Shown here: positions 1-64,000 of the stretch, in pieces
Layout of the letters: each line of letters starts with the position of its first letter
How positions within the stretch are numbered: the stretch's first letter is position 1
Origin: Puia sp.
GTDB lineage: Bacteria > Bacteroidota > Bacteroidia > Chitinophagales > Chitinophagaceae
Length of the DNA: 64,000 bases
Direction: 5' to 3'
Assembly: GCA_031292515.1 (NCBI GenBank)
Contig: JARLGZ010000269.1
Location: forward strand, 186,001 to 250,000
Made by a program: the position numbers and the translations under genes
The notes under the pieces: generated by a model
The model's input: only the letters and a program-made list of their open reading frames with translations
What the model was told of the DNA's origin: nothing
The model's database searches: none

Positions 1-2
1 TG

Positions 3-719
3 GAGGAGAAGAACATCCTGAAAGGGATCATCAAATTCGGCAGCATCACCGTAAAACAGATCATGAAGACAAGACTGGATGTGAATGGAATCGAATATAG
101 CCTCTCATTCGGCGGCCTGAAACAGAAAGTCGAAGAACTCCATTACTCCCGTCTCCCGGTATACCGGTCCAGCCTCGACGAACTATCGGGCATGATCCAT
201 AGCAAGGACCTGATCCCTTACCTGAATGAACCCGATGATTTCGATTGGCACCCCCTCATGCGTACGCCCTATTTTGTGCACGAACATAAACTGATAGAAG
301 ACCTGCTGCAGGAGTTTCAAAGCAAGCGTATTCATTTTGCCATTGTCGTGGACGAATTCGGCGGCACCAGCGGGATCGTCACATTCGAAGACATCCTGGA
401 GGAGATCATCGGGGATATCAGGGACGAATTCGATGAAGAAGAGAGCGTTAATAAACAGCTGGATGACGGATCTTATATTTTTGAGGGAAGAACGATGCTC
501 AATGACGTATGTAAAACCATGAATTTGTCGGTCGATACCTTTGATAAGGTCCGGGGCGAGAGCGATTCGCTCGCGGGGCTGATCCTGGAACTGGCAGGCG
601 AGATCCCGAAAGCAAACGACGTGATCCCATGCGGAGATTTTGAATTTACGATCCTGGAAGCCGATAGCAGCCGGATCAAGAAGGTAAAAGTGTCGATCAG
701 GATGGGCGCCGGCAAATAA
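3..719 (+). CDS. gldE: Gliding motility-associated CBS/CorC-like protein GldE (5'-truncated by window edge)
   Basis: Reading frame is open to the window start (EEKNILKGIIKFGSITVKQIMKTRLDV...); CBS-like 'FAIVVDEFGGTSGIVTFEDILEEIIGDIRDEFDEEE' and CorC_HlyC tail; directly followed by gldD. Confidence 0.85.
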   Translation, partial: EEKNILKGIIKFGSITVKQIMKTRLDVNGIEYSLSFGGLKQKVEELHYSRLPVYRSSLDELSGMIHSKDLIPYLNEPDDFDWHPLMRTPYFVHEHKLIEDLLQEFQSKRIHFAIVVDEFGGTSGIVTFEDILEEIIGDIRDEFDEEESVNKQLDDGSYIFEGRTMLNDVCKTMNLSVDTFDKVRGESDSLAGLILELAGEIPKANDVIPCGDFEFTILEADSSRIKKVKVSIRMGAGK

Positions 720-763
720 AAGCCGCCCGATAAAATCTCTCCATCATAAAAAATGAACCAGAC

Positions 764-1381
764 GTGTTGAATAAGACCCAGTTAACTGACAAACATTTTC
801 ACGCACCTGCCTTTATCTTCCTTGTGTGTGTTTTGCTTTTCTCCTGCAATAGCAATTATACGCCGAAGCCGAGGGGTTATTTCAGGATCAGTTTTCCCGA
901 ACATCAATACAAGGTCTTTGACGAACCCGGCTACCCGTATAGCTTTGAAGTGCCGGTCTATGCGAATATCCTCAAGGACACTTCTTTCTTCGAAGACCGC
1001 CCCCCCAATCCATGGTGGATCAACATCGACTTCCCCAGGTTCAACGCCCGTATCTATGTCAGCTACCGGGCGATAGGCCCGGACAGTTTCGATAAGCTCA
1101 GGGATGATGCTTTTAAGATGACTTTCAAACATACCTACAAAGCCACTTCGATAGACCCGAGCCCCATACAGACCGCTAACGGCGTCGGCGGAATTTTTTT
1201 TAATGTCGGCGGTAACGCAGCCACGGCCCAACAGTTCTTCCTGAGCGATACGACCCGTCATTTTCTCAGGGGAGCCCTCTATTTTGATGCCACGCCCAAC
1301 GAAGATTCCCTGGGAATCGTCAACAATTTCCTGCAGGAGGATATGAAGCACCTGATCAATACTTTCAAATGGAAGAAGTAA
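764..1381 (+). CDS. gldD: Gliding motility lipoprotein GldD
   Basis: Lipobox-like 'LLFSCNSNYTPKPRGYFRISFPEHQY', typical of GldD; adjacent to gldE. Confidence 0.85.
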   Translation: MLNKTQLTDKHFHAPAFIFLVCVLLFSCNSNYTPKPRGYFRISFPEHQYKVFDEPGYPYSFEVPVYANILKDTSFFEDRPPNPWWINIDFPRFNARIYVSYRAIGPDSFDKLRDDAFKMTFKHTYKATSIDPSPIQTANGVGGIFFNVGGNAATAQQFFLSDTTRHFLRGALYFDATPNEDSLGIVNNFLQEDMKHLINTFKWKK

Positions 1382-1459
1382 CTTTATTCCGGGAAGCCAA
1401 AATCCACCCGATTGTCGGGTAAACAAAAAATATAAAACAAAGCATTTAAAACGAAGAAC

Positions 1460-2059
1460 TTGATAGCAATTGACAATATCCTGGTCAGCGACTTGGTGGT
1501 GGAGGAACAGTTCGTCTGTGATCTGGGCAAATGCAAAGGAGGCTGTTGTGAGGATGGTGACGCCGGCGCCCCCCTCGAAAAAGCCGAAATGGATAAGCTC
1601 AAAGAAGTCTACGAAGTCGTGAAACCCTACCTCACCGAAGCCGGCATCAAAGAGATCGAAAGCCGGGGGCCTTACAACTACGACAGGGAATTCGGGTGGG
1701 TCACCCCCACGATACAAGGTAAAATGTGCGCATATGGTTTCAGGGATCAGAACGGCGTCATCAAATGCGGGATCGAACAGGCCTGGTACGATGGAAAAAC
1801 GGACTGGAAAAAACCGATCAGCTGCCACCTCTACCCCATAAAGATAAGCCGGAGCAACGGGCATGAGATGGTAAACTATGAACCCCGGGAAAAACTCTGC
1901 AAGCCAGCCTGTGTATTGGGTAAGAAATTGAAAGTACCTGTCTATGTATTCCTGAAAGAGGCCCTGATCCGGAAATACGGGGAAGACTTTTACGGAGCTT
2001 TGGAACAGATAGGGAAAATGAAGGCAGATAAGAAGGCCGACAAGAAGAAGGAGCCGTAA
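1460..2059 (+). CDS. DUF3109 family protein
   Basis: Cys-rich 'VCDLGKCKGGCCEDGDAGAPL' N-terminus and 'PISCHLYPI' motif; likely TTG start. Confidence 0.8.
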   Translation: MIAIDNILVSDLVVEEQFVCDLGKCKGGCCEDGDAGAPLEKAEMDKLKEVYEVVKPYLTEAGIKEIESRGPYNYDREFGWVTPTIQGKMCAYGFRDQNGVIKCGIEQAWYDGKTDWKKPISCHLYPIKISRSNGHEMVNYEPREKLCKPACVLGKKLKVPVYVFLKEALIRKYGEDFYGALEQIGKMKADKKADKKKEP

Positions 2060-2154
2060 TAATGCGGAACAACAGCAATTAATGAGGAACAGTAATATAC
2101 GGTGCCTGTTCAGAAGAAAGCCCGATAAATAATATTCATCTTTCAGCAAAAATC

Positions 2155-3531
2155 ATGACAGAGACAGCCGATTCTTTTATGGCCAGGAGCACCATCAGGG
2201 CCGCGGATATTGACCATCGCAGGAAGATCAACTTCAATATCGGCAGGTATAACGCCGCCGTGCCCCAGGGAAAGGAACAGTTTGGGGAATTGAACCATGC
2301 CAGGGAGCGGGCGAAAAATATCAAGTGGAGGGCCATCGAGACCCTCGATGCGCAACTGGAGGATTTCGAAGCCGCTTTTAAGCAGCGCGGAGGGCGGGTG
2401 ATCTGGGCCGAAACAGCGGAACAGGCGCTGGAGGAGATCCTCGCTATCTGCCGGAGAAAGGACTGCCGCACGATCGTCAAAAGCAAGAGCATGGTGACAG
2501 AGGAGATCAAGCTGAATGAATTCCTCGAAGAGCAGGGAATTGAAAGCATAGAAACGGATCTCGGTGAGTATATCCAGCAGCTGGACGGCGAACCGCCCTA
2601 CCATATCGTAACACCGGCCATGCATAAAAGCAAGGAAGATGTGGCCAAACTGTTCCACGAGAAGTTGAACACAAAGCCAGGTCTCAACCCCAGCCAGCTT
2701 ACACAGGTCGCACGCGAGAAGTTGAGGGAGAAATATATACAGGCGGAAATAGGGATCACCGGCGCCAATTTCATCATCCCTGAGATCGGTGGGATCGCCA
2801 TCACGGAGAACGAAGGAAATGCGAGGCTGACCACCGCCTTCCCGAAGACCCATATCGTGATCGTCGGGATCGAGAAGGTGATCCCTTCCCTGACAGACCT
2901 GGCTTTATTCTGGCCGTTATTGTCTACTTATGGCACCGGCCAGCGGGTAACGGTCTACAACACTGTCATTACCGGGCCGAGACAGGCTGGAGAGAGCGAC
3001 GGCCCTGACGAAATGTACGTGATCCTGCTGGACAACGGCAGAACAAATATATTAGCCAACGAGAAAACCAGGGAGAGCCTCTATTGTATCCGCTGCGGCG
3101 CCTGTCTGAACGCCTGCCCGATCTATAAGAATATCGGTGGTCACAGCTACGGAGCGACCTACAGCGGGCCGATCGGGTCGGTGATTACCCCGCATTTACA
3201 GGGCATGAAAGAATGGAAACACCTGAGCTATGCGTCTTCCCTTTGCGGCAATTGCACCGAAGTCTGTGCCGTCAAGATCAACCTTCATGAATTGTTGCTG
3301 GAGAATCGTCATGAATCCGTCGTCGAGGGACAGGCTTCGTTCGCCGAACGGATCGCCTGGAAGCTGTGGAAACGGGCCAGCCTGAACCGGAGCTGGATGA
3401 ACATGGGCAACCGGAAGAGTAAGAACTGGCTGGTGAACAAGCTGTTTACCGGCTGGACAGCTCATCGCGGGGAATTGGACTTTGCGCCCAGGACCTTCAA
3501 CGAGCGCTGGAAGGAGAAGAAAGGCCAGTAG
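2155..3531 (+). CDS. lutB: Lactate utilization protein B / LutB-like iron-sulfur protein
   Basis: LUD domain plus two 4Fe-4S motifs 'CIRCGACLNACPIYKNIGGHSYG' and 'CGNCTEVCAVKINLHELL'. Confidence 0.85.
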   Translation: MTETADSFMARSTIRAADIDHRRKINFNIGRYNAAVPQGKEQFGELNHARERAKNIKWRAIETLDAQLEDFEAAFKQRGGRVIWAETAEQALEEILAICRRKDCRTIVKSKSMVTEEIKLNEFLEEQGIESIETDLGEYIQQLDGEPPYHIVTPAMHKSKEDVAKLFHEKLNTKPGLNPSQLTQVAREKLREKYIQAEIGITGANFIIPEIGGIAITENEGNARLTTAFPKTHIVIVGIEKVIPSLTDLALFWPLLSTYGTGQRVTVYNTVITGPRQAGESDGPDEMYVILLDNGRTNILANEKTRESLYCIRCGACLNACPIYKNIGGHSYGATYSGPIGSVITPHLQGMKEWKHLSYASSLCGNCTEVCAVKINLHELLLENRHESVVEGQASFAERIAWKLWKRASLNRSWMNMGNRKSKNWLVNKLFTGWTAHRGELDFAPRTFNERWKEKKGQ

Positions 3532-3535
3532 ATAC

Positions 3536-4846
3536 ATGCTTTTATATACTACATATCAGACACCCCGGCTTCAATATGTGATCGGTTTCATCAGCGAAGA
3601 GTTATTTGATGAACCGCTCGAAACGACCACCCGCAAAGAAGCATTCCTCCTCAAGGACGGCTTCCGGTTGAATTATTCAGAGACCGAATTCAGCGAGGAT
3701 GAATTCTATCTGCGCCCCGTATCCCTCTTATTCGAGAACGATATTCGGCCCCGGACGATCGATTGCTTCGAACTGAATTATCACAAAGTTTTTTTTGAAA
3801 CGGCCGGGGACCTTCCTTTCGACATCTTCGCCGCCTGTTTTTATTTACTGAGCCGCTACGAGGAATACCTGCCTCATGCCAAAGATGAATATGGCCGTTT
3901 TTCGCATACTGCTTCATTGGCATTCCGGGAAGGCTTCCTCCATATGCCCCTGGTCAATATCTGGCTGCAGGAATTTAGAAAAGCGCTCCAAAAGAAATTT
4001 CCCGCGATGGCTTTCCGCCATCGGTCCTTTAAATTCATACCCACCTACGACATAGACATGGCTTACTCTTTCCTGCATAAGGGTTGGAAGCGGAATCTGG
4101 GCGGCCTGCTCGGGTCTGTGCTGAAAGGCAAATGGACAGCGGCGTCGCAAAGGATCCAGGTGCTGCGGGGAAGAAAAAAAGACCCGTTTGACGCCTATGA
4201 GTGGCTCGACTCGCTGCATTTGTACTGTCGTATGAAAGCCTGTTATTTCTTCCTGGTTGCCGCCGGAAAATCCAGGTATGACAAGAACATAGACCCTGAA
4301 AAAAAGGTGATGACCGATCTGATCCGTTATCACGCTGCGGGGTATCGTGTCGGTGTTCATCCTTCCTGGCAAAGCGGCGATGACCCTGCATTGCTGTCCG
4401 CCGAGATAGCCCGTATGGCCGGCCTGACAGGCAATAAGATCCTCATGAGCCGGCAGCATTATATACGCTTTGATCTCCCCGATACCTATCGCCGGTTATT
4501 GTCATCGGGCATCGAGCAGGATTTCTCGATGGGCTACGGAACGATTAACGGGTTTCGTGCCTCCGTCGCCTCCTCTTTCTATTGGTATGACCTGGAAAAG
4601 GAAGAGCAGACCTCCCTGCGGCTCTTTCCTTTCTGTTTCATGGATGCCAATGCGTACTACGAGCAAAAATATACTCATGTTCAGGCCATGATCGAACTCA
4701 TGCAATATTATCACGCCATCAAAAAAGTCAACGGCCTGATGGTGACCATCTGGCACAACTCCTTTCTCGGTTCCGATCCCGCCTTCGATGACTGGAAGAA
4801 ACTGTACGAAATATTCCTGAAGGAAGAAGTGTATTGGGATGTCTAG
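3536..4846 (+). CDS. Polysaccharide deacetylase-like protein
   Basis: 'FKFIPTYDIDMAYSFLHKGWKRN' and 'YRVGVHPSW' motifs; ATG 3536 chosen over the ORF-track start, which overlaps lutB. Confidence 0.65.
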   Translation: MLLYTTYQTPRLQYVIGFISEELFDEPLETTTRKEAFLLKDGFRLNYSETEFSEDEFYLRPVSLLFENDIRPRTIDCFELNYHKVFFETAGDLPFDIFAACFYLLSRYEEYLPHAKDEYGRFSHTASLAFREGFLHMPLVNIWLQEFRKALQKKFPAMAFRHRSFKFIPTYDIDMAYSFLHKGWKRNLGGLLGSVLKGKWTAASQRIQVLRGRKKDPFDAYEWLDSLHLYCRMKACYFFLVAAGKSRYDKNIDPEKKVMTDLIRYHAAGYRVGVHPSWQSGDDPALLSAEIARMAGLTGNKILMSRQHYIRFDLPDTYRRLLSSGIEQDFSMGYGTINGFRASVASSFYWYDLEKEEQTSLRLFPFCFMDANAYYEQKYTHVQAMIELMQYYHAIKKVNGLMVTIWHNSFLGSDPAFDDWKKLYEIFLKEEVYWDV

Positions 4847-6369
4847 TGCTTAAAGTGTCTCAGCCCGGTAATCACCATCACCAGCTTGTTCTGTACACAA
4901 TAATCGATGGAATCCTTGTCCCGGATAGAGCCGCCGGGCTGTATAAATGCCGTCACCCCCGCCGCGTGTGCGATCTGCACACAGTCATTGAAGGGAAAGA
5001 ATGCATCAGAAGCCAGTACGGCCCCCTCGAGGTTGAAATTGAATTGTCTTGCTTTTTCCACCGCCTGTCGCAGCGAGTCTATCCGGCTCGTCTGACCGCA
5101 ACCCTTGCCTACCAGCTGGCCGTTCTTTATCAGGGCTATTGCATTGGACTTTAAATGCTTGCAGACAAGATTCGCAAAGACCAGGTCTTCTTTTTCCGAA
5201 GGAGTACTCTCCCGGCCGCCGGCTTCCTTCCACTCCGCGAAATTGCCTTCATCGGCTTGCTGAACCAGTACGCCATTTAAGAGGGATTTAAATTGTTTGG
5301 CGGCGGGCAGCTGAGTTTTCTGCCGAAGCAGGATACGGTTCTTCTTCGACCGGAGAATAACGAGTGCGTCTTCGTCGAAAGAGGGCGCGATCAGCACTTC
5401 GAAAAAGATTTCGCTGATTGCTTCCGCCGTGGCCTTATCGACAGGTGCATTACAGGCCAGCACTCCGCCGAAGGCGCTTTCGGGATCTCCTGCCAGCGCG
5501 GAATCCCAGGCCTCTTTCAGCGTTTTTCTGCGGGCGACCCCGCATACGTTCGTATGTTTAATAATCGCGAAGACGGTCGCCTGCTGACCGGTGGTGGTAA
5601 ATTCGTTCATCAATTGCACGGCGGCATCCACGTCGACAAGGTTGTTATAGGACAATTCCTTTCCGTTCAGCTGTTCGAATAAAGAAGACAGGTCTCCATA
5701 AAAACTCGCCGACTGGTGCGGGTTTTCGCCATATCGAAGGACTTTTGGCCCCGGCACGGAAGAGAGGAAATATTCAGGTTGGCCAGGGTTGAAATATTCG
5801 GCGATCGCGACATCGTAATGGGCACATACTTCGAAAGCCTTTGCAGCCATCCTGCGACGCTGCGCAAGGGTGGTTTCTCCATTTTGTTCGTCCAGCAGGT
5901 TTTCAAACCAGCCATACTCCGTTTTGGAAGCGATGACGGCTACATGCTTATGATTTTTAGCGGCTCCCCTGATCATCGAAGGACCCCCGACATCGATCTT
6001 CTCGATAATAGCCTGGTCATCGGTCGTGCTGGCCACCGTTTCTTCGAAAGGATAGAGATCGACGATTACGAGGTCGATTTCCGGGATATGGTATTGTTCC
6101 ATCTCTTTTATATCCGTCTCATGATCCCTTCTTCCCAGGATACCTCCGAACACGGAGGGATGGAGTGTCTTCACCCGCCCGCCCAAAATGGAGGGATATG
6201 TGGTCAGCGATTCTACAGGTACACAGCTAAGTCCCTGGGATTCAATAAATTTTTGGGTTCCCCCGGTTGAATAAAGCGTCACGCCCTGGGCGTCCAGCTT
6301 TTTGATGATGTTTTCCAGACCGTCTTTGTAAAAAACAGAAATCAGCGCTGCTTTAATCTTTTTGTTCAT
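4843..6369 (-). CDS. purH: Bifunctional AICAR formyltransferase / IMP cyclohydrolase
   Basis: Starts 'MNKKIKAALISVFYKDGLENIIKKLDAQGVTLYSTGGTQKFIE'; full-length; characteristic C-terminal 'AGVTAFIQPGGSIRDKDSIDYC'. Confidence 0.97.
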   Translation of the reverse strand: MNKKIKAALISVFYKDGLENIIKKLDAQGVTLYSTGGTQKFIESQGLSCVPVESLTTYPSILGGRVKTLHPSVFGGILGRRDHETDIKEMEQYHIPEIDLVIVDLYPFEETVASTTDDQAIIEKIDVGGPSMIRGAAKNHKHVAVIASKTEYGWFENLLDEQNGETTLAQRRRMAAKAFEVCAHYDVAIAEYFNPGQPEYFLSSVPGPKVLRYGENPHQSASFYGDLSSLFEQLNGKELSYNNLVDVDAAVQLMNEFTTTGQQATVFAIIKHTNVCGVARRKTLKEAWDSALAGDPESAFGGVLACNAPVDKATAEAISEIFFEVLIAPSFDEDALVILRSKKNRILLRQKTQLPAAKQFKSLLNGVLVQQADEGNFAEWKEAGGRESTPSEKEDLVFANLVCKHLKSNAIALIKNGQLVGKGCGQTSRIDSLRQAVEKARQFNFNLEGAVLASDAFFPFNDCVQIAHAAGVTAFIQPGGSIRDKDSIDYCVQNKLVMVITGLRHFKH

Positions 6370-6395
6370 GGTGGGTGGGTTGATAAAAGAAGCCG

Positions 6396-6428
6396 CAAAG
6401 CTACGTCAATCCGGGTTTATTACAAAAG
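6396..6428 (-). promoter_or_regulatory. Bacteroidota-type promoter for purH
   Basis: On the minus strand TTG-N19-TAGCTTTG (consensus TTTG-N~19-TAnnTTTG), about 30 bp upstream of purH ATG. Confidence 0.55.
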
Positions 6429-6629
6429 CCCACCATAAGTGTGTGGGGCGGCCTTTAAACGGGAGGGCGTGAAAAACAGAGCGTGCCGATAAAAGACCAG
6501 GCTCGGTGTAAAAAGACGGGGAGGGGCAGGATGAAAAACAAATTGCCCCGTAGGGGCATGTCGGGAATGGCGGGTGGAAAGCACAGGCCGGGGCCGGTTA
6601 AAATACAGGGTCGGAATCAGTTAAAAAAA

Positions 6630-6702
6630 GAGCAACATCATACAAACCCACCCAAAAAAGAAAAAAAGGATAAGGTGTTAATGGTTATGTATGGTGTTGC
6701 TC
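6630..6702. repeat. Long imperfect inverted repeat / hairpin
   Basis: GAGCAACATCATACA (6630-6644) pairs with TGTATGGTGTTGCTC (6688-6702), 14/15, extended by AACC/GGTT. Confidence 0.7.
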
Positions 6703-6920
6703 TTATATAACTTTCTGAACAGATCAATCTATTAAGTAACTTCCCGACTAATCTGCAGGGATCGGGTGGTTAACCTTTCTCTGTACTTACCGATGGCTCT
6801 GTTCGAATATCAGATATTTAAAAACGGGACCAACAACCTGGTTTTACTAATGTCAGACAAAAATGCCAATCGCGTGCTTTTTTAGTCGTTTTTAAATGAC
6901 CATTTTTTTTGAGTGTTTTT

Positions 6921-6989
6921 ACGGGTACCGGATACCCGTTTTTATACGGGTACCATCTTGTGTGTTTTCACTATTTTTTTACCCGTATA
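6921..6989. repeat. Cluster of four alternating ACGGGTA/TACCCGT heptamers forming nested inverted repeats
   Basis: ACGGGTA 6921-6927, TACCCGT 6933-6939, TATACGGGTA 6943-6952, TACCCGTATA 6980-6989. Confidence 0.7.
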
Positions 6990-7160
6990 AAGACCGTTTT
7001 TTTGGAAGGTTTTTACCCTGAGTAACTGAATTTCTTCTGTTTATAAATAAAACTAATCTGTAATTAATTGATTTGCATTTATTTGTAGTGCCTGTGCCGT
7101 CTTATTGAGGAATACTTTTAACAAAGCAACCAATTCTTCAATATTAAAAACTTTAAAGCC

Positions 7161-7664
7161 ATGCACACAATTGAAAAAAAATCATTAAAGGTCGGAAAGT
7201 ACGTAAATAACGATCATGTGGATTCTGTTATCCGTACCTACAAGCAGGAAAGATGGGTAAATAATTCCAACCACATCGGCAAAGCGGATTCCCTGAGCTC
7301 CTGGTACAGCGTAGAAGAGTTGGAAGAATTCCTGGAAACGGTAAAGATGAATGGCGGCGACGGCGTTCGCTTCTATTTCGGCGCCTACCCGGCAGATTTT
7401 ACCGGTAAACCGGATTATGCAGGCCGTCAGACCATCGTATTGGTTGCCACACGGAGCAAAGAAGTTGACGAAAATGTCATCAACAAGGACCTTTATACTC
7501 ATACGGACGGAAAACCCGCTATCCTGGCCTACAACCTGGGAGCTTTATGTCCTCCGATATGCCCTCCCCCCAGCGGTGGCAGCGGCCCCAGCGGCAAGGC
7601 AGTGCCTTTCGAGATCGGCATGGCGATCGTCGAAAACGGCGACAACGGAATGACACTGGTTTAG
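7161..7664 (+). CDS. Hypothetical protein with Cys/Pro-rich C-terminus
   Basis: 167 aa, no signal peptide; 'GGDGVRFYFGAYPADFTGKPDYAGRQTIVLVATR' and 'LGALCPPICPPPSGGSGPSGK'. Confidence 0.75.
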   Translation: MHTIEKKSLKVGKYVNNDHVDSVIRTYKQERWVNNSNHIGKADSLSSWYSVEELEEFLETVKMNGGDGVRFYFGAYPADFTGKPDYAGRQTIVLVATRSKEVDENVINKDLYTHTDGKPAILAYNLGALCPPICPPPSGGSGPSGKAVPFEIGMAIVENGDNGMTLV

Positions 7665-7736
7665 TAGTCCCCCTTCCGGTAACCTTTATGAAATATTTTT
7701 ATACTGCTATGGGAAGGTCTGCGAAAAGACTTCAGA

Positions 7737-7765
7737 GGCTGGGTGCGATGCGCCCGGCCTTTTTT
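7737..7765 (+). terminator. Rho-independent terminator
   Basis: GGCTGGGTGC-GAT-GCGCCCGGCC-TTTTTT hairpin (two G-U pairs). Confidence 0.75.
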
Positions 7766-7821
7766 CTATATTTATTAGTGGCGTTTTGGGGATGTATAAA
7801 ATTCCCCTTACTTTGAGGTGC

Positions 7822-8466
7822 ATGCTTTTCTACTATTTTATTTACTTTATTCAGATCTGCCTTCTAGCCTCCCTAACCGTCTATTTTCGGAAGAAACCGG
7901 ATCTTTATTTGAGATTATTCCCACTTTTTTTGTTGATTACCGACATCGTAGAGGTGGTTGGATCTTATCAGGCATTGCATCACGGTACGAATGTGAATAT
8001 GTATAATGTTTTTTCGATTTTCGAGTTTTGTTTTTATTTCTTTTGCCTGACGCAAATAATACAGAACAAAAAAGCAAAGATTGTCATCTTGGTTCTTTCC
8101 GCTCTATATCTGCTTTTTGCTCTATACGACATTCTATTCGGCCAGAAAAGCACGTTCAATTCCCTGGCTTATTCTATCGGTGCGGTATTTATCGTCGCTA
8201 TTTGTATTTATTATTTTTTCGAACTTTTTCAGCTTCCGCATGCCCAGAATCTGCTCCGGCAGCCAGCCTTCTGGATTTGTACAGGGTTATTGTTCTTTTT
8301 TACCTGTACCTATCCGATCTTTGGCCTGGCAAATTTTTATGCGCATGCGCCTCGCGTGATCATCAATAACGTAGGGGCCATATTGAGTTTTCTAAATGCG
8401 TCCTTATATTCATCCTTTACTATAGCCTTTCTATGCGGGATCAAAACCAGGAAATCTACTTCGTAA
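7822..8466 (+). CDS. Polytopic membrane protein of unknown function
   Basis: Multiple hydrophobic segments (MLFYYFIYFIQICLLASLTVYF..., LFPLFLLITDIVEVVGSY...); start may also be 7786. Confidence 0.7.
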   Translation: MLFYYFIYFIQICLLASLTVYFRKKPDLYLRLFPLFLLITDIVEVVGSYQALHHGTNVNMYNVFSIFEFCFYFFCLTQIIQNKKAKIVILVLSALYLLFALYDILFGQKSTFNSLAYSIGAVFIVAICIYYFFELFQLPHAQNLLRQPAFWICTGLLFFFTCTYPIFGLANFYAHAPRVIINNVGAILSFLNASLYSSFTIAFLCGIKTRKSTS

Positions 8467-9245
8467 TATTGTCTGGCGCCGTCCTGGCGCTCTTACTGGT
8501 CGGCTTTATCATGACGGTCCTTTTTCTTTATCAGCGGAGACAACACCGGCAGGAACAGCAATTGACCCTGCTCCGCGACCAGTTCGACAGGGAACTGCTC
8601 CGCTCCCAACTGGAGATTCAGGAAAGTACCTTTAAGACCATCGCCCAGGAATTGCACGATAATATCGGCCAGATGCTGTCCGTCACCAAAATTTCCCTTT
8701 CGGTACTCCCCCTGGAAAAAGGACACCCGGCCTACGAGAGTGTCGACAACTGCAAACAAATGCTCAATAAAGTCATCGTGGACCTCTCGGGGCTGACCAA
8801 AAGCATGCATACCGACCGGATCGCCCAGATCGGACTGGTCGAAGCCATCCGTTTTGAATCGGAGTCCCTCCGCAGGACCGGCCTGCTGACCCTGGATTTC
8901 TCGGTCGCCGGGGAAGAACGCCCCCTGGATGACCAAAAAGCCATCTTCCTGTTCAGGATGTTCCAGGAAATGATCAATAATATTTTAAAGCATTCCAGGG
9001 CCACACATGTAAATATTTCAATAACTTACTCAACGGATGATAAATTTGTCCTGAAAGTACAGGACAATGGCATCGGCTTCGATGTGAACAAGAAGAAAGA
9101 ACAGGTATCTTCGTCAAGCGGAATCGGGCTGAAAAGCATGACCAACCGGGCCCGGCTGATCGATGCGACGATAAATATAGGAAGCAACCAGGGCGAAGGA
9201 ACAACAGTGATTGTCGAATTGCCGGTAGAACCGGAGATTTTATAA
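8433..9245 (+). CDS. Sensor histidine kinase (NarL-type partner, HisKA_3-like)
   Basis: One N-terminal TM segment, H-box 'AQELHDNIGQMLSVTKISL', HATPase 'FQEMINNILKHSRATHVNI...DNGIGFD...GIGLKSMTNRA'; overlaps the preceding gene by 34 bp. Confidence 0.9.
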   Translation: MRDQNQEIYFVILSGAVLALLLVGFIMTVLFLYQRRQHRQEQQLTLLRDQFDRELLRSQLEIQESTFKTIAQELHDNIGQMLSVTKISLSVLPLEKGHPAYESVDNCKQMLNKVIVDLSGLTKSMHTDRIAQIGLVEAIRFESESLRRTGLLTLDFSVAGEERPLDDQKAIFLFRMFQEMINNILKHSRATHVNISITYSTDDKFVLKVQDNGIGFDVNKKKEQVSSSSGIGLKSMTNRARLIDATINIGSNQGEGTTVIVELPVEPEIL

Positions 9246-9252
9246 ATAAGTT

Positions 9253-9930
9253 ATGGTATCAGGTAAAAAAAAGATACAGGTCGCCATCGTCGATGATCAC
9301 GTCCTCCTTCGCAATGCGTTGGCAAAGCTGATTACCTCCTTCGAAAATTATGCGATTCTTTTCGAAGGGGACAACGGCAAGGACATAAAACTCAAGACCT
9401 CCCAGCAGATGATCCCCGATATCATCCTGCTGGACGTAAATATGCCGGATATGGATGGCTATGAGTCGGTCCGCTGGCTCCACAAGAACTATCCCCAGAT
9501 CAAGGTGCTGGCGCTATCCATGTACAGCGACGAAAGCACGATCATAAAAATGCTGAGACTCGGCGCCAAAGGATATATCCTGAAAAGTATCGACCCGGAA
9601 GAACTGAGGCTGGCGCTCGACTCGGTATTGAAAAAAGACTTCTATCTCTCCGAATTGATATCCGGTAAGATCATCAGCGGGCTGCATAAGGACGCCGGCA
9701 GCGCAGAGGTTGCGCTTCGCGTGACCGATAAGGAGAAAGAATTTCTTCAACTGTGCTGTACCGAGCTGACTTATAAAGATATCGCTATAAAAATGTTTGT
9801 CGGCCATCGCACGATCGATGCCTACCGGAATACCCTCTTTGAAAAACTAAATGTGAGGACCCGCGTCGGCCTCGCCATGTATGCCATCAAAGCCGGTCTC
9901 GTAGATCCTTCCAGCACCCCTATTCATTAG
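9253..9930 (+). CDS. LuxR/NarL-family response regulator
   Basis: Receiver 'VAIVDDHVLLRNAL...DIILLDVNMPDMDGYE' and C-terminal HTH 'LTYKDIAIKMFVGHRTIDAYRNTLFEKLNVRTRVGLAMYAIKAGLV'. Confidence 0.93.
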   Translation: MVSGKKKIQVAIVDDHVLLRNALAKLITSFENYAILFEGDNGKDIKLKTSQQMIPDIILLDVNMPDMDGYESVRWLHKNYPQIKVLALSMYSDESTIIKMLRLGAKGYILKSIDPEELRLALDSVLKKDFYLSELISGKIISGLHKDAGSAEVALRVTDKEKEFLQLCCTELTYKDIAIKMFVGHRTIDAYRNTLFEKLNVRTRVGLAMYAIKAGLVDPSSTPIH

Positions 9931-9967
9931 CGCTGTCAACTCCTTTCGCGCCTCCGCCCCGCGTGCG

Positions 9968-10444
9968 TTACCCCGCTAACAGCTTATGCAGGAACGCGAT
10001 CTGTCCCTGGTGATAGATATTGTGTTGGATAAGACCGTTCAGCAAAAACCGGAAATCATATTTTCGCTCCCTTGCCTGCTCCGAAAGAAAGACATCCTCC
10101 TTTACCGATAATAGCTCCAGGATTTTTTCGTGGGTGTCCTTAAACAGGCGGAGCCCTTGCTCCCAGGTGTCCTCCTTTTTATCAGGGACCGGCCAATCCA
10201 TCGTCTTCTCATACTCTGCCGGATCAAAGCCGGGGCCATTTTCCAGTTGCAGACGCGTAAACTCCGCCCAGCTGAGCATGTGATAAAGTAGTTCCAGCAG
10301 GGTATGAGATCCTGCCGATGGACGGATCGACGCCTTTGCAGGATCACATTCCGCAAGGATGGCATATACGGACTTGCCATACCAGGGCGCTCCGTTCAAT
10401 GTATCCCGTAAGGCTGCAAGAAGGGTGTCGATTTCTTTTCGCAT
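9968..10444 (-). CDS. DinB family protein
   Basis: 'HTLLELLYHMLSWAEF' and 'LLNGLIQHNIYHQGQIAFLHK' metal-binding helix motifs. Confidence 0.8.
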   Translation of the reverse strand: MRKEIDTLLAALRDTLNGAPWYGKSVYAILAECDPAKASIRPSAGSHTLLELLYHMLSWAEFTRLQLENGPGFDPAEYEKTMDWPVPDKKEDTWEQGLRLFKDTHEKILELLSVKEDVFLSEQARERKYDFRFLLNGLIQHNIYHQGQIAFLHKLLAG

Positions 10445-10475
10445 AAGAGGCTTTTAAATACATCGATTTGTAGCT

Positions 10476-10506
10476 CTCATAGACCATCTGCCATCTCACA
10501 GACCAT
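10476..10506. repeat. Short direct repeat downstream of the MMPL gene
   Basis: CTCATAGACCAT (10476-10487) and CTCACAGACCAT (10495-10506), 11/12 identical. Confidence 0.5.
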
Positions 10507-10515
10507 ACCCCCTGT

Positions 10516-12912
10516 CTATTGCACCCGTTTTTTCCCCAGGCTCATGAGCAATACCGGCAAAAAGATCAGGTTTGTCAGGGTGGCAACCACAAGGGTCAGG
10601 GAAGTCAGCCAGCCCAGGGCCTGGATACCGCCAAAGGTGCTGAAGCAAAAGATCACAAAGCCGGCAATCAGCACGAGCGAGGTATAGATGATGCTGATAC
10701 CGGTCTTATAAATGGTATCGATAACGGTCTGCTGGGAATCCCTGCCCTCTTTCCCCAACTCCTGTTTGTAATTTACGAGGAAGCGGATCGTGATATCGAT
10801 GGCGATGCCCAGGGCAATACTGAAAACGATGACCGTGGACGGCTTTAGCCGCACACCCGTCCATCCCATCACTCCCGCCGTGATCACCAGCGGGATGATA
10901 TTGGGAATCAACGAACAGATCAGGATACGCAGAGATCTGAATAAATAGAGCATACAACCGGCAATCAGCACAAACGCCCAGACAATACTGGATTTCAGAC
11001 CCTGGATGATAAAACTGCTTCCTTCCAGGAATGTCACGCTGCTGCCCGTAAACTGGAGGGTGTATTTCGAAGAATCGAATAAAGCGCCCGCCTTCTGCTC
11101 CACGTTTTGCAGGATCTCCGGCAGACGACGGCTTCCTACATCCGCCATATTCACACTGATGCGTATCTGCTGGTGGTTGGAATCGACAAAACTGTTGATC
11201 AGGTCACCCAGCCCCCCCAGCGGTTTTTTCACGGAACCCGTATCCACAGAGCCCGTGCCCGCCTGGCCCGTCTGATCTGTCTGGTGGTCTTTATCCGCTT
11301 TGTCTGTCTTCATGGTAAGATAGGGGACGAGGAAGACGGCATCAAAGGAATTGGGAAGACCATAGTCCGCGCTGTCGCCGTCGTAATAAGCCTGCCTCAG
11401 GAATTTTATACCCTCAACCAGCGACAACGGCCTGGCCATTTCCGGCTGGGAACCGATATAATTCGAAAGGGAGTCGATCTTTGCGAAGGTCGTAAGCGTA
11501 TTGATCCGGATACCGTTCTTTTTCCTCGTATCCACGACGATCTCCAGGGGCATCACCCCTTTGAAGTTTCTTTCAAAGAATTTCATGTCGGTATAGATGG
11601 GGTCTTTCTTCGGGAGGTCGTCCACGATAAAACCCTCCGAACGGAGACGCAGGATCCCGGCCACGGAGAAGCCCAGCACGATCAGCGTGATCGCATAAAT
11701 CGGGCGACGATGTCTGACAGTCCATGTTTCGAGCTGTCTTAAGATCGCCAGCAGCCACTTGTTGTCCAGGTAGCGAATGTGTTTCGGTTTTGGAGGAGGA
11801 AGATAGCTAAGGACCGAAGGGATCAGGATAAAAGAGATAAAGAACAGCATCATGATATTAATGCCCGCGATGACGCCGAATTCATTCAGAATAGCGCTCC
11901 GGGTAAGGGCGAATACGCCGAACCCGATCGCCGCGCTGATATTACAGAAAAGAGTCACAATGCCCATCTTGCTGATCATCAGCAGCAACGCCTGTCTCTT
12001 GTCGCCTGTCTGTAAATAAGCCGTATGGTATTTATTGAGAAAATAAACACAGTTAGGGATACCGATCACAACCATCAACGGCGGTGTAAGGGCATTGAGC
12101 AGGGTGATCTTGTAGCCCAGCAGGTGCATCGTGCCGAGACTGAAAAGCACACCGGTGATTACAACGCCGAGCGATAGAAACATCGTGCTGACACTCCGGA
12201 AGAATACCAGCAGGATCACCGCCGATAGTACGACCGATGCCAGCAAAAACCAGGTCATCTCCCTGGAGATTTTGATGGCCATGATGGTGCGGATCAGCGG
12301 GAGCCCGCTGTAATGGAGGTCCAGCCCGTGAGCCTTTCCAAACTGCTCCCCCAGCCTCGTTATCTCGTGGATCGTCAGGTTCCGCTTCGCGGAATTGATC
12401 ACGTTCTTATTGACATGTATGGCAATCAGCCACGCATTTGTCGCGGGGTTATACAAAAGGCCCCGGTAGAAGGGAAGACCTAAAAAGATCTTCTTGCAGC
12501 TATCTATCTCAGCCTGGCTGGCAGGATGGTCCGAAAACAGGCGGACAGCCTTTAATTTGCCGGAGCTGTCGTTCTTGACCAGGTTTACGGCCGAAGTGAC
12601 ACTCAGCACATTATCTACGGCCGGAACTTTTCTCAACTGCTCATTCAGCGCAATATAATCGGTAAAAATGTCCTTTTTGAAAAGATCCCCGCTCTGGATC
12701 CCGATCACCAGGAGGTTGCCGTCCTCACCAAACTTCTCCTTGAAAGCCTGGTAAACGATGGATTTCGGATTGTCTGTGGGAATAGCCCTCGAAAAATCAT
12801 AGCTCATTTGGACCTTAAAAGCATGATAACCCATAAAAACCGTGGCGGCAAAAAGCAGGACCAATAATTGAAGACGGAATTTAAGGACAAAACGGGCGAT
12901 TTGTTCCCACAT
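10516..12912 (-). CDS. RND/MMPL-family efflux transporter
   Basis: Duplicated MMPL transmembrane blocks, e.g. 'ITLLNALTPPLMVVIGIPNCVYFLNKYH' and 'KPSTVIVFSIALGIAIDITIRFLVNYK'; start placed at MWEQIARF. Confidence 0.88.
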   Translation of the reverse strand: MWEQIARFVLKFRLQLLVLLFAATVFMGYHAFKVQMSYDFSRAIPTDNPKSIVYQAFKEKFGEDGNLLVIGIQSGDLFKKDIFTDYIALNEQLRKVPAVDNVLSVTSAVNLVKNDSSGKLKAVRLFSDHPASQAEIDSCKKIFLGLPFYRGLLYNPATNAWLIAIHVNKNVINSAKRNLTIHEITRLGEQFGKAHGLDLHYSGLPLIRTIMAIKISREMTWFLLASVVLSAVILLVFFRSVSTMFLSLGVVITGVLFSLGTMHLLGYKITLLNALTPPLMVVIGIPNCVYFLNKYHTAYLQTGDKRQALLLMISKMGIVTLFCNISAAIGFGVFALTRSAILNEFGVIAGINIMMLFFISFILIPSVLSYLPPPKPKHIRYLDNKWLLAILRQLETWTVRHRRPIYAITLIVLGFSVAGILRLRSEGFIVDDLPKKDPIYTDMKFFERNFKGVMPLEIVVDTRKKNGIRINTLTTFAKIDSLSNYIGSQPEMARPLSLVEGIKFLRQAYYDGDSADYGLPNSFDAVFLVPYLTMKTDKADKDHQTDQTGQAGTGSVDTGSVKKPLGGLGDLINSFVDSNHQQIRISVNMADVGSRRLPEILQNVEQKAGALFDSSKYTLQFTGSSVTFLEGSSFIIQGLKSSIVWAFVLIAGCMLYLFRSLRILICSLIPNIIPLVITAGVMGWTGVRLKPSTVIVFSIALGIAIDITIRFLVNYKQELGKEGRDSQQTVIDTIYKTGISIIYTSLVLIAGFVIFCFSTFGGIQALGWLTSLTLVVATLTNLIFLPVLLMSLGKKRVQ

Positions 12913-13020
12913 GATAGTTAAGCTATTAGATAAAAATGACGGCCTTTGACCCTGCAAAGAAACTTATTTTACCCGGCTTTTCCAGCGGAAGGGCTCCGTT
13001 TTACAATTAACTTTGAAGAA

Positions 13021-13761
13021 TTGAAATTGCATCACACAAGAGGGATCGTGCTGAAGACCGTGAAATACGGAGAGACCAGTATCATCACCACCATCTATAC
13101 GGAACTATGGGGGGTGCAGTCCTATCTCGTGAACGGAGTAAGGTCATCTTCCAAAAAAGGCCCCGGCAGGGCGAACCTGTTTCAGCCGGCTTCGATGCTT
13201 GACCTGGTGGTCTATCATAATGAGCTGGGCAACCTGCAGCGCATAAAAGAATTCCGGTGGGGCTATCTCTATCAGGGGCTCTTCTTTGAGGTAGTCCGTA
13301 ATTCGGTCGCCCTTTATATGGTGGAATTGCTCCACAAATGCCTGAAACAACCCGAGCCCAATCCCGATCTTTTTTATTTTGTTGAAGATGCTTTCACTCA
13401 CCTGGACACGGCGGAAATGGATGTCGTAGCGAATTTCCCCCTCTTCTTTACCCTGCACCTGGCTTCGTTTTTTGGGTTGCGCATACAGGACGACTATTCC
13501 CCCGACCGCTCCGTCCTCGACCTGCAGGAAGGTTTTTTCACACGCGAACAACCCGCGCACCAGCGGGCGCTCGAGGATCCCTTTAGCTATTATACCTCGC
13601 AACTCTTAAAAGTCCGGCAGCCCCACGAACTAAACCAGCTGTCTCTTAACCGGCAGACCCGCCAGGTGTTGCTCCATGCCTACGAATCCTTCTATGCGCA
13701 CCATATCCAGGATTTCGGTTCCCTGCGTACATTGCCTGTCCTGGAAGCCGTGTTGGGCTGA
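13021..13761 (+). CDS. recO: DNA repair protein RecO
   Basis: 'LKLHHTRGIVLKTVKYGETSIITTIYTELWGVQSYLVNGVRSS', typical RecO OB-fold; start probably TTG 13021. Confidence 0.85.
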   Translation: MKLHHTRGIVLKTVKYGETSIITTIYTELWGVQSYLVNGVRSSSKKGPGRANLFQPASMLDLVVYHNELGNLQRIKEFRWGYLYQGLFFEVVRNSVALYMVELLHKCLKQPEPNPDLFYFVEDAFTHLDTAEMDVVANFPLFFTLHLASFFGLRIQDDYSPDRSVLDLQEGFFTREQPAHQRALEDPFSYYTSQLLKVRQPHELNQLSLNRQTRQVLLHAYESFYAHHIQDFGSLRTLPVLEAVLG

Positions 13762-13817
13762 TGGCGCGGGCGGCGACCAGACTGTAAGCAGCAATGGGTG
13801 GGAACCGGCACTCCGCA

Positions 13818-13853
13818 AAAACATGCCGATACAGGAAAACATGCCAATACAGG
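13818..13853. repeat. Two tandem 18-bp units abutting the amidohydrolase stop codon
   Basis: AAAACATGCCGATACAGG / AAAACATGCCAATACAGG, 17/18 identical. Confidence 0.8.
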
Positions 13854-15053
13854 CTATAGTAGCCTTTGGACGGTGGCCCTCTCCATAAACCTATCTCCAT
13901 CGCAGCCCTCAATAAGAATCACCCCCGGCTGCTTACCGGCTTCAAAACTACCCAGCATATCCTCCGCCTGCAGCGCCATCGCTCCATTCAGCGTCGCCCA
14001 CCGTAACAGCGTCCCGGCAGGAACCTCCGGGAAATGAGCCTGCAGCGTCTTCAACTCTTCGAGGATGCTGAGAACATGATTGGAGGCCAGGCTGTCCGTC
14101 CCGACTACCAACGTGCAATCTTGCTTCCTCAACAGGTCGACAGCAGGGAGGCGGCCGGAAATATAGAGGTTTGCATTCGGGCACAGGCAAAAGAACAAAG
14201 AAGGCCCCCCATCGGCGGCAGGACGCCACTGCCGGGCAAAAAGGAGGTCCTCTTCCGTCGTCTCCACATTATGGACAAGGATCAGGGACTGGTTGGGATA
14301 AAAAAAAGGGAGATAACCCGGCAGACTTCTTTTGCCCCGTCCCCTGAAAAAAGAGACATCGATGCCGAGCGCCTCATAGAGACGCAGGAAATCTCCGCCC
14401 CCCGACTGGCTGAATGCGTCCTCTGCCGGGGTCTCCTGGTTGTGGATGGTGAGGATATGATTGCCCGGGAAATTGGCGATCAGCCCGAATAACTCGTCGG
14501 AGACAGAATAAGGGGCGTGCGGCACAATGGAATTGGATTCGACGGGCAGGGGATAAGCCTGGGCAAAGGCTTCAAAAGTTTTGCGGGCTGCGTCAAACCG
14601 GGCCGGCGCGCCGGCTCCGATAAATCCCATGGCCTCGACGAAATTGTGGTAGTAGATATTTCCTTCGGTCTTTTGAGAGAACGAGTGGGTGGTATTGCAG
14701 ATGTCTCCCACGGCGACGATGCCATTTCTCACCATCTCTTTTTCGGCGGCCGCCAGCGCATCCCGGACAAGATCGGCCTGGAAATCCCTTTTTTTCATGA
14801 CGTCCAGCAAAAAATCGATCAGCCCGGTTTTCTCCGGGATCAGGCCCCTCATATGAGACAATTCCAGGTGGCAATGGCAATTGACAAACCCGGGGCAGAG
14901 TATACCGCTGTAGCTTTCGACCCCTTCTCCGGCTTCTTCGGTGGACGCCAGCGCCAGGATGACGCCCGCTTCGTCGGTAATCAGCACGGTGTCTTCCGCC
15001 GCCATCCCGTGGCCGGTGAACAAGTGGTCTGCGCTGAATTTACGGGTTGCCAT
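13854..15053 (-). CDS. Amidohydrolase family protein (chlorohydrolase/cytosine deaminase-like)
   Basis: 'GILCPGFVNCHCHLELSHMRG', 'IVPHAPYSVSDELF', 'LVVGTDSLASNHVLSILEEL'. Confidence 0.85.
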   Translation of the reverse strand: MATRKFSADHLFTGHGMAAEDTVLITDEAGVILALASTEEAGEGVESYSGILCPGFVNCHCHLELSHMRGLIPEKTGLIDFLLDVMKKRDFQADLVRDALAAAEKEMVRNGIVAVGDICNTTHSFSQKTEGNIYYHNFVEAMGFIGAGAPARFDAARKTFEAFAQAYPLPVESNSIVPHAPYSVSDELFGLIANFPGNHILTIHNQETPAEDAFSQSGGGDFLRLYEALGIDVSFFRGRGKRSLPGYLPFFYPNQSLILVHNVETTEEDLLFARQWRPAADGGPSLFFCLCPNANLYISGRLPAVDLLRKQDCTLVVGTDSLASNHVLSILEELKTLQAHFPEVPAGTLLRWATLNGAMALQAEDMLGSFEAGKQPGVILIEGCDGDRFMERATVQRLL

Positions 15054-15089
15054 ATAAGTGTTTCCAGGTCACCGCTAAACGTCCATGCA

Positions 15090-15119
15090 TTGTCCGTTAC
15101 GCATTTTGACGTAGGTTTG
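15090..15119 (+). promoter_or_regulatory. Bacteroidota-type promoter for prfA
   Basis: TTG-N19-TAGGTTTG about 45 bp upstream of the prfA ATG. Confidence 0.55.
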
Positions 15120-15164
15120 CAAACTTTTACTACAGAGTATTTCCTATAAAAGTAAGTCAAAACT

Positions 15165-16229
15165 ATGTTAGATAAATTAGAAGCCATTAAAGCCAGATTC
15201 GAAGACCTGGGAGTGGCGTTGAGCAACCCGGAGATCGTTAGCGATAACCGCAGGTTCAGTGCGATGAGCAAGGAATACCGAAGCGTTGAAAAAATCGTGC
15301 TGGCTTATGAAGAATACAAAAAAATACTCGGCGATATCGAATTCTATAAGGAGGCGCTGAACGGAGAGGATAACGAACTGCGCGAATTAGCCAAGGCGGA
15401 AGCGCCGGAGCTGGATGAAAAAAAGGATAAGATCGAAGCCTATATCCGTCAGTTGCTGATCCCCAAAGACCCGCAGGATGAGAAGAACGCGATCCTGGAG
15501 ATCCGGGCCGGAACCGGTGGCGATGAAGCCAGCCTGTTTGCCGGCAACCTGTTGCGTATGTACATAAAATATTGCGAAAGAAGAGGATGGAAGACCGCGA
15601 TCCTCAGTGAAAGCGAAGGAACCGTGGGGGGCTACAAAGAGGTCCAGGTGGAAATCACGGGTGAAGATGTATACGGGACGCTTAAATTTGAAAGTGGCGT
15701 TCATCGTGTCCAGCGCGTCCCGGATACGGAGACCAGCGGACGCGTCCACACCAGCGCTGCCACCGTGGCCATTATGCCTGAGGCCGAAGAGGTCGACTTC
15801 GAATTAAAAGAAAGCGATGTTAAAATGGAGACAGCCCGCAGCGGCGGCGCCGGTGGACAGAACGTCAACAAAGTAGAAACCAAGGTCTTCCTCACCCACA
15901 TCCCGACCGGGGTGGTAGTCGTCTGCCAGACGGAACGTAGCCAGCTTGGAAACCGGGAAAAAGCCATGCAGATGTTGCGCACAAAGCTGTACGAAGAGCA
16001 GGTCCGTAAGCAGGAAGAGGAGATCGCCCGCCACCGCAAAAGCCTCGTAAGCACGGGAGACCGCAGCGCAAAGATTCGCACTTATAACTATCCCCAGGGA
16101 AGGGTCACGGATCATCGTATCGGTCTCACCGTCTATAACCTGGACGACGTACTGAACGGCAATATCCAGGAATTTATTGACGCACTGCAGTTTGCCGAAA
16201 ACGCGGAGAAAATGGCCACACAGAATTGA
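15165..16229 (+). CDS. prfA: Peptide chain release factor 1
   Basis: '[29 protein letters not shown]' with GGQ motif; full-length RF1. Confidence 0.96.
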
Positions 16230-17188
16230 TACACCCCCGTAAATCCGGAGGAAGGCGAAAATACCCACTCGCCACAGCTGGTTGTAAGCGCCCAATAAAT
16301 GATAAGAATTCATAATTATTTTTTGCGGTTTTTATAGGGTTTTTTTCTGCATAAGTAGTAACTTGTATGAAACTGCCGCTTATGCTTGAAGAATTGATAA
16401 ATCTTGAAAAAAAGCACGCCGGCACTGCCGTTTTCTCCAACCCGGCGATTCCCGATCAGCATAATGACACAGTCATTGCCAAAGCAGGCAATTCCATCAC
16501 CGATGGTTTGAAAAATAGGGTCAGCAGACCTCGGGCACGGCAGGTATTGAACTTGTTCAGCCACGGGGCAGACATCAGCGCGAATCCCGCCATTCAAAAT
16601 ATCTCTGGCGGCGGTTTGGATTTGCAGGGGATGCCCGGCCGGCTTTCGGGCGGACAGGGTTTTGCAGGAGGACATGGCCGGCAGCCTTGAACAGGAAGGA
16701 GCCCGAGGATTATGGACAAGATCAAAGACCTGTTTACCGCCTGACAGGCAGATTAAAATGAGATTAAGAAAACAACAAACAAAGAGATAGGCGTAGGGTG
16801 AGAGGCAGGAGATCGACACTAATATAGAAGAGATTGATACTAATGATAATAGGGAGAAGACAGGTCGGTTATGAAGATAAGTTTGAGTAGGCCTAAAAGA
16901 CCTGAGCATCGTAGTTATCATGCCGCTTTTACGATTCTTTAACGGTCGATGCTTAAACCTTTTGTTCCGGGGGGCGTCTTATTTGTGTAAGTTCTTTTGA
17001 AATGCGGCAGGGTAAGGGTTTTGGGCGGAAATAAGAGAATTTTGCCGTAATGCTAAAAAAATGTTATTACTGCGAAATAGAAGATCCAAAGAATCGTTTC
17101 ATACGTAATTTTGATAGAGCGCAGGCAAGAGATGAGGAGCCGGGAGGCCACGAAGTTCTTGGAATTCTTTAACAGGTTAGGTATAATA

Positions 17189-17204
17189 TTGGCACCTGTT
17201 TTGC
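17189..17204 (+). promoter_or_regulatory. Candidate sigma-54 (-24/-12) promoter
   Basis: TTGGCAC-ctgtt-TTGC matches TGGCAC-N5-TTGC with correct spacing; intergenic. Confidence 0.6.
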
Positions 17205-17215
17205 GTTATTGTAAA

Positions 17216-17309
17216 TAGTCTTTTCTATTTGACTCACATAAAGCAGTCAATTTTCTCATAAGCAGTTAGTTTTGGTTACGGCCCCTGTTTCTACAGGGGC
17301 TTATTTTTT
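17216..17309 (+). ncRNA. Candidate small RNA between a sigma-54 promoter and a terminator
   Basis: Predicted start about 12 nt after the GC element; no convincing ORF; ends at a strong hairpin plus T-tract. Confidence 0.4.
17281..17309 (+). terminator. Rho-independent terminator with an alternative third arm
   Basis: GCCCCTGT-TTCT-ACAGGGGC-TTATTTTTT; a third arm GCCCCTG at 17310-17316 can pair with CAGGGGC. Confidence 0.75.
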
Positions 17310-17396
17310 GCCCCTGCTTTACCCTTATCTATCATTCCGGGAATCATTCGGCACGATCGATATTCTCAGGCGACCACCGGTCACCTCTCTCAGGAA

Positions 17397-17807
17397 TCAC
17401 CCTTCCAATAAACTCAGGTTGCTGATACCATAAGCGAGGCTTGCGCCTATCAGGTCGGCTATAATGTCCCCCAGTTCAAAGTCCCTGTTGGGAATGAAAT
17501 ACTTCTGTACATACTCCATCCCGATCCCATAGATGGCAGCCAGGATAAAGACGCGGAAAAACAGGCTAAGCCGCTTTTTTTGAGGGAATTCCTGGCCACT
17601 CAGGTATAAACACCATAAAAAGACAAACCCGCCAAACAGCCCGATATGGACTATTTTATCGAATTGGGGGATCTTGAACCTCCCCTCATTGGGGAGCACG
17701 GATCCGGGCAGGGACAGCAAAATCCCGATCAGGACAGTCCAGCAGACCGGGATATACAAGGCAGACAGGTATTTTTTCAGAAAGACGATCATTCGGGAGA
17801 ACAGCAT
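17397..17807 (-). CDS. VanZ-like family membrane protein
   Basis: 'KIPQFDKIVHIGLFGGFVFLWCLYL' and 'RDFELGDIIADLIGASLAYG'; start placed at MLFSRMIVF. Confidence 0.75.
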   Translation of the reverse strand: MLFSRMIVFLKKYLSALYIPVCWTVLIGILLSLPGSVLPNEGRFKIPQFDKIVHIGLFGGFVFLWCLYLSGQEFPQKKRLSLFFRVFILAAIYGIGMEYVQKYFIPNRDFELGDIIADLIGASLAYGISNLSLLEG

Positions 17808-17825
17808 ACGAAAAGGTATAAAATA

Positions 17826-17854
17826 AAAAAGTCCCTTAAAAATGGGACTTTTTT
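17826..17854 (-). terminator. Rho-independent terminator downstream of the anti-sigma gene
   Basis: AAAAAGTCCC-TTAAAAAT-GGGACTTTTT symmetrical hairpin. Confidence 0.75.
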
Positions 17855-17898
17855 TACTATATGTGGAGTTTTTTTCCCTCTTTATGAGGAGCTCCCGG

Positions 17899-18711
17899 TT
17901 ACTGGGACTGCTTAAGCTTCCCGAGGGATTGCATTTTTTCAAGTGTGGGCGAGACGCTTCCGCCCTTTTGTTCGATCGTAATGGCAAAGGCTTCGGCTTT
18001 TTGGGTGTTTTTCATTTTTACGATGAACTTCTCTTTATTTACGTCAAATACACCCAAATCCTTCGGTTTCCCATCAATCAACGCCCAAAGCTGGTATTGC
18101 TTGTCAGAAGGCAACTGAGGCATATTCTTCACGACAAGATATACGTTGGTTGACGCCGAATCCCAGTAAATATTGGCCGAAGATTTGGGCGCTGTCTGGG
18201 TGCCTACCAGGTTGACCACGGTGACATTTGGATCGCTTACTACTTTCTGCTCGTCGGCGATCTTGTTCAGAATGCTGTCGGATTTTTGCGCTCTCGCAGC
18301 CAGTTCCTGGTTGGAACTCCTTAGCTCCGCGTTCTGTTCGGAGAACCGGTACAGGAAATAGGCGCAGCCTATCAGCAAGACCACTGAGGCGGCCGCCATA
18401 AAACGTAAGAAACCGCCCTGGCGCATGGGACGCACAGGAGTTGTTGCTTTTTCCATGGTGATCGTTTTTGTTTGATTTAAAGAAGGTGGGTTTTGAATCG
18501 CTTCTAAAAATCGAACCTTAACACTTTCAGGTGGTTTTACGGCATTTGCGAGGGCAAATTTTTCGACGGATTCTTCAAATTCATCGCGGGCGGCTGCCAG
18601 CTCCGGGTATTCGGCGCAGAGACGCTCGAACTCTGCTCTTTCCTCTCCCGAGGCGAGGCCAAGCACGTAGCTTTCGACAATTCCGCTTACTATATAATCT
18701 TTGACGTTCAC
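17899..18711 (-). CDS. Anti-sigma factor (RskA-like C-terminal domain)
   Basis: 'QLPSDKQYQLWALIDGKPKDLGVFD...AFAITIEQKGGSVSPT', one TM, directly downstream of an ECF sigma factor. Confidence 0.88.
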   Translation of the reverse strand: MNVKDYIVSGIVESYVLGLASGEERAEFERLCAEYPELAAARDEFEESVEKFALANAVKPPESVKVRFLEAIQNPPSLNQTKTITMEKATTPVRPMRQGGFLRFMAAASVVLLIGCAYFLYRFSEQNAELRSSNQELAARAQKSDSILNKIADEQKVVSDPNVTVVNLVGTQTAPKSSANIYWDSASTNVYLVVKNMPQLPSDKQYQLWALIDGKPKDLGVFDVNKEKFIVKMKNTQKAEAFAITIEQKGGSVSPTLEKMQSLGKLKQSQ

Positions 18712-18712
18712 T

Positions 18713-19258
18713 TTACTGTAAAAATTCTCTTAGTTGCAATAATGCATTCCGGATACGGGTCTTGACCGTTCCAAGGGGGATACCCTCTATCTCAGCAATC
18801 TCTTCGTGTGTAAAGCCCTTGAAATAAGCCAATTCAACCAACACACGGTGCTCTGTCTTCAGTTTCTCAAGGACCTTTTTCAGGCCTATATTATCCACAT
18901 TCAACTGAGTCGTGTGCCTGGTTGTATCTGAATATACGTTATCAGGTAATTCTTGGTTTTTCTGACTGTTCTGGTAACTTTTGGATCTAAGTGTATCTAT
19001 GGAGGCATTCCGGGCTATATTCAGCATCCAGGTGAATAAACGCCCCTTCCGGGCATCATAACTTTCGATCTTTCTCCAGATATTGATAAAGACCTCCTGG
19101 AGGACGTCACTGGCGAGTTCCGCATCGTCGACGATTTGTTTGATAATACTGTACAATGCCCCGGAGTAATTATCATATAGGTATTTATAGGCCTGTTCGT
19201 CCCTTTTTTTCAGGGCCAGTATCAGTTCCTGCTCGTTATATGTTGTGCTAATACCCAA
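18713..19258 (-). CDS. RNA polymerase ECF sigma factor
   Basis: 'YDNYSGALYSIIKQIVDDAELASDVLQEVFINIWRKIESYDARKGRLFTWMLNIARNASIDTLRS' and region 4 'FTHEEIAEIEGIPLGTVKTRIRNALLQLR'. Confidence 0.93.
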   Translation of the reverse strand: MGISTTYNEQELILALKKRDEQAYKYLYDNYSGALYSIIKQIVDDAELASDVLQEVFINIWRKIESYDARKGRLFTWMLNIARNASIDTLRSKSYQNSQKNQELPDNVYSDTTRHTTQLNVDNIGLKKVLEKLKTEHRVLVELAYFKGFTHEEIAEIEGIPLGTVKTRIRNALLQLREFLQ

Positions 19259-19267
19259 AATTTTATC

Positions 19268-19648
19268 TTAATGTACGATGGATCCGTAAGCGGCCGCATC
19301 CATCAGGGAGGAAAGATCAGCCGGATTTTTAACGCTTATTTTGATCATCCAGCCTTCTCCGTAAGGATCTGTATTGACGAGTTCCGGCGAATCGGCCAAT
19401 TTGGGGTTTACTTCCAGGATAGTGCCTGTGACCGGGAGATAAAGATCGGATACCGTTTTCACGGCTTCAACACTGCCGAATACCGTTTCCGCCTCCAGGT
19501 CTTTGCCGGCCGTCTCGATTTCTACGTACACGATATCACCCAGTTCCTGCTGTGCAAATTCCGTAATGCCGATTACTGCTATATTATCTTTTTCCTGCCG
19601 GATCCATTCGTGGTCTTTCGTGTAACGTAAATTTTCTGGGAAATTCAT
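19268..19648 (-). CDS. gcvH: Glycine cleavage system H protein
   Basis: 'MNFPENLRYTKDHEWIRQ...VFGSVEAVKTVSDLYLPVTGTILEVNPKL' lipoyl motif. Confidence 0.95.
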   Translation of the reverse strand: MNFPENLRYTKDHEWIRQEKDNIAVIGITEFAQQELGDIVYVEIETAGKDLEAETVFGSVEAVKTVSDLYLPVTGTILEVNPKLADSPELVNTDPYGEGWMIKISVKNPADLSSLMDAAAYGSIVH

Positions 19649-19706
19649 GACAAAGAATTTTGAGTTGCACAAGATTACAAAAAAGGAGTCAAACCAAAAA
19701 CAGTTT

Positions 19707-20054
19707 CTAAAATCCCACCCTCTCAAAATATAACAGGACATGGTCCTTCAGGAAGTTCTCCTGCTCCGGCAGGCTCATGACTGGCAACGCTTTCAACTGT
19801 CTGAAATGCGGCCATCCGTCCTCGTCGACGCCCTCCACTTCATAATAGGAACTCTGGGAGAAAAGTGAACAGACAGCCACATGCATAAGGTCCTGTTTCT
19901 GCTCCTTCGAGAACTTTTTCCGGATGTCCCCGAATTCCTGTATCCCGACAAGAAAAAGGATCGCCTCCATATCCGGCTTCTTGCCGAATCTCTCCACCAG
20001 CTTTGCCTCGAGGTTCCACCACCGTGTCTGCAGATCGTCTTGCGCTTGTTGCAT
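19707..20054 (-). CDS. Conserved hypothetical protein
   Basis: Sensible soluble 115-aa ORF starting at MQQAQDDLQTRWWNLEAKL; no family recognised. Confidence 0.6.
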   Translation of the reverse strand: MQQAQDDLQTRWWNLEAKLVERFGKKPDMEAILFLVGIQEFGDIRKKFSKEQKQDLMHVAVCSLFSQSSYYEVEGVDEDGWPHFRQLKALPVMSLPEQENFLKDHVLLYFERVGF

Positions 20055-20135
20055 CCGGCAAAGATAAAGGATATTTTGTCCCTTCCCAGCCACAGCCGTC
20101 CGCGACCGCAGCCGCAAGTGACCGCCAGTCCGCCA

Positions 20136-20468
20136 TTAAGATCTTTCCGCCACTACGGCTGTTCCATAGGCCAGGACTTCCGTAACCCCGTTCATGACCT
20201 CGTTGGTATCATAGCGCATATTGATAATCGCGTTGGCGCCCCTTTCGGAAGCATGCTGCAGCATATGCTGAAAAGCCTCTTCCCGGCTGGTTTCGCAAAG
20301 CTCTACATAAATCGGGATACGCCCCCCAAAAAGGGTTTGAAAGCCGCCAGCCACATTTCCCAGCAGGCTGCGCGACCGGACGGTAATGCCCCTGACGACG
20401 CCCAGACTCTGTCGGATGCGGTAGCCCTCTAACGTGATGCTGGTCGTGACCATTGATGGATCGATCAT
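20136..20468 (-). CDS. YbjQ family (putative heavy-metal-binding) protein
   Basis: 'GYRIRQSLGVVRGITVRSRSLLGN...RGANAIINMRYDTNEVMNGVTEVLAYGTAV'. Confidence 0.88.
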   Translation of the reverse strand: MIDPSMVTTSITLEGYRIRQSLGVVRGITVRSRSLLGNVAGGFQTLFGGRIPIYVELCETSREEAFQHMLQHASERGANAIINMRYDTNEVMNGVTEVLAYGTAVVAERS

Positions 20469-20564
20469 AAAAAAGGTTTTAAGGGTGATCGTAAGTGTTG
20501 AAAAGACTGAATTGCAGGATGAATTTAAGATTTTACATCGTTACCTTTGCCAAAATAGATAAAG

Positions 20565-21833
20565 ATGTTACTAGCGGGTTTTATACGCCAGCATCCGGAA
20601 CTGGTAAAGGAGAGGCTGGCCTTCAGGAATTTTAAGGAGACCGGCCTGGTTGATGAGATCGTCCGTCTCGATGACCAACGGAAAAAATTGCAACTGGAAT
20701 CGGATACGATCCAATCGAAGATCAACGCCCATTCCAAAGAGATAGGCCAACTGATGGCGAAAGGACAGAAAGCGGAAGCCGAAGCCCAAAAACAGGAAGT
20801 GGCTTCCCTAAAGAACGCACAGCAGCCGATCGGGGAGGCTCTTTCTGACGTAGAGACGGCCTTGAACGATACCCTCATCCGGCTTCCGAACCTGCCCGCT
20901 TCCATCGTTCCTCCCGGCAAAACCCCCGACGACAACCTGACCGTGCGCGAAGGAGGACCCAAACCGACACTTCCCCCCGGCTCGGCGCCGCACTGGGACC
21001 TCGCAAAAAAGTATAACCTGATCGATTTTGAGCTGGGCAACAAGATCACCGGAAGCGGCTTCCCGGTCTATATCGGCCAGGGAGCCAGGCTGCAACGGGC
21101 CCTGATCCAATATTTCCTGGACTACAACACCGCGGCCGGCTACACTGAATACATGCCCCCCCTGATGGTCAACGAGACTTCGGCCAGGGGAACGGGCCAG
21201 TTGCCCGACAAAGAAGGACAGATGTATTATGTGAAAGAGGACAATTTTTACCTGATCCCAACGGCGGAAGTGCCCGTCACCAATATTTTCCGCGACGAGA
21301 TCCTGAAAGAACAGGACCTCCCTCTCCGGATGACGGCCTATACTCCCTGTTTCCGGCGAGAGGCCGGCAGTTACGGCAAAGATGTCCGGGGGCTCAACAG
21401 GCTTCATCAGTTCGATAAGGTGGAGATCGTGCAGCTCGTGAGCCCGGACAGAAGCTACGAAACGCTGGACGAAATGGTGACCCACGTCGAAAAGCTGCTG
21501 CTCTCCCTGGAGCTTCCCTATCGCATCCTCCGGCTCTGCGCCGGCGACATGGGCTTTACGTCGGCATTGACCTATGACTTCGAAGTATACAGCGCAGCCC
21601 AGGAGAAATGGCTGGAAGTCAGCTCCGTCAGTAATTTTGAATCCTTCCAGACCAACCGCATGAAGATCCGCTATAAGGATGCAACCGGTAAGACCCAATT
21701 GCTGCATTCTTTAAACGGGAGCTCTTTGGCCCTGCCCAGGATACTGGCCTGCCTCCTGGAGAACCACCAGACTGCAAACGGTATCCGTCTGCCAAAATCC
21801 CTGCACGCTTATTTTGGCAAGGATTCGCTGTAG
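20565..21833 (+). CDS. serS: Seryl-tRNA synthetase
   Basis: Class II motifs 'MTAYTPCFRREAGSYGKDVRGLNRLHQFDKVEIV' and 'LNGSSLALPRILACLLENHQ'. Confidence 0.97.
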   Translation: MLLAGFIRQHPELVKERLAFRNFKETGLVDEIVRLDDQRKKLQLESDTIQSKINAHSKEIGQLMAKGQKAEAEAQKQEVASLKNAQQPIGEALSDVETALNDTLIRLPNLPASIVPPGKTPDDNLTVREGGPKPTLPPGSAPHWDLAKKYNLIDFELGNKITGSGFPVYIGQGARLQRALIQYFLDYNTAAGYTEYMPPLMVNETSARGTGQLPDKEGQMYYVKEDNFYLIPTAEVPVTNIFRDEILKEQDLPLRMTAYTPCFRREAGSYGKDVRGLNRLHQFDKVEIVQLVSPDRSYETLDEMVTHVEKLLLSLELPYRILRLCAGDMGFTSALTYDFEVYSAAQEKWLEVSSVSNFESFQTNRMKIRYKDATGKTQLLHSLNGSSLALPRILACLLENHQTANGIRLPKSLHAYFGKDSL

Positions 21834-22199
21834 AATACTGCAGCTAGGCTGAACCGTTATAAACCCGACTGTTTTATATAGGCTATGGATCGGGTTGCCC
21901 GCTATCTCCCCGCGCATACCGCAGGGTCATTAAAATCCCGTTAATTCCTGCGCCGGAAATCCCGGCGTTGACGATGGATTTCTTCTCATTCTACCGGTCA
22001 CGTTTGTAAAGAGCCGTTCATGGACTTCCCGCGGGTTGAAACCGTTCGGGCGTGCTGTCTAACGCTGCACAACACCCTCAATTTCCATTATCTTTAACAT
22101 AAACCTTTGTGAAAGATTGCGGATGCCATTGTCCCCATATCGGCTTCCTTCACATTTACAGTATTGTTTCAAAACTTTATTGATTTCAAAACTTTTTTT

Positions 22200-22850
22200 A
22201 TGAAAAAACATTTTTATCTGCTCTCCGCATGTGTTGCCGTTTGTATGATCTCACAGGCACAGATCAATCCGGGCGCTATCCTGATCGGGGGAAGCGTTTC
22301 GTTTAACGACGAATCGACAAACCAGGCGAATGGTCTCGCGACAAAGTCTACCGCTTTTTCCATCAATCCTTATTTCGGGAAAGCGATACGACAAAACCTG
22401 ATCGTCGGATTCGACCTTTTATACGATCATAGCCATTCCGGCAACAATGTTCCGGATCTGACCGGCAACGACTACGGGCTCGGTGTATTTGTCCGGAAAT
22501 ACAAATACCTGGGAAACCGCTTCTATCTGTTCGGGCAAACCCGCCTCGGAGGGACTTATGGCAAAACCAGTTCAAAGTCCGCGGATAACCTTGGTAACAT
22601 CGACGAAGCCGATACCAAGAGCTACTCCGTTTCCCTCGGCTTTATGCCGGGAATATCTTACGCAATCAGCAGAAAATGGCAGGTCGAAGCCACCCTCCCC
22701 AACCTCGCCTATATTGAATATACTCACGGGAAAACGACAAACTCGCCGTCATCCGCCGGAACCGACTATACCCAGCACGCCTTCACGGCGGGCAGCATCC
22801 TCAACAATTATCCGCTCACGCTTGGGATCAGCTTCCTGCTGAACAGGTGA
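22200..22850 (+). CDS. Outer membrane beta-barrel protein
   Basis: Signal peptide 'MKKHFYLLSACVAVCMISQAQ' and amphipathic beta-strand pattern ending 'YPLTLGISFLLNR'. Confidence 0.75.
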   Translation: MKKHFYLLSACVAVCMISQAQINPGAILIGGSVSFNDESTNQANGLATKSTAFSINPYFGKAIRQNLIVGFDLLYDHSHSGNNVPDLTGNDYGLGVFVRKYKYLGNRFYLFGQTRLGGTYGKTSSKSADNLGNIDEADTKSYSVSLGFMPGISYAISRKWQVEATLPNLAYIEYTHGKTTNSPSSAGTDYTQHAFTAGSILNNYPLTLGISFLLNR

Positions 22851-22928
22851 CCCTTCGGTTCTTTACAACCTCGCTTCCCTAAGCTGCAATCATAACGGGG
22901 AAGAACTTATATGCAAAGACGAAAAAAG

Positions 22929-22970
22929 AAAAGAGGGTGTTCCCAAACTGGTTTGAGATCACCCTCTTTT
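22929..22970. terminator. Rho-independent, bidirectional-looking terminator
   Basis: AAAAGAGGGTG ... CACCCTCTTTT perfect 11-bp stem. Confidence 0.75.
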
Positions 22971-23089
22971 ATATTGATAACATCATAACGAATGCCATTT
23001 TATTTCCATCCTGCGATCAGGCATCTACCCCGATCGGGAATCCGTGATGGCCGGCCCTCAAAGAGGGCTTCCACTCATGGCATCATGCT

Positions 23090-23293
23090 CTACCAGCCTT
23101 GCTTGGCGATTCCGGCTTTGATGGCAGCCAGCGCTTTTTCTTCACCGAGCAGCGTGGTAAGCTTATTCCCCTTGCCATCGTTCCCTTGTGCCATATAAGC
23201 ACCCTTGGCGGTCTTGGTGATCACTGCATCCTTGATAGGAACATTTTTCTCTTTCGTCTTGACATTGTAGGCAGTGAGTGTGACAGTTGACAT
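23090..23293 (-). CDS. Small conserved hypothetical protein (67 aa)
   Basis: Coherent small ORF 'MSTVTLTAYNVKTKEKNVPIKDAVITKTAKGAYMAQGNDGKGNKLTTLLGEEKALAAIKAGIAKQGW'; TAACTTTG promoter element upstream at 23358-23365 (minus strand). Confidence 0.7.
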   Translation of the reverse strand: MSTVTLTAYNVKTKEKNVPIKDAVITKTAKGAYMAQGNDGKGNKLTTLLGEEKALAAIKAGIAKQGW

Positions 23294-23409
23294 AATTATT
23301 TGATTTAATGCCTGCCTTTGGCAGGACAGGTTAGTAGAATCTTTGCTCTCTTCAAAGCAAAGTTATATTGTAATATTACAGATTTTTGCCTTATCCGGCT
23401 TTAATTTTT

Positions 23410-25425
<2,016 letters not shown>

Positions 25426-25746
25426 TTAATAAGGCTGGCAAATGTACGTAAAATCAGGCGTCCGGCAGCTTTTAATCCCCTTTTTAACAGCTATTTTATA
25501 CCCCTTTTATACCCGTTTTTCCGCCATTTTCCAACCTTGCCGGACGGGGGGCGGCAAATCGTTTTTTGGGGTCGGAAGACCCCTGCTCTTCCTTTTTTTT
25601 GACCGGGGAATCGTCCTCCCGTATCGCATGCCGTATCCCCTTGCATCGCATCCATATCGTCACGGAATTGTCATAAAAAGGATATCGGGGCCGTGGGAGG
25701 TCCGCAGGGTTGTTAATTGTCGTTTGATCCGTAAATTTGCCGTTCT

Positions 25747-26688
25747 ATGCACCAGCCTCCTGATATACTGACCCTGGCTTACAAGCAGCCCATCATGGTA
25801 AACGAGCTGGCACTCCTTTATGAAAAAGAGCGCCAGATTCCTGGCTCTGTGCAGGTAGCGATCAAAAGATACGAGAAACATCCGGCCTGGAACCTGGAGG
25901 ATACGGGTATGATGATTTATCACTACAAAAAGACCGCACCCGCCGAAAACTACCTGGAATTGCGTTTTTGTATAGCAGGCAATCTCTACTGCCGGAAGAA
26001 AGAAACCGAATGCGACTCTTGTAAGCTAAATGCCTCTTCGCGTTGCGAAGAACGTGTGGAAAGCATTGATATTCTTAGTTTTATGTTTTCCGCTGTACAT
26101 TTATCCCAATTCGTCAAATCCCAACGGATGGACGATACCATCCATGAAGACATTCTCAACTTCAAACATGCCTCTTCATTTTCCAAGATACTGTCATTAT
26201 GCGGCAGGACCCGGCTGGTGCTGGAAACCCTCCTGAATCACGCCTATACCGGCAGCCTGGAGAATATCTACACAAACGCCCAGAGCCAGATGCTCCTCTT
26301 GTATAGCCTGGAATGCATGCTGGGGGAAAAAGAAGTAGAAGGATTCCAGTGTAAATTCCTTGCCAACGAGGCTGACCGGGATAAGATCGTAAAGGCCCGG
26401 GAGGTATTGCTGCAGCATATCGGAGAGCCATTGACCATTAAGGAGTTGAGCCGCAAAGTGGCTATCAACGAATGTTACCTGAAGAAAGGATTTAAGGAGA
26501 TGTTCGGAACGACGATCTTCGATTTTTACCATAGCCAGCGTATGGAGCATGCCCGATACCTCCTGTACGAAAAAGGCCTGAGCGTGACCGAAGTCTCGAT
26601 CATGCTGGGTTATTCTTCCATTTCCCATTTTTCCACTGCTTTCAAAAAACACACGGGGATCAAGCCCTGTGCATTGCTGCTGCACTGA
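25747..26688 (+). CDS. AraC-family transcriptional regulator with N-terminal Cys cluster
   Basis: C-terminal HTH 'EPLTIKELSRKVAINECYLKKGFKEMFGTTIFDFYHSQRMEHARYLL...VSIMLGYSSISHFSTAFKKHTGIKP'; 'CRKKETECDSCKLNASSRC'. Confidence 0.9.
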   Translation: MHQPPDILTLAYKQPIMVNELALLYEKERQIPGSVQVAIKRYEKHPAWNLEDTGMMIYHYKKTAPAENYLELRFCIAGNLYCRKKETECDSCKLNASSRCEERVESIDILSFMFSAVHLSQFVKSQRMDDTIHEDILNFKHASSFSKILSLCGRTRLVLETLLNHAYTGSLENIYTNAQSQMLLLYSLECMLGEKEVEGFQCKFLANEADRDKIVKAREVLLQHIGEPLTIKELSRKVAINECYLKKGFKEMFGTTIFDFYHSQRMEHARYLLYEKGLSVTEVSIMLGYSSISHFSTAFKKHTGIKPCALLLH

Positions 26689-26722
26689 TACCTCTTTAGC
26701 GTGTTATCCACGATCGGCCCGG

Positions 26723-27259
26723 TCAGGGCGAAGTATTACTGATATGCATGAATGCCACATTATTCTCGTGATGACAGCTATTGCAGTTGCTGGTCAGGGC
26801 TTCCAGGTTTGTCTTTAAAGCCCGCAGGTCTTTTTGCTGAGCGGACGCGGCCAGGCTTTCCAGCGGTGCCTGCAGGTATTTTTGATAGAAAACCGGAAAG
26901 GGCTCTTGCAGTTTTTCGTTGGTAATCCGAAGCAATTGTATTTTTTCGGCCGTCTCTTTCAGTTCGTCAATTTCATAAGCCGACCTTTCAAAATCTTTTG
27001 CGGACACAGCTTCGGCAAGACGGTCGTGATGATATTTCAACTGCACCATAAATTCCCCCAGACCCGGTGTGAGCGCCCGCACGAGTGCGGTCAGGGAATC
27101 GACGCGTACCTGCCAATACCCGCCCGGATCGTCTTTTCCTCCATCGCCGCCGGTTACACCGCGCCGTTGCTCCGGACGGTCTCCCCCCGTATCCTGCCGG
27201 CAGCCGATGCCGGTCACCAGCCAGGAAAAAAGAAAAAACAGGACAAAAAGACTCTTCAT
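26723..27259 (-). CDS. Putative lipoprotein with a single CxxCH heme-binding motif
   Basis: Lipobox-like 'SWLVTGIGCRQD'; C-terminal 'LTSNCNSCHHENNVAFMHI'. Confidence 0.65.
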   Translation of the reverse strand: MKSLFVLFFLFSWLVTGIGCRQDTGGDRPEQRRGVTGGDGGKDDPGGYWQVRVDSLTALVRALTPGLGEFMVQLKYHHDRLAEAVSAKDFERSAYEIDELKETAEKIQLLRITNEKLQEPFPVFYQKYLQAPLESLAASAQQKDLRALKTNLEALTSNCNSCHHENNVAFMHISNTSP

Positions 27260-27268
27260 ATCCTAAAT

Positions 27269-28555
27269 CTACAAAATTTCCGCCAGGCTTTCTTCCGCGG
27301 CCCGGATCGTCTGATCGAGGTCCTCCCGGCTAAGCGCGTTGTTCAGGAACCAGCTCTCAAAAGCCGAAGGAGGCAGGTAGACTCCCCTTTTTAAAAGGGC
27401 ATGGAAAAACTTTGCAAACAATTCATTACGGGCCTTCGAGGCGGACGCGAAATCGGTCACCGGGAGATGGCTGAAATGTACGCTGAGCATCGATCCCAAC
27501 TGGTTGATGCGATAGGGTTGTCCCGAGGCATGGAAGACCCTGTCCAGGCCGTCCCGGAGATAGAGGGTCTTCTCTTCCAACTCAGTATAGAGGGATGGAT
27601 TTTTTTTCAAAACGTTCAGCACGGTATACCCTGCGATCATCGCGATAGGGTTGCCGCTCAGGGTGCCGGCCTGGTAGACATTTCCGAGTGGCGCGATATG
27701 TTCCATGATCTCTCTTTTGCCGCCAAAAGCCCCGACGGGCATGCCGCCGCCGATCACCTTTCCGTAGGTCACCAGGTCGGCCCGTATACCCAGCCTTTCC
27801 TGGGCGCCCCCGGGAGCAAGCCGGAAGCCCGTCATTACCTCATCAAAAATGAGCAGTATTCCCTCAGAATCGCAGAGAGACCGTAGTCCCTCCAGGAAGC
27901 CTTCCGCGGGCAGGATACAACCCATGTTCCCCGCCACCGGCTCGACGATGAGACAGGCGATCTCGCCTTTATGCGCTGCCGCCGTTTTCTTCACCGCTTC
28001 CAGGTCGTTATAAGGAACCGTAAGCGTATCCTGTGTCACACCCGGCGTTACGCCGGGGACCGTCTGAATATTGAAAGTAGCCACCCCGCTGCCTGCTTTT
28101 ACCAGGAACGGGTCGGCATGACCATGATAATGACCCTCGAATTTCAGGATCTTATTGCGCCCCGTATAGCCCCTGGCCAGCCGGATGGCGCTCATACAGG
28201 CTTCCGTACCGCTGCTTACCATCCTGACCAGGTCTACACCCGGCGCCATGCTGACGATGAGTTCCGCCATTTCGATTTCCAGCTCGGTCGGCGCTCCATA
28301 GGAGGTAGAATAAGAGGCATATTCCTGGATGGCTTTTACGACAGGCTCATAAGCATGACCCAGGATCATCGGACCCCATGACGCGATATAGTCGATATAA
28401 CGGTTTCCGTCCACATCGTACAAATAAGCGCCCCTGGCTTTCTTCATAAAGACCGGCGTCCCCCCGACGCTCTTGAAGGCGCGTACCGGCGAATTCACGC
28501 CGCCCGGGATGCTTTTCTGAGCTCTTGCAAACAGTTCCTGGCTTTTTTCGAACAT
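27269..28555 (-). CDS. hemL: Glutamate-1-semialdehyde 2,1-aminomutase
   Basis: '[43 protein letters not shown]', '[20 protein letters not shown]', '[18 protein letters not shown]'. Confidence 0.97.
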
Positions 28556-28593
28556 AGCTTATCTTTTTTACATGATAATTTGTGAATGTCATT

Positions 28594-28670
28594 GTGAGTG
28601 GTGAGTAGACATATTTAAGTCTGGATCGTTTATAAAGCTACTGACCACTCACCACTGACCACTCACTATA
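28594..28670. repeat. Dispersed stop-abutting repeat, copy A (hemB-hemL gap)
   Basis: GTGAGTGGTGAGTAG (28594-28608) opposed to CTACTGACCACTCACCACTGACCACTCACTATA (28638-28670); overlaps hemB stop codon. Confidence 0.8.
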
Positions 28671-29637
28671 ACATCTTCGCCGCGTCCTTCGCAAAATACG
28701 TGGCAATCAGGTCGGCACCTGCCCGTTTCATTGAAACCAGGGTTTCCAGGATCGCCTTGTCTTCGTCGAGCCAGCCCATTTTTGCAGCGGCCTTTATCAT
28801 GGCATATTCTCCGCTGATATTGTAGGCACTAACGGGAACGTCTACTGCATCTTTTACTTCCCGGATGATGTCCAGGTATGCCAGGGCCGGTTTGACCATC
28901 ACGATATCGGCCCCTTCTTCGACGTCCGACAAAGCTTCCTTGATGGCCTCGATCCGGTTCGAATAATCCATCTGGTAGGTTTTTTTATCGCCGAATCCCG
29001 GCGCCGAATCCAGGGCGTCTCGAAACGGCCCGTAGAAGCAGGAGGCATATTTGGCGCTATAGGCCATAATGCCCGTGCGGGTATGGTTATTTTGCTCCAG
29101 TGCCTCCCGGATAGCGCCGATACGACCATCCATCATATCGCTGGGCGCCACAAAATCCGCGCCGGCGGCGGCATGGCTCAGGCTCATCTTTACGAGCGCT
29201 TCCACCGTCGGATCATTTACAATCTCCCCATTCTCTACGATGCCGTCGTGACCATAGGAAGAATAGGGATCGAGCGCCACATCTGTCATCAGGACGATGC
29301 CCGGTATCGCCGCTTTGATCGCTTTGATGCTTCGTTGCATCAGCCCGTCCGGATTCCAGGATTCCTTACCCGTATTGTCCTTCAATTCATCCTTGCTTTT
29401 GACAAACAGCAACACGCTTTTAATGCCCAGCGACCACAATTCCTGCACCTCGGCAACCGTCAGATCGAGGCTCCTCCTGAAATATCCCGGCATCGAAGAG
29501 ATCTCCTGCTGCACCTGCTCTCCTTCGTCTATAAACAGGGGGACAATAAAATCCGCCGGCTTCAACTGCGTTTCCGCTACCATCGCCCGGATGGCGGGAG
29601 ATTGCCGCAACACCCGGTTTCTTCTTTGTAAATACAT
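28666..29637 (-). CDS. hemB: Porphobilinogen synthase (delta-aminolevulinic acid dehydratase)
   Basis: 'RRNRVLRQSPAIRAMVAETQLKPADFIVPLFIDEG', 'DFVAPSDMMDGRIGAIREAL', 'MVKPALAYLDIIREVKDAVDVPVSAYNISGEYAM'. Confidence 0.97.
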   Translation of the reverse strand: MYLQRRNRVLRQSPAIRAMVAETQLKPADFIVPLFIDEGEQVQQEISSMPGYFRRSLDLTVAEVQELWSLGIKSVLLFVKSKDELKDNTGKESWNPDGLMQRSIKAIKAAIPGIVLMTDVALDPYSSYGHDGIVENGEIVNDPTVEALVKMSLSHAAAGADFVAPSDMMDGRIGAIREALEQNNHTRTGIMAYSAKYASCFYGPFRDALDSAPGFGDKKTYQMDYSNRIEAIKEALSDVEEGADIVMVKPALAYLDIIREVKDAVDVPVSAYNISGEYAMIKAAAKMGWLDEDKAILETLVSMKRAGADLIATYFAKDAAKML

Positions 29638-29717
29638 ATCTATATTTTTTAATAGTCCGTCAAAATCTCCAACCTCTAATCTCTATTCTCCAACCCTCAT
29701 CAGCACTCGCCGCTTAT

Positions 29718-29827
29718 TACCGACCACTCACGACCGCCTGCTCACGATCTCTCCCGCACTCAATACTCGCCATCTCTATGTCTTCATCACTACTCACTAC
29801 TGACCACTCACTACTGACTACTCACTA
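29718..29827. repeat. Dispersed stop-abutting repeat, copy B (hemF-hemB gap)
   Basis: Iterated CACTCACTACTGACTACTCACTA units running into the last codons and stop of hemF. Confidence 0.75.
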
Positions 29828-30771
29828 ACCCAATCTCTTGGCTTCAGGTACTCCACCAGCTCCGCCTCGGGGCTGCCGGCTTCAGGTTGGTAATTATAAA
29901 CCCAACGCGCCCTCGGCGGAAGGCTCATCAGGATGCTCTCCGTTCTGCCGTTCGTTTTTAAGCCGAACAGGGTCCCCCGGTCATGGATCAGGTTGAATTC
30001 GACATACCGGCCCCGCCGGATCTCCTGCCATTCTTTTTCTCTTTCACCATAGGGCAGATCCTTTCTCCGCGCAGCAATGGGCAGATAGGCAGGTAGAAAA
30101 GCATGCCCGTTGGCTTGTTGAAAGGAGAAGAGTCTTTCGGCCTCGGACGCGTCCTTCGGTCTCAGGTAATCATAGAAAACGCCACCGATGCCCCGGGCCT
30201 CACGATTCCGGTGCTTGTTGACAAAATACTCATCGCAATGCTGTTTGTATTTCGGATAGAGCTCCTCGCCAAAGGGATCCATCGCGGCTTTCAGGGTCCG
30301 GTGAAAATGCCTGCCGTCCTCTTTAAAAAGGTAATAGGGAGTAAGATCGGATCCGCCGCCGAACCAGCTGTCCACCCTCGAGCCATCCCGTCCGTATAAT
30401 TCAAAATAACGCCAGTTGGCATGTACCGTTGGAAGATAAGGGTTCCGGGGATGGATCACCAGGGAAAGACCACATGCGAAGAAACGGCTGTCGCCGACAC
30501 CGAATGCCTGTTGCATCGCTACCGGCAATTCCCCATACACCGCGGAGCTGTTGACACCGCCTTTTTCAAAGACCTTCCCGTCCTCTATGACTTTCGAAAG
30601 GCCACCCCCGCCTTCCGGTCTGTCCCAACGGTCTTCCACGAATTTCGCTTTTCCGTCCATTTGCTCCAGCGATCCGCAGATCTCATCCTGCAACTGCAGC
30701 ACGAATTGTTGCCATCTGTCTTTCATCGCCGTATGGCCGGCGCCGCTGATATCTTTGTTTTTTACGATCAT
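29818..30771 (-). CDS. hemF: Oxygen-dependent coproporphyrinogen III oxidase
   Basis: 'GVNSSAVYGELP', 'SLVIHPRNPYLPTVHANWRYFE', 'WFGGGSDLTPYYLFKEDGRHFH', 'EFNLIHDRGTLFGLKTNGRTESILMSLPPRARWVY'. Confidence 0.97.
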   Translation of the reverse strand: MIVKNKDISGAGHTAMKDRWQQFVLQLQDEICGSLEQMDGKAKFVEDRWDRPEGGGGLSKVIEDGKVFEKGGVNSSAVYGELPVAMQQAFGVGDSRFFACGLSLVIHPRNPYLPTVHANWRYFELYGRDGSRVDSWFGGGSDLTPYYLFKEDGRHFHRTLKAAMDPFGEELYPKYKQHCDEYFVNKHRNREARGIGGVFYDYLRPKDASEAERLFSFQQANGHAFLPAYLPIAARRKDLPYGEREKEWQEIRRGRYVEFNLIHDRGTLFGLKTNGRTESILMSLPPRARWVYNYQPEAGSPEAELVEYLKPRDWVSE

Positions 30772-30774
30772 GTG

Positions 30775-31812
30775 TTAGCTTTTCAGGAAATCCAGCAAAG
30801 GAACGATAAATGACTGGAATGCTTCGACGTGAGGTACATGGCCGACATTTTCCAGCTCGACCAGTCTGGAGTTTTTGATGGCGGCGTGCGTCTTCTTACC
30901 CAGCTCGGGGTAATTGCCCAAGGTCTTTTTTACCTCATCGCTCACCAGCCCTTTCCCGATGGCCGTCCGGTCCAGTTGACCGATGATCAGCAGGGTAGGA
31001 GCCTGTATCGCGGGGAACTCATAACACACCGGTTGGGTGAAGATCATATCATAGGTCAGCGCCGAATTCCACGCCATACGGGCATATTCGGGGCTCAGCG
31101 TCCATCCGGCGATAATATTTACCCACTGGTCGTAAGACGGATCCCAGGTGCCGTGAAAATAGTTGTCCAGCATATATTTTTTAAGGGACGCGGGAGTCTG
31201 TTTTAATTCGGAGTTGTACCAGGCCTCGACGGGCTGGTAGGGGACTTTTAATTTCCAATCCTCGAGCCCGATCGGGTCTTCCAGGATGAATTTCTCCACG
31301 CTGCCGGGATACATCAGCGCAAAGCGGGTAGCCAGCATTCCTCCCATGGAATGACCGAGGATGGCCACTTTCCCGATGCCCAGGCTGTCGAGTATGGCCT
31401 TTGTGTTACGTGCAAGCAGCTGGAAGGAATATTGTATCGAATGGGGCTTGGAGGACTTGCCGAACCCCACCTGGTCGGGCAGGATGACCCGGTAGCCGTT
31501 TTCCGCAAGGACCCTGGCAGTCTGCCCCCAATACGCCGCACAGAAGTTCTTGCCATGCAAAAGGACGACCGTATGACCATTTGCGTGCCCGGGCTCTACG
31601 TCCATATAGGCCATTTCCAGGGCCTCGTTCTGTATATTCAGGGTGATATAGTGTACCGGGTAAGGGTATTCGTAATTTTCGAGACAAAGCCCCAACGCCA
31701 CAGGCCGGTCCGCGAGGGATGAGGTCGTCTGTCCGTTTGCGGTAATAAAAGCATTAAAAGATAAAATAGCCAGGGAAAAACCCAGAAGCCGGGAAGAGGA
31801 TATCTTTTTCAT
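30775..31812 (-). CDS. Alpha/beta hydrolase, secreted
   Basis: Signal peptide 'MKKISSSRLLGFSLAILSFNAFITANGQ', nucleophile elbow 'ILGHSMGGMLA', 'LLIIGQLDRT', 'VENVGHVPHVEAFQSF'. Confidence 0.88.
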   Translation of the reverse strand: MKKISSSRLLGFSLAILSFNAFITANGQTTSSLADRPVALGLCLENYEYPYPVHYITLNIQNEALEMAYMDVEPGHANGHTVVLLHGKNFCAAYWGQTARVLAENGYRVILPDQVGFGKSSKPHSIQYSFQLLARNTKAILDSLGIGKVAILGHSMGGMLATRFALMYPGSVEKFILEDPIGLEDWKLKVPYQPVEAWYNSELKQTPASLKKYMLDNYFHGTWDPSYDQWVNIIAGWTLSPEYARMAWNSALTYDMIFTQPVCYEFPAIQAPTLLIIGQLDRTAIGKGLVSDEVKKTLGNYPELGKKTHAAIKNSRLVELENVGHVPHVEAFQSFIVPLLDFLKS

Positions 31813-31875
31813 ATTTTTTCTTTTATCGATCACTGCAAGACCCGGGCCCGCTCCTGACTCCGGTCAGTCGGCGGA

Positions 31876-32913
31876 TTATTGCCTCCGCTTATACTCTTTT
31901 ACCGTATCCACAAACGCCCTGGCGTGATCCACCGGCGTACTGGGCAGGATGCCATGCCCCAGGTTGGCGATATGGTGGTGTCCTTCGAAAGCTTCCAGCA
32001 TGGCCGCTGCTTCTTCCCGGATAGCAGGAATGGGCGCCAGCAGTTTTGCCGGGTCGAAATTGCCCTGCAAAGTGACGGCATCCCCCGCCAGCCGGCGGGC
32101 CATCGCCGGTTTTATACACCAGTCGATACCCAAACCATGCGCGCCGGTCGCCGCCATCCCTTCCAACGAATGCCAGGCTCCTTTGGCAAAGATGATCGTA
32201 AGCACCTCTTCTTTAAGGGCCGACACGATCTGGCGGATATAACGAAGCGAAATATTTTCAAAATCCTCCGGCCCCAGCAGACCGCCCCAGGAATCGAAAA
32301 TTTGCACCACGTCTGCCCCGGCCCTGACCTGACCCTTGAGATAGGCAATCGTAGTATCCGTGATCATTTGCAAAAGCCGGTGGGCAGCATCGGGTTGCGT
32401 GTAGCAGAATACCTTGGCCTCGTCAAATGTTTTTGAACCCTTGCCCTGTACCATGTAACACAAAAGTGTAAAGGGCGCTCCGGCAAAACCGATCAGCGGC
32501 ACCCTGCCATCGAGGGTCTTTTTGGTCAGCCGCAGCGCGTCGAAGACATAGCCGAGTTCCTCCTCTACATCAGGCACATGCAGCTTCCCGAGATCATTGT
32601 AATGTTTTATGGGATCGGGGAGAAGAGGGCCCTTGCCTTCGACCATTTGCACCTCCATGCCCATAGCCTGCGGGACGACGAGGATATCGGAGAAGATGAT
32701 GGCGGCGTCCACCCCAACCTGCTCGACAGGCTGCACGGTGATCTCCGTCGCCAGCTCCGGGATCCGGCATCGCTCAAAAAAAGAATATTTTTCCTTCAGC
32801 TTCATATAATCCGGCAGATATCTGCCGGCCTGCCGCATCATCCATACCGGCGGCCGCTCCGTGGCTTGTCCCCGTAAAGTCCGTAATAACAAATCGTTTT
32901 TCAGTATGCTCAT
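31876..32913 (-). CDS. hemE: Uroporphyrinogen decarboxylase
   Basis: 'RPPVWMMRQAGRYLPDYMKLKEKYSFFERCRIPELATEITVQPV', 'NLGHGILPSTPVDHARAFVDTVKEY'. Confidence 0.97.
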   Translation of the reverse strand: MSILKNDLLLRTLRGQATERPPVWMMRQAGRYLPDYMKLKEKYSFFERCRIPELATEITVQPVEQVGVDAAIIFSDILVVPQAMGMEVQMVEGKGPLLPDPIKHYNDLGKLHVPDVEEELGYVFDALRLTKKTLDGRVPLIGFAGAPFTLLCYMVQGKGSKTFDEAKVFCYTQPDAAHRLLQMITDTTIAYLKGQVRAGADVVQIFDSWGGLLGPEDFENISLRYIRQIVSALKEEVLTIIFAKGAWHSLEGMAATGAHGLGIDWCIKPAMARRLAGDAVTLQGNFDPAKLLAPIPAIREEAAAMLEAFEGHHHIANLGHGILPSTPVDHARAFVDTVKEYKRRQ

Positions 32914-32925
32914 ATTGATGCCCGC

Positions 32926-33687
32926 TTATATTTTCGTAAAAAATTCGATGGCCTGACCGATCAGTATTTCCTTGGCAGGCGATTCACCGATGATCACCCG
33001 GTTAGAACTATGTTTCCTGACAGCGGCGGCAGTGGTAGCGCCGATGGCAAAAAGTACGGTTCCTTCAGGCAGCTGGTTAGCCGGGAAGAAACTATCTACC
33101 GCACTGGGGCTGAAGAACAGGATACCATCGTATCGTCTTTCCAGTGTGCGGGCCATCCTGATCGTCTTGTAGACCACGATTTCCGTAACCGGGACCGAAT
33201 TTTCCCGGAGCCGGTCGGGGAGTTCGTCCCTGCGCTGATCTCCGCAGAAGAAAATCACTTCCGGAAAACCTTCCGAATCTCCTCTTCCCCTGCTGTCCTC
33301 CCGAAAATGGGTAAGGATCGTTTCCGCAAGAGACAGGGCGGAATCTGCGGTTCCTGCGATCGCCGGCTCACCGAAATACCGGATCACACGCTGCCGGGTC
33401 GCCTGGCCGATACAGAAAATCCGCCAGCCGGCCCCGGAACGGCTTCCGTCGGGAAGCCCGCTGATACGGTTCGCCACCGCATCCACCGCATTCATGCTGG
33501 TGAAGACGATCGTTGCAGGCATGCGACTAAGATCGGCTAGTCTCAGATCCGCCGCTTCGTCGCCAGGAATGGGCTCGGTCTCGATAAAAGAGACTGCCTC
33601 CAGGAAGATCCCTTTTTCGGCAGCCAGGGCCACCCATCCGGCATCCACCGGCCGGGTCGATAATAGTGTGATCTTATTTTCCTGCAT
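32926..33687 (-). CDS. hemD: Uroporphyrinogen-III synthase
   Basis: HemD-like fold 'TIVFTSMNAVDAVANRI...GILFFSPSAVDSFFPANQLPEGTVLFAIGATTAAAVRKH'; between hemE and hemC. Confidence 0.85.
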   Translation of the reverse strand: MQENKITLLSTRPVDAGWVALAAEKGIFLEAVSFIETEPIPGDEAADLRLADLSRMPATIVFTSMNAVDAVANRISGLPDGSRSGAGWRIFCIGQATRQRVIRYFGEPAIAGTADSALSLAETILTHFREDSRGRGDSEGFPEVIFFCGDQRRDELPDRLRENSVPVTEIVVYKTIRMARTLERRYDGILFFSPSAVDSFFPANQLPEGTVLFAIGATTAAAVRKHSSNRVIIGESPAKEILIGQAIEFFTKI

Positions 33688-34597
33688 TCCTTATGGTGTC
33701 CGCTATTTCCTGTCCTCCCAATGATAATATTTCTTCCGCAGCCGTCCTGCCTGTATAGTCCGCTTTTTCAACAGGCATCACCTTCTCTATTTCCACCTTC
33801 CGGCTTCCATCCACCGACAGGATACTTCCCCGGAAATAGAGCTCCGGTCCCCCGATTTCCGCAAGCGCACTGATCGGGGCGGTACACCCACCCTGTAAAC
33901 CCCTCAGAAAATCCCGCTCGATCTTCGTACAGAGTTCGGTTTCGGAATCGTTGAAAGGGCGGCAGGCATTCCGGGAAAGTTCGTCTCCTTCCCTGCAAAC
34001 GACCAGGATGGCTCCCTGGGCGGGCGCCGGCAGCATCCAGTCGAGAACCCTGCTTTTTTCCGGCCGCAGACCGATACGCTCAAGACCCGCTTGTGCGAAA
34101 ATGGCGGCATCCCAGTCTTCCTCCTGTAATTTTCTAAGCCGGGTATTAACATTGCCCCTGAGATTATGGATCCTGTGCGCCGGATATTTATGCAGCCACT
34201 GCGCCTTTCTGCGTATGCTGCTTGTCGCAATGGAGGCCTCCTGGTTCTTATCCAGGAGAAACCCGGTATCCGTCTTGAAGACGAGCAGATCGTTTACAAC
34301 CCCCCTTTTCAAGACGGCGGCGGGCGTAATGCCGCCGGGTAATTGCGTGGGAACGTCTTTCATCGAGTGGACCGCGAGATCGATCCTGCCTTTGAGCAGG
34401 GCAATATCCAGGCTCCTGGTAAAAATTCCCTGTACCCCCATTTCGTAGAGAGGAGTGCGCAAGTCTATATCACCTTCACTTTTTATATATTCGAGTTCGG
34501 CCGCATGACCATGCTCCTCCAACAGCCCTTTGACCTGCTCGGCCTGCCAGACAGCCAGCTGACTTTCTCGGGTGCCTATCCGGATGATTTTTTCCAT
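33674..34597 (-). CDS. hemC: Hydroxymethylbilane synthase
   Basis: 'IRIGTRESQLAVWQAEQVKGLLEE', 'GRIDLAVHSMKDVPTQLP', 'LRGLQGGCTAPISALAEI'. Confidence 0.97.
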   Translation of the reverse strand: MEKIIRIGTRESQLAVWQAEQVKGLLEEHGHAAELEYIKSEGDIDLRTPLYEMGVQGIFTRSLDIALLKGRIDLAVHSMKDVPTQLPGGITPAAVLKRGVVNDLLVFKTDTGFLLDKNQEASIATSSIRRKAQWLHKYPAHRIHNLRGNVNTRLRKLQEEDWDAAIFAQAGLERIGLRPEKSRVLDWMLPAPAQGAILVVCREGDELSRNACRPFNDSETELCTKIERDFLRGLQGGCTAPISALAEIGGPELYFRGSILSVDGSRKVEIEKVMPVEKADYTGRTAAEEILSLGGQEIADTIRNAGK

Positions 34598-34603
34598 GAG
34601 AGA

Positions 34604-35842
34604 TTAATTGGCTCCTGGTCCGATGAATTCGTTGATCGCTTCGATATAGTGGCAACCCCGCTTGTTGTGCTGGCGCATCTTAAATGCCATGCCGTTGATT
34701 ACCCGCTGGATCTTCTCTTCGGCATCAGGCCTTGCCGGCAGATTATTTTCGGGGGTGTAAAAGAACAGGGGGCAGGAATGAATCTCGTTAAGCTTTGTCT
34801 TGACCGCCTTAAGGACGGGAACATGCTTACGCATATCGTGCCACTCCATGAACTCGGCGATATGACCGGAAATGATGGCCCGGGCCTTTGGGACTTCTGC
34901 TTCCCTTTTCTGAAGCGTCTCGTCCTTCATGCGCGATAGCTCATCGACGTTCACCAAGGAGATGTTGGGCAGTTCCCTGGCCGTCAACTCTACGTTATAG
35001 GGAATGGACAGGTCGATGATCAGTTTATCTCCCTTATCCTGGAGATGGGAGCGCAGAAGGGTAGGCTCCGTGGCGTTGGTAGCCACCAGGATGATGTCCG
35101 AAGCATGAATATATTCGGAGAGCCTGTCAAAGGATGCATGACTTACGCCTGCTTCTTCGGCCAGTTCCCGGGCTTTTTCGTGGGTGCGGTTGATCAGGGT
35201 GATATTCTTTGTTTCCAGATAGTCGATCAGGTTGCGGCAGGTATTCCGGCCGATCTTTCCGATCCCGATCAACAGGATCTTCTTGTCCGCGATCGAAGAT
35301 ATTTTCTCCTTTATGTATTGTATGGCCGCAAAGGAAACCGAGACGGTACCGCTGCTGAGCTCCGTTTGGTTCTTGATCGTCTTGGAAGATTGGAGTACGC
35401 AATTGACCAGCCTTTCCAGGAAGCTGCCGATAAATCCTCTCTCCCTGGAAAATTTCACCGCCTGCTTCAGCTGTCCCACGATCTCATAATCTCCCAGGAT
35501 CTGGGAATCAAGACCCGCGCCTACATTAAAAAGATGCTCTATGGCCTCACCGCCTTTCTTCACATAGGTCAGCTCCCTGAAATCCCGTCCCGTCCCGGCC
35601 GTCTGGGTGCAAAGCAGGTCTATCAGGTGGTCGGGCTCTTCCGCAAAACCATATATTTCCGTACGATTGCAGGTCGATAAAACAAACAGCTCATGCACGC
35701 CATGACCCGGGGCAAGACCCAGTATCTTCGAATATTGATCGCTATTGATGGCGAATTCTCCGCGTACACCGGCATCTGTCTTCTTGTAGTTTATTCCGGC
35801 TATGCAGAATTTCGATATGTCTGTGGGCTTATTACCGGTCAT
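34604..35842 (-). CDS. hemA: Glutamyl-tRNA reductase
   Basis: 'ELFVLSTCNRTEIYGFAEEPDHLIDLL', 'GLDSQILGDYEIVGQLKQAV'; start at 35842 supported by promoter-like TACATTTG at 35870-35877 (minus). Confidence 0.95.
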   Translation of the reverse strand: MTGNKPTDISKFCIAGINYKKTDAGVRGEFAINSDQYSKILGLAPGHGVHELFVLSTCNRTEIYGFAEEPDHLIDLLCTQTAGTGRDFRELTYVKKGGEAIEHLFNVGAGLDSQILGDYEIVGQLKQAVKFSRERGFIGSFLERLVNCVLQSSKTIKNQTELSSGTVSVSFAAIQYIKEKISSIADKKILLIGIGKIGRNTCRNLIDYLETKNITLINRTHEKARELAEEAGVSHASFDRLSEYIHASDIILVATNATEPTLLRSHLQDKGDKLIIDLSIPYNVELTARELPNISLVNVDELSRMKDETLQKREAEVPKARAIISGHIAEFMEWHDMRKHVPVLKAVKTKLNEIHSCPLFFYTPENNLPARPDAEEKIQRVINGMAFKMRQHNKRGCHYIEAINEFIGPGAN

Positions 35843-36075
35843 CTGGGTCGTGTATTTATGAATACATTGCAAATGTACTTGCAAGTCATTCTATAAACGA
35901 ATTTTTGGCCTCTCGGTCTGTCACCAGATTGTCATTTGTACACCTGCTTTCAATCAGGACCACACCTGACTTCCGTAGGTTATGGAAACTTTATCTCCCG
36001 GGAGTGGTTATTAGACTATAAATTTGGAGATCGAACCGACTGTTTTTTCGGATAGTTTTCCTTTATATATAAAAT

Positions 36076-37095
36076 ATGACAAACACGAGCAAGCGAGGCA
36101 TCCTTTTAATGAATCTTGGGTCTCCGGATTCGACGGAAACCAGGGACGTTCATAAATACCTGATGCAATTTCTGATGGATGGCCGGGTTATCGACTATCC
36201 TTATCTTTTCAGGAAAATACTCGTGGGAGGCATCATCGTCCCCTTCAGGGCCGCCAAGTCTGCGGAAGCCTACAAGACCATCTGGACAAAAGAAGGCTCG
36301 CCGCTGATCGTCCTCACCAGGCAACTGCAACAGGCCCTGCAGCAACAGGTCGGAGAACCGGTGGAAATAGCCATGCGATATGGCAGTCCTTCGATGGACG
36401 AAGGATTCAGCCGCCTGCTGGAAAGATGCCCGGACCTGGAAGAAGTGCTGGCCATCCCCCTGTATCCGCATTATGCGATGTCTTCCTATGAGACGGCGGT
36501 AGCCCATGCCAGGGAGGTCCACCGGAAAAACAAATACTCATTCCGCCTCGACTTTGTTCCGCCTTATTATAAAGAACCCCATTATCTGCATGCCCTCAGC
36601 GAAAACATACGCCCCTACCTGGAGCAGGAATATGATCACCTCCTCTTCAGCTACCACGGTGTTCCGGGAAGACATATAAAGAAGAGCGATCCGACCGGTT
36701 CTCATTGCCTGCTATCGCCGGATTGCTGCACTATCGCATCCCCGGCACATGCCACCTGCTATCGCCATCAATGCTTTACAACCACCCGCGAAGTCGTTGC
36801 CCGGCTGGGTGTACCCGCCGCTAAATACAGCATCTCCTTTCAGTCACGCCTGGGAAAAGGATGGCTCGAACCCTTCACGGATATCAGGTTGGAAGAGATG
36901 CCGAAAGAAGGAATAAAGAAATTGCTGATCGTATGCCCGGCTTTTGTAAGCGACTGTCTCGAAACGCTCGAAGAGATCGATATCCGGGGGCGTGAGTCAT
37001 TCCTGGGTGCCGGTGGCGAAACATATACCATGATTCCCTGTCTGAACACGCACCCATTGTGGGTCGAAACGCTGGCGGGATGGACGAAGAAGTGA
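36076..37095 (+). CDS. hemH: Ferrochelatase
   Basis: 'RGILLMNLGSPDSTETRDVHKYLMQFLMDGRVIDYP', 'LLFSYHGVPGRHIKKSDPTGSHC', 'SFQSRLGKGWLEPFTD'. Confidence 0.97.
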   Translation: MTNTSKRGILLMNLGSPDSTETRDVHKYLMQFLMDGRVIDYPYLFRKILVGGIIVPFRAAKSAEAYKTIWTKEGSPLIVLTRQLQQALQQQVGEPVEIAMRYGSPSMDEGFSRLLERCPDLEEVLAIPLYPHYAMSSYETAVAHAREVHRKNKYSFRLDFVPPYYKEPHYLHALSENIRPYLEQEYDHLLFSYHGVPGRHIKKSDPTGSHCLLSPDCCTIASPAHATCYRHQCFTTTREVVARLGVPAAKYSISFQSRLGKGWLEPFTDIRLEEMPKEGIKKLLIVCPAFVSDCLETLEEIDIRGRESFLGAGGETYTMIPCLNTHPLWVETLAGWTKK

Positions 37096-37173
37096 GTGGT
37101 GAATGGTCAGTGGTGAGTATTGGTCAGCCCTATATAAGTCATGAAACCTTTATAAAGTCCCTCACCACTCACG
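37091..37173. repeat. Dispersed stop-abutting repeat, copy C (hemH-hemJ gap)
   Basis: GTGAGTGGTGA (37092-37102) perfect inverted match to TCACCACTCAC (37162-37172); begins at hemH TGA stop. Confidence 0.8.
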
Positions 37174-37188
37174 ATAAAAGCCACTGCT

Positions 37189-37716
37189 ATGTACAATTAT
37201 ATCAAAGCGCTGCACATCATTTTTATCATCACCTGGTTCAGCGGGTTGTTCTATATTGTCCGCCTGTTCATTTATAACGCGGAAGCGGCCGCGCGCCCCG
37301 AACCGGAAAAGGGCATTCTTCAAAAACAGTTCGCTACAATGATCAAACGCCTGTGGTGCATCATCACCTGGCCTTCGGCCATCCTCACCCTGATCTTCGG
37401 ACCCTGGATGCTATATTTGATGGGCTCCGTTCCCACCTGGCTCTGGATAAAATTATCCTTTGTAGCGGGACTCTATCTGTATCATTTTTCATTGCAGATT
37501 ATCTTCAAACAGCAAATGGCGGGGAATTTCAAATACACTTCCCAGCAGTTACGTGTCTGGAACGAAATAGCCACCATCTTCATGGTGGCCATCGTAATGC
37601 TGGTGGTTGTAAAGCAGAATATGAGCTGGGCATGGGGCCTGGCCGGCTTGTTTATTTTTGTAATCCTGTTGATGAGCGCCGTTAAGATCTATAAATATTT
37701 CAGGACCCGGGGTTAA
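37189..37716 (+). CDS. hemJ: Protoporphyrinogen oxidase HemJ (CopD/UPF0093-like membrane protein)
   Basis: 'YIKALHIIFIITWFSGLFYIVRLFIYNAEA...LYHFSLQIIFKQQMAGNFKYTSQQLRVWNE'; adjacent to hemH. Confidence 0.88.
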   Translation: MYNYIKALHIIFIITWFSGLFYIVRLFIYNAEAAARPEPEKGILQKQFATMIKRLWCIITWPSAILTLIFGPWMLYLMGSVPTWLWIKLSFVAGLYLYHFSLQIIFKQQMAGNFKYTSQQLRVWNEIATIFMVAIVMLVVVKQNMSWAWGLAGLFIFVILLMSAVKIYKYFRTRG

Positions 37717-37818
37717 TCATCCATCTTTTTGCTTCTACCCGGTTTATTTGCAAATCATCATTTTACAGAAAAAATACCCCCACCGGCACCCTCCCCCCGG
37801 AACGACTGCCCCTTGCCG

Positions 37819-37848
37819 GCAACTCCTGAAAAAGCAACTCCTGAAAAA
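37819..37848. repeat. Perfect 15-bp tandem duplication
   Basis: GCAACTCCTGAAAAA x2. Confidence 0.85.
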
Positions 37849-37912
37849 GCCAATCCCGGAAGATAGACCCCGCTGGGCGCTCCCCCCGGATGGCATACAG
37901 GGCCGGAAATGG

Positions 37913-37938
37913 AAAAACCTCCCATAAAGGAGGTTTTT
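37913..37938. terminator. Rho-independent terminator downstream of hemJ
   Basis: AAAAACCTCC-CATAAA-GGAGGTTTTT perfect 10-bp stem. Confidence 0.75.
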
Positions 37939-38582
37939 ATCCGGGGTAAAAAGGAAGTTTTTTAGGAAACTGGCTTTCGGTCATTCCGGGCATTGGATAC
38001 AATAAAATGATGATCGGGTACTTGGAACTAAGCATACCGGGATTCTTGCAAACAGGTTCTTCCAGAGAAATATCAGAGATTAAAAACGGGTCGGCTACGG
38101 ATTGATAATTACGGCAGGACAAGGCTTGCCTTAGTGATGATTTCTTAGAATAAGAGTCTGTATAAGGTCGTGGTTGTAAGATAGTTGCGGTTGGGCCTTC
38201 AGTTATAAAAGGAAGGGGAGTAGGAATACCCCCCTTTTTAACCCCTAAACCCTAAACCGTAGAAAAACTTAATCATGAGTGCTCTTTAATCAAACCGTCT
38301 TAGCAATTGCAATCATGAAATTATTTATAAATAAATACTTATCGTAATATTTGATGTTCGATGACCGGTAAAAAGACCCATTTTCATCCTTCCGGTTTCG
38401 GAAAACTAAAACCCACAAATTATGCCAAACGCCGATAATGTGGATAAATGCCCCTTGCAGGAGCACTTTTTTGGAAGATTTTTGGGTCTTTTGGCAAAAC
38501 ATTAACAACCCGGCCGAGTATCCGGCAAAGAATGGTTGCCGTCTCTTCCCGGAATCTGTCTGATTTTACCCCTTATTTTTTG

Positions 38583-38590
38583 TAACTTTG
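38583..38590 (+). promoter_or_regulatory. Bacteroidota -7 promoter element for ileS
   Basis: TAACTTTG, 41 bp before the ileS ATG. Confidence 0.5.
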
Positions 38591-38630
38591 CACCCATTTT
38601 TAAGCGTGAGTTTTTATAATATTTTGGTAT

Positions 38631-41600
38631 ATGCCTGGTAAATACAAAGAATATCAGCAGCTGAACTTGCCCACAATAGGCCGGGAAATGCTGGAAAAAT
38701 GGGAGAAAGGCAGGGCTTTCGAAAAAAGCGTCGGGTTGAGGGAAGGGGCTATTCCTTTTGTATTCTATGAAGGCCCTCCCAGCGCCAACGGCATGCCGGG
38801 TATTCATCATGTGATCAGCCGCACCCTCAAAGACCTGGTCTGCAGGTATAAAACCATGAAGGGTTTTCAGGTGAAACGCAAAGGCGGCTGGGATACGCAC
38901 GGGCTGCCGGTAGAACTCGGCGTGGAGAAAATGCTGGGTATCACCAAGGAGGACATCGGTAAGAAGATCTCCATCGAAGAATACAACGCAACCTGCCGCC
39001 GGGAGGTCCTGAAATACAAGGACAAATGGGACGAACTAACCCGTCAGATGGGGTATTGGGTGGACCTGAAACACCCCTATATCACATTCGAGACCAAATA
39101 TATAGAGACACTCTGGTGGATCCTCGGCGAGTTATACAAGAAGGGACTGTTGTATGAGAGCATCAGCATACAACCCTATTCTCCGGCAGCCGGCACAGGC
39201 CTCAGCTCCCACGAACTGAACCAGCCAGGCTGCTATAAAGACGTAAAAGACACCTCTGTCGTGGCGATGTTCCGGCTTTCGCCGGCCGATACCGCCCTGC
39301 AAGGAGGGAAAGCCATGGGGACCCTCCAACGCATCGACGAAATCCTGAATAGAGATCAGAATACCGAAGACGTCTTCTTCATGGCCTGGACCACAACACC
39401 GTGGACCCTGCCTTCTAATCTCGGCCTTACGGTCGGTCCCCGGATCGACTACCTGCTGGTAAAAACCTTTAATCCTTATACCCATCTTCCCGTAAACATT
39501 ATTCTCGCAAAAGCATTGCTCGGGAAATATTTAAAACAGGAGGGCGAAAACGCTGATTTCAAAGCCTATACGCCGGATTCCAAAATCCTTCCCTGGTCGA
39601 TCCTCGGAACTTTCAAAGGGGCAGAACTGGAAGAGCTTCGTTATGAACAGCTGATGCCCTACGAAGCAAACGCCCCTGAAAAGACCGGCGGTGACCCCTT
39701 CCGCGTCATCCTGGGAGATTTCGTCACGACCGAAGACGGTACGGGCATCGTGCATACCGCACCGGCCTTTGGCGCGGATGACTATAAAGTAGGAACGAAA
39801 TACAAGATCGGTATCCTGACCATGGTCGACCGCCAGGGCAAATTCGTCGACGGCCTCGGCGAATTCAGCAACCGCTACGTCAAAAACTACAAAGACGAAC
39901 CGGACTATACCGATGTCAACGTCGATATTTCCGTCAAACTGAAAAAAGAGAACCGCGCCTTCCGGGTTGAAAAATATGAACACAACTACCCTCATTGCTG
40001 GCGTACCGACAAACCCGTCCTCTATTATCCCCTCGACGCCTGGTTCATACGCACCACCGCGTTGAAAGACAGGATGGTGCAGCTGAATAAGACCATCAAT
40101 TGGAAACCGAAATCCACCGGAGAAGGCCGCTTTGGCAATTGGCTCGAAAACGTTGTGGACTGGAACCTGAGCCGCAGCCGGTACTGGGGTACGCCCCTTC
40201 CCGTCTGGCGCACCGACCTCCCCGAAAACCCAACCGAGGAAGAGCTGGCAGCAAGAGAAGAAGTCTGCATCGGCTCCGTGGCGGAATTGCAGGCTGCCAT
40301 CCGCAGGTCCGTCGCCGCAGGATTTATGCAGCCCAACGCGGGCGAAGACAACGATACCTTTGTAAAACGGCTTACCGCCGATCTTCATAAGCCTTATGTC
40401 GATGCGATCATCCTGGTCAGTCCGAAAGGCAAACCTATGAAAAGGGTCGCCGATCTCATCGATGTATGGTTCGACAGCGGCGCGATGCCCTACGCCCAAT
40501 GGCATTTCCCCTTCGAAAACAAAGAGATCTTCGCACAGAATTACCCCGCCGACTTCATCGCGGAAGGAGTGGACCAGACCCGTGGTTGGTTTTATACCCT
40601 CCATGCCCTCGGCTCCCTGCTGAAAGAATCGGTCCACGAAGAATTGAAAAAGGCGGGCCTCGGAGGAGATGACCTGGATGGCCGTTATCCCGGCCTCGCT
40701 TACAAAACGGTCGTTTCCAACGGTTTGGTGCTTGACAAGAACGGCAATAAGATGAGTAAAAGCAAAGGAAACGTCGTCAATCCTTTCGAAACCATCGATC
40801 AATACGGCCCCGATGCCACCCGCTGGTACCTCATCACCAACGCATCTCCCTGGGAAAGCATCAAATTTGATGTGGAAGGCATTAAAGAGACCCAGCGGAA
40901 GATATTTGGCACTCTCTATAACACTTACCAGTTCTTCGCCCTTTATGCGAATGTGGACGGTTTCAGCTTCAAAGAAGCCTATATCCCTCCCGCAGAGCGC
41001 CCCGAAATCGATCGCTGGATCTTATCTTCTCTTAATAGCCTCATTGCTAAGGTCGTAAGTAACCTGGATGACTATGAACCGACCATTGCCGGTCGCCTGA
41101 TAGAGGATTTTGTGAGCGAACACCTCAGCAACTGGTATGTCCGCCTCTGCCGTCGGCGGTTCTGGAAAGGAGATTACGAGCAGGACAAAATCTGTGCTTA
41201 CCAGACCCTCTATGAATGCCTGGAGACGATCAGCCGCCTGATGGCGCCGATCTCCCCTTTCTTCGCAGATTGGTTGTTTACAAACCTGGAAGAAGTCACC
41301 GGCCACATAAAGACGGATTCGGTGCACCATGCCGATTTTCCGGTTGCCGACCCTGCCTGTATCGACCTTTCCCTGGAAGAAAGGATGCAGCTGGCCCAGG
41401 ACGCATCTTCCCTCATCCTCTCTTTACGCAAACGTGTGAATATCAAGGTTCGCCAGCCCCTGCAAAAAGTCCTGATCCCGGTGCTGAACCCCTCGATGAA
41501 AGAACAGCTTGAAAAGGTGGGCGACCTGATAAAGTCCGAGGTAAATATCAAGGAGATCCAGTACCTGTCCGCAACGGACGGGTTTATAAAAAAGAAGATA

Positions 41601-42113
41601 AAACCCAACTTCGTGGCACTGGGCAAGAAGCTGGGACCAAAAATGAAAGCCGTCGCAGCCGCACTCGGCGCCTTTAGCCAGGAAGATATTTCAAAATTGG
41701 AAAAAGAAGGAAATTATACTTTGCTAATTGATAACGAACCCTTAATATTACAGGTTAATGAAGTAGATATAGCCAGTGAGGATATTCCAGGCTGGGTAGT
41801 GGCCGGGAAGGACGCCCTGAGCGTAGCCCTGGATACTACCGTCACCCCTGAACTGGCCAATGAAGGCAATGCCCGGGAGCTGGTAAACCGCATCCAGAAG
41901 ATCCGGAAAGACAATGGTTTTGAACTGACAGACCGGATATGGGTAAAAATCGAAGAGATACCCGCCCTCAAGGAATCCCTAACCCTTTTTAACGACTATA
42001 TTTGCACGGAAATTTTGGCAGATTCTTTGGAATTGGTGCCCGAAATAGTGAATGGCACTGAAATTGAAGTGAATGATATTCTTTTAAAAGTGTTTGTTAC
42101 AAAAAAAGCCTAA
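38631..42113 (+). CDS. ileS: Isoleucyl-tRNA synthetase
   Basis: 'YEGPPSANGMPGIHHVISRTLKDLVCRYKTMKGFQVKRKGGWDTHGLPVE', 'KMSKSKGNVVNPFETIDQYGPDATRWYL'. Confidence 0.98.
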   Translation: MPGKYKEYQQLNLPTIGREMLEKWEKGRAFEKSVGLREGAIPFVFYEGPPSANGMPGIHHVISRTLKDLVCRYKTMKGFQVKRKGGWDTHGLPVELGVEKMLGITKEDIGKKISIEEYNATCRREVLKYKDKWDELTRQMGYWVDLKHPYITFETKYIETLWWILGELYKKGLLYESISIQPYSPAAGTGLSSHELNQPGCYKDVKDTSVVAMFRLSPADTALQGGKAMGTLQRIDEILNRDQNTEDVFFMAWTTTPWTLPSNLGLTVGPRIDYLLVKTFNPYTHLPVNIILAKALLGKYLKQEGENADFKAYTPDSKILPWSILGTFKGAELEELRYEQLMPYEANAPEKTGGDPFRVILGDFVTTEDGTGIVHTAPAFGADDYKVGTKYKIGILTMVDRQGKFVDGLGEFSNRYVKNYKDEPDYTDVNVDISVKLKKENRAFRVEKYEHNYPHCWRTDKPVLYYPLDAWFIRTTALKDRMVQLNKTINWKPKSTGEGRFGNWLENVVDWNLSRSRYWGTPLPVWRTDLPENPTEEELAAREEVCIGSVAELQAAIRRSVAAGFMQPNAGEDNDTFVKRLTADLHKPYVDAIILVSPKGKPMKRVADLIDVWFDSGAMPYAQWHFPFENKEIFAQNYPADFIAEGVDQTRGWFYTLHALGSLLKESVHEELKKAGLGGDDLDGRYPGLAYKTVVSNGLVLDKNGNKMSKSKGNVVNPFETIDQYGPDATRWYLITNASPWESIKFDVEGIKETQRKIFGTLYNTYQFFALYANVDGFSFKEAYIPPAERPEIDRWILSSLNSLIAKVVSNLDDYEPTIAGRLIEDFVSEHLSNWYVRLCRRRFWKGDYEQDKICAYQTLYECLETISRLMAPISPFFADWLFTNLEEVTGHIKTDSVHHADFPVADPACIDLSLEERMQLAQDASSLILSLRKRVNIKVRQPLQKVLIPVLNPSMKEQLEKVGDLIKSEVNIKEIQYLSATDGFIKKKIKPNFVALGKKLGPKMKAVAAALGAFSQEDISKLEKEGNYTLLIDNEPLILQVNEVDIASEDIPGWVVAGKDALSVALDTTVTPELANEGNARELVNRIQKIRKDNGFELTDRIWVKIEEIPALKESLTLFNDYICTEILADSLELVPEIVNGTEIEVNDILLKVFVTKKA

Positions 42114-42117
42114 CCGT

Positions 42118-43083
42118 ATGGCATCCAAGAAGAAGGCGGCAAAACCCGCTAAAAAACCTATTAATGTGAAAAAAGCGGCTCCGCCCAAAAAATCAGCTTC
42201 TAAACCTGCCCAGGTGTCAGCCCCCAAAGGGGCTAAAAAGCCCGTCGCGGGTAAAAATACGGTCAAACCAGTCGCAAAAAAAGCCGCCCCCGCGACTAAA
42301 AAGCCGGTTGTACACGCGACCGGGAAAGCAATCCCGGCTAAAGCCGTTTCCAAACCCGTAGCTCCGGCCTCCAAACACCAGCCGGCCGTCTCCGCGAAAC
42401 ATCCCGCTTCAGCCCCGGCGAAACACCCGGCTCAGGTGATTGCAAAGCAACAGGCTCCCGCCGGTAAGCCGGCTGTAAAAGAAGAAACCAAAAAGCCTTT
42501 GGCAGCAAAAATTCCCGAAAAGAAAGAAGAGCCCAAGCCGGCGGCTCCCATTGCCGTTGCCCCCAAACCCGCGGAACCCAAAAAACCGCCTGTTCCCGCC
42601 AAACCGGTAAAAGTTGTCATACCCGAGATCAAAACAAAAACGGTTCGTAAATATGAACCTGAATTCACAAAATCCGTATTAGATACGCCACAGGAAGAAC
42701 AAACAGGACCCACTATGAGATACAGCGACTCAGAATTGACAGAGTTCAGGGAACTTATCAATAAGAAATTGGATGCAGCCAAGAAAGAACTTGCTTACCT
42801 GCAGGGATTGATCACCCGCAAGGATGAAATGGGTGGCGACAACGACGACGCCCGTTACATGACGATGGAGGATGGCAGCATGAGCATGGAAAGGGAACAA
42901 CTGAGCCAGATGGCAAGCCGCCAGATCACTTTTATCGATCACCTCGAAAAAGCGATCATGCGCATCGAGAACAAGACTTACGGCATCTGCCGGGTGACCG
43001 GTAAACTGATCGATAAGGCAAGGCTGCGGGCCGTACCCCATGCCACCCTGAGCATCGAAGCCAAACAAATGATGAACAAATAA
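42118..43083 (+). CDS. TraR/DksA-family protein with histone H1-like Lys/Ala/Pro-rich N-terminus
   Basis: 'MASKKKAAKPAKKPINVKKAAPPKKSASK...' then DksA-like 'ALEKAIMRIENKTYGICRVTGKLIDKARLRAVPHATLSIEAKQ'-type C-terminus. Confidence 0.85.
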   Translation: MASKKKAAKPAKKPINVKKAAPPKKSASKPAQVSAPKGAKKPVAGKNTVKPVAKKAAPATKKPVVHATGKAIPAKAVSKPVAPASKHQPAVSAKHPASAPAKHPAQVIAKQQAPAGKPAVKEETKKPLAAKIPEKKEEPKPAAPIAVAPKPAEPKKPPVPAKPVKVVIPEIKTKTVRKYEPEFTKSVLDTPQEEQTGPTMRYSDSELTEFRELINKKLDAAKKELAYLQGLITRKDEMGGDNDDARYMTMEDGSMSMEREQLSQMASRQITFIDHLEKAIMRIENKTYGICRVTGKLIDKARLRAVPHATLSIEAKQMMNK

Positions 43084-43116
43084 GGATCGATAAGCCCTTC
43101 CCGAAACGGCCCGTCC

Positions 43117-44937
43117 CTATTTCACTTCCTGCATGTCTACCAGCTTTTTGTAGAATCCCTGCTGGCTGATCAACCCATCGTGCGTTCCCCGCTCCACGAT
43201 CCTGCCTTTCTGTAACACGATGATCTCATCCGCATGCCGGATTGTACTGAGACGGTGTGCAATCACGATACTGGTCCGGTTTTCCATCATCTTATTGATC
43301 GCATCCTGTACCAGCCGCTCGCTTTCGGTATCCAGCGAAGAAGTAGCCTCGTCCAGGATCAGGATCGGCGGGTTCTTCAAAACGGCCCGGGCAATCGTCA
43401 GGCGCTGTCGCTCGCCCCCGCTCAGCTTGCTGCCCCGGTCCCCGATATTGGTATCATAGCCCTCCTCTTTCTGCATGATAAAATGATGGGCATTGGCGAT
43501 GGTCGCCGCCTGTATGATCTCTTCCCGGGTAGCGTCCGGCTTGCCAAGCGCGATATTTGCCAGGATGGTATCATTAAAAAGAATCGGCTCCTGCGTCACA
43601 ATGCTCATCTGCTCCCGGACCGTCTTCAGCGAATAGTCCCGGATATTCGTCCCGTCGATCAGCAGTTCGCCCGAACTGACATCATGGAATCGCGGGACCA
43701 GGTCGGCAAGGGTCGACTTGCCCGCGCCGGAAGAGCCTACCAGCGCCACGGTCTTGCCTTTTTGAATCCTCAGGTTGATATTCTCCAGGATCACGGCATC
43801 CTCATAGGAGAATCCGACATTCTTAAATTCAATGCGGTCCCTGAAATCGACGAGTTTCTTTCCGTTTGGATCATCCAGGATCGTCACGGGAGCCGTCAGC
43901 AATTCCTCCACCCGCTCCATCGCCGCCGCTCCACGCTGGATATTAAAAAAAGAAGTGGACAGGTTTTTTGCGGGATTGATCAGCATCGCGAAAACGGAAA
44001 TATAAACGATCAGGTCGCCGCCGGGGAAACCCTTTCCTCCGTGACCCGTAGCCTCGAGGACCAGTCTCCCGCCAAAATATAGGATCGTACATAAGATGAC
44101 GACACCCAGCACCTCGGTAAGCGGAGAAGCCAGGTCCCTGCGGGCATTCATTTTGTTTCGGATACGGAACAGGCTGTCGTTGATATGCGTGAATTTATTA
44201 CTGAGCAGCATTTCCGCGCCAAACCCCTTGATAATGCGGATGCCGCCCAGGGTCTCATCCAGCACCGACAGGCTTTCGCCCAACTTCACGGAGGCGTCCT
44301 GCGACTGGCTCTTCAGCGACCGGCTGATCCGTCCAACGACAAAGCCGGTGACCGGCAGCAGGATGAGCAGCACCAGCGAGAGGGCAGGACTGAGCCAGAC
44401 CATATAGACAAGGTACGCGATGATCGTCAACGGGTCTTTGATCAATCCTTCCAGGGTGCTGACGACGGAAGATTCGATCTCGTAGATATCATTGGTCATC
44501 CGGGAGATCAGGTCGCCTTTTCTTCTTTCGGTAAAATACCCGATCGGCAGCGCCAGGATTTTCTGATACAGGTCATTGCGCAGATAAGTGATCGTGGCGC
44601 TGCGGATCGGAGAAGAGATATAACTGGACCAGTAGAGAAACAGGTTCTTGAGAAAAGTAGTAACGATGATAAAAATACAAATCGCGATCAGCGCGCCCAT
44701 CGTACCATGCGCCTGGATGATCTGGTCCAGGATCTCCTTTAACGGCCCGATGGCGTTGGTGGAGACCGTCGCCGCCTGCTGAGGCACGTCTTTCGGGAAC
44801 AGGATATTCATAAAAGGGCTCAGCATTCCCAGAGACAGCAGGCCGAAAACGATCGACAAGAGCGTAAAGATCAGGTATGCCAGTAGTTTGCCTTTGTATT
44901 TCGATAGGTATTGGAGGATGCGTGAAAACTTATTCAT
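43117..44937 (-). CDS. ABC transporter, fused permease/ATP-binding (MsbA-like)
   Basis: Walker A 'ALVGSSGAGKSTLADLVPRF', signature 'LSGGERQRLTIARAVLKNPPILILDEATSSLD'. Confidence 0.95.
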   Translation of the reverse strand: MNKFSRILQYLSKYKGKLLAYLIFTLLSIVFGLLSLGMLSPFMNILFPKDVPQQAATVSTNAIGPLKEILDQIIQAHGTMGALIAICIFIIVTTFLKNLFLYWSSYISSPIRSATITYLRNDLYQKILALPIGYFTERRKGDLISRMTNDIYEIESSVVSTLEGLIKDPLTIIAYLVYMVWLSPALSLVLLILLPVTGFVVGRISRSLKSQSQDASVKLGESLSVLDETLGGIRIIKGFGAEMLLSNKFTHINDSLFRIRNKMNARRDLASPLTEVLGVVILCTILYFGGRLVLEATGHGGKGFPGGDLIVYISVFAMLINPAKNLSTSFFNIQRGAAAMERVEELLTAPVTILDDPNGKKLVDFRDRIEFKNVGFSYEDAVILENINLRIQKGKTVALVGSSGAGKSTLADLVPRFHDVSSGELLIDGTNIRDYSLKTVREQMSIVTQEPILFNDTILANIALGKPDATREEIIQAATIANAHHFIMQKEEGYDTNIGDRGSKLSGGERQRLTIARAVLKNPPILILDEATSSLDTESERLVQDAINKMMENRTSIVIAHRLSTIRHADEIIVLQKGRIVERGTHDGLISQQGFYKKLVDMQEVK

Positions 44938-44988
44938 GCTTTTGAATTGGTAAAATATAAAGCTGTAAATTTAGGTGTATTATTGTTA

Positions 44989-45375
44989 ATGAATATGCAA
45001 GAAGGAAAACGGCAGAAACAGGTAAGTGTTTTGTTGCAGCAGGAACTCAGCGATATTTTCCAGCGTATGGGCCTGAGTATCGTTGACGGCGGCATGATCT
45101 CCATCACGACCGTCAAAGTGACCCCCGATTTGCTGGAAGCCAGGATCCACCTGAGCTTTTTCCAGGTGAAAGATCCGGCCGCCCTGATGAAAAAAGTCGC
45201 CGATAAAGGCCGGGAGATAAAAAAGGAACTGGCCGCGCGTGTAAAACACCAGTTGCGCCGGATACCCGATCTGCAATTTTTTGTCGACGACACGCTGGAG
45301 CACGCTTTCAAAATGGAAGAACTGTTCCGGAAGATCAACGCAGAGCGTCCCCCGGATAACCCGTCTCAATCATGA
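44989..45375 (+). CDS. rbfA: 30S ribosome-binding factor A
   Basis: 'QEGKRQKQVSVLLQQELSDIFQRMG...ISITTVKVTPDLLEARIHLSFF...RRIPDLQFFVDDTLEHAFKMEELF'. Confidence 0.92.
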   Translation: MNMQEGKRQKQVSVLLQQELSDIFQRMGLSIVDGGMISITTVKVTPDLLEARIHLSFFQVKDPAALMKKVADKGREIKKELAARVKHQLRRIPDLQFFVDDTLEHAFKMEELFRKINAERPPDNPSQS

Positions 45376-46595
45376 ATTTCCTTTTTGCCTGGCGCTATTT
45401 CAAAGCCAAGAAATCCACGAATGCCATCAATGTGATCGCATGGGTAAGCGTAGCGGCCATCATAGTCGGCTCGGCCTCCCTGGTATTGGTACTCAGCGTA
45501 TTTAATGGTTTTGAGGACCTGGTAAAGTCCCTGTACAAGACCTTCTATTCCGATCTCAAGGTCACAGCCACGGAGGGGAAGTCCATCACCCTCAGCGATC
45601 AGCAGCTGCGCCAGCTCGCCGGCCTGGACGGGATCCGTGCCTTTTCACGGATAGCCGAAGACAACGCCTGGATGCAGAACGGTCAGACGCCTTCCCCCAT
45701 CTTCCTGAAAGGGGTGGATTCCAGCTATACCCGGGTGAGCTCGATCGACCGGAAACTGATCAGGGGTAAATTCGAATTGGGAACCGGCGACCACCCGTCC
45801 GCCATCCTGGGATACGGCATCGAGAATGCATTGGGCATACTCTATAGCGATCGTTCCGTGATCCCTCTTTCCGTGTATCTTTTCAATAAATCCAGTCTGG
45901 CGAATCCCACCGACCCGATGGCGTCCGTTAGCGCCGACAATATAGTGGCCTCCGGTACTTTTGCCATCCAGGATGAATTCGACTACAAGTATGTCATCAC
46001 AAACCTTGCGTTCGTAAAACGCATGCTCGGCTTTGCACCCGATGAATACAGCGCACTGGAGATCGCTCTTGTTGATTCCAGCCAGGCCGAAACCGTCAAA
46101 GCCAACGTAAAACGATTGCTCGGGGGAGACTACCATGTGCAGACACGTTATGAACAAAACCAGGGCCTCTATGGCGTCATGCGTACGGAAAAATGGGTGA
46201 TCTATATCGTGCTCTCCCTCATCCTCGTAGTGGCAGCCTTTAACATGGTGGGCGCCCTGACGATGCTGGTGCTGGAGAAGCAGAAAGACATCCATGTATT
46301 AAAGGCGCTGGGGGCCGACAACGGATATATACAGCGGATCTTTTTGAGTGAGGGCCTCTTACTCGCCTTTTTGGGCGGAGGTATCGGGATCGGGCTGGCC
46401 GTGATCATCTGCTGGCTGCAGTTAAAATACAAGTTGGTTCCCCTTCAGGGAGGTTCTTTCCTGGTCGACTATTACCCGGTAAAACTGGTACCCCTCGATT
46501 TCGGAATGGTATTGGGGACCGTGTTGGTCGTTGCGCTGCTCGCCTCCTGGTTCCCCTCGCGAAAAGCTGCCCGCGAACCCATCGACCTCAGATAA
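45372..46595 (+). CDS. ABC transporter permease (LolC/LolE-like, FtsX family)
   Basis: 'FLFAWRYFKAKKSTNAINVIAWVSVAAIIVGSASLVLVLSVFNGFEDLVKSLY', C-terminal FtsX domain. Confidence 0.9.
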   Translation: MNFLFAWRYFKAKKSTNAINVIAWVSVAAIIVGSASLVLVLSVFNGFEDLVKSLYKTFYSDLKVTATEGKSITLSDQQLRQLAGLDGIRAFSRIAEDNAWMQNGQTPSPIFLKGVDSSYTRVSSIDRKLIRGKFELGTGDHPSAILGYGIENALGILYSDRSVIPLSVYLFNKSSLANPTDPMASVSADNIVASGTFAIQDEFDYKYVITNLAFVKRMLGFAPDEYSALEIALVDSSQAETVKANVKRLLGGDYHVQTRYEQNQGLYGVMRTEKWVIYIVLSLILVVAAFNMVGALTMLVLEKQKDIHVLKALGADNGYIQRIFLSEGLLLAFLGGGIGIGLAVIICWLQLKYKLVPLQGGSFLVDYYPVKLVPLDFGMVLGTVLVVALLASWFPSRKAAREPIDLR

Positions 46596-46639
46596 CTCTC
46601 TTAACTATATCTCCTAACGCTATCTTTTATCGTCAAAAA

Positions 46640-46682
46640 ACTCCACTCACTACTCACACTCACTACAGACTACTCACTACTA
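46640..46682. repeat. Dispersed stop-abutting repeat, copy D (after transketolase N-subunit)
   Basis: CTCCACTCACTACTCACACTCACTACAGACTACTCACTACTA running into the TAG stop on the minus strand. Confidence 0.75.
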
Positions 46683-47513
46683 ATAGTCTCCCAGAGTCTC
46701 CGGAAGCTGTTCCAGCGCTTTTTTCAATTGCTCATCATTGGGTGCAACGCCATGCCAATTATGATCGTTTTCCATGAAGCTGACGCCCTTGCCCATGATG
46801 GTATGCATCATGATGCCAACGGGTTTGCCCTGCCCGGTAAGTCCTTTGGCCTTATCCAGCGTAGCCACCACTTCATCTATATCATTACCGTTCATTTCCA
46901 GCGTGGTCCAGCCAAAAGCGTTGAACTTTACGTGGAGATCGCCGAGGTCGAGAACTGCCTTGGTCGTACCGTCAATCTGCTGACCGTTCCAGTCTACCGT
47001 GGAGATCAGGTTGTCTACCTTATGGGCGGCGGCAAACATGATGGCTTCCCAGTTCTGTCCTTCGTCCAATTCACCATCGCCATGCAGCGTATATACGATG
47101 TTGTTTTCCTTGTTGAGCTTCTTTGCAAGCGCGGCTCCGATCCCTACGCTCATCCCCTGCCCCAGCGAACCACTGGCGACACGAATACCCGGGAGATGTT
47201 CATGCGTGGTGGGATGGCCCTGCAGCCTCGAATTGATTTTCCGGAAAGTGGCCATTTCCTTGATGTCGAAATATCCCGACCGGGCGAGCGCGGAATAAAA
47301 TACAGGAGAAATATGGCCGTTTGACAGGAAGAAAAGATCCTGGTTCTTACCTTCCATCGTGAAATGAGGATCGTGCTTCAGAACCTTGAAATAGAGGGCC
47401 GTGAAGAAATCCGCACAGCCTAGCGAGCCCCCCGGGTGACCGCTTTGGGCACCATGTACCATTCTTACGATGTCTCTTCTAATCTGCGAAGCGATAGCTT
47501 TCAATTCAGCCAT
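46680..47513 (-). CDS. Transketolase, N-terminal (TPP-binding) subunit
   Basis: 'RRDIVRMVHGAQSGHPGGSLGCADFFTALYF', 'GDGELDEGQNWEAIMFAAAHKVDNLISTVDWNGQQIDG'; 277 aa only. Confidence 0.93.
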   Translation of the reverse strand: MAELKAIASQIRRDIVRMVHGAQSGHPGGSLGCADFFTALYFKVLKHDPHFTMEGKNQDLFFLSNGHISPVFYSALARSGYFDIKEMATFRKINSRLQGHPTTHEHLPGIRVASGSLGQGMSVGIGAALAKKLNKENNIVYTLHGDGELDEGQNWEAIMFAAAHKVDNLISTVDWNGQQIDGTTKAVLDLGDLHVKFNAFGWTTLEMNGNDIDEVVATLDKAKGLTGQGKPVGIMMHTIMGKGVSFMENDHNWHGVAPNDEQLKKALEQLPETLGDY

Positions 47514-47801
47514 ACAAAGTAGTTTTTAAATACTGGCTGCAAAGCTAATGGATTTTATTTACCGGGGATCCTTTGAACGATACAAACTTTTTATTTGGGG
47601 CATTAAACTTTTATCCTACCTTTCTGTCTTATTTCCCCTTACTGGAACATGCCCTTATTGACCTGGTGGTTTGCTTTTTGCTATTGTTTCCTGCTTGTTC
47701 GAAGAAGTACTATCGAGGCTTCGGACTTATACTGTAAAAATGAAGTTTGGCCGGTTTAGTAGCAAGTAAATGAAAGAAGTTTTATTTTTGTACCAATCAA
47801 A

Positions 47802-48959
47802 ATGTGGCTGATGTTTGATGTACTTTTATCTATTGCCATTTCCTTTACCATCACTTTTCTTGCTATCCCTGTGATTATTAATGTAGCAGAGATGAAGAAA
47901 TTATTTGATGTTCCCGACGAGCGGAAGATCCACCAGGCCCCCATCACCCCACTCGGCGGTTTGGGCATCTTTGCAGGCTTTGTATTTGGATGCCTGCTCA
48001 CCATCCATTTTAATGAATCTCCTAATTTTCAATACTTTATAGCTGCTTCACTGGTCATATTCTTCCTCGGTCTGAAAGACGATATCCTGGTTATCAGCCC
48101 CATCAAGAAATTCATCGGGCAGGTGCTGGCCGCCTTCCTGATCATCTATTATGGAGAAGTCCAGATCCGGAGTATGCATGGTTTTTTGGGCATCCACCAG
48201 CTGCCGGAAATGTTCAGTCTGCTCTTGACCTATTTCGCCGTGATCGTCGTCATTAATTCATTCAACCTGATAGACGGGGTCGATGGGCTGGCAGGCAGTC
48301 TTGGGTTGCTGTCATCGGTAGTGTTCGGCGTCTACTTTCTTAGCGCGAAAAGCGCCGCCCTGCTGCCTTATTCCATTATCGCCTTTGCTTTGTCCGGCAG
48401 TTTGCTGGCCTTCCTGATATTCAATTTTCAGCCTGCCAAGATATTCATGGGCGATACCGGGTCGCTGTTGATCGGCACCGTCAACGCCCTGCTGGTCATA
48501 AAATTCATCGCAGTGGCGGGGACGACCGATGTGGCCTATCCGATCACCGCGTCCCCGGCCGTTGGATTTGCCATCCTGATGATCCCCCTGTTGGATACGC
48601 TCCGCGTCTTCGGAATCCGCATCTTCCATCGCAGGTCTCCCTTCAGTCCCGACAGGAACCATATACACCACCTTTTGCTGGACAGGGGCTTTTCACACAG
48701 GGCCATTACCCTGTTACTGGTGTCGATCAATGCATTGATGCTGGGGCTTGCCTTCCTCTTTAGCAACCTCAATTGTACCCTTCTTATCTTTTCGTTTATC
48801 GCGGTCTTCTTCGGGATCATTTCAGCCTTCTACTATATACGCCCTGCACCCCGTTTATTTGTAGCCAGGAGCGGGAAAGCAGAGGACAAAGGACGCAACA
48901 AGTCCTCTAAGCTCGTTTCCCTGACCAATGATACGGTACTGGAGCAGAAAAACAGATGA
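47802..48959 (+). CDS. MraY/WecA/TagO-family glycosyl-1-phosphate transferase
   Basis: 'VINSFNLIDGVDGLAGSLGLLSS', 'KIFMGDTGSLLIGTVNALLVIKF', 'RNHIHHLLLDRGFSHR'. Confidence 0.92.
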   Translation: MWLMFDVLLSIAISFTITFLAIPVIINVAEMKKLFDVPDERKIHQAPITPLGGLGIFAGFVFGCLLTIHFNESPNFQYFIAASLVIFFLGLKDDILVISPIKKFIGQVLAAFLIIYYGEVQIRSMHGFLGIHQLPEMFSLLLTYFAVIVVINSFNLIDGVDGLAGSLGLLSSVVFGVYFLSAKSAALLPYSIIAFALSGSLLAFLIFNFQPAKIFMGDTGSLLIGTVNALLVIKFIAVAGTTDVAYPITASPAVGFAILMIPLLDTLRVFGIRIFHRRSPFSPDRNHIHHLLLDRGFSHRAITLLLVSINALMLGLAFLFSNLNCTLLIFSFIAVFFGIISAFYYIRPAPRLFVARSGKAEDKGRNKSSKLVSLTNDTVLEQKNR

Positions 48960-48960
48960 T

Positions 48961-49232
48961 ATAGTGAGTAGTCAGTCAATAGTGAGTAGCGGAGTAGTGA
49001 GCGCTGGACAGACGGCATATATGTCTGTATTTGCTTCGCCCGCATATGGGTGTCCCGTACTGGGCCCTATAGTCCCATACACACCTGAATACCTGCTACT
49101 CATTTTGGCCCTCCTGACGCCACTGCCTTCAAACTGCCCGCTATTTTTGCGTCCCACTCAATACTCTCCGGCTCTTCATCCCGTTCACTAAATCTTCCCC
49201 CCACTCACTCCTCATCACTGACTGCTCACTAT
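48961..49232. repeat. Dispersed stop-abutting repeat, copy E with 16-bp terminal inverted repeats
   Basis: ATAGTGAGTAGTCAGT (48961-48976) versus ACTGACTGCTCACTAT (49217-49232), 15/16 inverted identity. Confidence 0.8.
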
Positions 49233-49261
49233 AAAATTTTGTGTAATTTTCCCATTTAGCG

Positions 49262-49269
49262 TACGTTTG
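49262..49269 (+). promoter_or_regulatory. Bacteroidota -7 promoter element for frr
   Basis: TACGTTTG with an upstream TTTTG about 20 bp away, 60 bp before frr ATG. Confidence 0.45.
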
Positions 49270-49329
49270 CATCGTTTCGGCGGATACTATTTGCCGGGAT
49301 GTTTATTTGTTATTATCAACCATTCAAAG

Positions 49330-49893
49330 ATGTCAGACGATTTGGAATTTATCCTGGAAGAAGCGCAGGAGACCATGAAAAAAGCGCTCAGTCACCTGGA
49401 AACGGAACTCGTAAGAATCCGGGCAGGCAAGGCCAATCCGCAAATGTTGGAAGGGCTTTCGGTGGATTATTACGGTGCTGCCACAGCTTTGAACCAGATT
49501 GCCAATGTATCGGTAATGGACGCGCGGACCCTTACGATTCAACCCTGGGAAAAAAATATGCTGCAACCCATCGAAAGGGCTATTATTGCAGGGAACCTGG
49601 GTGTCACACCTCAAAATGACGGGAACATCATCCGCTTGTTTATGCCCCCTTTGACCGAAGAGAGAAGAAAAGAATTCGTAAAGAAGGCCAACGGAGAAGG
49701 TGAACAGGGCAAAATAGCCGTCCGCAGCGTACGTCGTGACGCGATCGAACAGATCAAAAAACTCCAGAAAGACGGGCTCAGCGAAGATGAAGCAAAAGAC
49801 GCCGAAAAAAGCATCCAGGAACTGACAGATAAATATATTGCATTGGTGGAGAAACACCTTGTCACCAAAGAGAAGGAGATCATGTCAGTATAG
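49330..49893 (+). CDS. frr: Ribosome recycling factor
   Basis: 'LVRIRAGKANPQMLEGLSVDYYGAATALNQIANVSVMDARTLTIQPWEK'. Confidence 0.97.
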   Translation: MSDDLEFILEEAQETMKKALSHLETELVRIRAGKANPQMLEGLSVDYYGAATALNQIANVSVMDARTLTIQPWEKNMLQPIERAIIAGNLGVTPQNDGNIIRLFMPPLTEERRKEFVKKANGEGEQGKIAVRSVRRDAIEQIKKLQKDGLSEDEAKDAEKSIQELTDKYIALVEKHLVTKEKEIMSV

Positions 49894-50078
49894 ACGATGC
49901 ATCCACCGGGTGACCCCCCGTTGGCATGCAGGATGATCCCTCACAACCCGCTCGCTTACTATTCCGATCGACCGTACACACTGCCCTGCGAGGCGCGGCC
50001 TTTGTCGGCTAAGCCCTACCGGGGCTTCGGACCGCATTGGATGCTTTTGTAATCGCACGACAACCCTATACGACCACT

Positions 50079-50825
50079 ATGGCAAAAATTAAATTAAAGG
50101 AAACAGATACCCGGGCGCCGAAGGAATTTGATAAGAAGGAGACCAAGGAAAAACTGGAGAAAGTATTGCTCGAGCTTGACGAGCTGCAAAACCTGCTGTA
50201 TGCCGAATCGAAACATTCCCTGCTGGTCGTAATCCAGGGCATGGACGCGAGCGGGAAGGATGGTACGATCCGTAATGTTTTTGGAAAATTGAATCCCCAG
50301 GGCGTGCTCGTTAAATCATTCAAAACGCCCACAGCCGAAGAACTATCCCATGATTTCCTGTGGAGGATTCACTCCCATGCACCCGCCGAAGGAGTGATAC
50401 AGTTATTCAACCGGTCGCATTACGAGGACATCCTCATCACCCGTGTCCACAAATGGATAGACGACAAGACCGCAAAAAACAGGATGCGGGCCATCAACGA
50501 TTTCGAATGGCTGCTTACCGAACACAACGATACCCATGTCCTGAAATTCTACCTCCATATTTCACCCGAAGAGCAAAAACTGAGACTGGAAGAGAGAATA
50601 CACAATCCGGCCAAGCAATGGAAATATAATGCCGATGATTTTAAGGAGGCAAAACTCTGGGACACCTATATGGAGATGTACGAGGACTGCTTTGAAAATT
50701 GTAATGAGCCTGCCTGGACCATCGTGCCCTCGGATCAGAACTGGTACAAGGAATGGGTGATCGCCACCACGGTGAGGGACACTTTAAAGAAGCTGAATAT
50801 GCAATACCCGGGATTGAAGAAATAG
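50079..50825 (+). CDS. Polyphosphate kinase 2 family protein
   Basis: 'LLVVIQGMDASGKDGTIRNVFGKLNPQGVLVKSFKTPTAEELSHDFLWRIH', 'FNRSHYEDILITRVH'. Confidence 0.94.
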   Translation: MAKIKLKETDTRAPKEFDKKETKEKLEKVLLELDELQNLLYAESKHSLLVVIQGMDASGKDGTIRNVFGKLNPQGVLVKSFKTPTAEELSHDFLWRIHSHAPAEGVIQLFNRSHYEDILITRVHKWIDDKTAKNRMRAINDFEWLLTEHNDTHVLKFYLHISPEEQKLRLEERIHNPAKQWKYNADDFKEAKLWDTYMEMYEDCFENCNEPAWTIVPSDQNWYKEWVIATTVRDTLKKLNMQYPGLKK

Positions 50826-50871
50826 CCTGACATTTTTCGGAATCATATTTTAACAACTAAAATCGACTAAC

Positions 50872-51243
50872 ATGGGAATGCTTAAGGAGTTTAAAGAGTT
50901 TATCATGCGGGGGAATGTGCTGGACCTCGCGGTAGCCGTCGTTATCGGCGCTGCCTTCACCGGGATCGTATCTTCACTGGTGGATCAGGTGATCACCCCT
51001 TTGCTGCTGGCGCCGGCCCTGAAATTCGCCAATTTGCAGGATATCGACGGCCTTCACTGGGGCGCTGTCAAGTATGGCAGCTTTCTTTCGGCCGTCATTA
51101 AATTCATAATCATCGCGTTCATTCTCTTCCTGATCGTAAAGCTCTTTAAGACCATCGAGCGGAAGAGAGTCCCACCGGCTTCCGAGCCAACCCTGACGGA
51201 GAAATTGCTGACCGAGATCCGGGATGAACTCAAAAAGCCCTGA
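50872..51243 (+). CDS. mscL: Large-conductance mechanosensitive channel
   Basis: '[43 protein letters not shown]'. Confidence 0.96.
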
Positions 51244-51494
51244 TCCTTACCTTTCCCGTTTTCAATGCCTTTCAACGCGCTGGCCGCTCTTTTGAAGATG
51301 CGGAACGGTCAGCGCGGTTTCAAAACGGCGGTGGCAATCCATCTGCCTGCCTGTCCCGAAGGAATTGAAATATCCGGCAGGGATGCCTGTTGGCAGCTTT
51401 TTTGTAGAACACATGACAAAGTACCTCCTTTGCCCTGCCGCACGGTACCATAAATTTATAAGAGATCTTTTCAAAAAAAGTAAACTATCGCGTT

Positions 51495-52517
51495 ATGAGG
51501 AACCTGATTGCCAGGAAGAACCTGTTAAGGAAATTATACCTGTCCCTGTCCGCTGTCCTGTTGATTAGTCATGGGGCGCATGCCCAGGATAAAGATATGC
51601 AGACGCTCAAAAGCGAGACCAGTCGTAGCATCACCCATGATCCCAACGATACGATACCCCGTGACTGGAAGACCGGAGGTCTGTATAATCTCACTTTTAA
51701 CCAGGCGGCTTTAAGCAACTGGGCGGCCGGCGGTGACAAATCTTCGCTCTCCCTCAATACGATGCTGAACCTCTACGCTTTCTACCTGAAAGGCAAGCAT
51801 TCCTGGGACAACAGCCTCAACCTGGCCTACGGCATGGTCAACACCACCAGCCTCGGGATGCGGAAGTCGGACGACCAGATCGATTTCGTCTCCAAATATG
51901 GCTATGACCTGGGCAAAAAATGGTATCTCAGCACCCTGCTCAACTTCAGGACCCAGTTCGCGCCCGGATATGCCTATCCCGACAACAATACCCGGATTCT
52001 GACCTCCAACTTCCTGGCTCCCGCCTATCTGGTGCTGTCGGAAGGAATCGACTATAAGCCGAATGACAATTTCTCCTTCTTCCTCTCCCCGGCCTCCGCC
52101 CGCTGGATCATCGTGAACAACGACTCCCTGGCCAATGCAGCCGCCTATGGGGTGGATTCCGGGAAACATTCGAGGTTTCAGTTCGGCTCCTACGCTTCCA
52201 TCGGGTATACCGCCAATCTCAGCAAAACCGCCATTTACAAAGGCCGCCTGGATCTCTATTCCGACTATCTGCATAACCCTCAGGATATCACCCTCTATAT
52301 GACCAATATCCTGGCCGTGAAAGTGACCCGGATCATCAGCATCAATTTCTCGCTGACAATCATCTATGACAATGATATCAAATCGGTTAAAAGCGACGGC
52401 GGCCAGGGCGGCCCCCTGCCCCAGGTCCAGGAAGTGCTGGGTATCGGTATGGCCTATAAATTCGACAATTCAGGCAGGGCAAAACGCCGGATGGCAATGG
52501 GGAAAACAGGGGGATAG
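51495..52517 (+). CDS. DUF3078 domain-containing outer-membrane-like protein
   Basis: Signal peptide; 'WKTGGLYNLTFNQAALSNWAAGGDKSSLSLNTMLNLYAFYLKGKHSWDNSLNLAYG'. Confidence 0.88.
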   Translation: MRNLIARKNLLRKLYLSLSAVLLISHGAHAQDKDMQTLKSETSRSITHDPNDTIPRDWKTGGLYNLTFNQAALSNWAAGGDKSSLSLNTMLNLYAFYLKGKHSWDNSLNLAYGMVNTTSLGMRKSDDQIDFVSKYGYDLGKKWYLSTLLNFRTQFAPGYAYPDNNTRILTSNFLAPAYLVLSEGIDYKPNDNFSFFLSPASARWIIVNNDSLANAAAYGVDSGKHSRFQFGSYASIGYTANLSKTAIYKGRLDLYSDYLHNPQDITLYMTNILAVKVTRIISINFSLTIIYDNDIKSVKSDGGQGGPLPQVQEVLGIGMAYKFDNSGRAKRRMAMGKTGG

Positions 52518-52575
52518 CTTCCTGATTTTTTGAGGTATTTTCGCCATTCGCGTCTTTTCGCGTTCATCAGCGTTT

Positions 52576-53454
52576 ATGGAAACTTACCAGATAAAATTGC
52601 CCCAGTTCGAGGGACCCTTCGATCTCCTCTTATTCTTTATCGAAAGGGATGAGCTGGATATCTATAATATCCCCATCACGAATATCATAAAGGACTTTCT
52701 GGCTTATATTCATTCCCAGGAGACCCTGAATATCGAATTGTCCAGCGAATTCATCCTGTTCGTATCCACCCTGATGCGTATCAAGGCGAAGATGTTGCTG
52801 CCCCGGAAAGAACTGGACGAGCAGGGTAACGAAATAGACCCCCGCCAGGAACTGATCGACAAATTGCTTGAATACAAGCGATACAAAGAGGCTTCGGCCT
52901 CCCTGGCCGAAATGGAAGCGATCCGCATGCTGATGGTACGGCGGGGCAACCTCCAGAAGGACCTGGCCCAGATCGGGGAAGAAGCCGGTGAAGGCACCGA
53001 AATACAGGCCATCACGCTGTTCAAGCTGATGAAGACCTTCGAAAGGCTCATGCTGAAGATCCAGCAAAGACAGAACAAACCCGTGCATACGGTCGTGCAG
53101 TATAACTATACGATGGAAGAAAGCCGGGATCGTATGTTCAACCTGGTCCGCAGGGAAAAGACCGTATCCTTCGGGAAGATCTTTGAAAACTGCCAGAACC
53201 GCATCCATGCCATCTTTCTGTTCCTGTCCATGCTGGAACTCGCACAGATGAAATACCTCAATATCATGATCGGGGAAGGAAGGAACAATTTCATCGTGGA
53301 ATTCAATGAAAACCGCGGCGAAGAGGAAGAAGACTATCGCTTTTTCGATGACCGGGAAGACGAACGATTGCACTCTCCGGAAGGCGGCCTGCCTATTCAT
53401 CCGATCGATCCTGCCGATCTGATCGATCCGTCAGACCCCTTTCATCCGAACTGA
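52576..53454 (+). CDS. scpA: Segregation and condensation protein A
   Basis: 'YQIKLPQFEGPFDLLLFFIERDELDIYNIPITNIIKDFLAYI', 'FILFVSTLMRIKAKMLLPR'. Confidence 0.94.
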   Translation: METYQIKLPQFEGPFDLLLFFIERDELDIYNIPITNIIKDFLAYIHSQETLNIELSSEFILFVSTLMRIKAKMLLPRKELDEQGNEIDPRQELIDKLLEYKRYKEASASLAEMEAIRMLMVRRGNLQKDLAQIGEEAGEGTEIQAITLFKLMKTFERLMLKIQQRQNKPVHTVVQYNYTMEESRDRMFNLVRREKTVSFGKIFENCQNRIHAIFLFLSMLELAQMKYLNIMIGEGRNNFIVEFNENRGEEEEDYRFFDDREDERLHSPEGGLPIHPIDPADLIDPSDPFHPN

Positions 53455-53506
53455 CAGTTTGACTGCAAATAAACCGGAAACCGGCCACCAGCGAGGTATC
53501 CAGATT

Positions 53507-53540
53507 GAAAACCAGCCTCCGACAGAGGCTGGTTTCTTTT
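53507..53540 (+). terminator. Rho-independent terminator
   Basis: AAACCAGCCTC-CGACA-GAGGCTGGTTT followed by CTTTT. Confidence 0.75.
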
Positions 53541-53609
53541 GGCCCGCAAATTGATGTTTAAACATTGATTTCAAAAATTCGTCACACAAAAAAAATAAGG
53601 ACATTTTAT

Positions 53610-54335
53610 ATGAAGGCAGTTTTTTACCCGGCTTCGGAAAGAGGCCATGCAAATTTTGGGTGGCTGGACAGCTATCATTCTTTTAGCTTCGGCAATTGGT
53701 ACGATCCCGCAAAAGTTCATTTCGGCGCCCTGCGTGTTTTGAATGACGACCACGTTACCGGCGGCGCAGGATTCGGTCTGCACCCCCACGATAATATGGA
53801 GATCGTTTCCATTCCCTTTGCAGGCAGCCTGACCCATAAGGACAGCACCGGCACGGACGGGATTATCCGTACGGGCGACGTGCAGATTATGAGCGCCGGC
53901 AGTGGTATTCGCCATTCGGAATACAATGCCTCGAAAACGGACCCCGTAAATTTTCTGCAGATATGGATCATTCCGAAAGTGAGGAACATCCAACCCCGCT
54001 ACGACCAGAAGTCCTTTGACCTCGCCGCACGCGCAGGACAGTGGCAGGTCGTTGTCAGCCCCGACGAAACCGAAGGCGGCGTCTGGATCAACCAGGACTC
54101 CCGGTTCGCCCTGACCAGGCTGGACGTAGGCCAGGAGATCTCCTTCACACCGAAGTTCAAAGGGAACGGCGTATACCTGTTCGTCCTGGAAGGCAGCGCG
54201 GAAGTGAAAGACGCCAGGACCCCAGCCCTCGGCAGGAGAGATGCAATCGGCATCTCAGGAGCGGATCAATTTACCGTACAGGCCGGATCGGAATCTACGG
54301 AGTTGCTGGTCATCGAAGTGCCGATGCTGTCCTGA
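53610..54335 (+). CDS. Pirin family protein
   Basis: 'RGHANFGWLDSYHSFSFGNWYDPAKVHFGALRVLNDDHVTGGAGFGLHPHDNMEIVS'. Confidence 0.95.
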   Translation: MKAVFYPASERGHANFGWLDSYHSFSFGNWYDPAKVHFGALRVLNDDHVTGGAGFGLHPHDNMEIVSIPFAGSLTHKDSTGTDGIIRTGDVQIMSAGSGIRHSEYNASKTDPVNFLQIWIIPKVRNIQPRYDQKSFDLAARAGQWQVVVSPDETEGGVWINQDSRFALTRLDVGQEISFTPKFKGNGVYLFVLEGSAEVKDARTPALGRRDAIGISGADQFTVQAGSESTELLVIEVPMLS

Positions 54336-54366
54336 TCAATTCGCGCGATCCGTCGGAGCCGTTCAT

Positions 54367-54411
54367 AAAAAAGGTGTTTAGGTCCTGTAGAGAGGGATCT
54401 AAACACCTTTT
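54367..54411. terminator. Rho-independent terminator, possibly bidirectional
   Basis: AAAAAGGTGTTTAGGTCC ... GGATCTAAACACCTTTT, 13/14 core stem, between convergent genes. Confidence 0.75.
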
Positions 54412-54466
54412 CCATATGGAATTGTATACGATGACTGTTAAAAATTCTTCAAAAAGAACACCGCTC

Positions 54467-56401
54467 TTACCCCAGCAGATGGTGCTGCACCGTTACCTTA
54501 TCCCTCATCATATCCCTTAAGGCAGCGGCTATTCCGGACGCGTCGAAACCGCATTCCCGCTGCAACTCCTTCAGCGTGCCGTGCTCAACAAGCGAATCCG
54601 GGATTCCGAGGATCCGGATATCCCCTTTATAACGTAGTTCGGCCGCAAATTCCAGGATGGCGCTCCCGAATCCGCCAACGACCGTTCCGTCTTCGACCGT
54701 AAGGATCTTGTCATATTTGCTGAATGCCTCCAGCAACAGACCCTTGTCGAGGGGTTTTACAAAGCGCATGTCATAATGGGCGGGATCCAGTCCGTCGGCC
54801 TTTAGTTCACGGATAGCGTTCGTCACGAAATTTCCGGGATGTCCGAGGCTCAGGATGGCAATCTCCTTCCCGTCTTTCAGCTTTCTGCCCTTGCCGATAG
54901 GGATGGCCTGGAAAGGGGTCCTCCACTCCGGCATCACGCCTTCTCCGCGGGGATAGCGGATGACAAAGGGCTCCGTGGTGGTGTCCAGCTGGGCGGTATA
55001 CATCAGGTTGCGTAGCTCGCTCTCGTTCATCGGCGCACTCACGATCAGGTGAGGGATACAACGCATATAGGCGATATCATAAGCCCCGTGATGCGTAGGC
55101 CCATCTTCACCGACCAGCCCGGCCCTGTCCAGGCAGAAGATTACCGGCAATTGCTGGATGGCCGTGTCGTGGATCACCTGGTCATACGCCCGCTGCATAA
55201 ACGAAGAATAAATATTGCAAAACACCTTCATCCCCTGTGTCGCCATACCCGCGCTGAGGGTGACGGCATGCTGCTCGCAGATACCTACGTCGAAGGCCCG
55301 GTCGGGCATCTTATCCATCATGAATTTCAGGGAAGAGCCACTAGGCATCGCCGGTGTGATGCCGAATATTTTATCGTTTTTCTCCGCCAGCTCTATCAGG
55401 GTATGGCCGAATACGTCCTGGTATTTTGGGGGCTGGGGTGTTTCATATCTTTTTTTGTAGATCTCTCCCGTGATCTTGTCGAAGAGCCCCGGGGCATGCC
55501 ACTTGGTTTGATCCTTTTCCGCCAGGGCATATCCTTTCCCCTTGACGGTTACAACGTGAAGCAACTTGGGGCCGGGGATGTTTTTGAGGTCGTTGAGCGT
55601 ATCGACCAGCTTACTCATATTATGACCGTCAATGGGCCCGAAATATCTCAGGTTGAGTGATTCAAACAGGTTGCTGCTGCGGCTGACAAAACCCTTGATA
55701 CTATGCTCGATCTTGCTGGCCATCTCCCGGCTGAACTGGCTGCCCGGCAGCTTGCCCAGCGCCTTCCAGATATCATCCTTTAACCGGTTATACGTTTTTG
55801 AGGTCGTGATATCCGTGAGATATTCCTTGAGAGCCCCTACATTGGGGTCGATGCTCATACAATTATCGTTCAGGACGATCAGCAGGTCGGTATCTGACAC
55901 GCCGGCGTGATTCATTCCCTCGAAGGCCAGACCGGCCGTCATGGCTCCGTCTCCTATGATGGCAACGGACTTGCGATCGGTCTCTCCCTTGTATTTTGCC
56001 GCCATCGCCATGCCCAGCGCCGCACTGATCGAAGTGGAGGAATGGCCAACGCCAAAAGTATCGAATTCACTCTCGCTGCGTTTCGGAAACCCGCTCAGCC
56101 CGTTATATTTCCGGTTGGTGGAGAAGTTGTCCCTGCGACCGGTGAGGATCTTATGACCATAGGCCTGGTGACCGACGTCCCATACAAGCTGGTCATAAGG
56201 AGCGTTGAAAACATAATGCAGGGCTACCGTAAGCTCTACAACCCCCAGGCTTGCACCGAAATGACCGCCCTGTACGCTTACAATATCGATAATATACTGC
56301 CGTAATTCATCGGAGACCTGTTGCAATTCCTCCCTGCTGATCTTTTTGAGATCAGCGGGAGAATTAATCATCTGCAGGTAAGGTCCGGGGGTTATATCCA
56401 T
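54467..56401 (-). CDS. dxs: 1-deoxy-D-xylulose-5-phosphate synthase
   Basis: 'VQGGHFGASLGVVELTVALHYVFNAPYDQLVWDVGHQAYGHKILTGRRD', 'GDGAMTAGLAFEGMNHAG', 'DRAGLVGEDGPTHHGAYDIAYMR'. Confidence 0.96.
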   Translation of the reverse strand: MDITPGPYLQMINSPADLKKISREELQQVSDELRQYIIDIVSVQGGHFGASLGVVELTVALHYVFNAPYDQLVWDVGHQAYGHKILTGRRDNFSTNRKYNGLSGFPKRSESEFDTFGVGHSSTSISAALGMAMAAKYKGETDRKSVAIIGDGAMTAGLAFEGMNHAGVSDTDLLIVLNDNCMSIDPNVGALKEYLTDITTSKTYNRLKDDIWKALGKLPGSQFSREMASKIEHSIKGFVSRSSNLFESLNLRYFGPIDGHNMSKLVDTLNDLKNIPGPKLLHVVTVKGKGYALAEKDQTKWHAPGLFDKITGEIYKKRYETPQPPKYQDVFGHTLIELAEKNDKIFGITPAMPSGSSLKFMMDKMPDRAFDVGICEQHAVTLSAGMATQGMKVFCNIYSSFMQRAYDQVIHDTAIQQLPVIFCLDRAGLVGEDGPTHHGAYDIAYMRCIPHLIVSAPMNESELRNLMYTAQLDTTTEPFVIRYPRGEGVMPEWRTPFQAIPIGKGRKLKDGKEIAILSLGHPGNFVTNAIRELKADGLDPAHYDMRFVKPLDKGLLLEAFSKYDKILTVEDGTVVGGFGSAILEFAAELRYKGDIRILGIPDSLVEHGTLKELQRECGFDASGIAAALRDMMRDKVTVQHHLLG

Positions 56402-56783
56402 TGCTGCTGTTTTGCTGTATACTCTTTGCCGGCTCGCTATTTTTTGCTGTTTTGCCGGCATCTTATGTAAAAATACAGCTTTATAACGTCAGATGGCTAT
56501 CGGGGAGTATTTTAACAGTCCGAAAGGAGCAGCCTGTAATCCGGGAGGGATCCTGGGTGCCGGGGGAACGATACCCGGTCGATTTTGTCCTAAAAACCAG
56601 GCAATTAATCGATGTTTTTGTTATCTTAAGGGGATAAACCGGGTGATCTTCCCCGGCCGGTTTACCCATTTATGGCTGTTGGTTTCCTGTAATGGACCGA
56701 TGGCCTGCCCATTTTGGCCATTAGTACAAAAGGGGGGGATGGACCGGCCGAAAAAAATTAGTTTTGACCGAATCATGTAGTGT

Positions 56784-57842
56784 ATGCCAAAAAATGCGAG
56801 TGGTTATTATTGGTGGTGCCAGATCGGTGGATGGGGATTCTTGTTTTTGGTGATGTTATTATTCCTGCCCGCAATCAATAACGAACCTATCAACGGTCGG
56901 GTGATCATCCATTTCGGTCTGATGGTATTGTCCGGGATCCTTGCCACTCATCTTTTCCGGGAGGTGCTCCGCCGCTACAGATGGCTGCAATCCCCGATAG
57001 AAAAGACCTTCCCCAAACTCTTGCTGGGCGTCCTGCTGACTTGCATTGCCGACAGCCTGATTCGCATGGGGGTTATAGACGCCCTCCATATCAGTCTTAC
57101 CAAAGGAAAGATCGATTTCATGACCCGGCTGATCGTGACCACTTTTGAAAGCGGTTTTTTTATCGTTCCGTGGACCCTGATCTATTATTTTTATCACTAT
57201 ATCGACAAGAGCCGGAATCAACAGCTGGACACCCTGAAGCTTGAGGCGGTCGTCAAGGAACTGGAACTCAAAACGATCAAATCACATATTAACCCGCACT
57301 TTATCTTCAATGCATTGAACAGCATCAGGGCCCTCGTCGACGAGAACCCGGCCCGGGCCCGGACCGCCATCACCGAGCTCAGCAATATCCTGCGGAGCAG
57401 CATGCAGGCCGAAAAACAGGAGACGGTAACCTTTGAAAAAGAACTGAATATCGTAAAAGACTACCTGGCCCTGGAACATATCCGTTTCGAAGACCGGTTA
57501 CGGGTCGAATACGAGATAGACGAGGATACCCTCGACCAGCCCATCCCACCCATGATGCTGCAGACCCTGGTAGAGAACGCGATCAAACACGGTATCAGCA
57601 AGCAATTGAACGGTGGCATCGTCAAGATCGTTTCCGACTTTAAGGACGACTACCACGAAATGGTGATCCAGAACACCGGTTCCCTGAACGGAGGCTCACT
57701 CAACGGCGACGGCTTTGGCCTCAGCAGCACCCGGAACAGGCTGCAATTGTTATTCGGGAAAAAAGCTAATTTTGATATCCGGGAAGTGAGCGGGCATTTG
57801 GTGCAAGCTGTCGTACTGATTCCGGTGGACCTGTCTAAATAA
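56784..57842 (+). CDS. LytS/YehU-type sensor histidine kinase
   Basis: Four-TM N-terminus; 'LKTIKSHINPHFIFNALNSIRALVDENPARARTAITELSNILR' and 'MMLQTLVENAIKHGI'. Confidence 0.93.
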   Translation: MPKNASGYYWWCQIGGWGFLFLVMLLFLPAINNEPINGRVIIHFGLMVLSGILATHLFREVLRRYRWLQSPIEKTFPKLLLGVLLTCIADSLIRMGVIDALHISLTKGKIDFMTRLIVTTFESGFFIVPWTLIYYFYHYIDKSRNQQLDTLKLEAVVKELELKTIKSHINPHFIFNALNSIRALVDENPARARTAITELSNILRSSMQAEKQETVTFEKELNIVKDYLALEHIRFEDRLRVEYEIDEDTLDQPIPPMMLQTLVENAIKHGISKQLNGGIVKIVSDFKDDYHEMVIQNTGSLNGGSLNGDGFGLSSTRNRLQLLFGKKANFDIREVSGHLVQAVVLIPVDLSK

Positions 57843-57849
57843 ATGAAGC

Positions 57850-58584
57850 ATGATTAAAGCTATTATCATCGACGACGAACGCCTTGCCAGGAATGAGCTG
57901 AAGAAATTGCTGATGGATTTCCCCGAGATCGAAGTGATCGCCGAGGCGGCCAACGCCAACGAGGGCGTTGAAAAGATCGATAGCCTCAGCCCCGATCTCA
58001 TATTCCTGGACATACAAATGCCGGGTAAGACTGGATTCGACATGCTCTCCGAACTGGAAAAAGCCCCCAACGTCATCTTTACAACCGCTTATGACGAATA
58101 TGCCCTGAAAGCCTTCGAAGTCAATGCGCTGGACTACCTGCTGAAACCCGTTGAGCCCAAGAGACTGGCCGACGCCCTCCAGAAACTCGAACTCGAAGAG
58201 GATCGGGAAATTATTTCGGATCAGCCTCTTTCGGTCAATCGCACCCTGCTGAACGAACACGACCAGGTCTTTGTAAAAGACGGCGAACGCTGCTGGTTTG
58301 TCAAGCTGTCGGACATCCGCTTATTCGAGAGCGTCGGCAACTACGCCAAAGTATATTTCGGCCCAAACAAGCCGTTGATCCTGAAATCCCTCAATGCGCT
58401 GGAAGAAAGGCTGGACGAGAAAGTCTTCTTCCGCGCCAATCGCAAGCACATCGTAAATCTGCGTCTGATAGAAAAAATAGAACCTTACTTCAACGGGGGG
58501 TTGCTGCTCGAAATGAAAGGAGGCGAAAAGATCGAAGTAAGCCGCCGGCAGACCGTTAAGTTCAAGGAGATGATGAGCCTCTGA
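57850..58584 (+). CDS. LytTR-family response regulator
   Basis: 'KAIIIDDERLARNELKKLLMDFPEI...LIFLDIQMPGKTGFDML' plus LytTR domain 'FFRANRKHIVNLRLIEKIEPYFNGGLLLEMKGGEKIEVSRRQTVKFKEM'. Confidence 0.95.
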   Translation: MIKAIIIDDERLARNELKKLLMDFPEIEVIAEAANANEGVEKIDSLSPDLIFLDIQMPGKTGFDMLSELEKAPNVIFTTAYDEYALKAFEVNALDYLLKPVEPKRLADALQKLELEEDREIISDQPLSVNRTLLNEHDQVFVKDGERCWFVKLSDIRLFESVGNYAKVYFGPNKPLILKSLNALEERLDEKVFFRANRKHIVNLRLIEKIEPYFNGGLLLEMKGGEKIEVSRRQTVKFKEMMSL

Positions 58585-58632
58585 AAGACAGATGACCGTC
58601 CGTATTAGCCCCAAACCTTATCAACTGACTCC

Positions 58633-59934
58633 ATGAGAGATTCAATAGCCATCCTGCTTTTTTTTACCCTCTTCTTCCTGGCGGGAGGACTGAGGGCCCA
58701 GTCCATCGACAAGATCGTCAATCCCGCGGCCGTTGAGGCGATCGAACGGGTGCTATCGGCTGACAGCCTGGAGGGCCGGGGAAATTTTACACCGGGCATA
58801 GAGCGTGCGGCGCGCTTCATAGAGACGCAATTCAGGATGGCCGGGCTGAAGTCCTGGAACGGAGGGCGGAGTTTCCGCCAGCCTTTCTCCATGATCAATA
58901 TGAAGGTTCTCTCGGTAAAGGGCGTCTTTGACGGGGTGGCAATCGACACCGGCAGCTCGATCGTCCTTTTCAGCGCTTCCACGGATCTCCGGATCGACCA
59001 GACAGGGGGATACGAAAAAATCCATATCAGGCCGGGGGACAATTTCTTTGCAAAGGCTATCCAGGCCGTCCAGACAAAAAAGAACCAGCTGGTCCTGGTA
59101 GATACTTCTTTTTCAAAATACTTCGGCAGGCTCAAATACTTCGCACGGCAGCAATTCAAATCGGACTACAACATCCTCTTTGTTTTGACGAACCAGGATC
59201 CCGCACATTATAATATCGCCATCGGGCAGGAACTGGTTAAAGAGTCGAAACTGGTCAATATGGTCGGAATATTGCCTGGCAAAAGGCGGAAGAATGAATA
59301 TGTGATTTTCTCCGGCCACTATGATCATCTCGGGATCGGAAAACCCGATAGCAGGGGGGACTCTATCTACAACGGGGCCAACGACGATGCTTCCGGAACG
59401 ACCGCTGTCATGATGCTGGCCCGGTATTTTGCAAAACGCAGGAACAACGAAAGAACCCTGGTCTTCGCCACTTTCGCCGCCGAAGAGATCGGCGAGTTCG
59501 GGTCCCAGTATTTCTCCTGGCAATTCGATCCGGCAAAGGTATCCGCGATGTTTAATATCGAGATGATCGGTACGGAGAGCAAATGGGGCACGAATTCGGC
59601 ATACATCACCGGGTATGAACGGACCGACATGGGGAAGATACTCCAGCAGAATCTCGAGGGCAGCAAATTCCGGTTTTACCCCGATCCCTATCCGGAGCAG
59701 TCTTTGTTCTACCGCTCCGACAATGCCACGCTCGCCCGGCAGGGCGTGCCGGCACACACGCTTTCGACTTCTAAAATGGATTCCGAAAAATACTATCACA
59801 CCCAGGGTGACGAAATCGGGACGCTCGACATGAAGAATATGGCGGAGATCATCAAAGCCATCGCCGTCAGTTCCTCCAGCATCGTCGCAGGCAAGGATAC
59901 TCCCACCCGCGTGGACACCGGTCAGTTGAGGTGA
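58633..59934 (+). CDS. M28 family metallopeptidase
   Basis: 'EYVIFSGHYDHLGIGKPDSRGDSIYNGANDDASGTTAVMMLARYF', 'RTLVFATFAAEEIGEFGSQYF'; signal peptide. Confidence 0.93.
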   Translation: MRDSIAILLFFTLFFLAGGLRAQSIDKIVNPAAVEAIERVLSADSLEGRGNFTPGIERAARFIETQFRMAGLKSWNGGRSFRQPFSMINMKVLSVKGVFDGVAIDTGSSIVLFSASTDLRIDQTGGYEKIHIRPGDNFFAKAIQAVQTKKNQLVLVDTSFSKYFGRLKYFARQQFKSDYNILFVLTNQDPAHYNIAIGQELVKESKLVNMVGILPGKRRKNEYVIFSGHYDHLGIGKPDSRGDSIYNGANDDASGTTAVMMLARYFAKRRNNERTLVFATFAAEEIGEFGSQYFSWQFDPAKVSAMFNIEMIGTESKWGTNSAYITGYERTDMGKILQQNLEGSKFRFYPDPYPEQSLFYRSDNATLARQGVPAHTLSTSKMDSEKYYHTQGDEIGTLDMKNMAEIIKAIAVSSSSIVAGKDTPTRVDTGQLR

Positions 59935-59995
59935 CGGCTTAACGGCTTTTCCATAAAACCTGTTTTGTCTTCATCTTATATTCTCCGATCCTCTC

Positions 59996-60604
59996 ATGAA
60001 TAAGAACCATAGAATCCCCTATCATTATCTGAACCATCTGGAGCAATCGTTAAACGTGTTCCAGCCGCATCCGCCCGCAGTGACGAAATTTTTCGGTGAC
60101 CATGTGCACCTCGTCCGTCTGACCAGGGATCAGTTGTTGCTGGAAGCAGGGCAGGTATGCGGGCATTATTATTTTATCTGCAAGGGAGCCGTACGTGGAT
60201 TTATAAAGGAGGGCAGGAAAGACATAACTACATGGATATCGGTGGAAAATGAGATGGTTACGTCCATCAGTAGCCTCGATCTCTCCCGGCCTGCCTTCGA
60301 GAATATGCAGGCAATTGAAGATACGGACCTCCTGGCGATGAGTAACAAGGATTTAAACCTGCTCTACGATACTTTCCCGTCTTTTAACATCACCGGTCGC
60401 TTGCTTCTCCAGCAATACTACCGCGATGCGGAAGGCCGCGCTTATATCTCCCGCCTGAGAAACGCTGAGACGAAATACAGATATTTCCTTTCGCATTACA
60501 ACCATCTTTCCAATAGGATACAACTGAAGTATATCGCTTCGTTCCTGGGCATCACGCTGGAAACCCTCAGCAGGGTCAGGAGGAAACTGTCCGTACAGAA
60601 ATAA
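59996..60604 (+). CDS. Crp/Fnr-family transcriptional regulator
   Basis: cNMP-binding-like domain and C-terminal HTH 'RIQLKYIASFLGITLETLSRVRRKL'. Confidence 0.9.
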   Translation: MNKNHRIPYHYLNHLEQSLNVFQPHPPAVTKFFGDHVHLVRLTRDQLLLEAGQVCGHYYFICKGAVRGFIKEGRKDITTWISVENEMVTSISSLDLSRPAFENMQAIEDTDLLAMSNKDLNLLYDTFPSFNITGRLLLQQYYRDAEGRAYISRLRNAETKYRYFLSHYNHLSNRIQLKYIASFLGITLETLSRVRRKLSVQK

Positions 60605-60627
60605 AGGCCCCGGCTTTTTACTGCTCC

Positions 60628-60647
60628 TATTTGACAAATGTCAAATA
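60628..60647. promoter_or_regulatory. Perfect palindromic candidate Crp/Fnr-type operator
   Basis: TATTTGACA-AA-TGTCAAATA, 9-bp arms, between a Crp/Fnr gene and the next gene. Confidence 0.55.
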
Positions 60648-60732
60648 ATGGATAACGAAGAGCCTTACCCTATTGTTTTGAGCCGGGAAGCCGTTTAGAT
60701 TTGAGGTCGAACCGTAAAACCGTCGTTTGAAG

Positions 60733-62505
60733 ATGAATCCGATTGAAAAACCCGCTTCGCCCGAAGCCATTGCTCCTTACGCCTTTTTCCCGCCAAAGCC
60801 ATTTCCTGGTTTCCTTGCCAGGTGGGTGCTGATAACCGCCCCGCTGCTGGTTCTTTTGATGATGGGCAAGACCGGAATCGCACAGGTCACCGCCGTTTAC
60901 TCCGACTACGGTGGTTATTGGACCTCGAGCTCCACCTCTATTAATCCTGTCAAACCGGACAATAGCCATAACCTGTTGGGATTTACCTGGAATGGAACAA
61001 CTTATTCAACGGGTGTCAATGATGCTGTTCTCACGAGCCATGGGATATCCTTCACTGCGCAGAGTTTCAGGGCATTTCCCGTTAGTACGGTTCCCAATAC
61101 GGAATCGGGCTTCTATTTTGTGATGCTGGGACAGCTTTACGACGGGCTGAATAACGCGGTTGACAACAGTAGCACATCCCCGTTTCCGGCAAACCCCACC
61201 GGCGCACAGCTCGCCGGCTTTCTGACCGACGGAGTCAAAGGCCTGAATTTAGGCACCGGGCTGGCCAATATTCCTGCAGGCTCCGTGCTCCGTTTTGACC
61301 TGAGTACAAACGGCCTCTCCCTTTCCGCCATCAATGATGGGAAACCGGATATTTTTGTAACGGAAGAAGCCTCTCCCAGTTCTTCTTCTCCGGACATCCT
61401 CGAATTTGTCGACGCCGGCGGGAATATTGTAGGAAATGCTCTCAGTATCGTTACCAGCTCGTTTCCACAGGTTGGTAACTGGCAGGCCGATTTCTATGAT
61501 CTTACCAGCCAGCAATCAAGCTCCACTTATATCAACCAGGCCCGTCCGATGGCTTTTTATGCTGCGGATCTCAGCGCCTTCGGTATTACGGCCGCCAACT
61601 ACAAAAATGCCGTAGCCCTGCTTTATGAGCCCAACGGCACCTCCGATCCCGCTTTTCTAGCCTTTAGCGAACCCTCTATCAGTGTGGCCACTCAACTTAC
61701 CCTTACCGCGCAGCCGGCGAGCTATATAAACAGCGTTGTGGTTTCTCCATCTCCCGCGGTGCAGGTTCGTGACGGGCTGGGACAGAATATCAGCCAGGCC
61801 GGGATCCCCGTAACAGTATCCGTTCAGTCGGGTTCGGCGACACTCTCCGGCACCACCACTGTAAATACGGATGCCAGCGGGTTGGCCACTTTTTCTAATC
61901 TCCAAATATTCGGGACGGGGACGATCACACTGGCATTCAGCTCCACCAGCCTGAATACGGCCGTCACCGGGAACATCACGACGGTCGTGCTGCCGCTGAA
62001 TTGGCTGAGTTTTACCGCTCAGACACAGGACCAAAATGTATTGTTGAGGTGGTCGACAACCGGAGAACTGGATACCAGGGATTTTGTGGTCGAACACAGC
62101 ATAGATGGGATCACCTGGCAGCCCATCGGTACGGTCCCGGCATCCGGCGGCGACACGTCCGTAAATACCTATCAATACCTGCATTCCAACCCCGGCATAG
62201 GCCGGCATGATTACAGGATTTTGCAGCGGGATAGGGATGGGAACGGTGAGTATAGCACGGTTGCAGTCGTCTCGGTTTCGGAAGCTCCTGCTATGGTCAG
62301 ATTATACCCAAACCCGGTCGTGGACGGGCTACTGAATATTCAGCTGCAACGTGCCGCTACTGCAAGCCTGTTTGATAATAGTGGTAAATTGGTCCTGCAG
62401 AAGCAGCTTTCTGCCGGTCTGCAGCAACTGGATCTGCACGGTCTTCCAAAAGGCGTGTATTGCCTCCGGATCGATGCGAATGCAACCGCCATCGCCCTAT
62501 TTTGA
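60733..62505 (+). CDS. T9SS type A sorting domain-containing surface/secreted protein
   Basis: C-terminal 'VRLYPNPVVDGLLNIQLQRAATASLFDNSGKLVLQKQLSAGLQQLDLHGLPKGVYCLRI'; Ig-like 'GIPVTVSVQSGSATLSGTTTVNTDASGLATFSNLQI'. Confidence 0.9.
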   Translation: MNPIEKPASPEAIAPYAFFPPKPFPGFLARWVLITAPLLVLLMMGKTGIAQVTAVYSDYGGYWTSSSTSINPVKPDNSHNLLGFTWNGTTYSTGVNDAVLTSHGISFTAQSFRAFPVSTVPNTESGFYFVMLGQLYDGLNNAVDNSSTSPFPANPTGAQLAGFLTDGVKGLNLGTGLANIPAGSVLRFDLSTNGLSLSAINDGKPDIFVTEEASPSSSSPDILEFVDAGGNIVGNALSIVTSSFPQVGNWQADFYDLTSQQSSSTYINQARPMAFYAADLSAFGITAANYKNAVALLYEPNGTSDPAFLAFSEPSISVATQLTLTAQPASYINSVVVSPSPAVQVRDGLGQNISQAGIPVTVSVQSGSATLSGTTTVNTDASGLATFSNLQIFGTGTITLAFSSTSLNTAVTGNITTVVLPLNWLSFTAQTQDQNVLLRWSTTGELDTRDFVVEHSIDGITWQPIGTVPASGGDTSVNTYQYLHSNPGIGRHDYRILQRDRDGNGEYSTVAVVSVSEAPAMVRLYPNPVVDGLLNIQLQRAATASLFDNSGKLVLQKQLSAGLQQLDLHGLPKGVYCLRIDANATAIALF

Positions 62506-62578
62506 GGATCGGCTGAAAAATCATTTTCTTTCTTTTTCCTTCCCGCTGGCAGGCTTTCATCACCCCGCTGCCAGGCTT

Positions 62579-64000
62579 TCATCGCTGCCAGAGGATCCTC
62601 GTATTTTCAAGAGGAACGGAACAGCCTTCCAGCGAGGGGATGGCCCGGACCGTATAATCCGTCGGGGGTCTGTTTGCCGGGACTGTCGCGGCGTACAGGG
62701 CAGCCCCTTCCTGCCCGGCCGGCTGAATGATTTTCATCTCCTGTCTGAAGGGGGCCACCCCCTTGGGCTGCTGCGCAAAGAGCTCTATCCGCAAAAAGGC
62801 CGGATCCAGCCCCCCGTGAAACACCTCCGCTTCGAAGACATAGTGATCGCCTTCCGTCTTTAGGGTCATATGGCCAAAATGAACACCCGGCCACGCCTGG
62901 TCCACCGCGTGTTTCCATTCGATGATACGCCTGCCCGCGGCGCCCTTGTCGGAAGTCCGTTGCCGGTATTGAAGAGATGCAGGCAGATAATATTTCTCCG
63001 TATACTCACGAACGGTCCGGTTGGAGGAGAAATAGGGTGTCAATGTCGCCATGCTTTTGCGGATGCGTTGCGTCCAATCACGGGGAAGACCCGATGAATC
63101 ACGGTTATAGAACGAAGGGATGACTTCTTCTTCGAGCGTCTTATAAAGCGCCTCCGCTTCGATATCGTCCCAAATGGGGTCTCCGCCATGCTCCTGCCCG
63201 TCTCCCAACGCCCACCCGACTTCGGGCGTATAGGCCTCGGCCCACCAGCCGTCCAGCTCAGACAGGTTTACCCCGCCGTTTACCAGCACCTTCATGCCGC
63301 TGGTACCGCTGGCCTCCCAGGGACGCTGTGGGGTGTTGAGCCAGACATCCATGCCCCCCACCAGGTGTTCGGCAAGCAGCATATCGTAGTCTTCGAGAAA
63401 GAGCACATGCCGGGAGGTGCCGGTGCGATGGATAAACTGTATCCACTGTTTAATAAGATCCTTACCGGATTGGTCTGCCGGTGGAGCCTTGCCGGCAATA
63501 AGCAACTGTACGGGCCGGTCCGTATTCGTCAGCATTCGTACCAGCCTGTCGGGGTCCCGCAACAGCAGGTCCGGTCTCTTGTAGGCTACAAAGCGGCGGG
63601 CAAAACCGATCGTTAGTATATTCGGGTCGAAGATCGTCCGGGCCTGCCCGATTTTTCCGGCATCCGCCCCCTCGGCAATGAACTGAGAGGCGATCCGCTC
63701 ACGGACATACCCGATCAGGGAATGACGGGCTTTTGTTCTCATCGCCCAGATCTCCGGATCCGGTATCTTCATGATGGCCGCCTCCATCCCTTCGGTCGTT
63801 CCCCGCCATCGGTCCTTTCCGCAGGCTTCCGTCCAAACGGCATCGGAGGCCTCCGAATCCCAACTGGGCATATGGACCCCGTTGGTCACGGATCCTACCG
63901 GCACTTCTTCGGTAGGCCACCGGGAAAACAACGGCTCGAACAGGTGCCGGCTTACGCGGCCGTGCAGGCTGCTTACCCCGTTGATGCCTCCGCTCCCGCG
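62579..64000 (-). CDS. glgP: Alpha-glucan (glycogen/starch) phosphorylase, 5' part beyond window
   Basis: Frame open to window end (RGSGGINGVSSLHGRVSRHLFEPLFSRWPTEEVPVGSVTNGVHMPSW); 'FARRFVAYKRPDLLLRDPDRLVRML', 'WLNTPQRPWEASGTSGMKVLVNGGVNLSELDGWWAEAY'. Confidence 0.93.
   Translation of the reverse strand, partial: RGSGGINGVSSLHGRVSRHLFEPLFSRWPTEEVPVGSVTNGVHMPSWDSEASDAVWTEACGKDRWRGTTEGMEAAIMKIPDPEIWAMRTKARHSLIGYVRERIASQFIAEGADAGKIGQARTIFDPNILTIGFARRFVAYKRPDLLLRDPDRLVRMLTNTDRPVQLLIAGKAPPADQSGKDLIKQWIQFIHRTGTSRHVLFLEDYDMLLAEHLVGGMDVWLNTPQRPWEASGTSGMKVLVNGGVNLSELDGWWAEAYTPEVGWALGDGQEHGGDPIWDDIEAEALYKTLEEEVIPSFYNRDSSGLPRDWTQRIRKSMATLTPYFSSNRTVREYTEKYYLPASLQYRQRTSDKGAAGRRIIEWKHAVDQAWPGVHFGHMTLKTEGDHYVFEAEVFHGGLDPAFLRIELFAQQPKGVAPFRQEMKIIQPAGQEGAALYAATVPANRPPTDYTVRAIPSLEGCSVPLENTRILWQR

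Follow-up and report, generated by a model that had tools for sequence, protein, structure and literature searches.

REP/BIME elements and MITEs are dispersed in bacterial genomes, often lie 3' of genes, and may carry inverted arms. The short tandemly repeated repetitive (STRR) heptamers of cyanobacteria form tandem heptanucleotide arrays between genes, and we know of no position rule that relates them to ORF edges. Heptamer repeats have been noted in a few bacteria, with no established cause. Rehm et al. (2015; PMC4692102) described intergenic, degenerate heptamers, GGGAATC in two Xanthomonas and GGGGA(C/T)T in Nostoc PCC 7120, which are nearly always nearer to the 5' neighboring ORF. Those downstream of ORFs lie mostly 0-50 bp past the stop codon on the coding strand, some of them overlapping the stop, and GGGAATC in Xanthomonas forms many facing pairs (PMC4692102). 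The G-quadruplex function proposed for the heptamers of both genera (PMC4692102), that is, a role as G-quadruplex regulators, is the only detailed proposal that we found. MacGregor (2015; PMC4679880) reported TAACTGA arrays in marine Beggiatoaceae, Cyanobacteria, and some Bacteroidetes, mostly a few nucleotides upstream of start codons and in forward orientation. Forward TAACTGA arrays stop all three frames and can overlap gene ends only, and reverse arrays are translatable within ORFs (PMC4679880).

The arrays analyzed here are of this known kind, i.e., intergenic heptamer repeats with the polarity of those in Xanthomonas and Nostoc. They were encountered in a 64,000-nt stretch (the window) of a Chitinophagaceae genome, an affiliation that the relatives of its proteins indicate, and their unit is a degenerate tandem heptamer, GTSAGTR, i.e., GT[G/C]AGT[A/G]. 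The initial annotation had described a dispersed GTGAGTRGT/CAGT family; the family is real, while its longer unit gives way to the tandem heptamer. That it is an unnamed element was half right, as the literature already has heptamers of the same polarity from Xanthomonas and Nostoc and related ones from Beggiatoaceae.

GTSAGTR shares with the repeats of Rehm et al. the heptamer period, degeneracy, intergenic site, polarity toward the 5' ORF, stop overlap, and facing arms, but differs from them in having no G-run of three. Because perfect units in the unit list lack GGG, a three-tetrad G-quadruplex cannot form from them, and the function proposed for the Xanthomonas and Nostoc heptamers is inapplicable to this unit and thus no explanation for the class. 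TAACTGA likewise occurs in heptamer arrays, whereas GTSAGTR is another unit and sits at stops in sense. Unlike REP/BIME elements and MITEs, the arrays consist of tandem heptamers with no conserved palindrome or body and no matching transposase expansion. The unit itself, its lack of G-quadruplex tracts, the sharpness of its anchoring, and a rule common to unrelated heptamers are new; anchoring to the nucleotide, in-frame arrays in proteins, and empty sites in sister species go beyond what Rehm et al. described. Our literature search found no paper that gives an ORF-edge rule covering Bacteroidota as a whole.

With up to two mismatches, the 13-mer GTGAGTRGTSAGT matched 24 times in the window against 2.0 expected, a count reached in 0 of 100 shuffles. 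Exact matches genome-wide (7.34 Mb, 285 contigs) numbered 420, compared with 84 for the reversed control. A de novo scan of the spacers of this genome found 36 segments repeating at lag 7 and between 0 and 8 at each of lags 5, 6, and 8-11, and in 35 of the 36 the nearer ORF of the G-rich strand was the 5' one. TAGTGAG presents TAG or TGA in every frame, which bears out the stops in several frames noted at first. Rfam gave zero matches at the gathering threshold for positions 26000-50000 of the window.

The initial annotation placed the family in the gap between a wecA-like gene and frr (copy E) and in at least four more gaps. Each of the five gaps it listed contains an array that reads the same way as the gene ending at it, the five genes being hemB, hemF, hemH, the transketolase N-terminal half, and the wecA-like transferase gene:

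28594..28606, plus strand: distal arm of the hemB element, inverted; hemL starts 38 bp away
28640..28666, minus strand: sense array of hemB (ALAD), in which the first TAG serves as the stop codon (28666-28668)
29719..29825, minus strand: sense array of hemF, with no inverted arm
37092..37118, plus strand: sense array of the ferrochelatase gene (hemH); the TGA stop at 37093-37095 lies within GTGAGTG
37160..37172, minus strand: distal arm of the hemH element, inverted; the UPF0093 gene starts 16 bp away
46645..46684, minus strand: sense array of the transketolase N-terminal half, after the stop, in a convergent spacer
48961..48987, plus strand: sense array of copy E, after the TGA stop of the wecA-like gene (48957-48959)
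49156..49232, minus strand: degenerate inverted arm of copy E, terminating in ACTGACTGCTCACTAT, upstream of frr (start 49330)

Measured from the end of the stop codon, the 5' edge of the array lies at -1 for hemB, -8 for hemF, -4 for hemH, +2 for the transketolase N-terminal half, and about +1 to +4 for the wecA-like gene. Within the window, an inverted distal arm is confined to the hemB, hemH, and wecA copies (the left piece of the copy at 28594-28670 and the right pieces of the copies at 37091 and 48961), where it faces the start of the neighboring gene; the hemF and transketolase copies are one-armed. The hemB protein has lost about two residues, with relatives ending in LLNK and this protein in ML before the stop. 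At hemF, the array contributes the codons AGT GAG (SE) ahead of its TAG, and relatives end about 2 aa sooner. Between the hemF array and the hemB start, a GA-rich heptamer-like stretch at 29640-29700 (minus strand GGTTGGAGAATAGAGATTAGAGGTTGGAG) may be an older or different array.

Placement was assessed in about 1.22 Mb of the genome, taken in stretches, with genes from a home-made hexamer-based caller whose calls were validated against orthologs only, and with arrays defined as merged matches with at most one mismatch. There were 78 arrays in this sample, 71 of them intergenic, and 58 of the 71 had a same-strand stop as their 5' neighbor. The 5' edge was between -18 and +18 nt from the end of the stop codon in 52 of these 58, and 55 lay within 50 nt of the stop; the commonest offsets were -1, -4, -8, -15, +2, and +4, with the stop often inside the array. 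The 3' ends of arrays were scattered and, with one exception, at least 25 nt from any ORF. Random placement and orientation in the present spacers gave 9.4 ± 2.6 stop-anchored arrays, with a maximum of 20 in 5000 trials, compared with the 52 of 71 observed. Convergent spacers have a stop at either edge, and promoters play no part in them; there, 20 of 22 arrays were nearer to the stop of the gene read in sense. Divergent spacers held just two of the 71 arrays, though they make up 149 of 800 spacers. Oriented placement specifically at gene ends, as claimed from the window, is strongly supported by the stop-anchored and convergent counts, and both enrichment and orientation bias at stops hold beyond the window. 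Unit match also falls with distance from the stop, which is partly circular and no proof because the arrays were defined from the matching end.

Array-bearing genes are biased toward the G-rich strand, which is presumably the leading one: 37 of 45 lie on it, compared with 61% of genes (P = 0.003). A long run of minus-strand arrays on contig C28 had prompted the idea of replication polarity, which was rejected as the sole cause since convergent pairs bear both orientations within 200 bp. The leading-strand preference remains as a second effect.

We give about even odds (probability roughly 0.5) to the reading that the arrays are recent insertions of a species-specific heptamer, and that a DNA-level process sets their G-rich strand flush at an ORF edge and pointing away from it, in this genome mostly at 3' ends. 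Of this reading, the insertion relative to sister species, the flush 5' edge, and the polarity are established by the data, and the process of addition is inferred. Each array would be new DNA, added at a gene end or close to it in a unit set by the species, and would decay downstream after addition, while purifying selection on coding sequence and promoters would fix the permissible end points. The edge might be recognized by sensing transcription or translation, or repeated additions might be halted by selection at the coding boundary. A conserved gene-regulatory role would be unnecessary. The leading-strand preference counts against addition at gene ends, as targeting of gene ends alone does not predict it.

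Most relatives in the same genus have zero exact unit matches. At all five window junctions, two genus-mates (G009 and G002) have the same gene neighbors and no array, so that the empty orthologous sites sought since the initial annotation are present. The hemB-hemL spacer is 1 nt in G009 and 110 nt here, and that of G002 carries extra sequence; in genus-mates, the hemF-hemB spacer is 13-27 nt (234 here), the hemH-UPF0093 spacer 9-12 nt (93 here), and the wecA-frr spacer about 40-94 nt (370 here). The transketolase-ftsX spacer is 43-58 nt, with an intrinsic-terminator-like hairpin in two genus-mates, and here (46596-46679) it is 84 nt with an array in place of the hairpin. Proteins of the nearest species compared are about 70% (hemF) to 89% (hemB) identical, which is too distant for a target-site duplication to be read at the junctions. 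The arrays were gained after the split from genus-mates of the same gene order, and how a DNA process finds a gene end is therefore testable with strains and mutants. Of the genus-mates, G002 has a heptamer of its own, GCTTGYA, and G015 has a 167-nt hemF-hemB spacer (L106) that is made up of one long inverted repeat, ATTGTCAGAACCGGGATTTGTCTGAACTGGGATG plus its complement, and apparently represents another type of spacer-filling element.

Native spacer lengths in two relatives were available for 89 gene pairs, nine of them array junctions. Those of the array junctions were not longer than the others and often measured 1-36 nt. With the shorter relative, seven of the nine were at most 36 nt against 0.26-1.65 expected by length (P ≤ 5e-5), and with the longer relative, where the test is weak, three of nine against 0.22-1.11 expected (P 0.001-0.09). 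The use of short native junctions implies that arrays go to gene ends and not to free space.

The 16-bp terminal inverted repeats first reported for copy E were confirmed in both coordinates and match, ATAGTGAGTAGTCAGT (48961-48976) pairing with ACTGACTGCTCACTAT (49217-49232) at 15/16 positions. Such ends could belong to a MITE or other small transposon with heptamer-array termini that is mobilized in trans, and the inverted arm found in the same spacer at 16 of 51 stop-anchored arrays points the same way, as does a 66-nt near-copy of the hemB element, 95% alike, at the radA stop (G000:C137:178176-178241, G000 being the genome under study). We regard a transposon as distinctly unlikely, however, given that the copy E body (48985-49215) is single-copy in the genome, most arrays are one-armed, and unit order is not common between arrays. 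A MITE with a homogeneous, conserved body, one form that the MITE-like element first suggested could take, is rejected for copy E. If arrays are added at gene ends, both genes flanking a spacer could receive one, and the two arms would then form a facing inverted pair; this would account for the ends of copy E with no need for a transposon. The composite element shared by hemB and radA is evidence against addition at gene ends, since some spread by copying does occur. With this one exception, spread by copying of whole arrays was rejected, as there is no excess of shared unit words.

Because the arrays would end spurious frames as well, array genes were compared with their orthologs. Orthologs were available for 18 of them, and every one of the 18 ended no more than 8 residues from the native C-terminus, 14 of them within 3, while exact agreement was rarer at array genes (6/18) than at controls (94/162; Fisher P = 0.08). 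The C-terminus of ferrochelatase differs by a median of about 8 residues over 22 relatives and by 1 from the closest relative.

Seven of the 78 arrays lie within called ORFs, six of them antisense. The antisense array is an open frame, LTTHHSLLTT, and intragenic arrays are in frame; the sole sense one lies between fused E1 alpha and beta parts. Judging from sequence, we take the proteins with intragenic arrays to include Mfd, a KDO transferase, and an AraB-AraD fusion, and one array appears to have joined araB and araD into a single 953-aa ORF. In methionyl-tRNA formyltransferase (Fmt), the array lies between two domains that both match solved structures, and the stretch that contains it, about residues 189-225, has no such match. 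In-frame antisense arrays form linkers within proteins at G000:C33:120807-123668 and in Fmt at G000:C81 (locus L049). These intragenic arrays show that coding selection filters the survivors and that conserved genes have genuinely gained sequence by insertion.

This reading-frame filter would also be expected if ordinary simple-sequence slippage acted on chance seeds and selection sorted the products so that they survive only in non-coding DNA; purifying selection is clear, and the intragenic arrays are in frame and mostly antisense. Slippage is nevertheless improbable, as arrays at lags 5, 6, and 8-11 are rare, array sites do not track the available spacer length, and 3' edges are almost never flush with ORFs. 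The order of units is not shared between arrays above chance, and adjacent units are less alike than shuffled ones (0.244 vs 0.304), and both observations speak against simple slippage and against a master array as the source of copies.

The sense orientation, the flush position at stops, and the stops in all frames would equally suit a selected 3'-UTR element, in which a G-rich RNA past the stop, whether or not an inverted arm follows, would protect the mRNA, offer a site to an RNA-binding protein, or insulate translation and would be kept only in sense. The elements with an inverted arm (16/51) fold well, with a median z of -4.5, but one-armed arrays reach a median z of only -1.1 against -0.4 for controls. 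Orthologous genes in sister species do without arrays, and stop codons are absent from several heptamers of this class. In G035, a genome from another genus of the same family, GTGARTG arrays touch stops (-15 to +29 nt) and, in antisense, start codons (3 to 9 nt), and those in antisense just ahead of starts are about as frequent as those at stops. We therefore hold a selected 3'-UTR element to be unlikely.

An intrinsic terminator was rejected, since one array lies between rplN and rplX inside a ribosomal-protein operon and most one-armed arrays fold near background, barely above shuffles; a general role in RNA 3'-end formation, one of the functions first considered, is likewise unsupported. 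A stop-codon cassette was likewise rejected as a general function, and so was translation insulation, given the heptamers without stops. At five G035 loci (L203, L210, L212, L219, and L220), a GTGARTG array leads into a repeated body and then inverted GAACAAG heptamers, and this composite of two heptamers is dispersed through that genome.

Unrelated heptamers were found in 80 hemB loci, chosen regardless of repeats and scanned blind to the unit. Their spacers held 53 lag-7 arrays, compared with no more than 10 for each of the other lags between 5 and 11, and the units were unrelated (GTGAATG, AGTTAGG, GTCGTGA, AGGGAAC, AGGAGTC, and others). The 5' edge of the G-rich strand was the one closer to an ORF in 43 of 52 (P = 2e-6), with 25/30 in Bacteroidota loci and 18/22 in cyanobacterial loci. 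The rule is that heptamer arrays begin near the edge of a reading frame and run away from it on the G-rich strand, and in the genome under study this edge is mostly the stop. The cyanobacterial loci obey the rule, and intergenic tandem arrays of heptanucleotides are what the arrays studied here have in common with STRR repeats. Since unrelated arrays in two phyla have period, polarity, and ORF-edge contact in common, sequence-specific regulation is unlikely and a shared generating process likely.

The shared edge-of-gene rule points to one unexplained process across phyla. It is very doubtful that this is a single conserved machinery in Bacteroidota, Cyanobacteria, and Xanthomonas, which would place species-specific heptamer tails (templated, by telomerase-like synthesis or templated break repair) at the edges of translated regions and leave genes bounded by outward G-strand arrays. 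Telomerase-like or break-repair synthesis, in which an enzyme would add G-strand heptamers to 3' DNA ends at intergenic breaks and two outward tails would be joined head to head, has little chance of being correct for the arrays. Two-armed spacers, with the G-strand running inward from both ORFs, have the structure of such fused ends, and the unit differs by species while the period stays at 7, but neither a candidate enzyme nor a template RNA was found, and reverse-transcriptase counts do not separate array-rich from array-poor genomes.

No enzyme for array addition at gene ends was identified among the reverse transcriptases and Y1 transposases, whose counts do not track the arrays. There is one Y1_Tnp in the genome under study and 1-5 in each of the other nine genomes, i.e., no more here than in array-poor relatives, which speaks against a REP/RAYT origin for the element that the initial annotation called REP-like. 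Expansion of a reverse transcriptase or Y1 transposase as the agent was rejected for lack of correlation with arrays. A pair that was considered and set aside lies at G000:C4:13176-14086 (L231 and L232), where a partial reverse-transcriptase ORF adjoins an IS200-like Y1 transposase.
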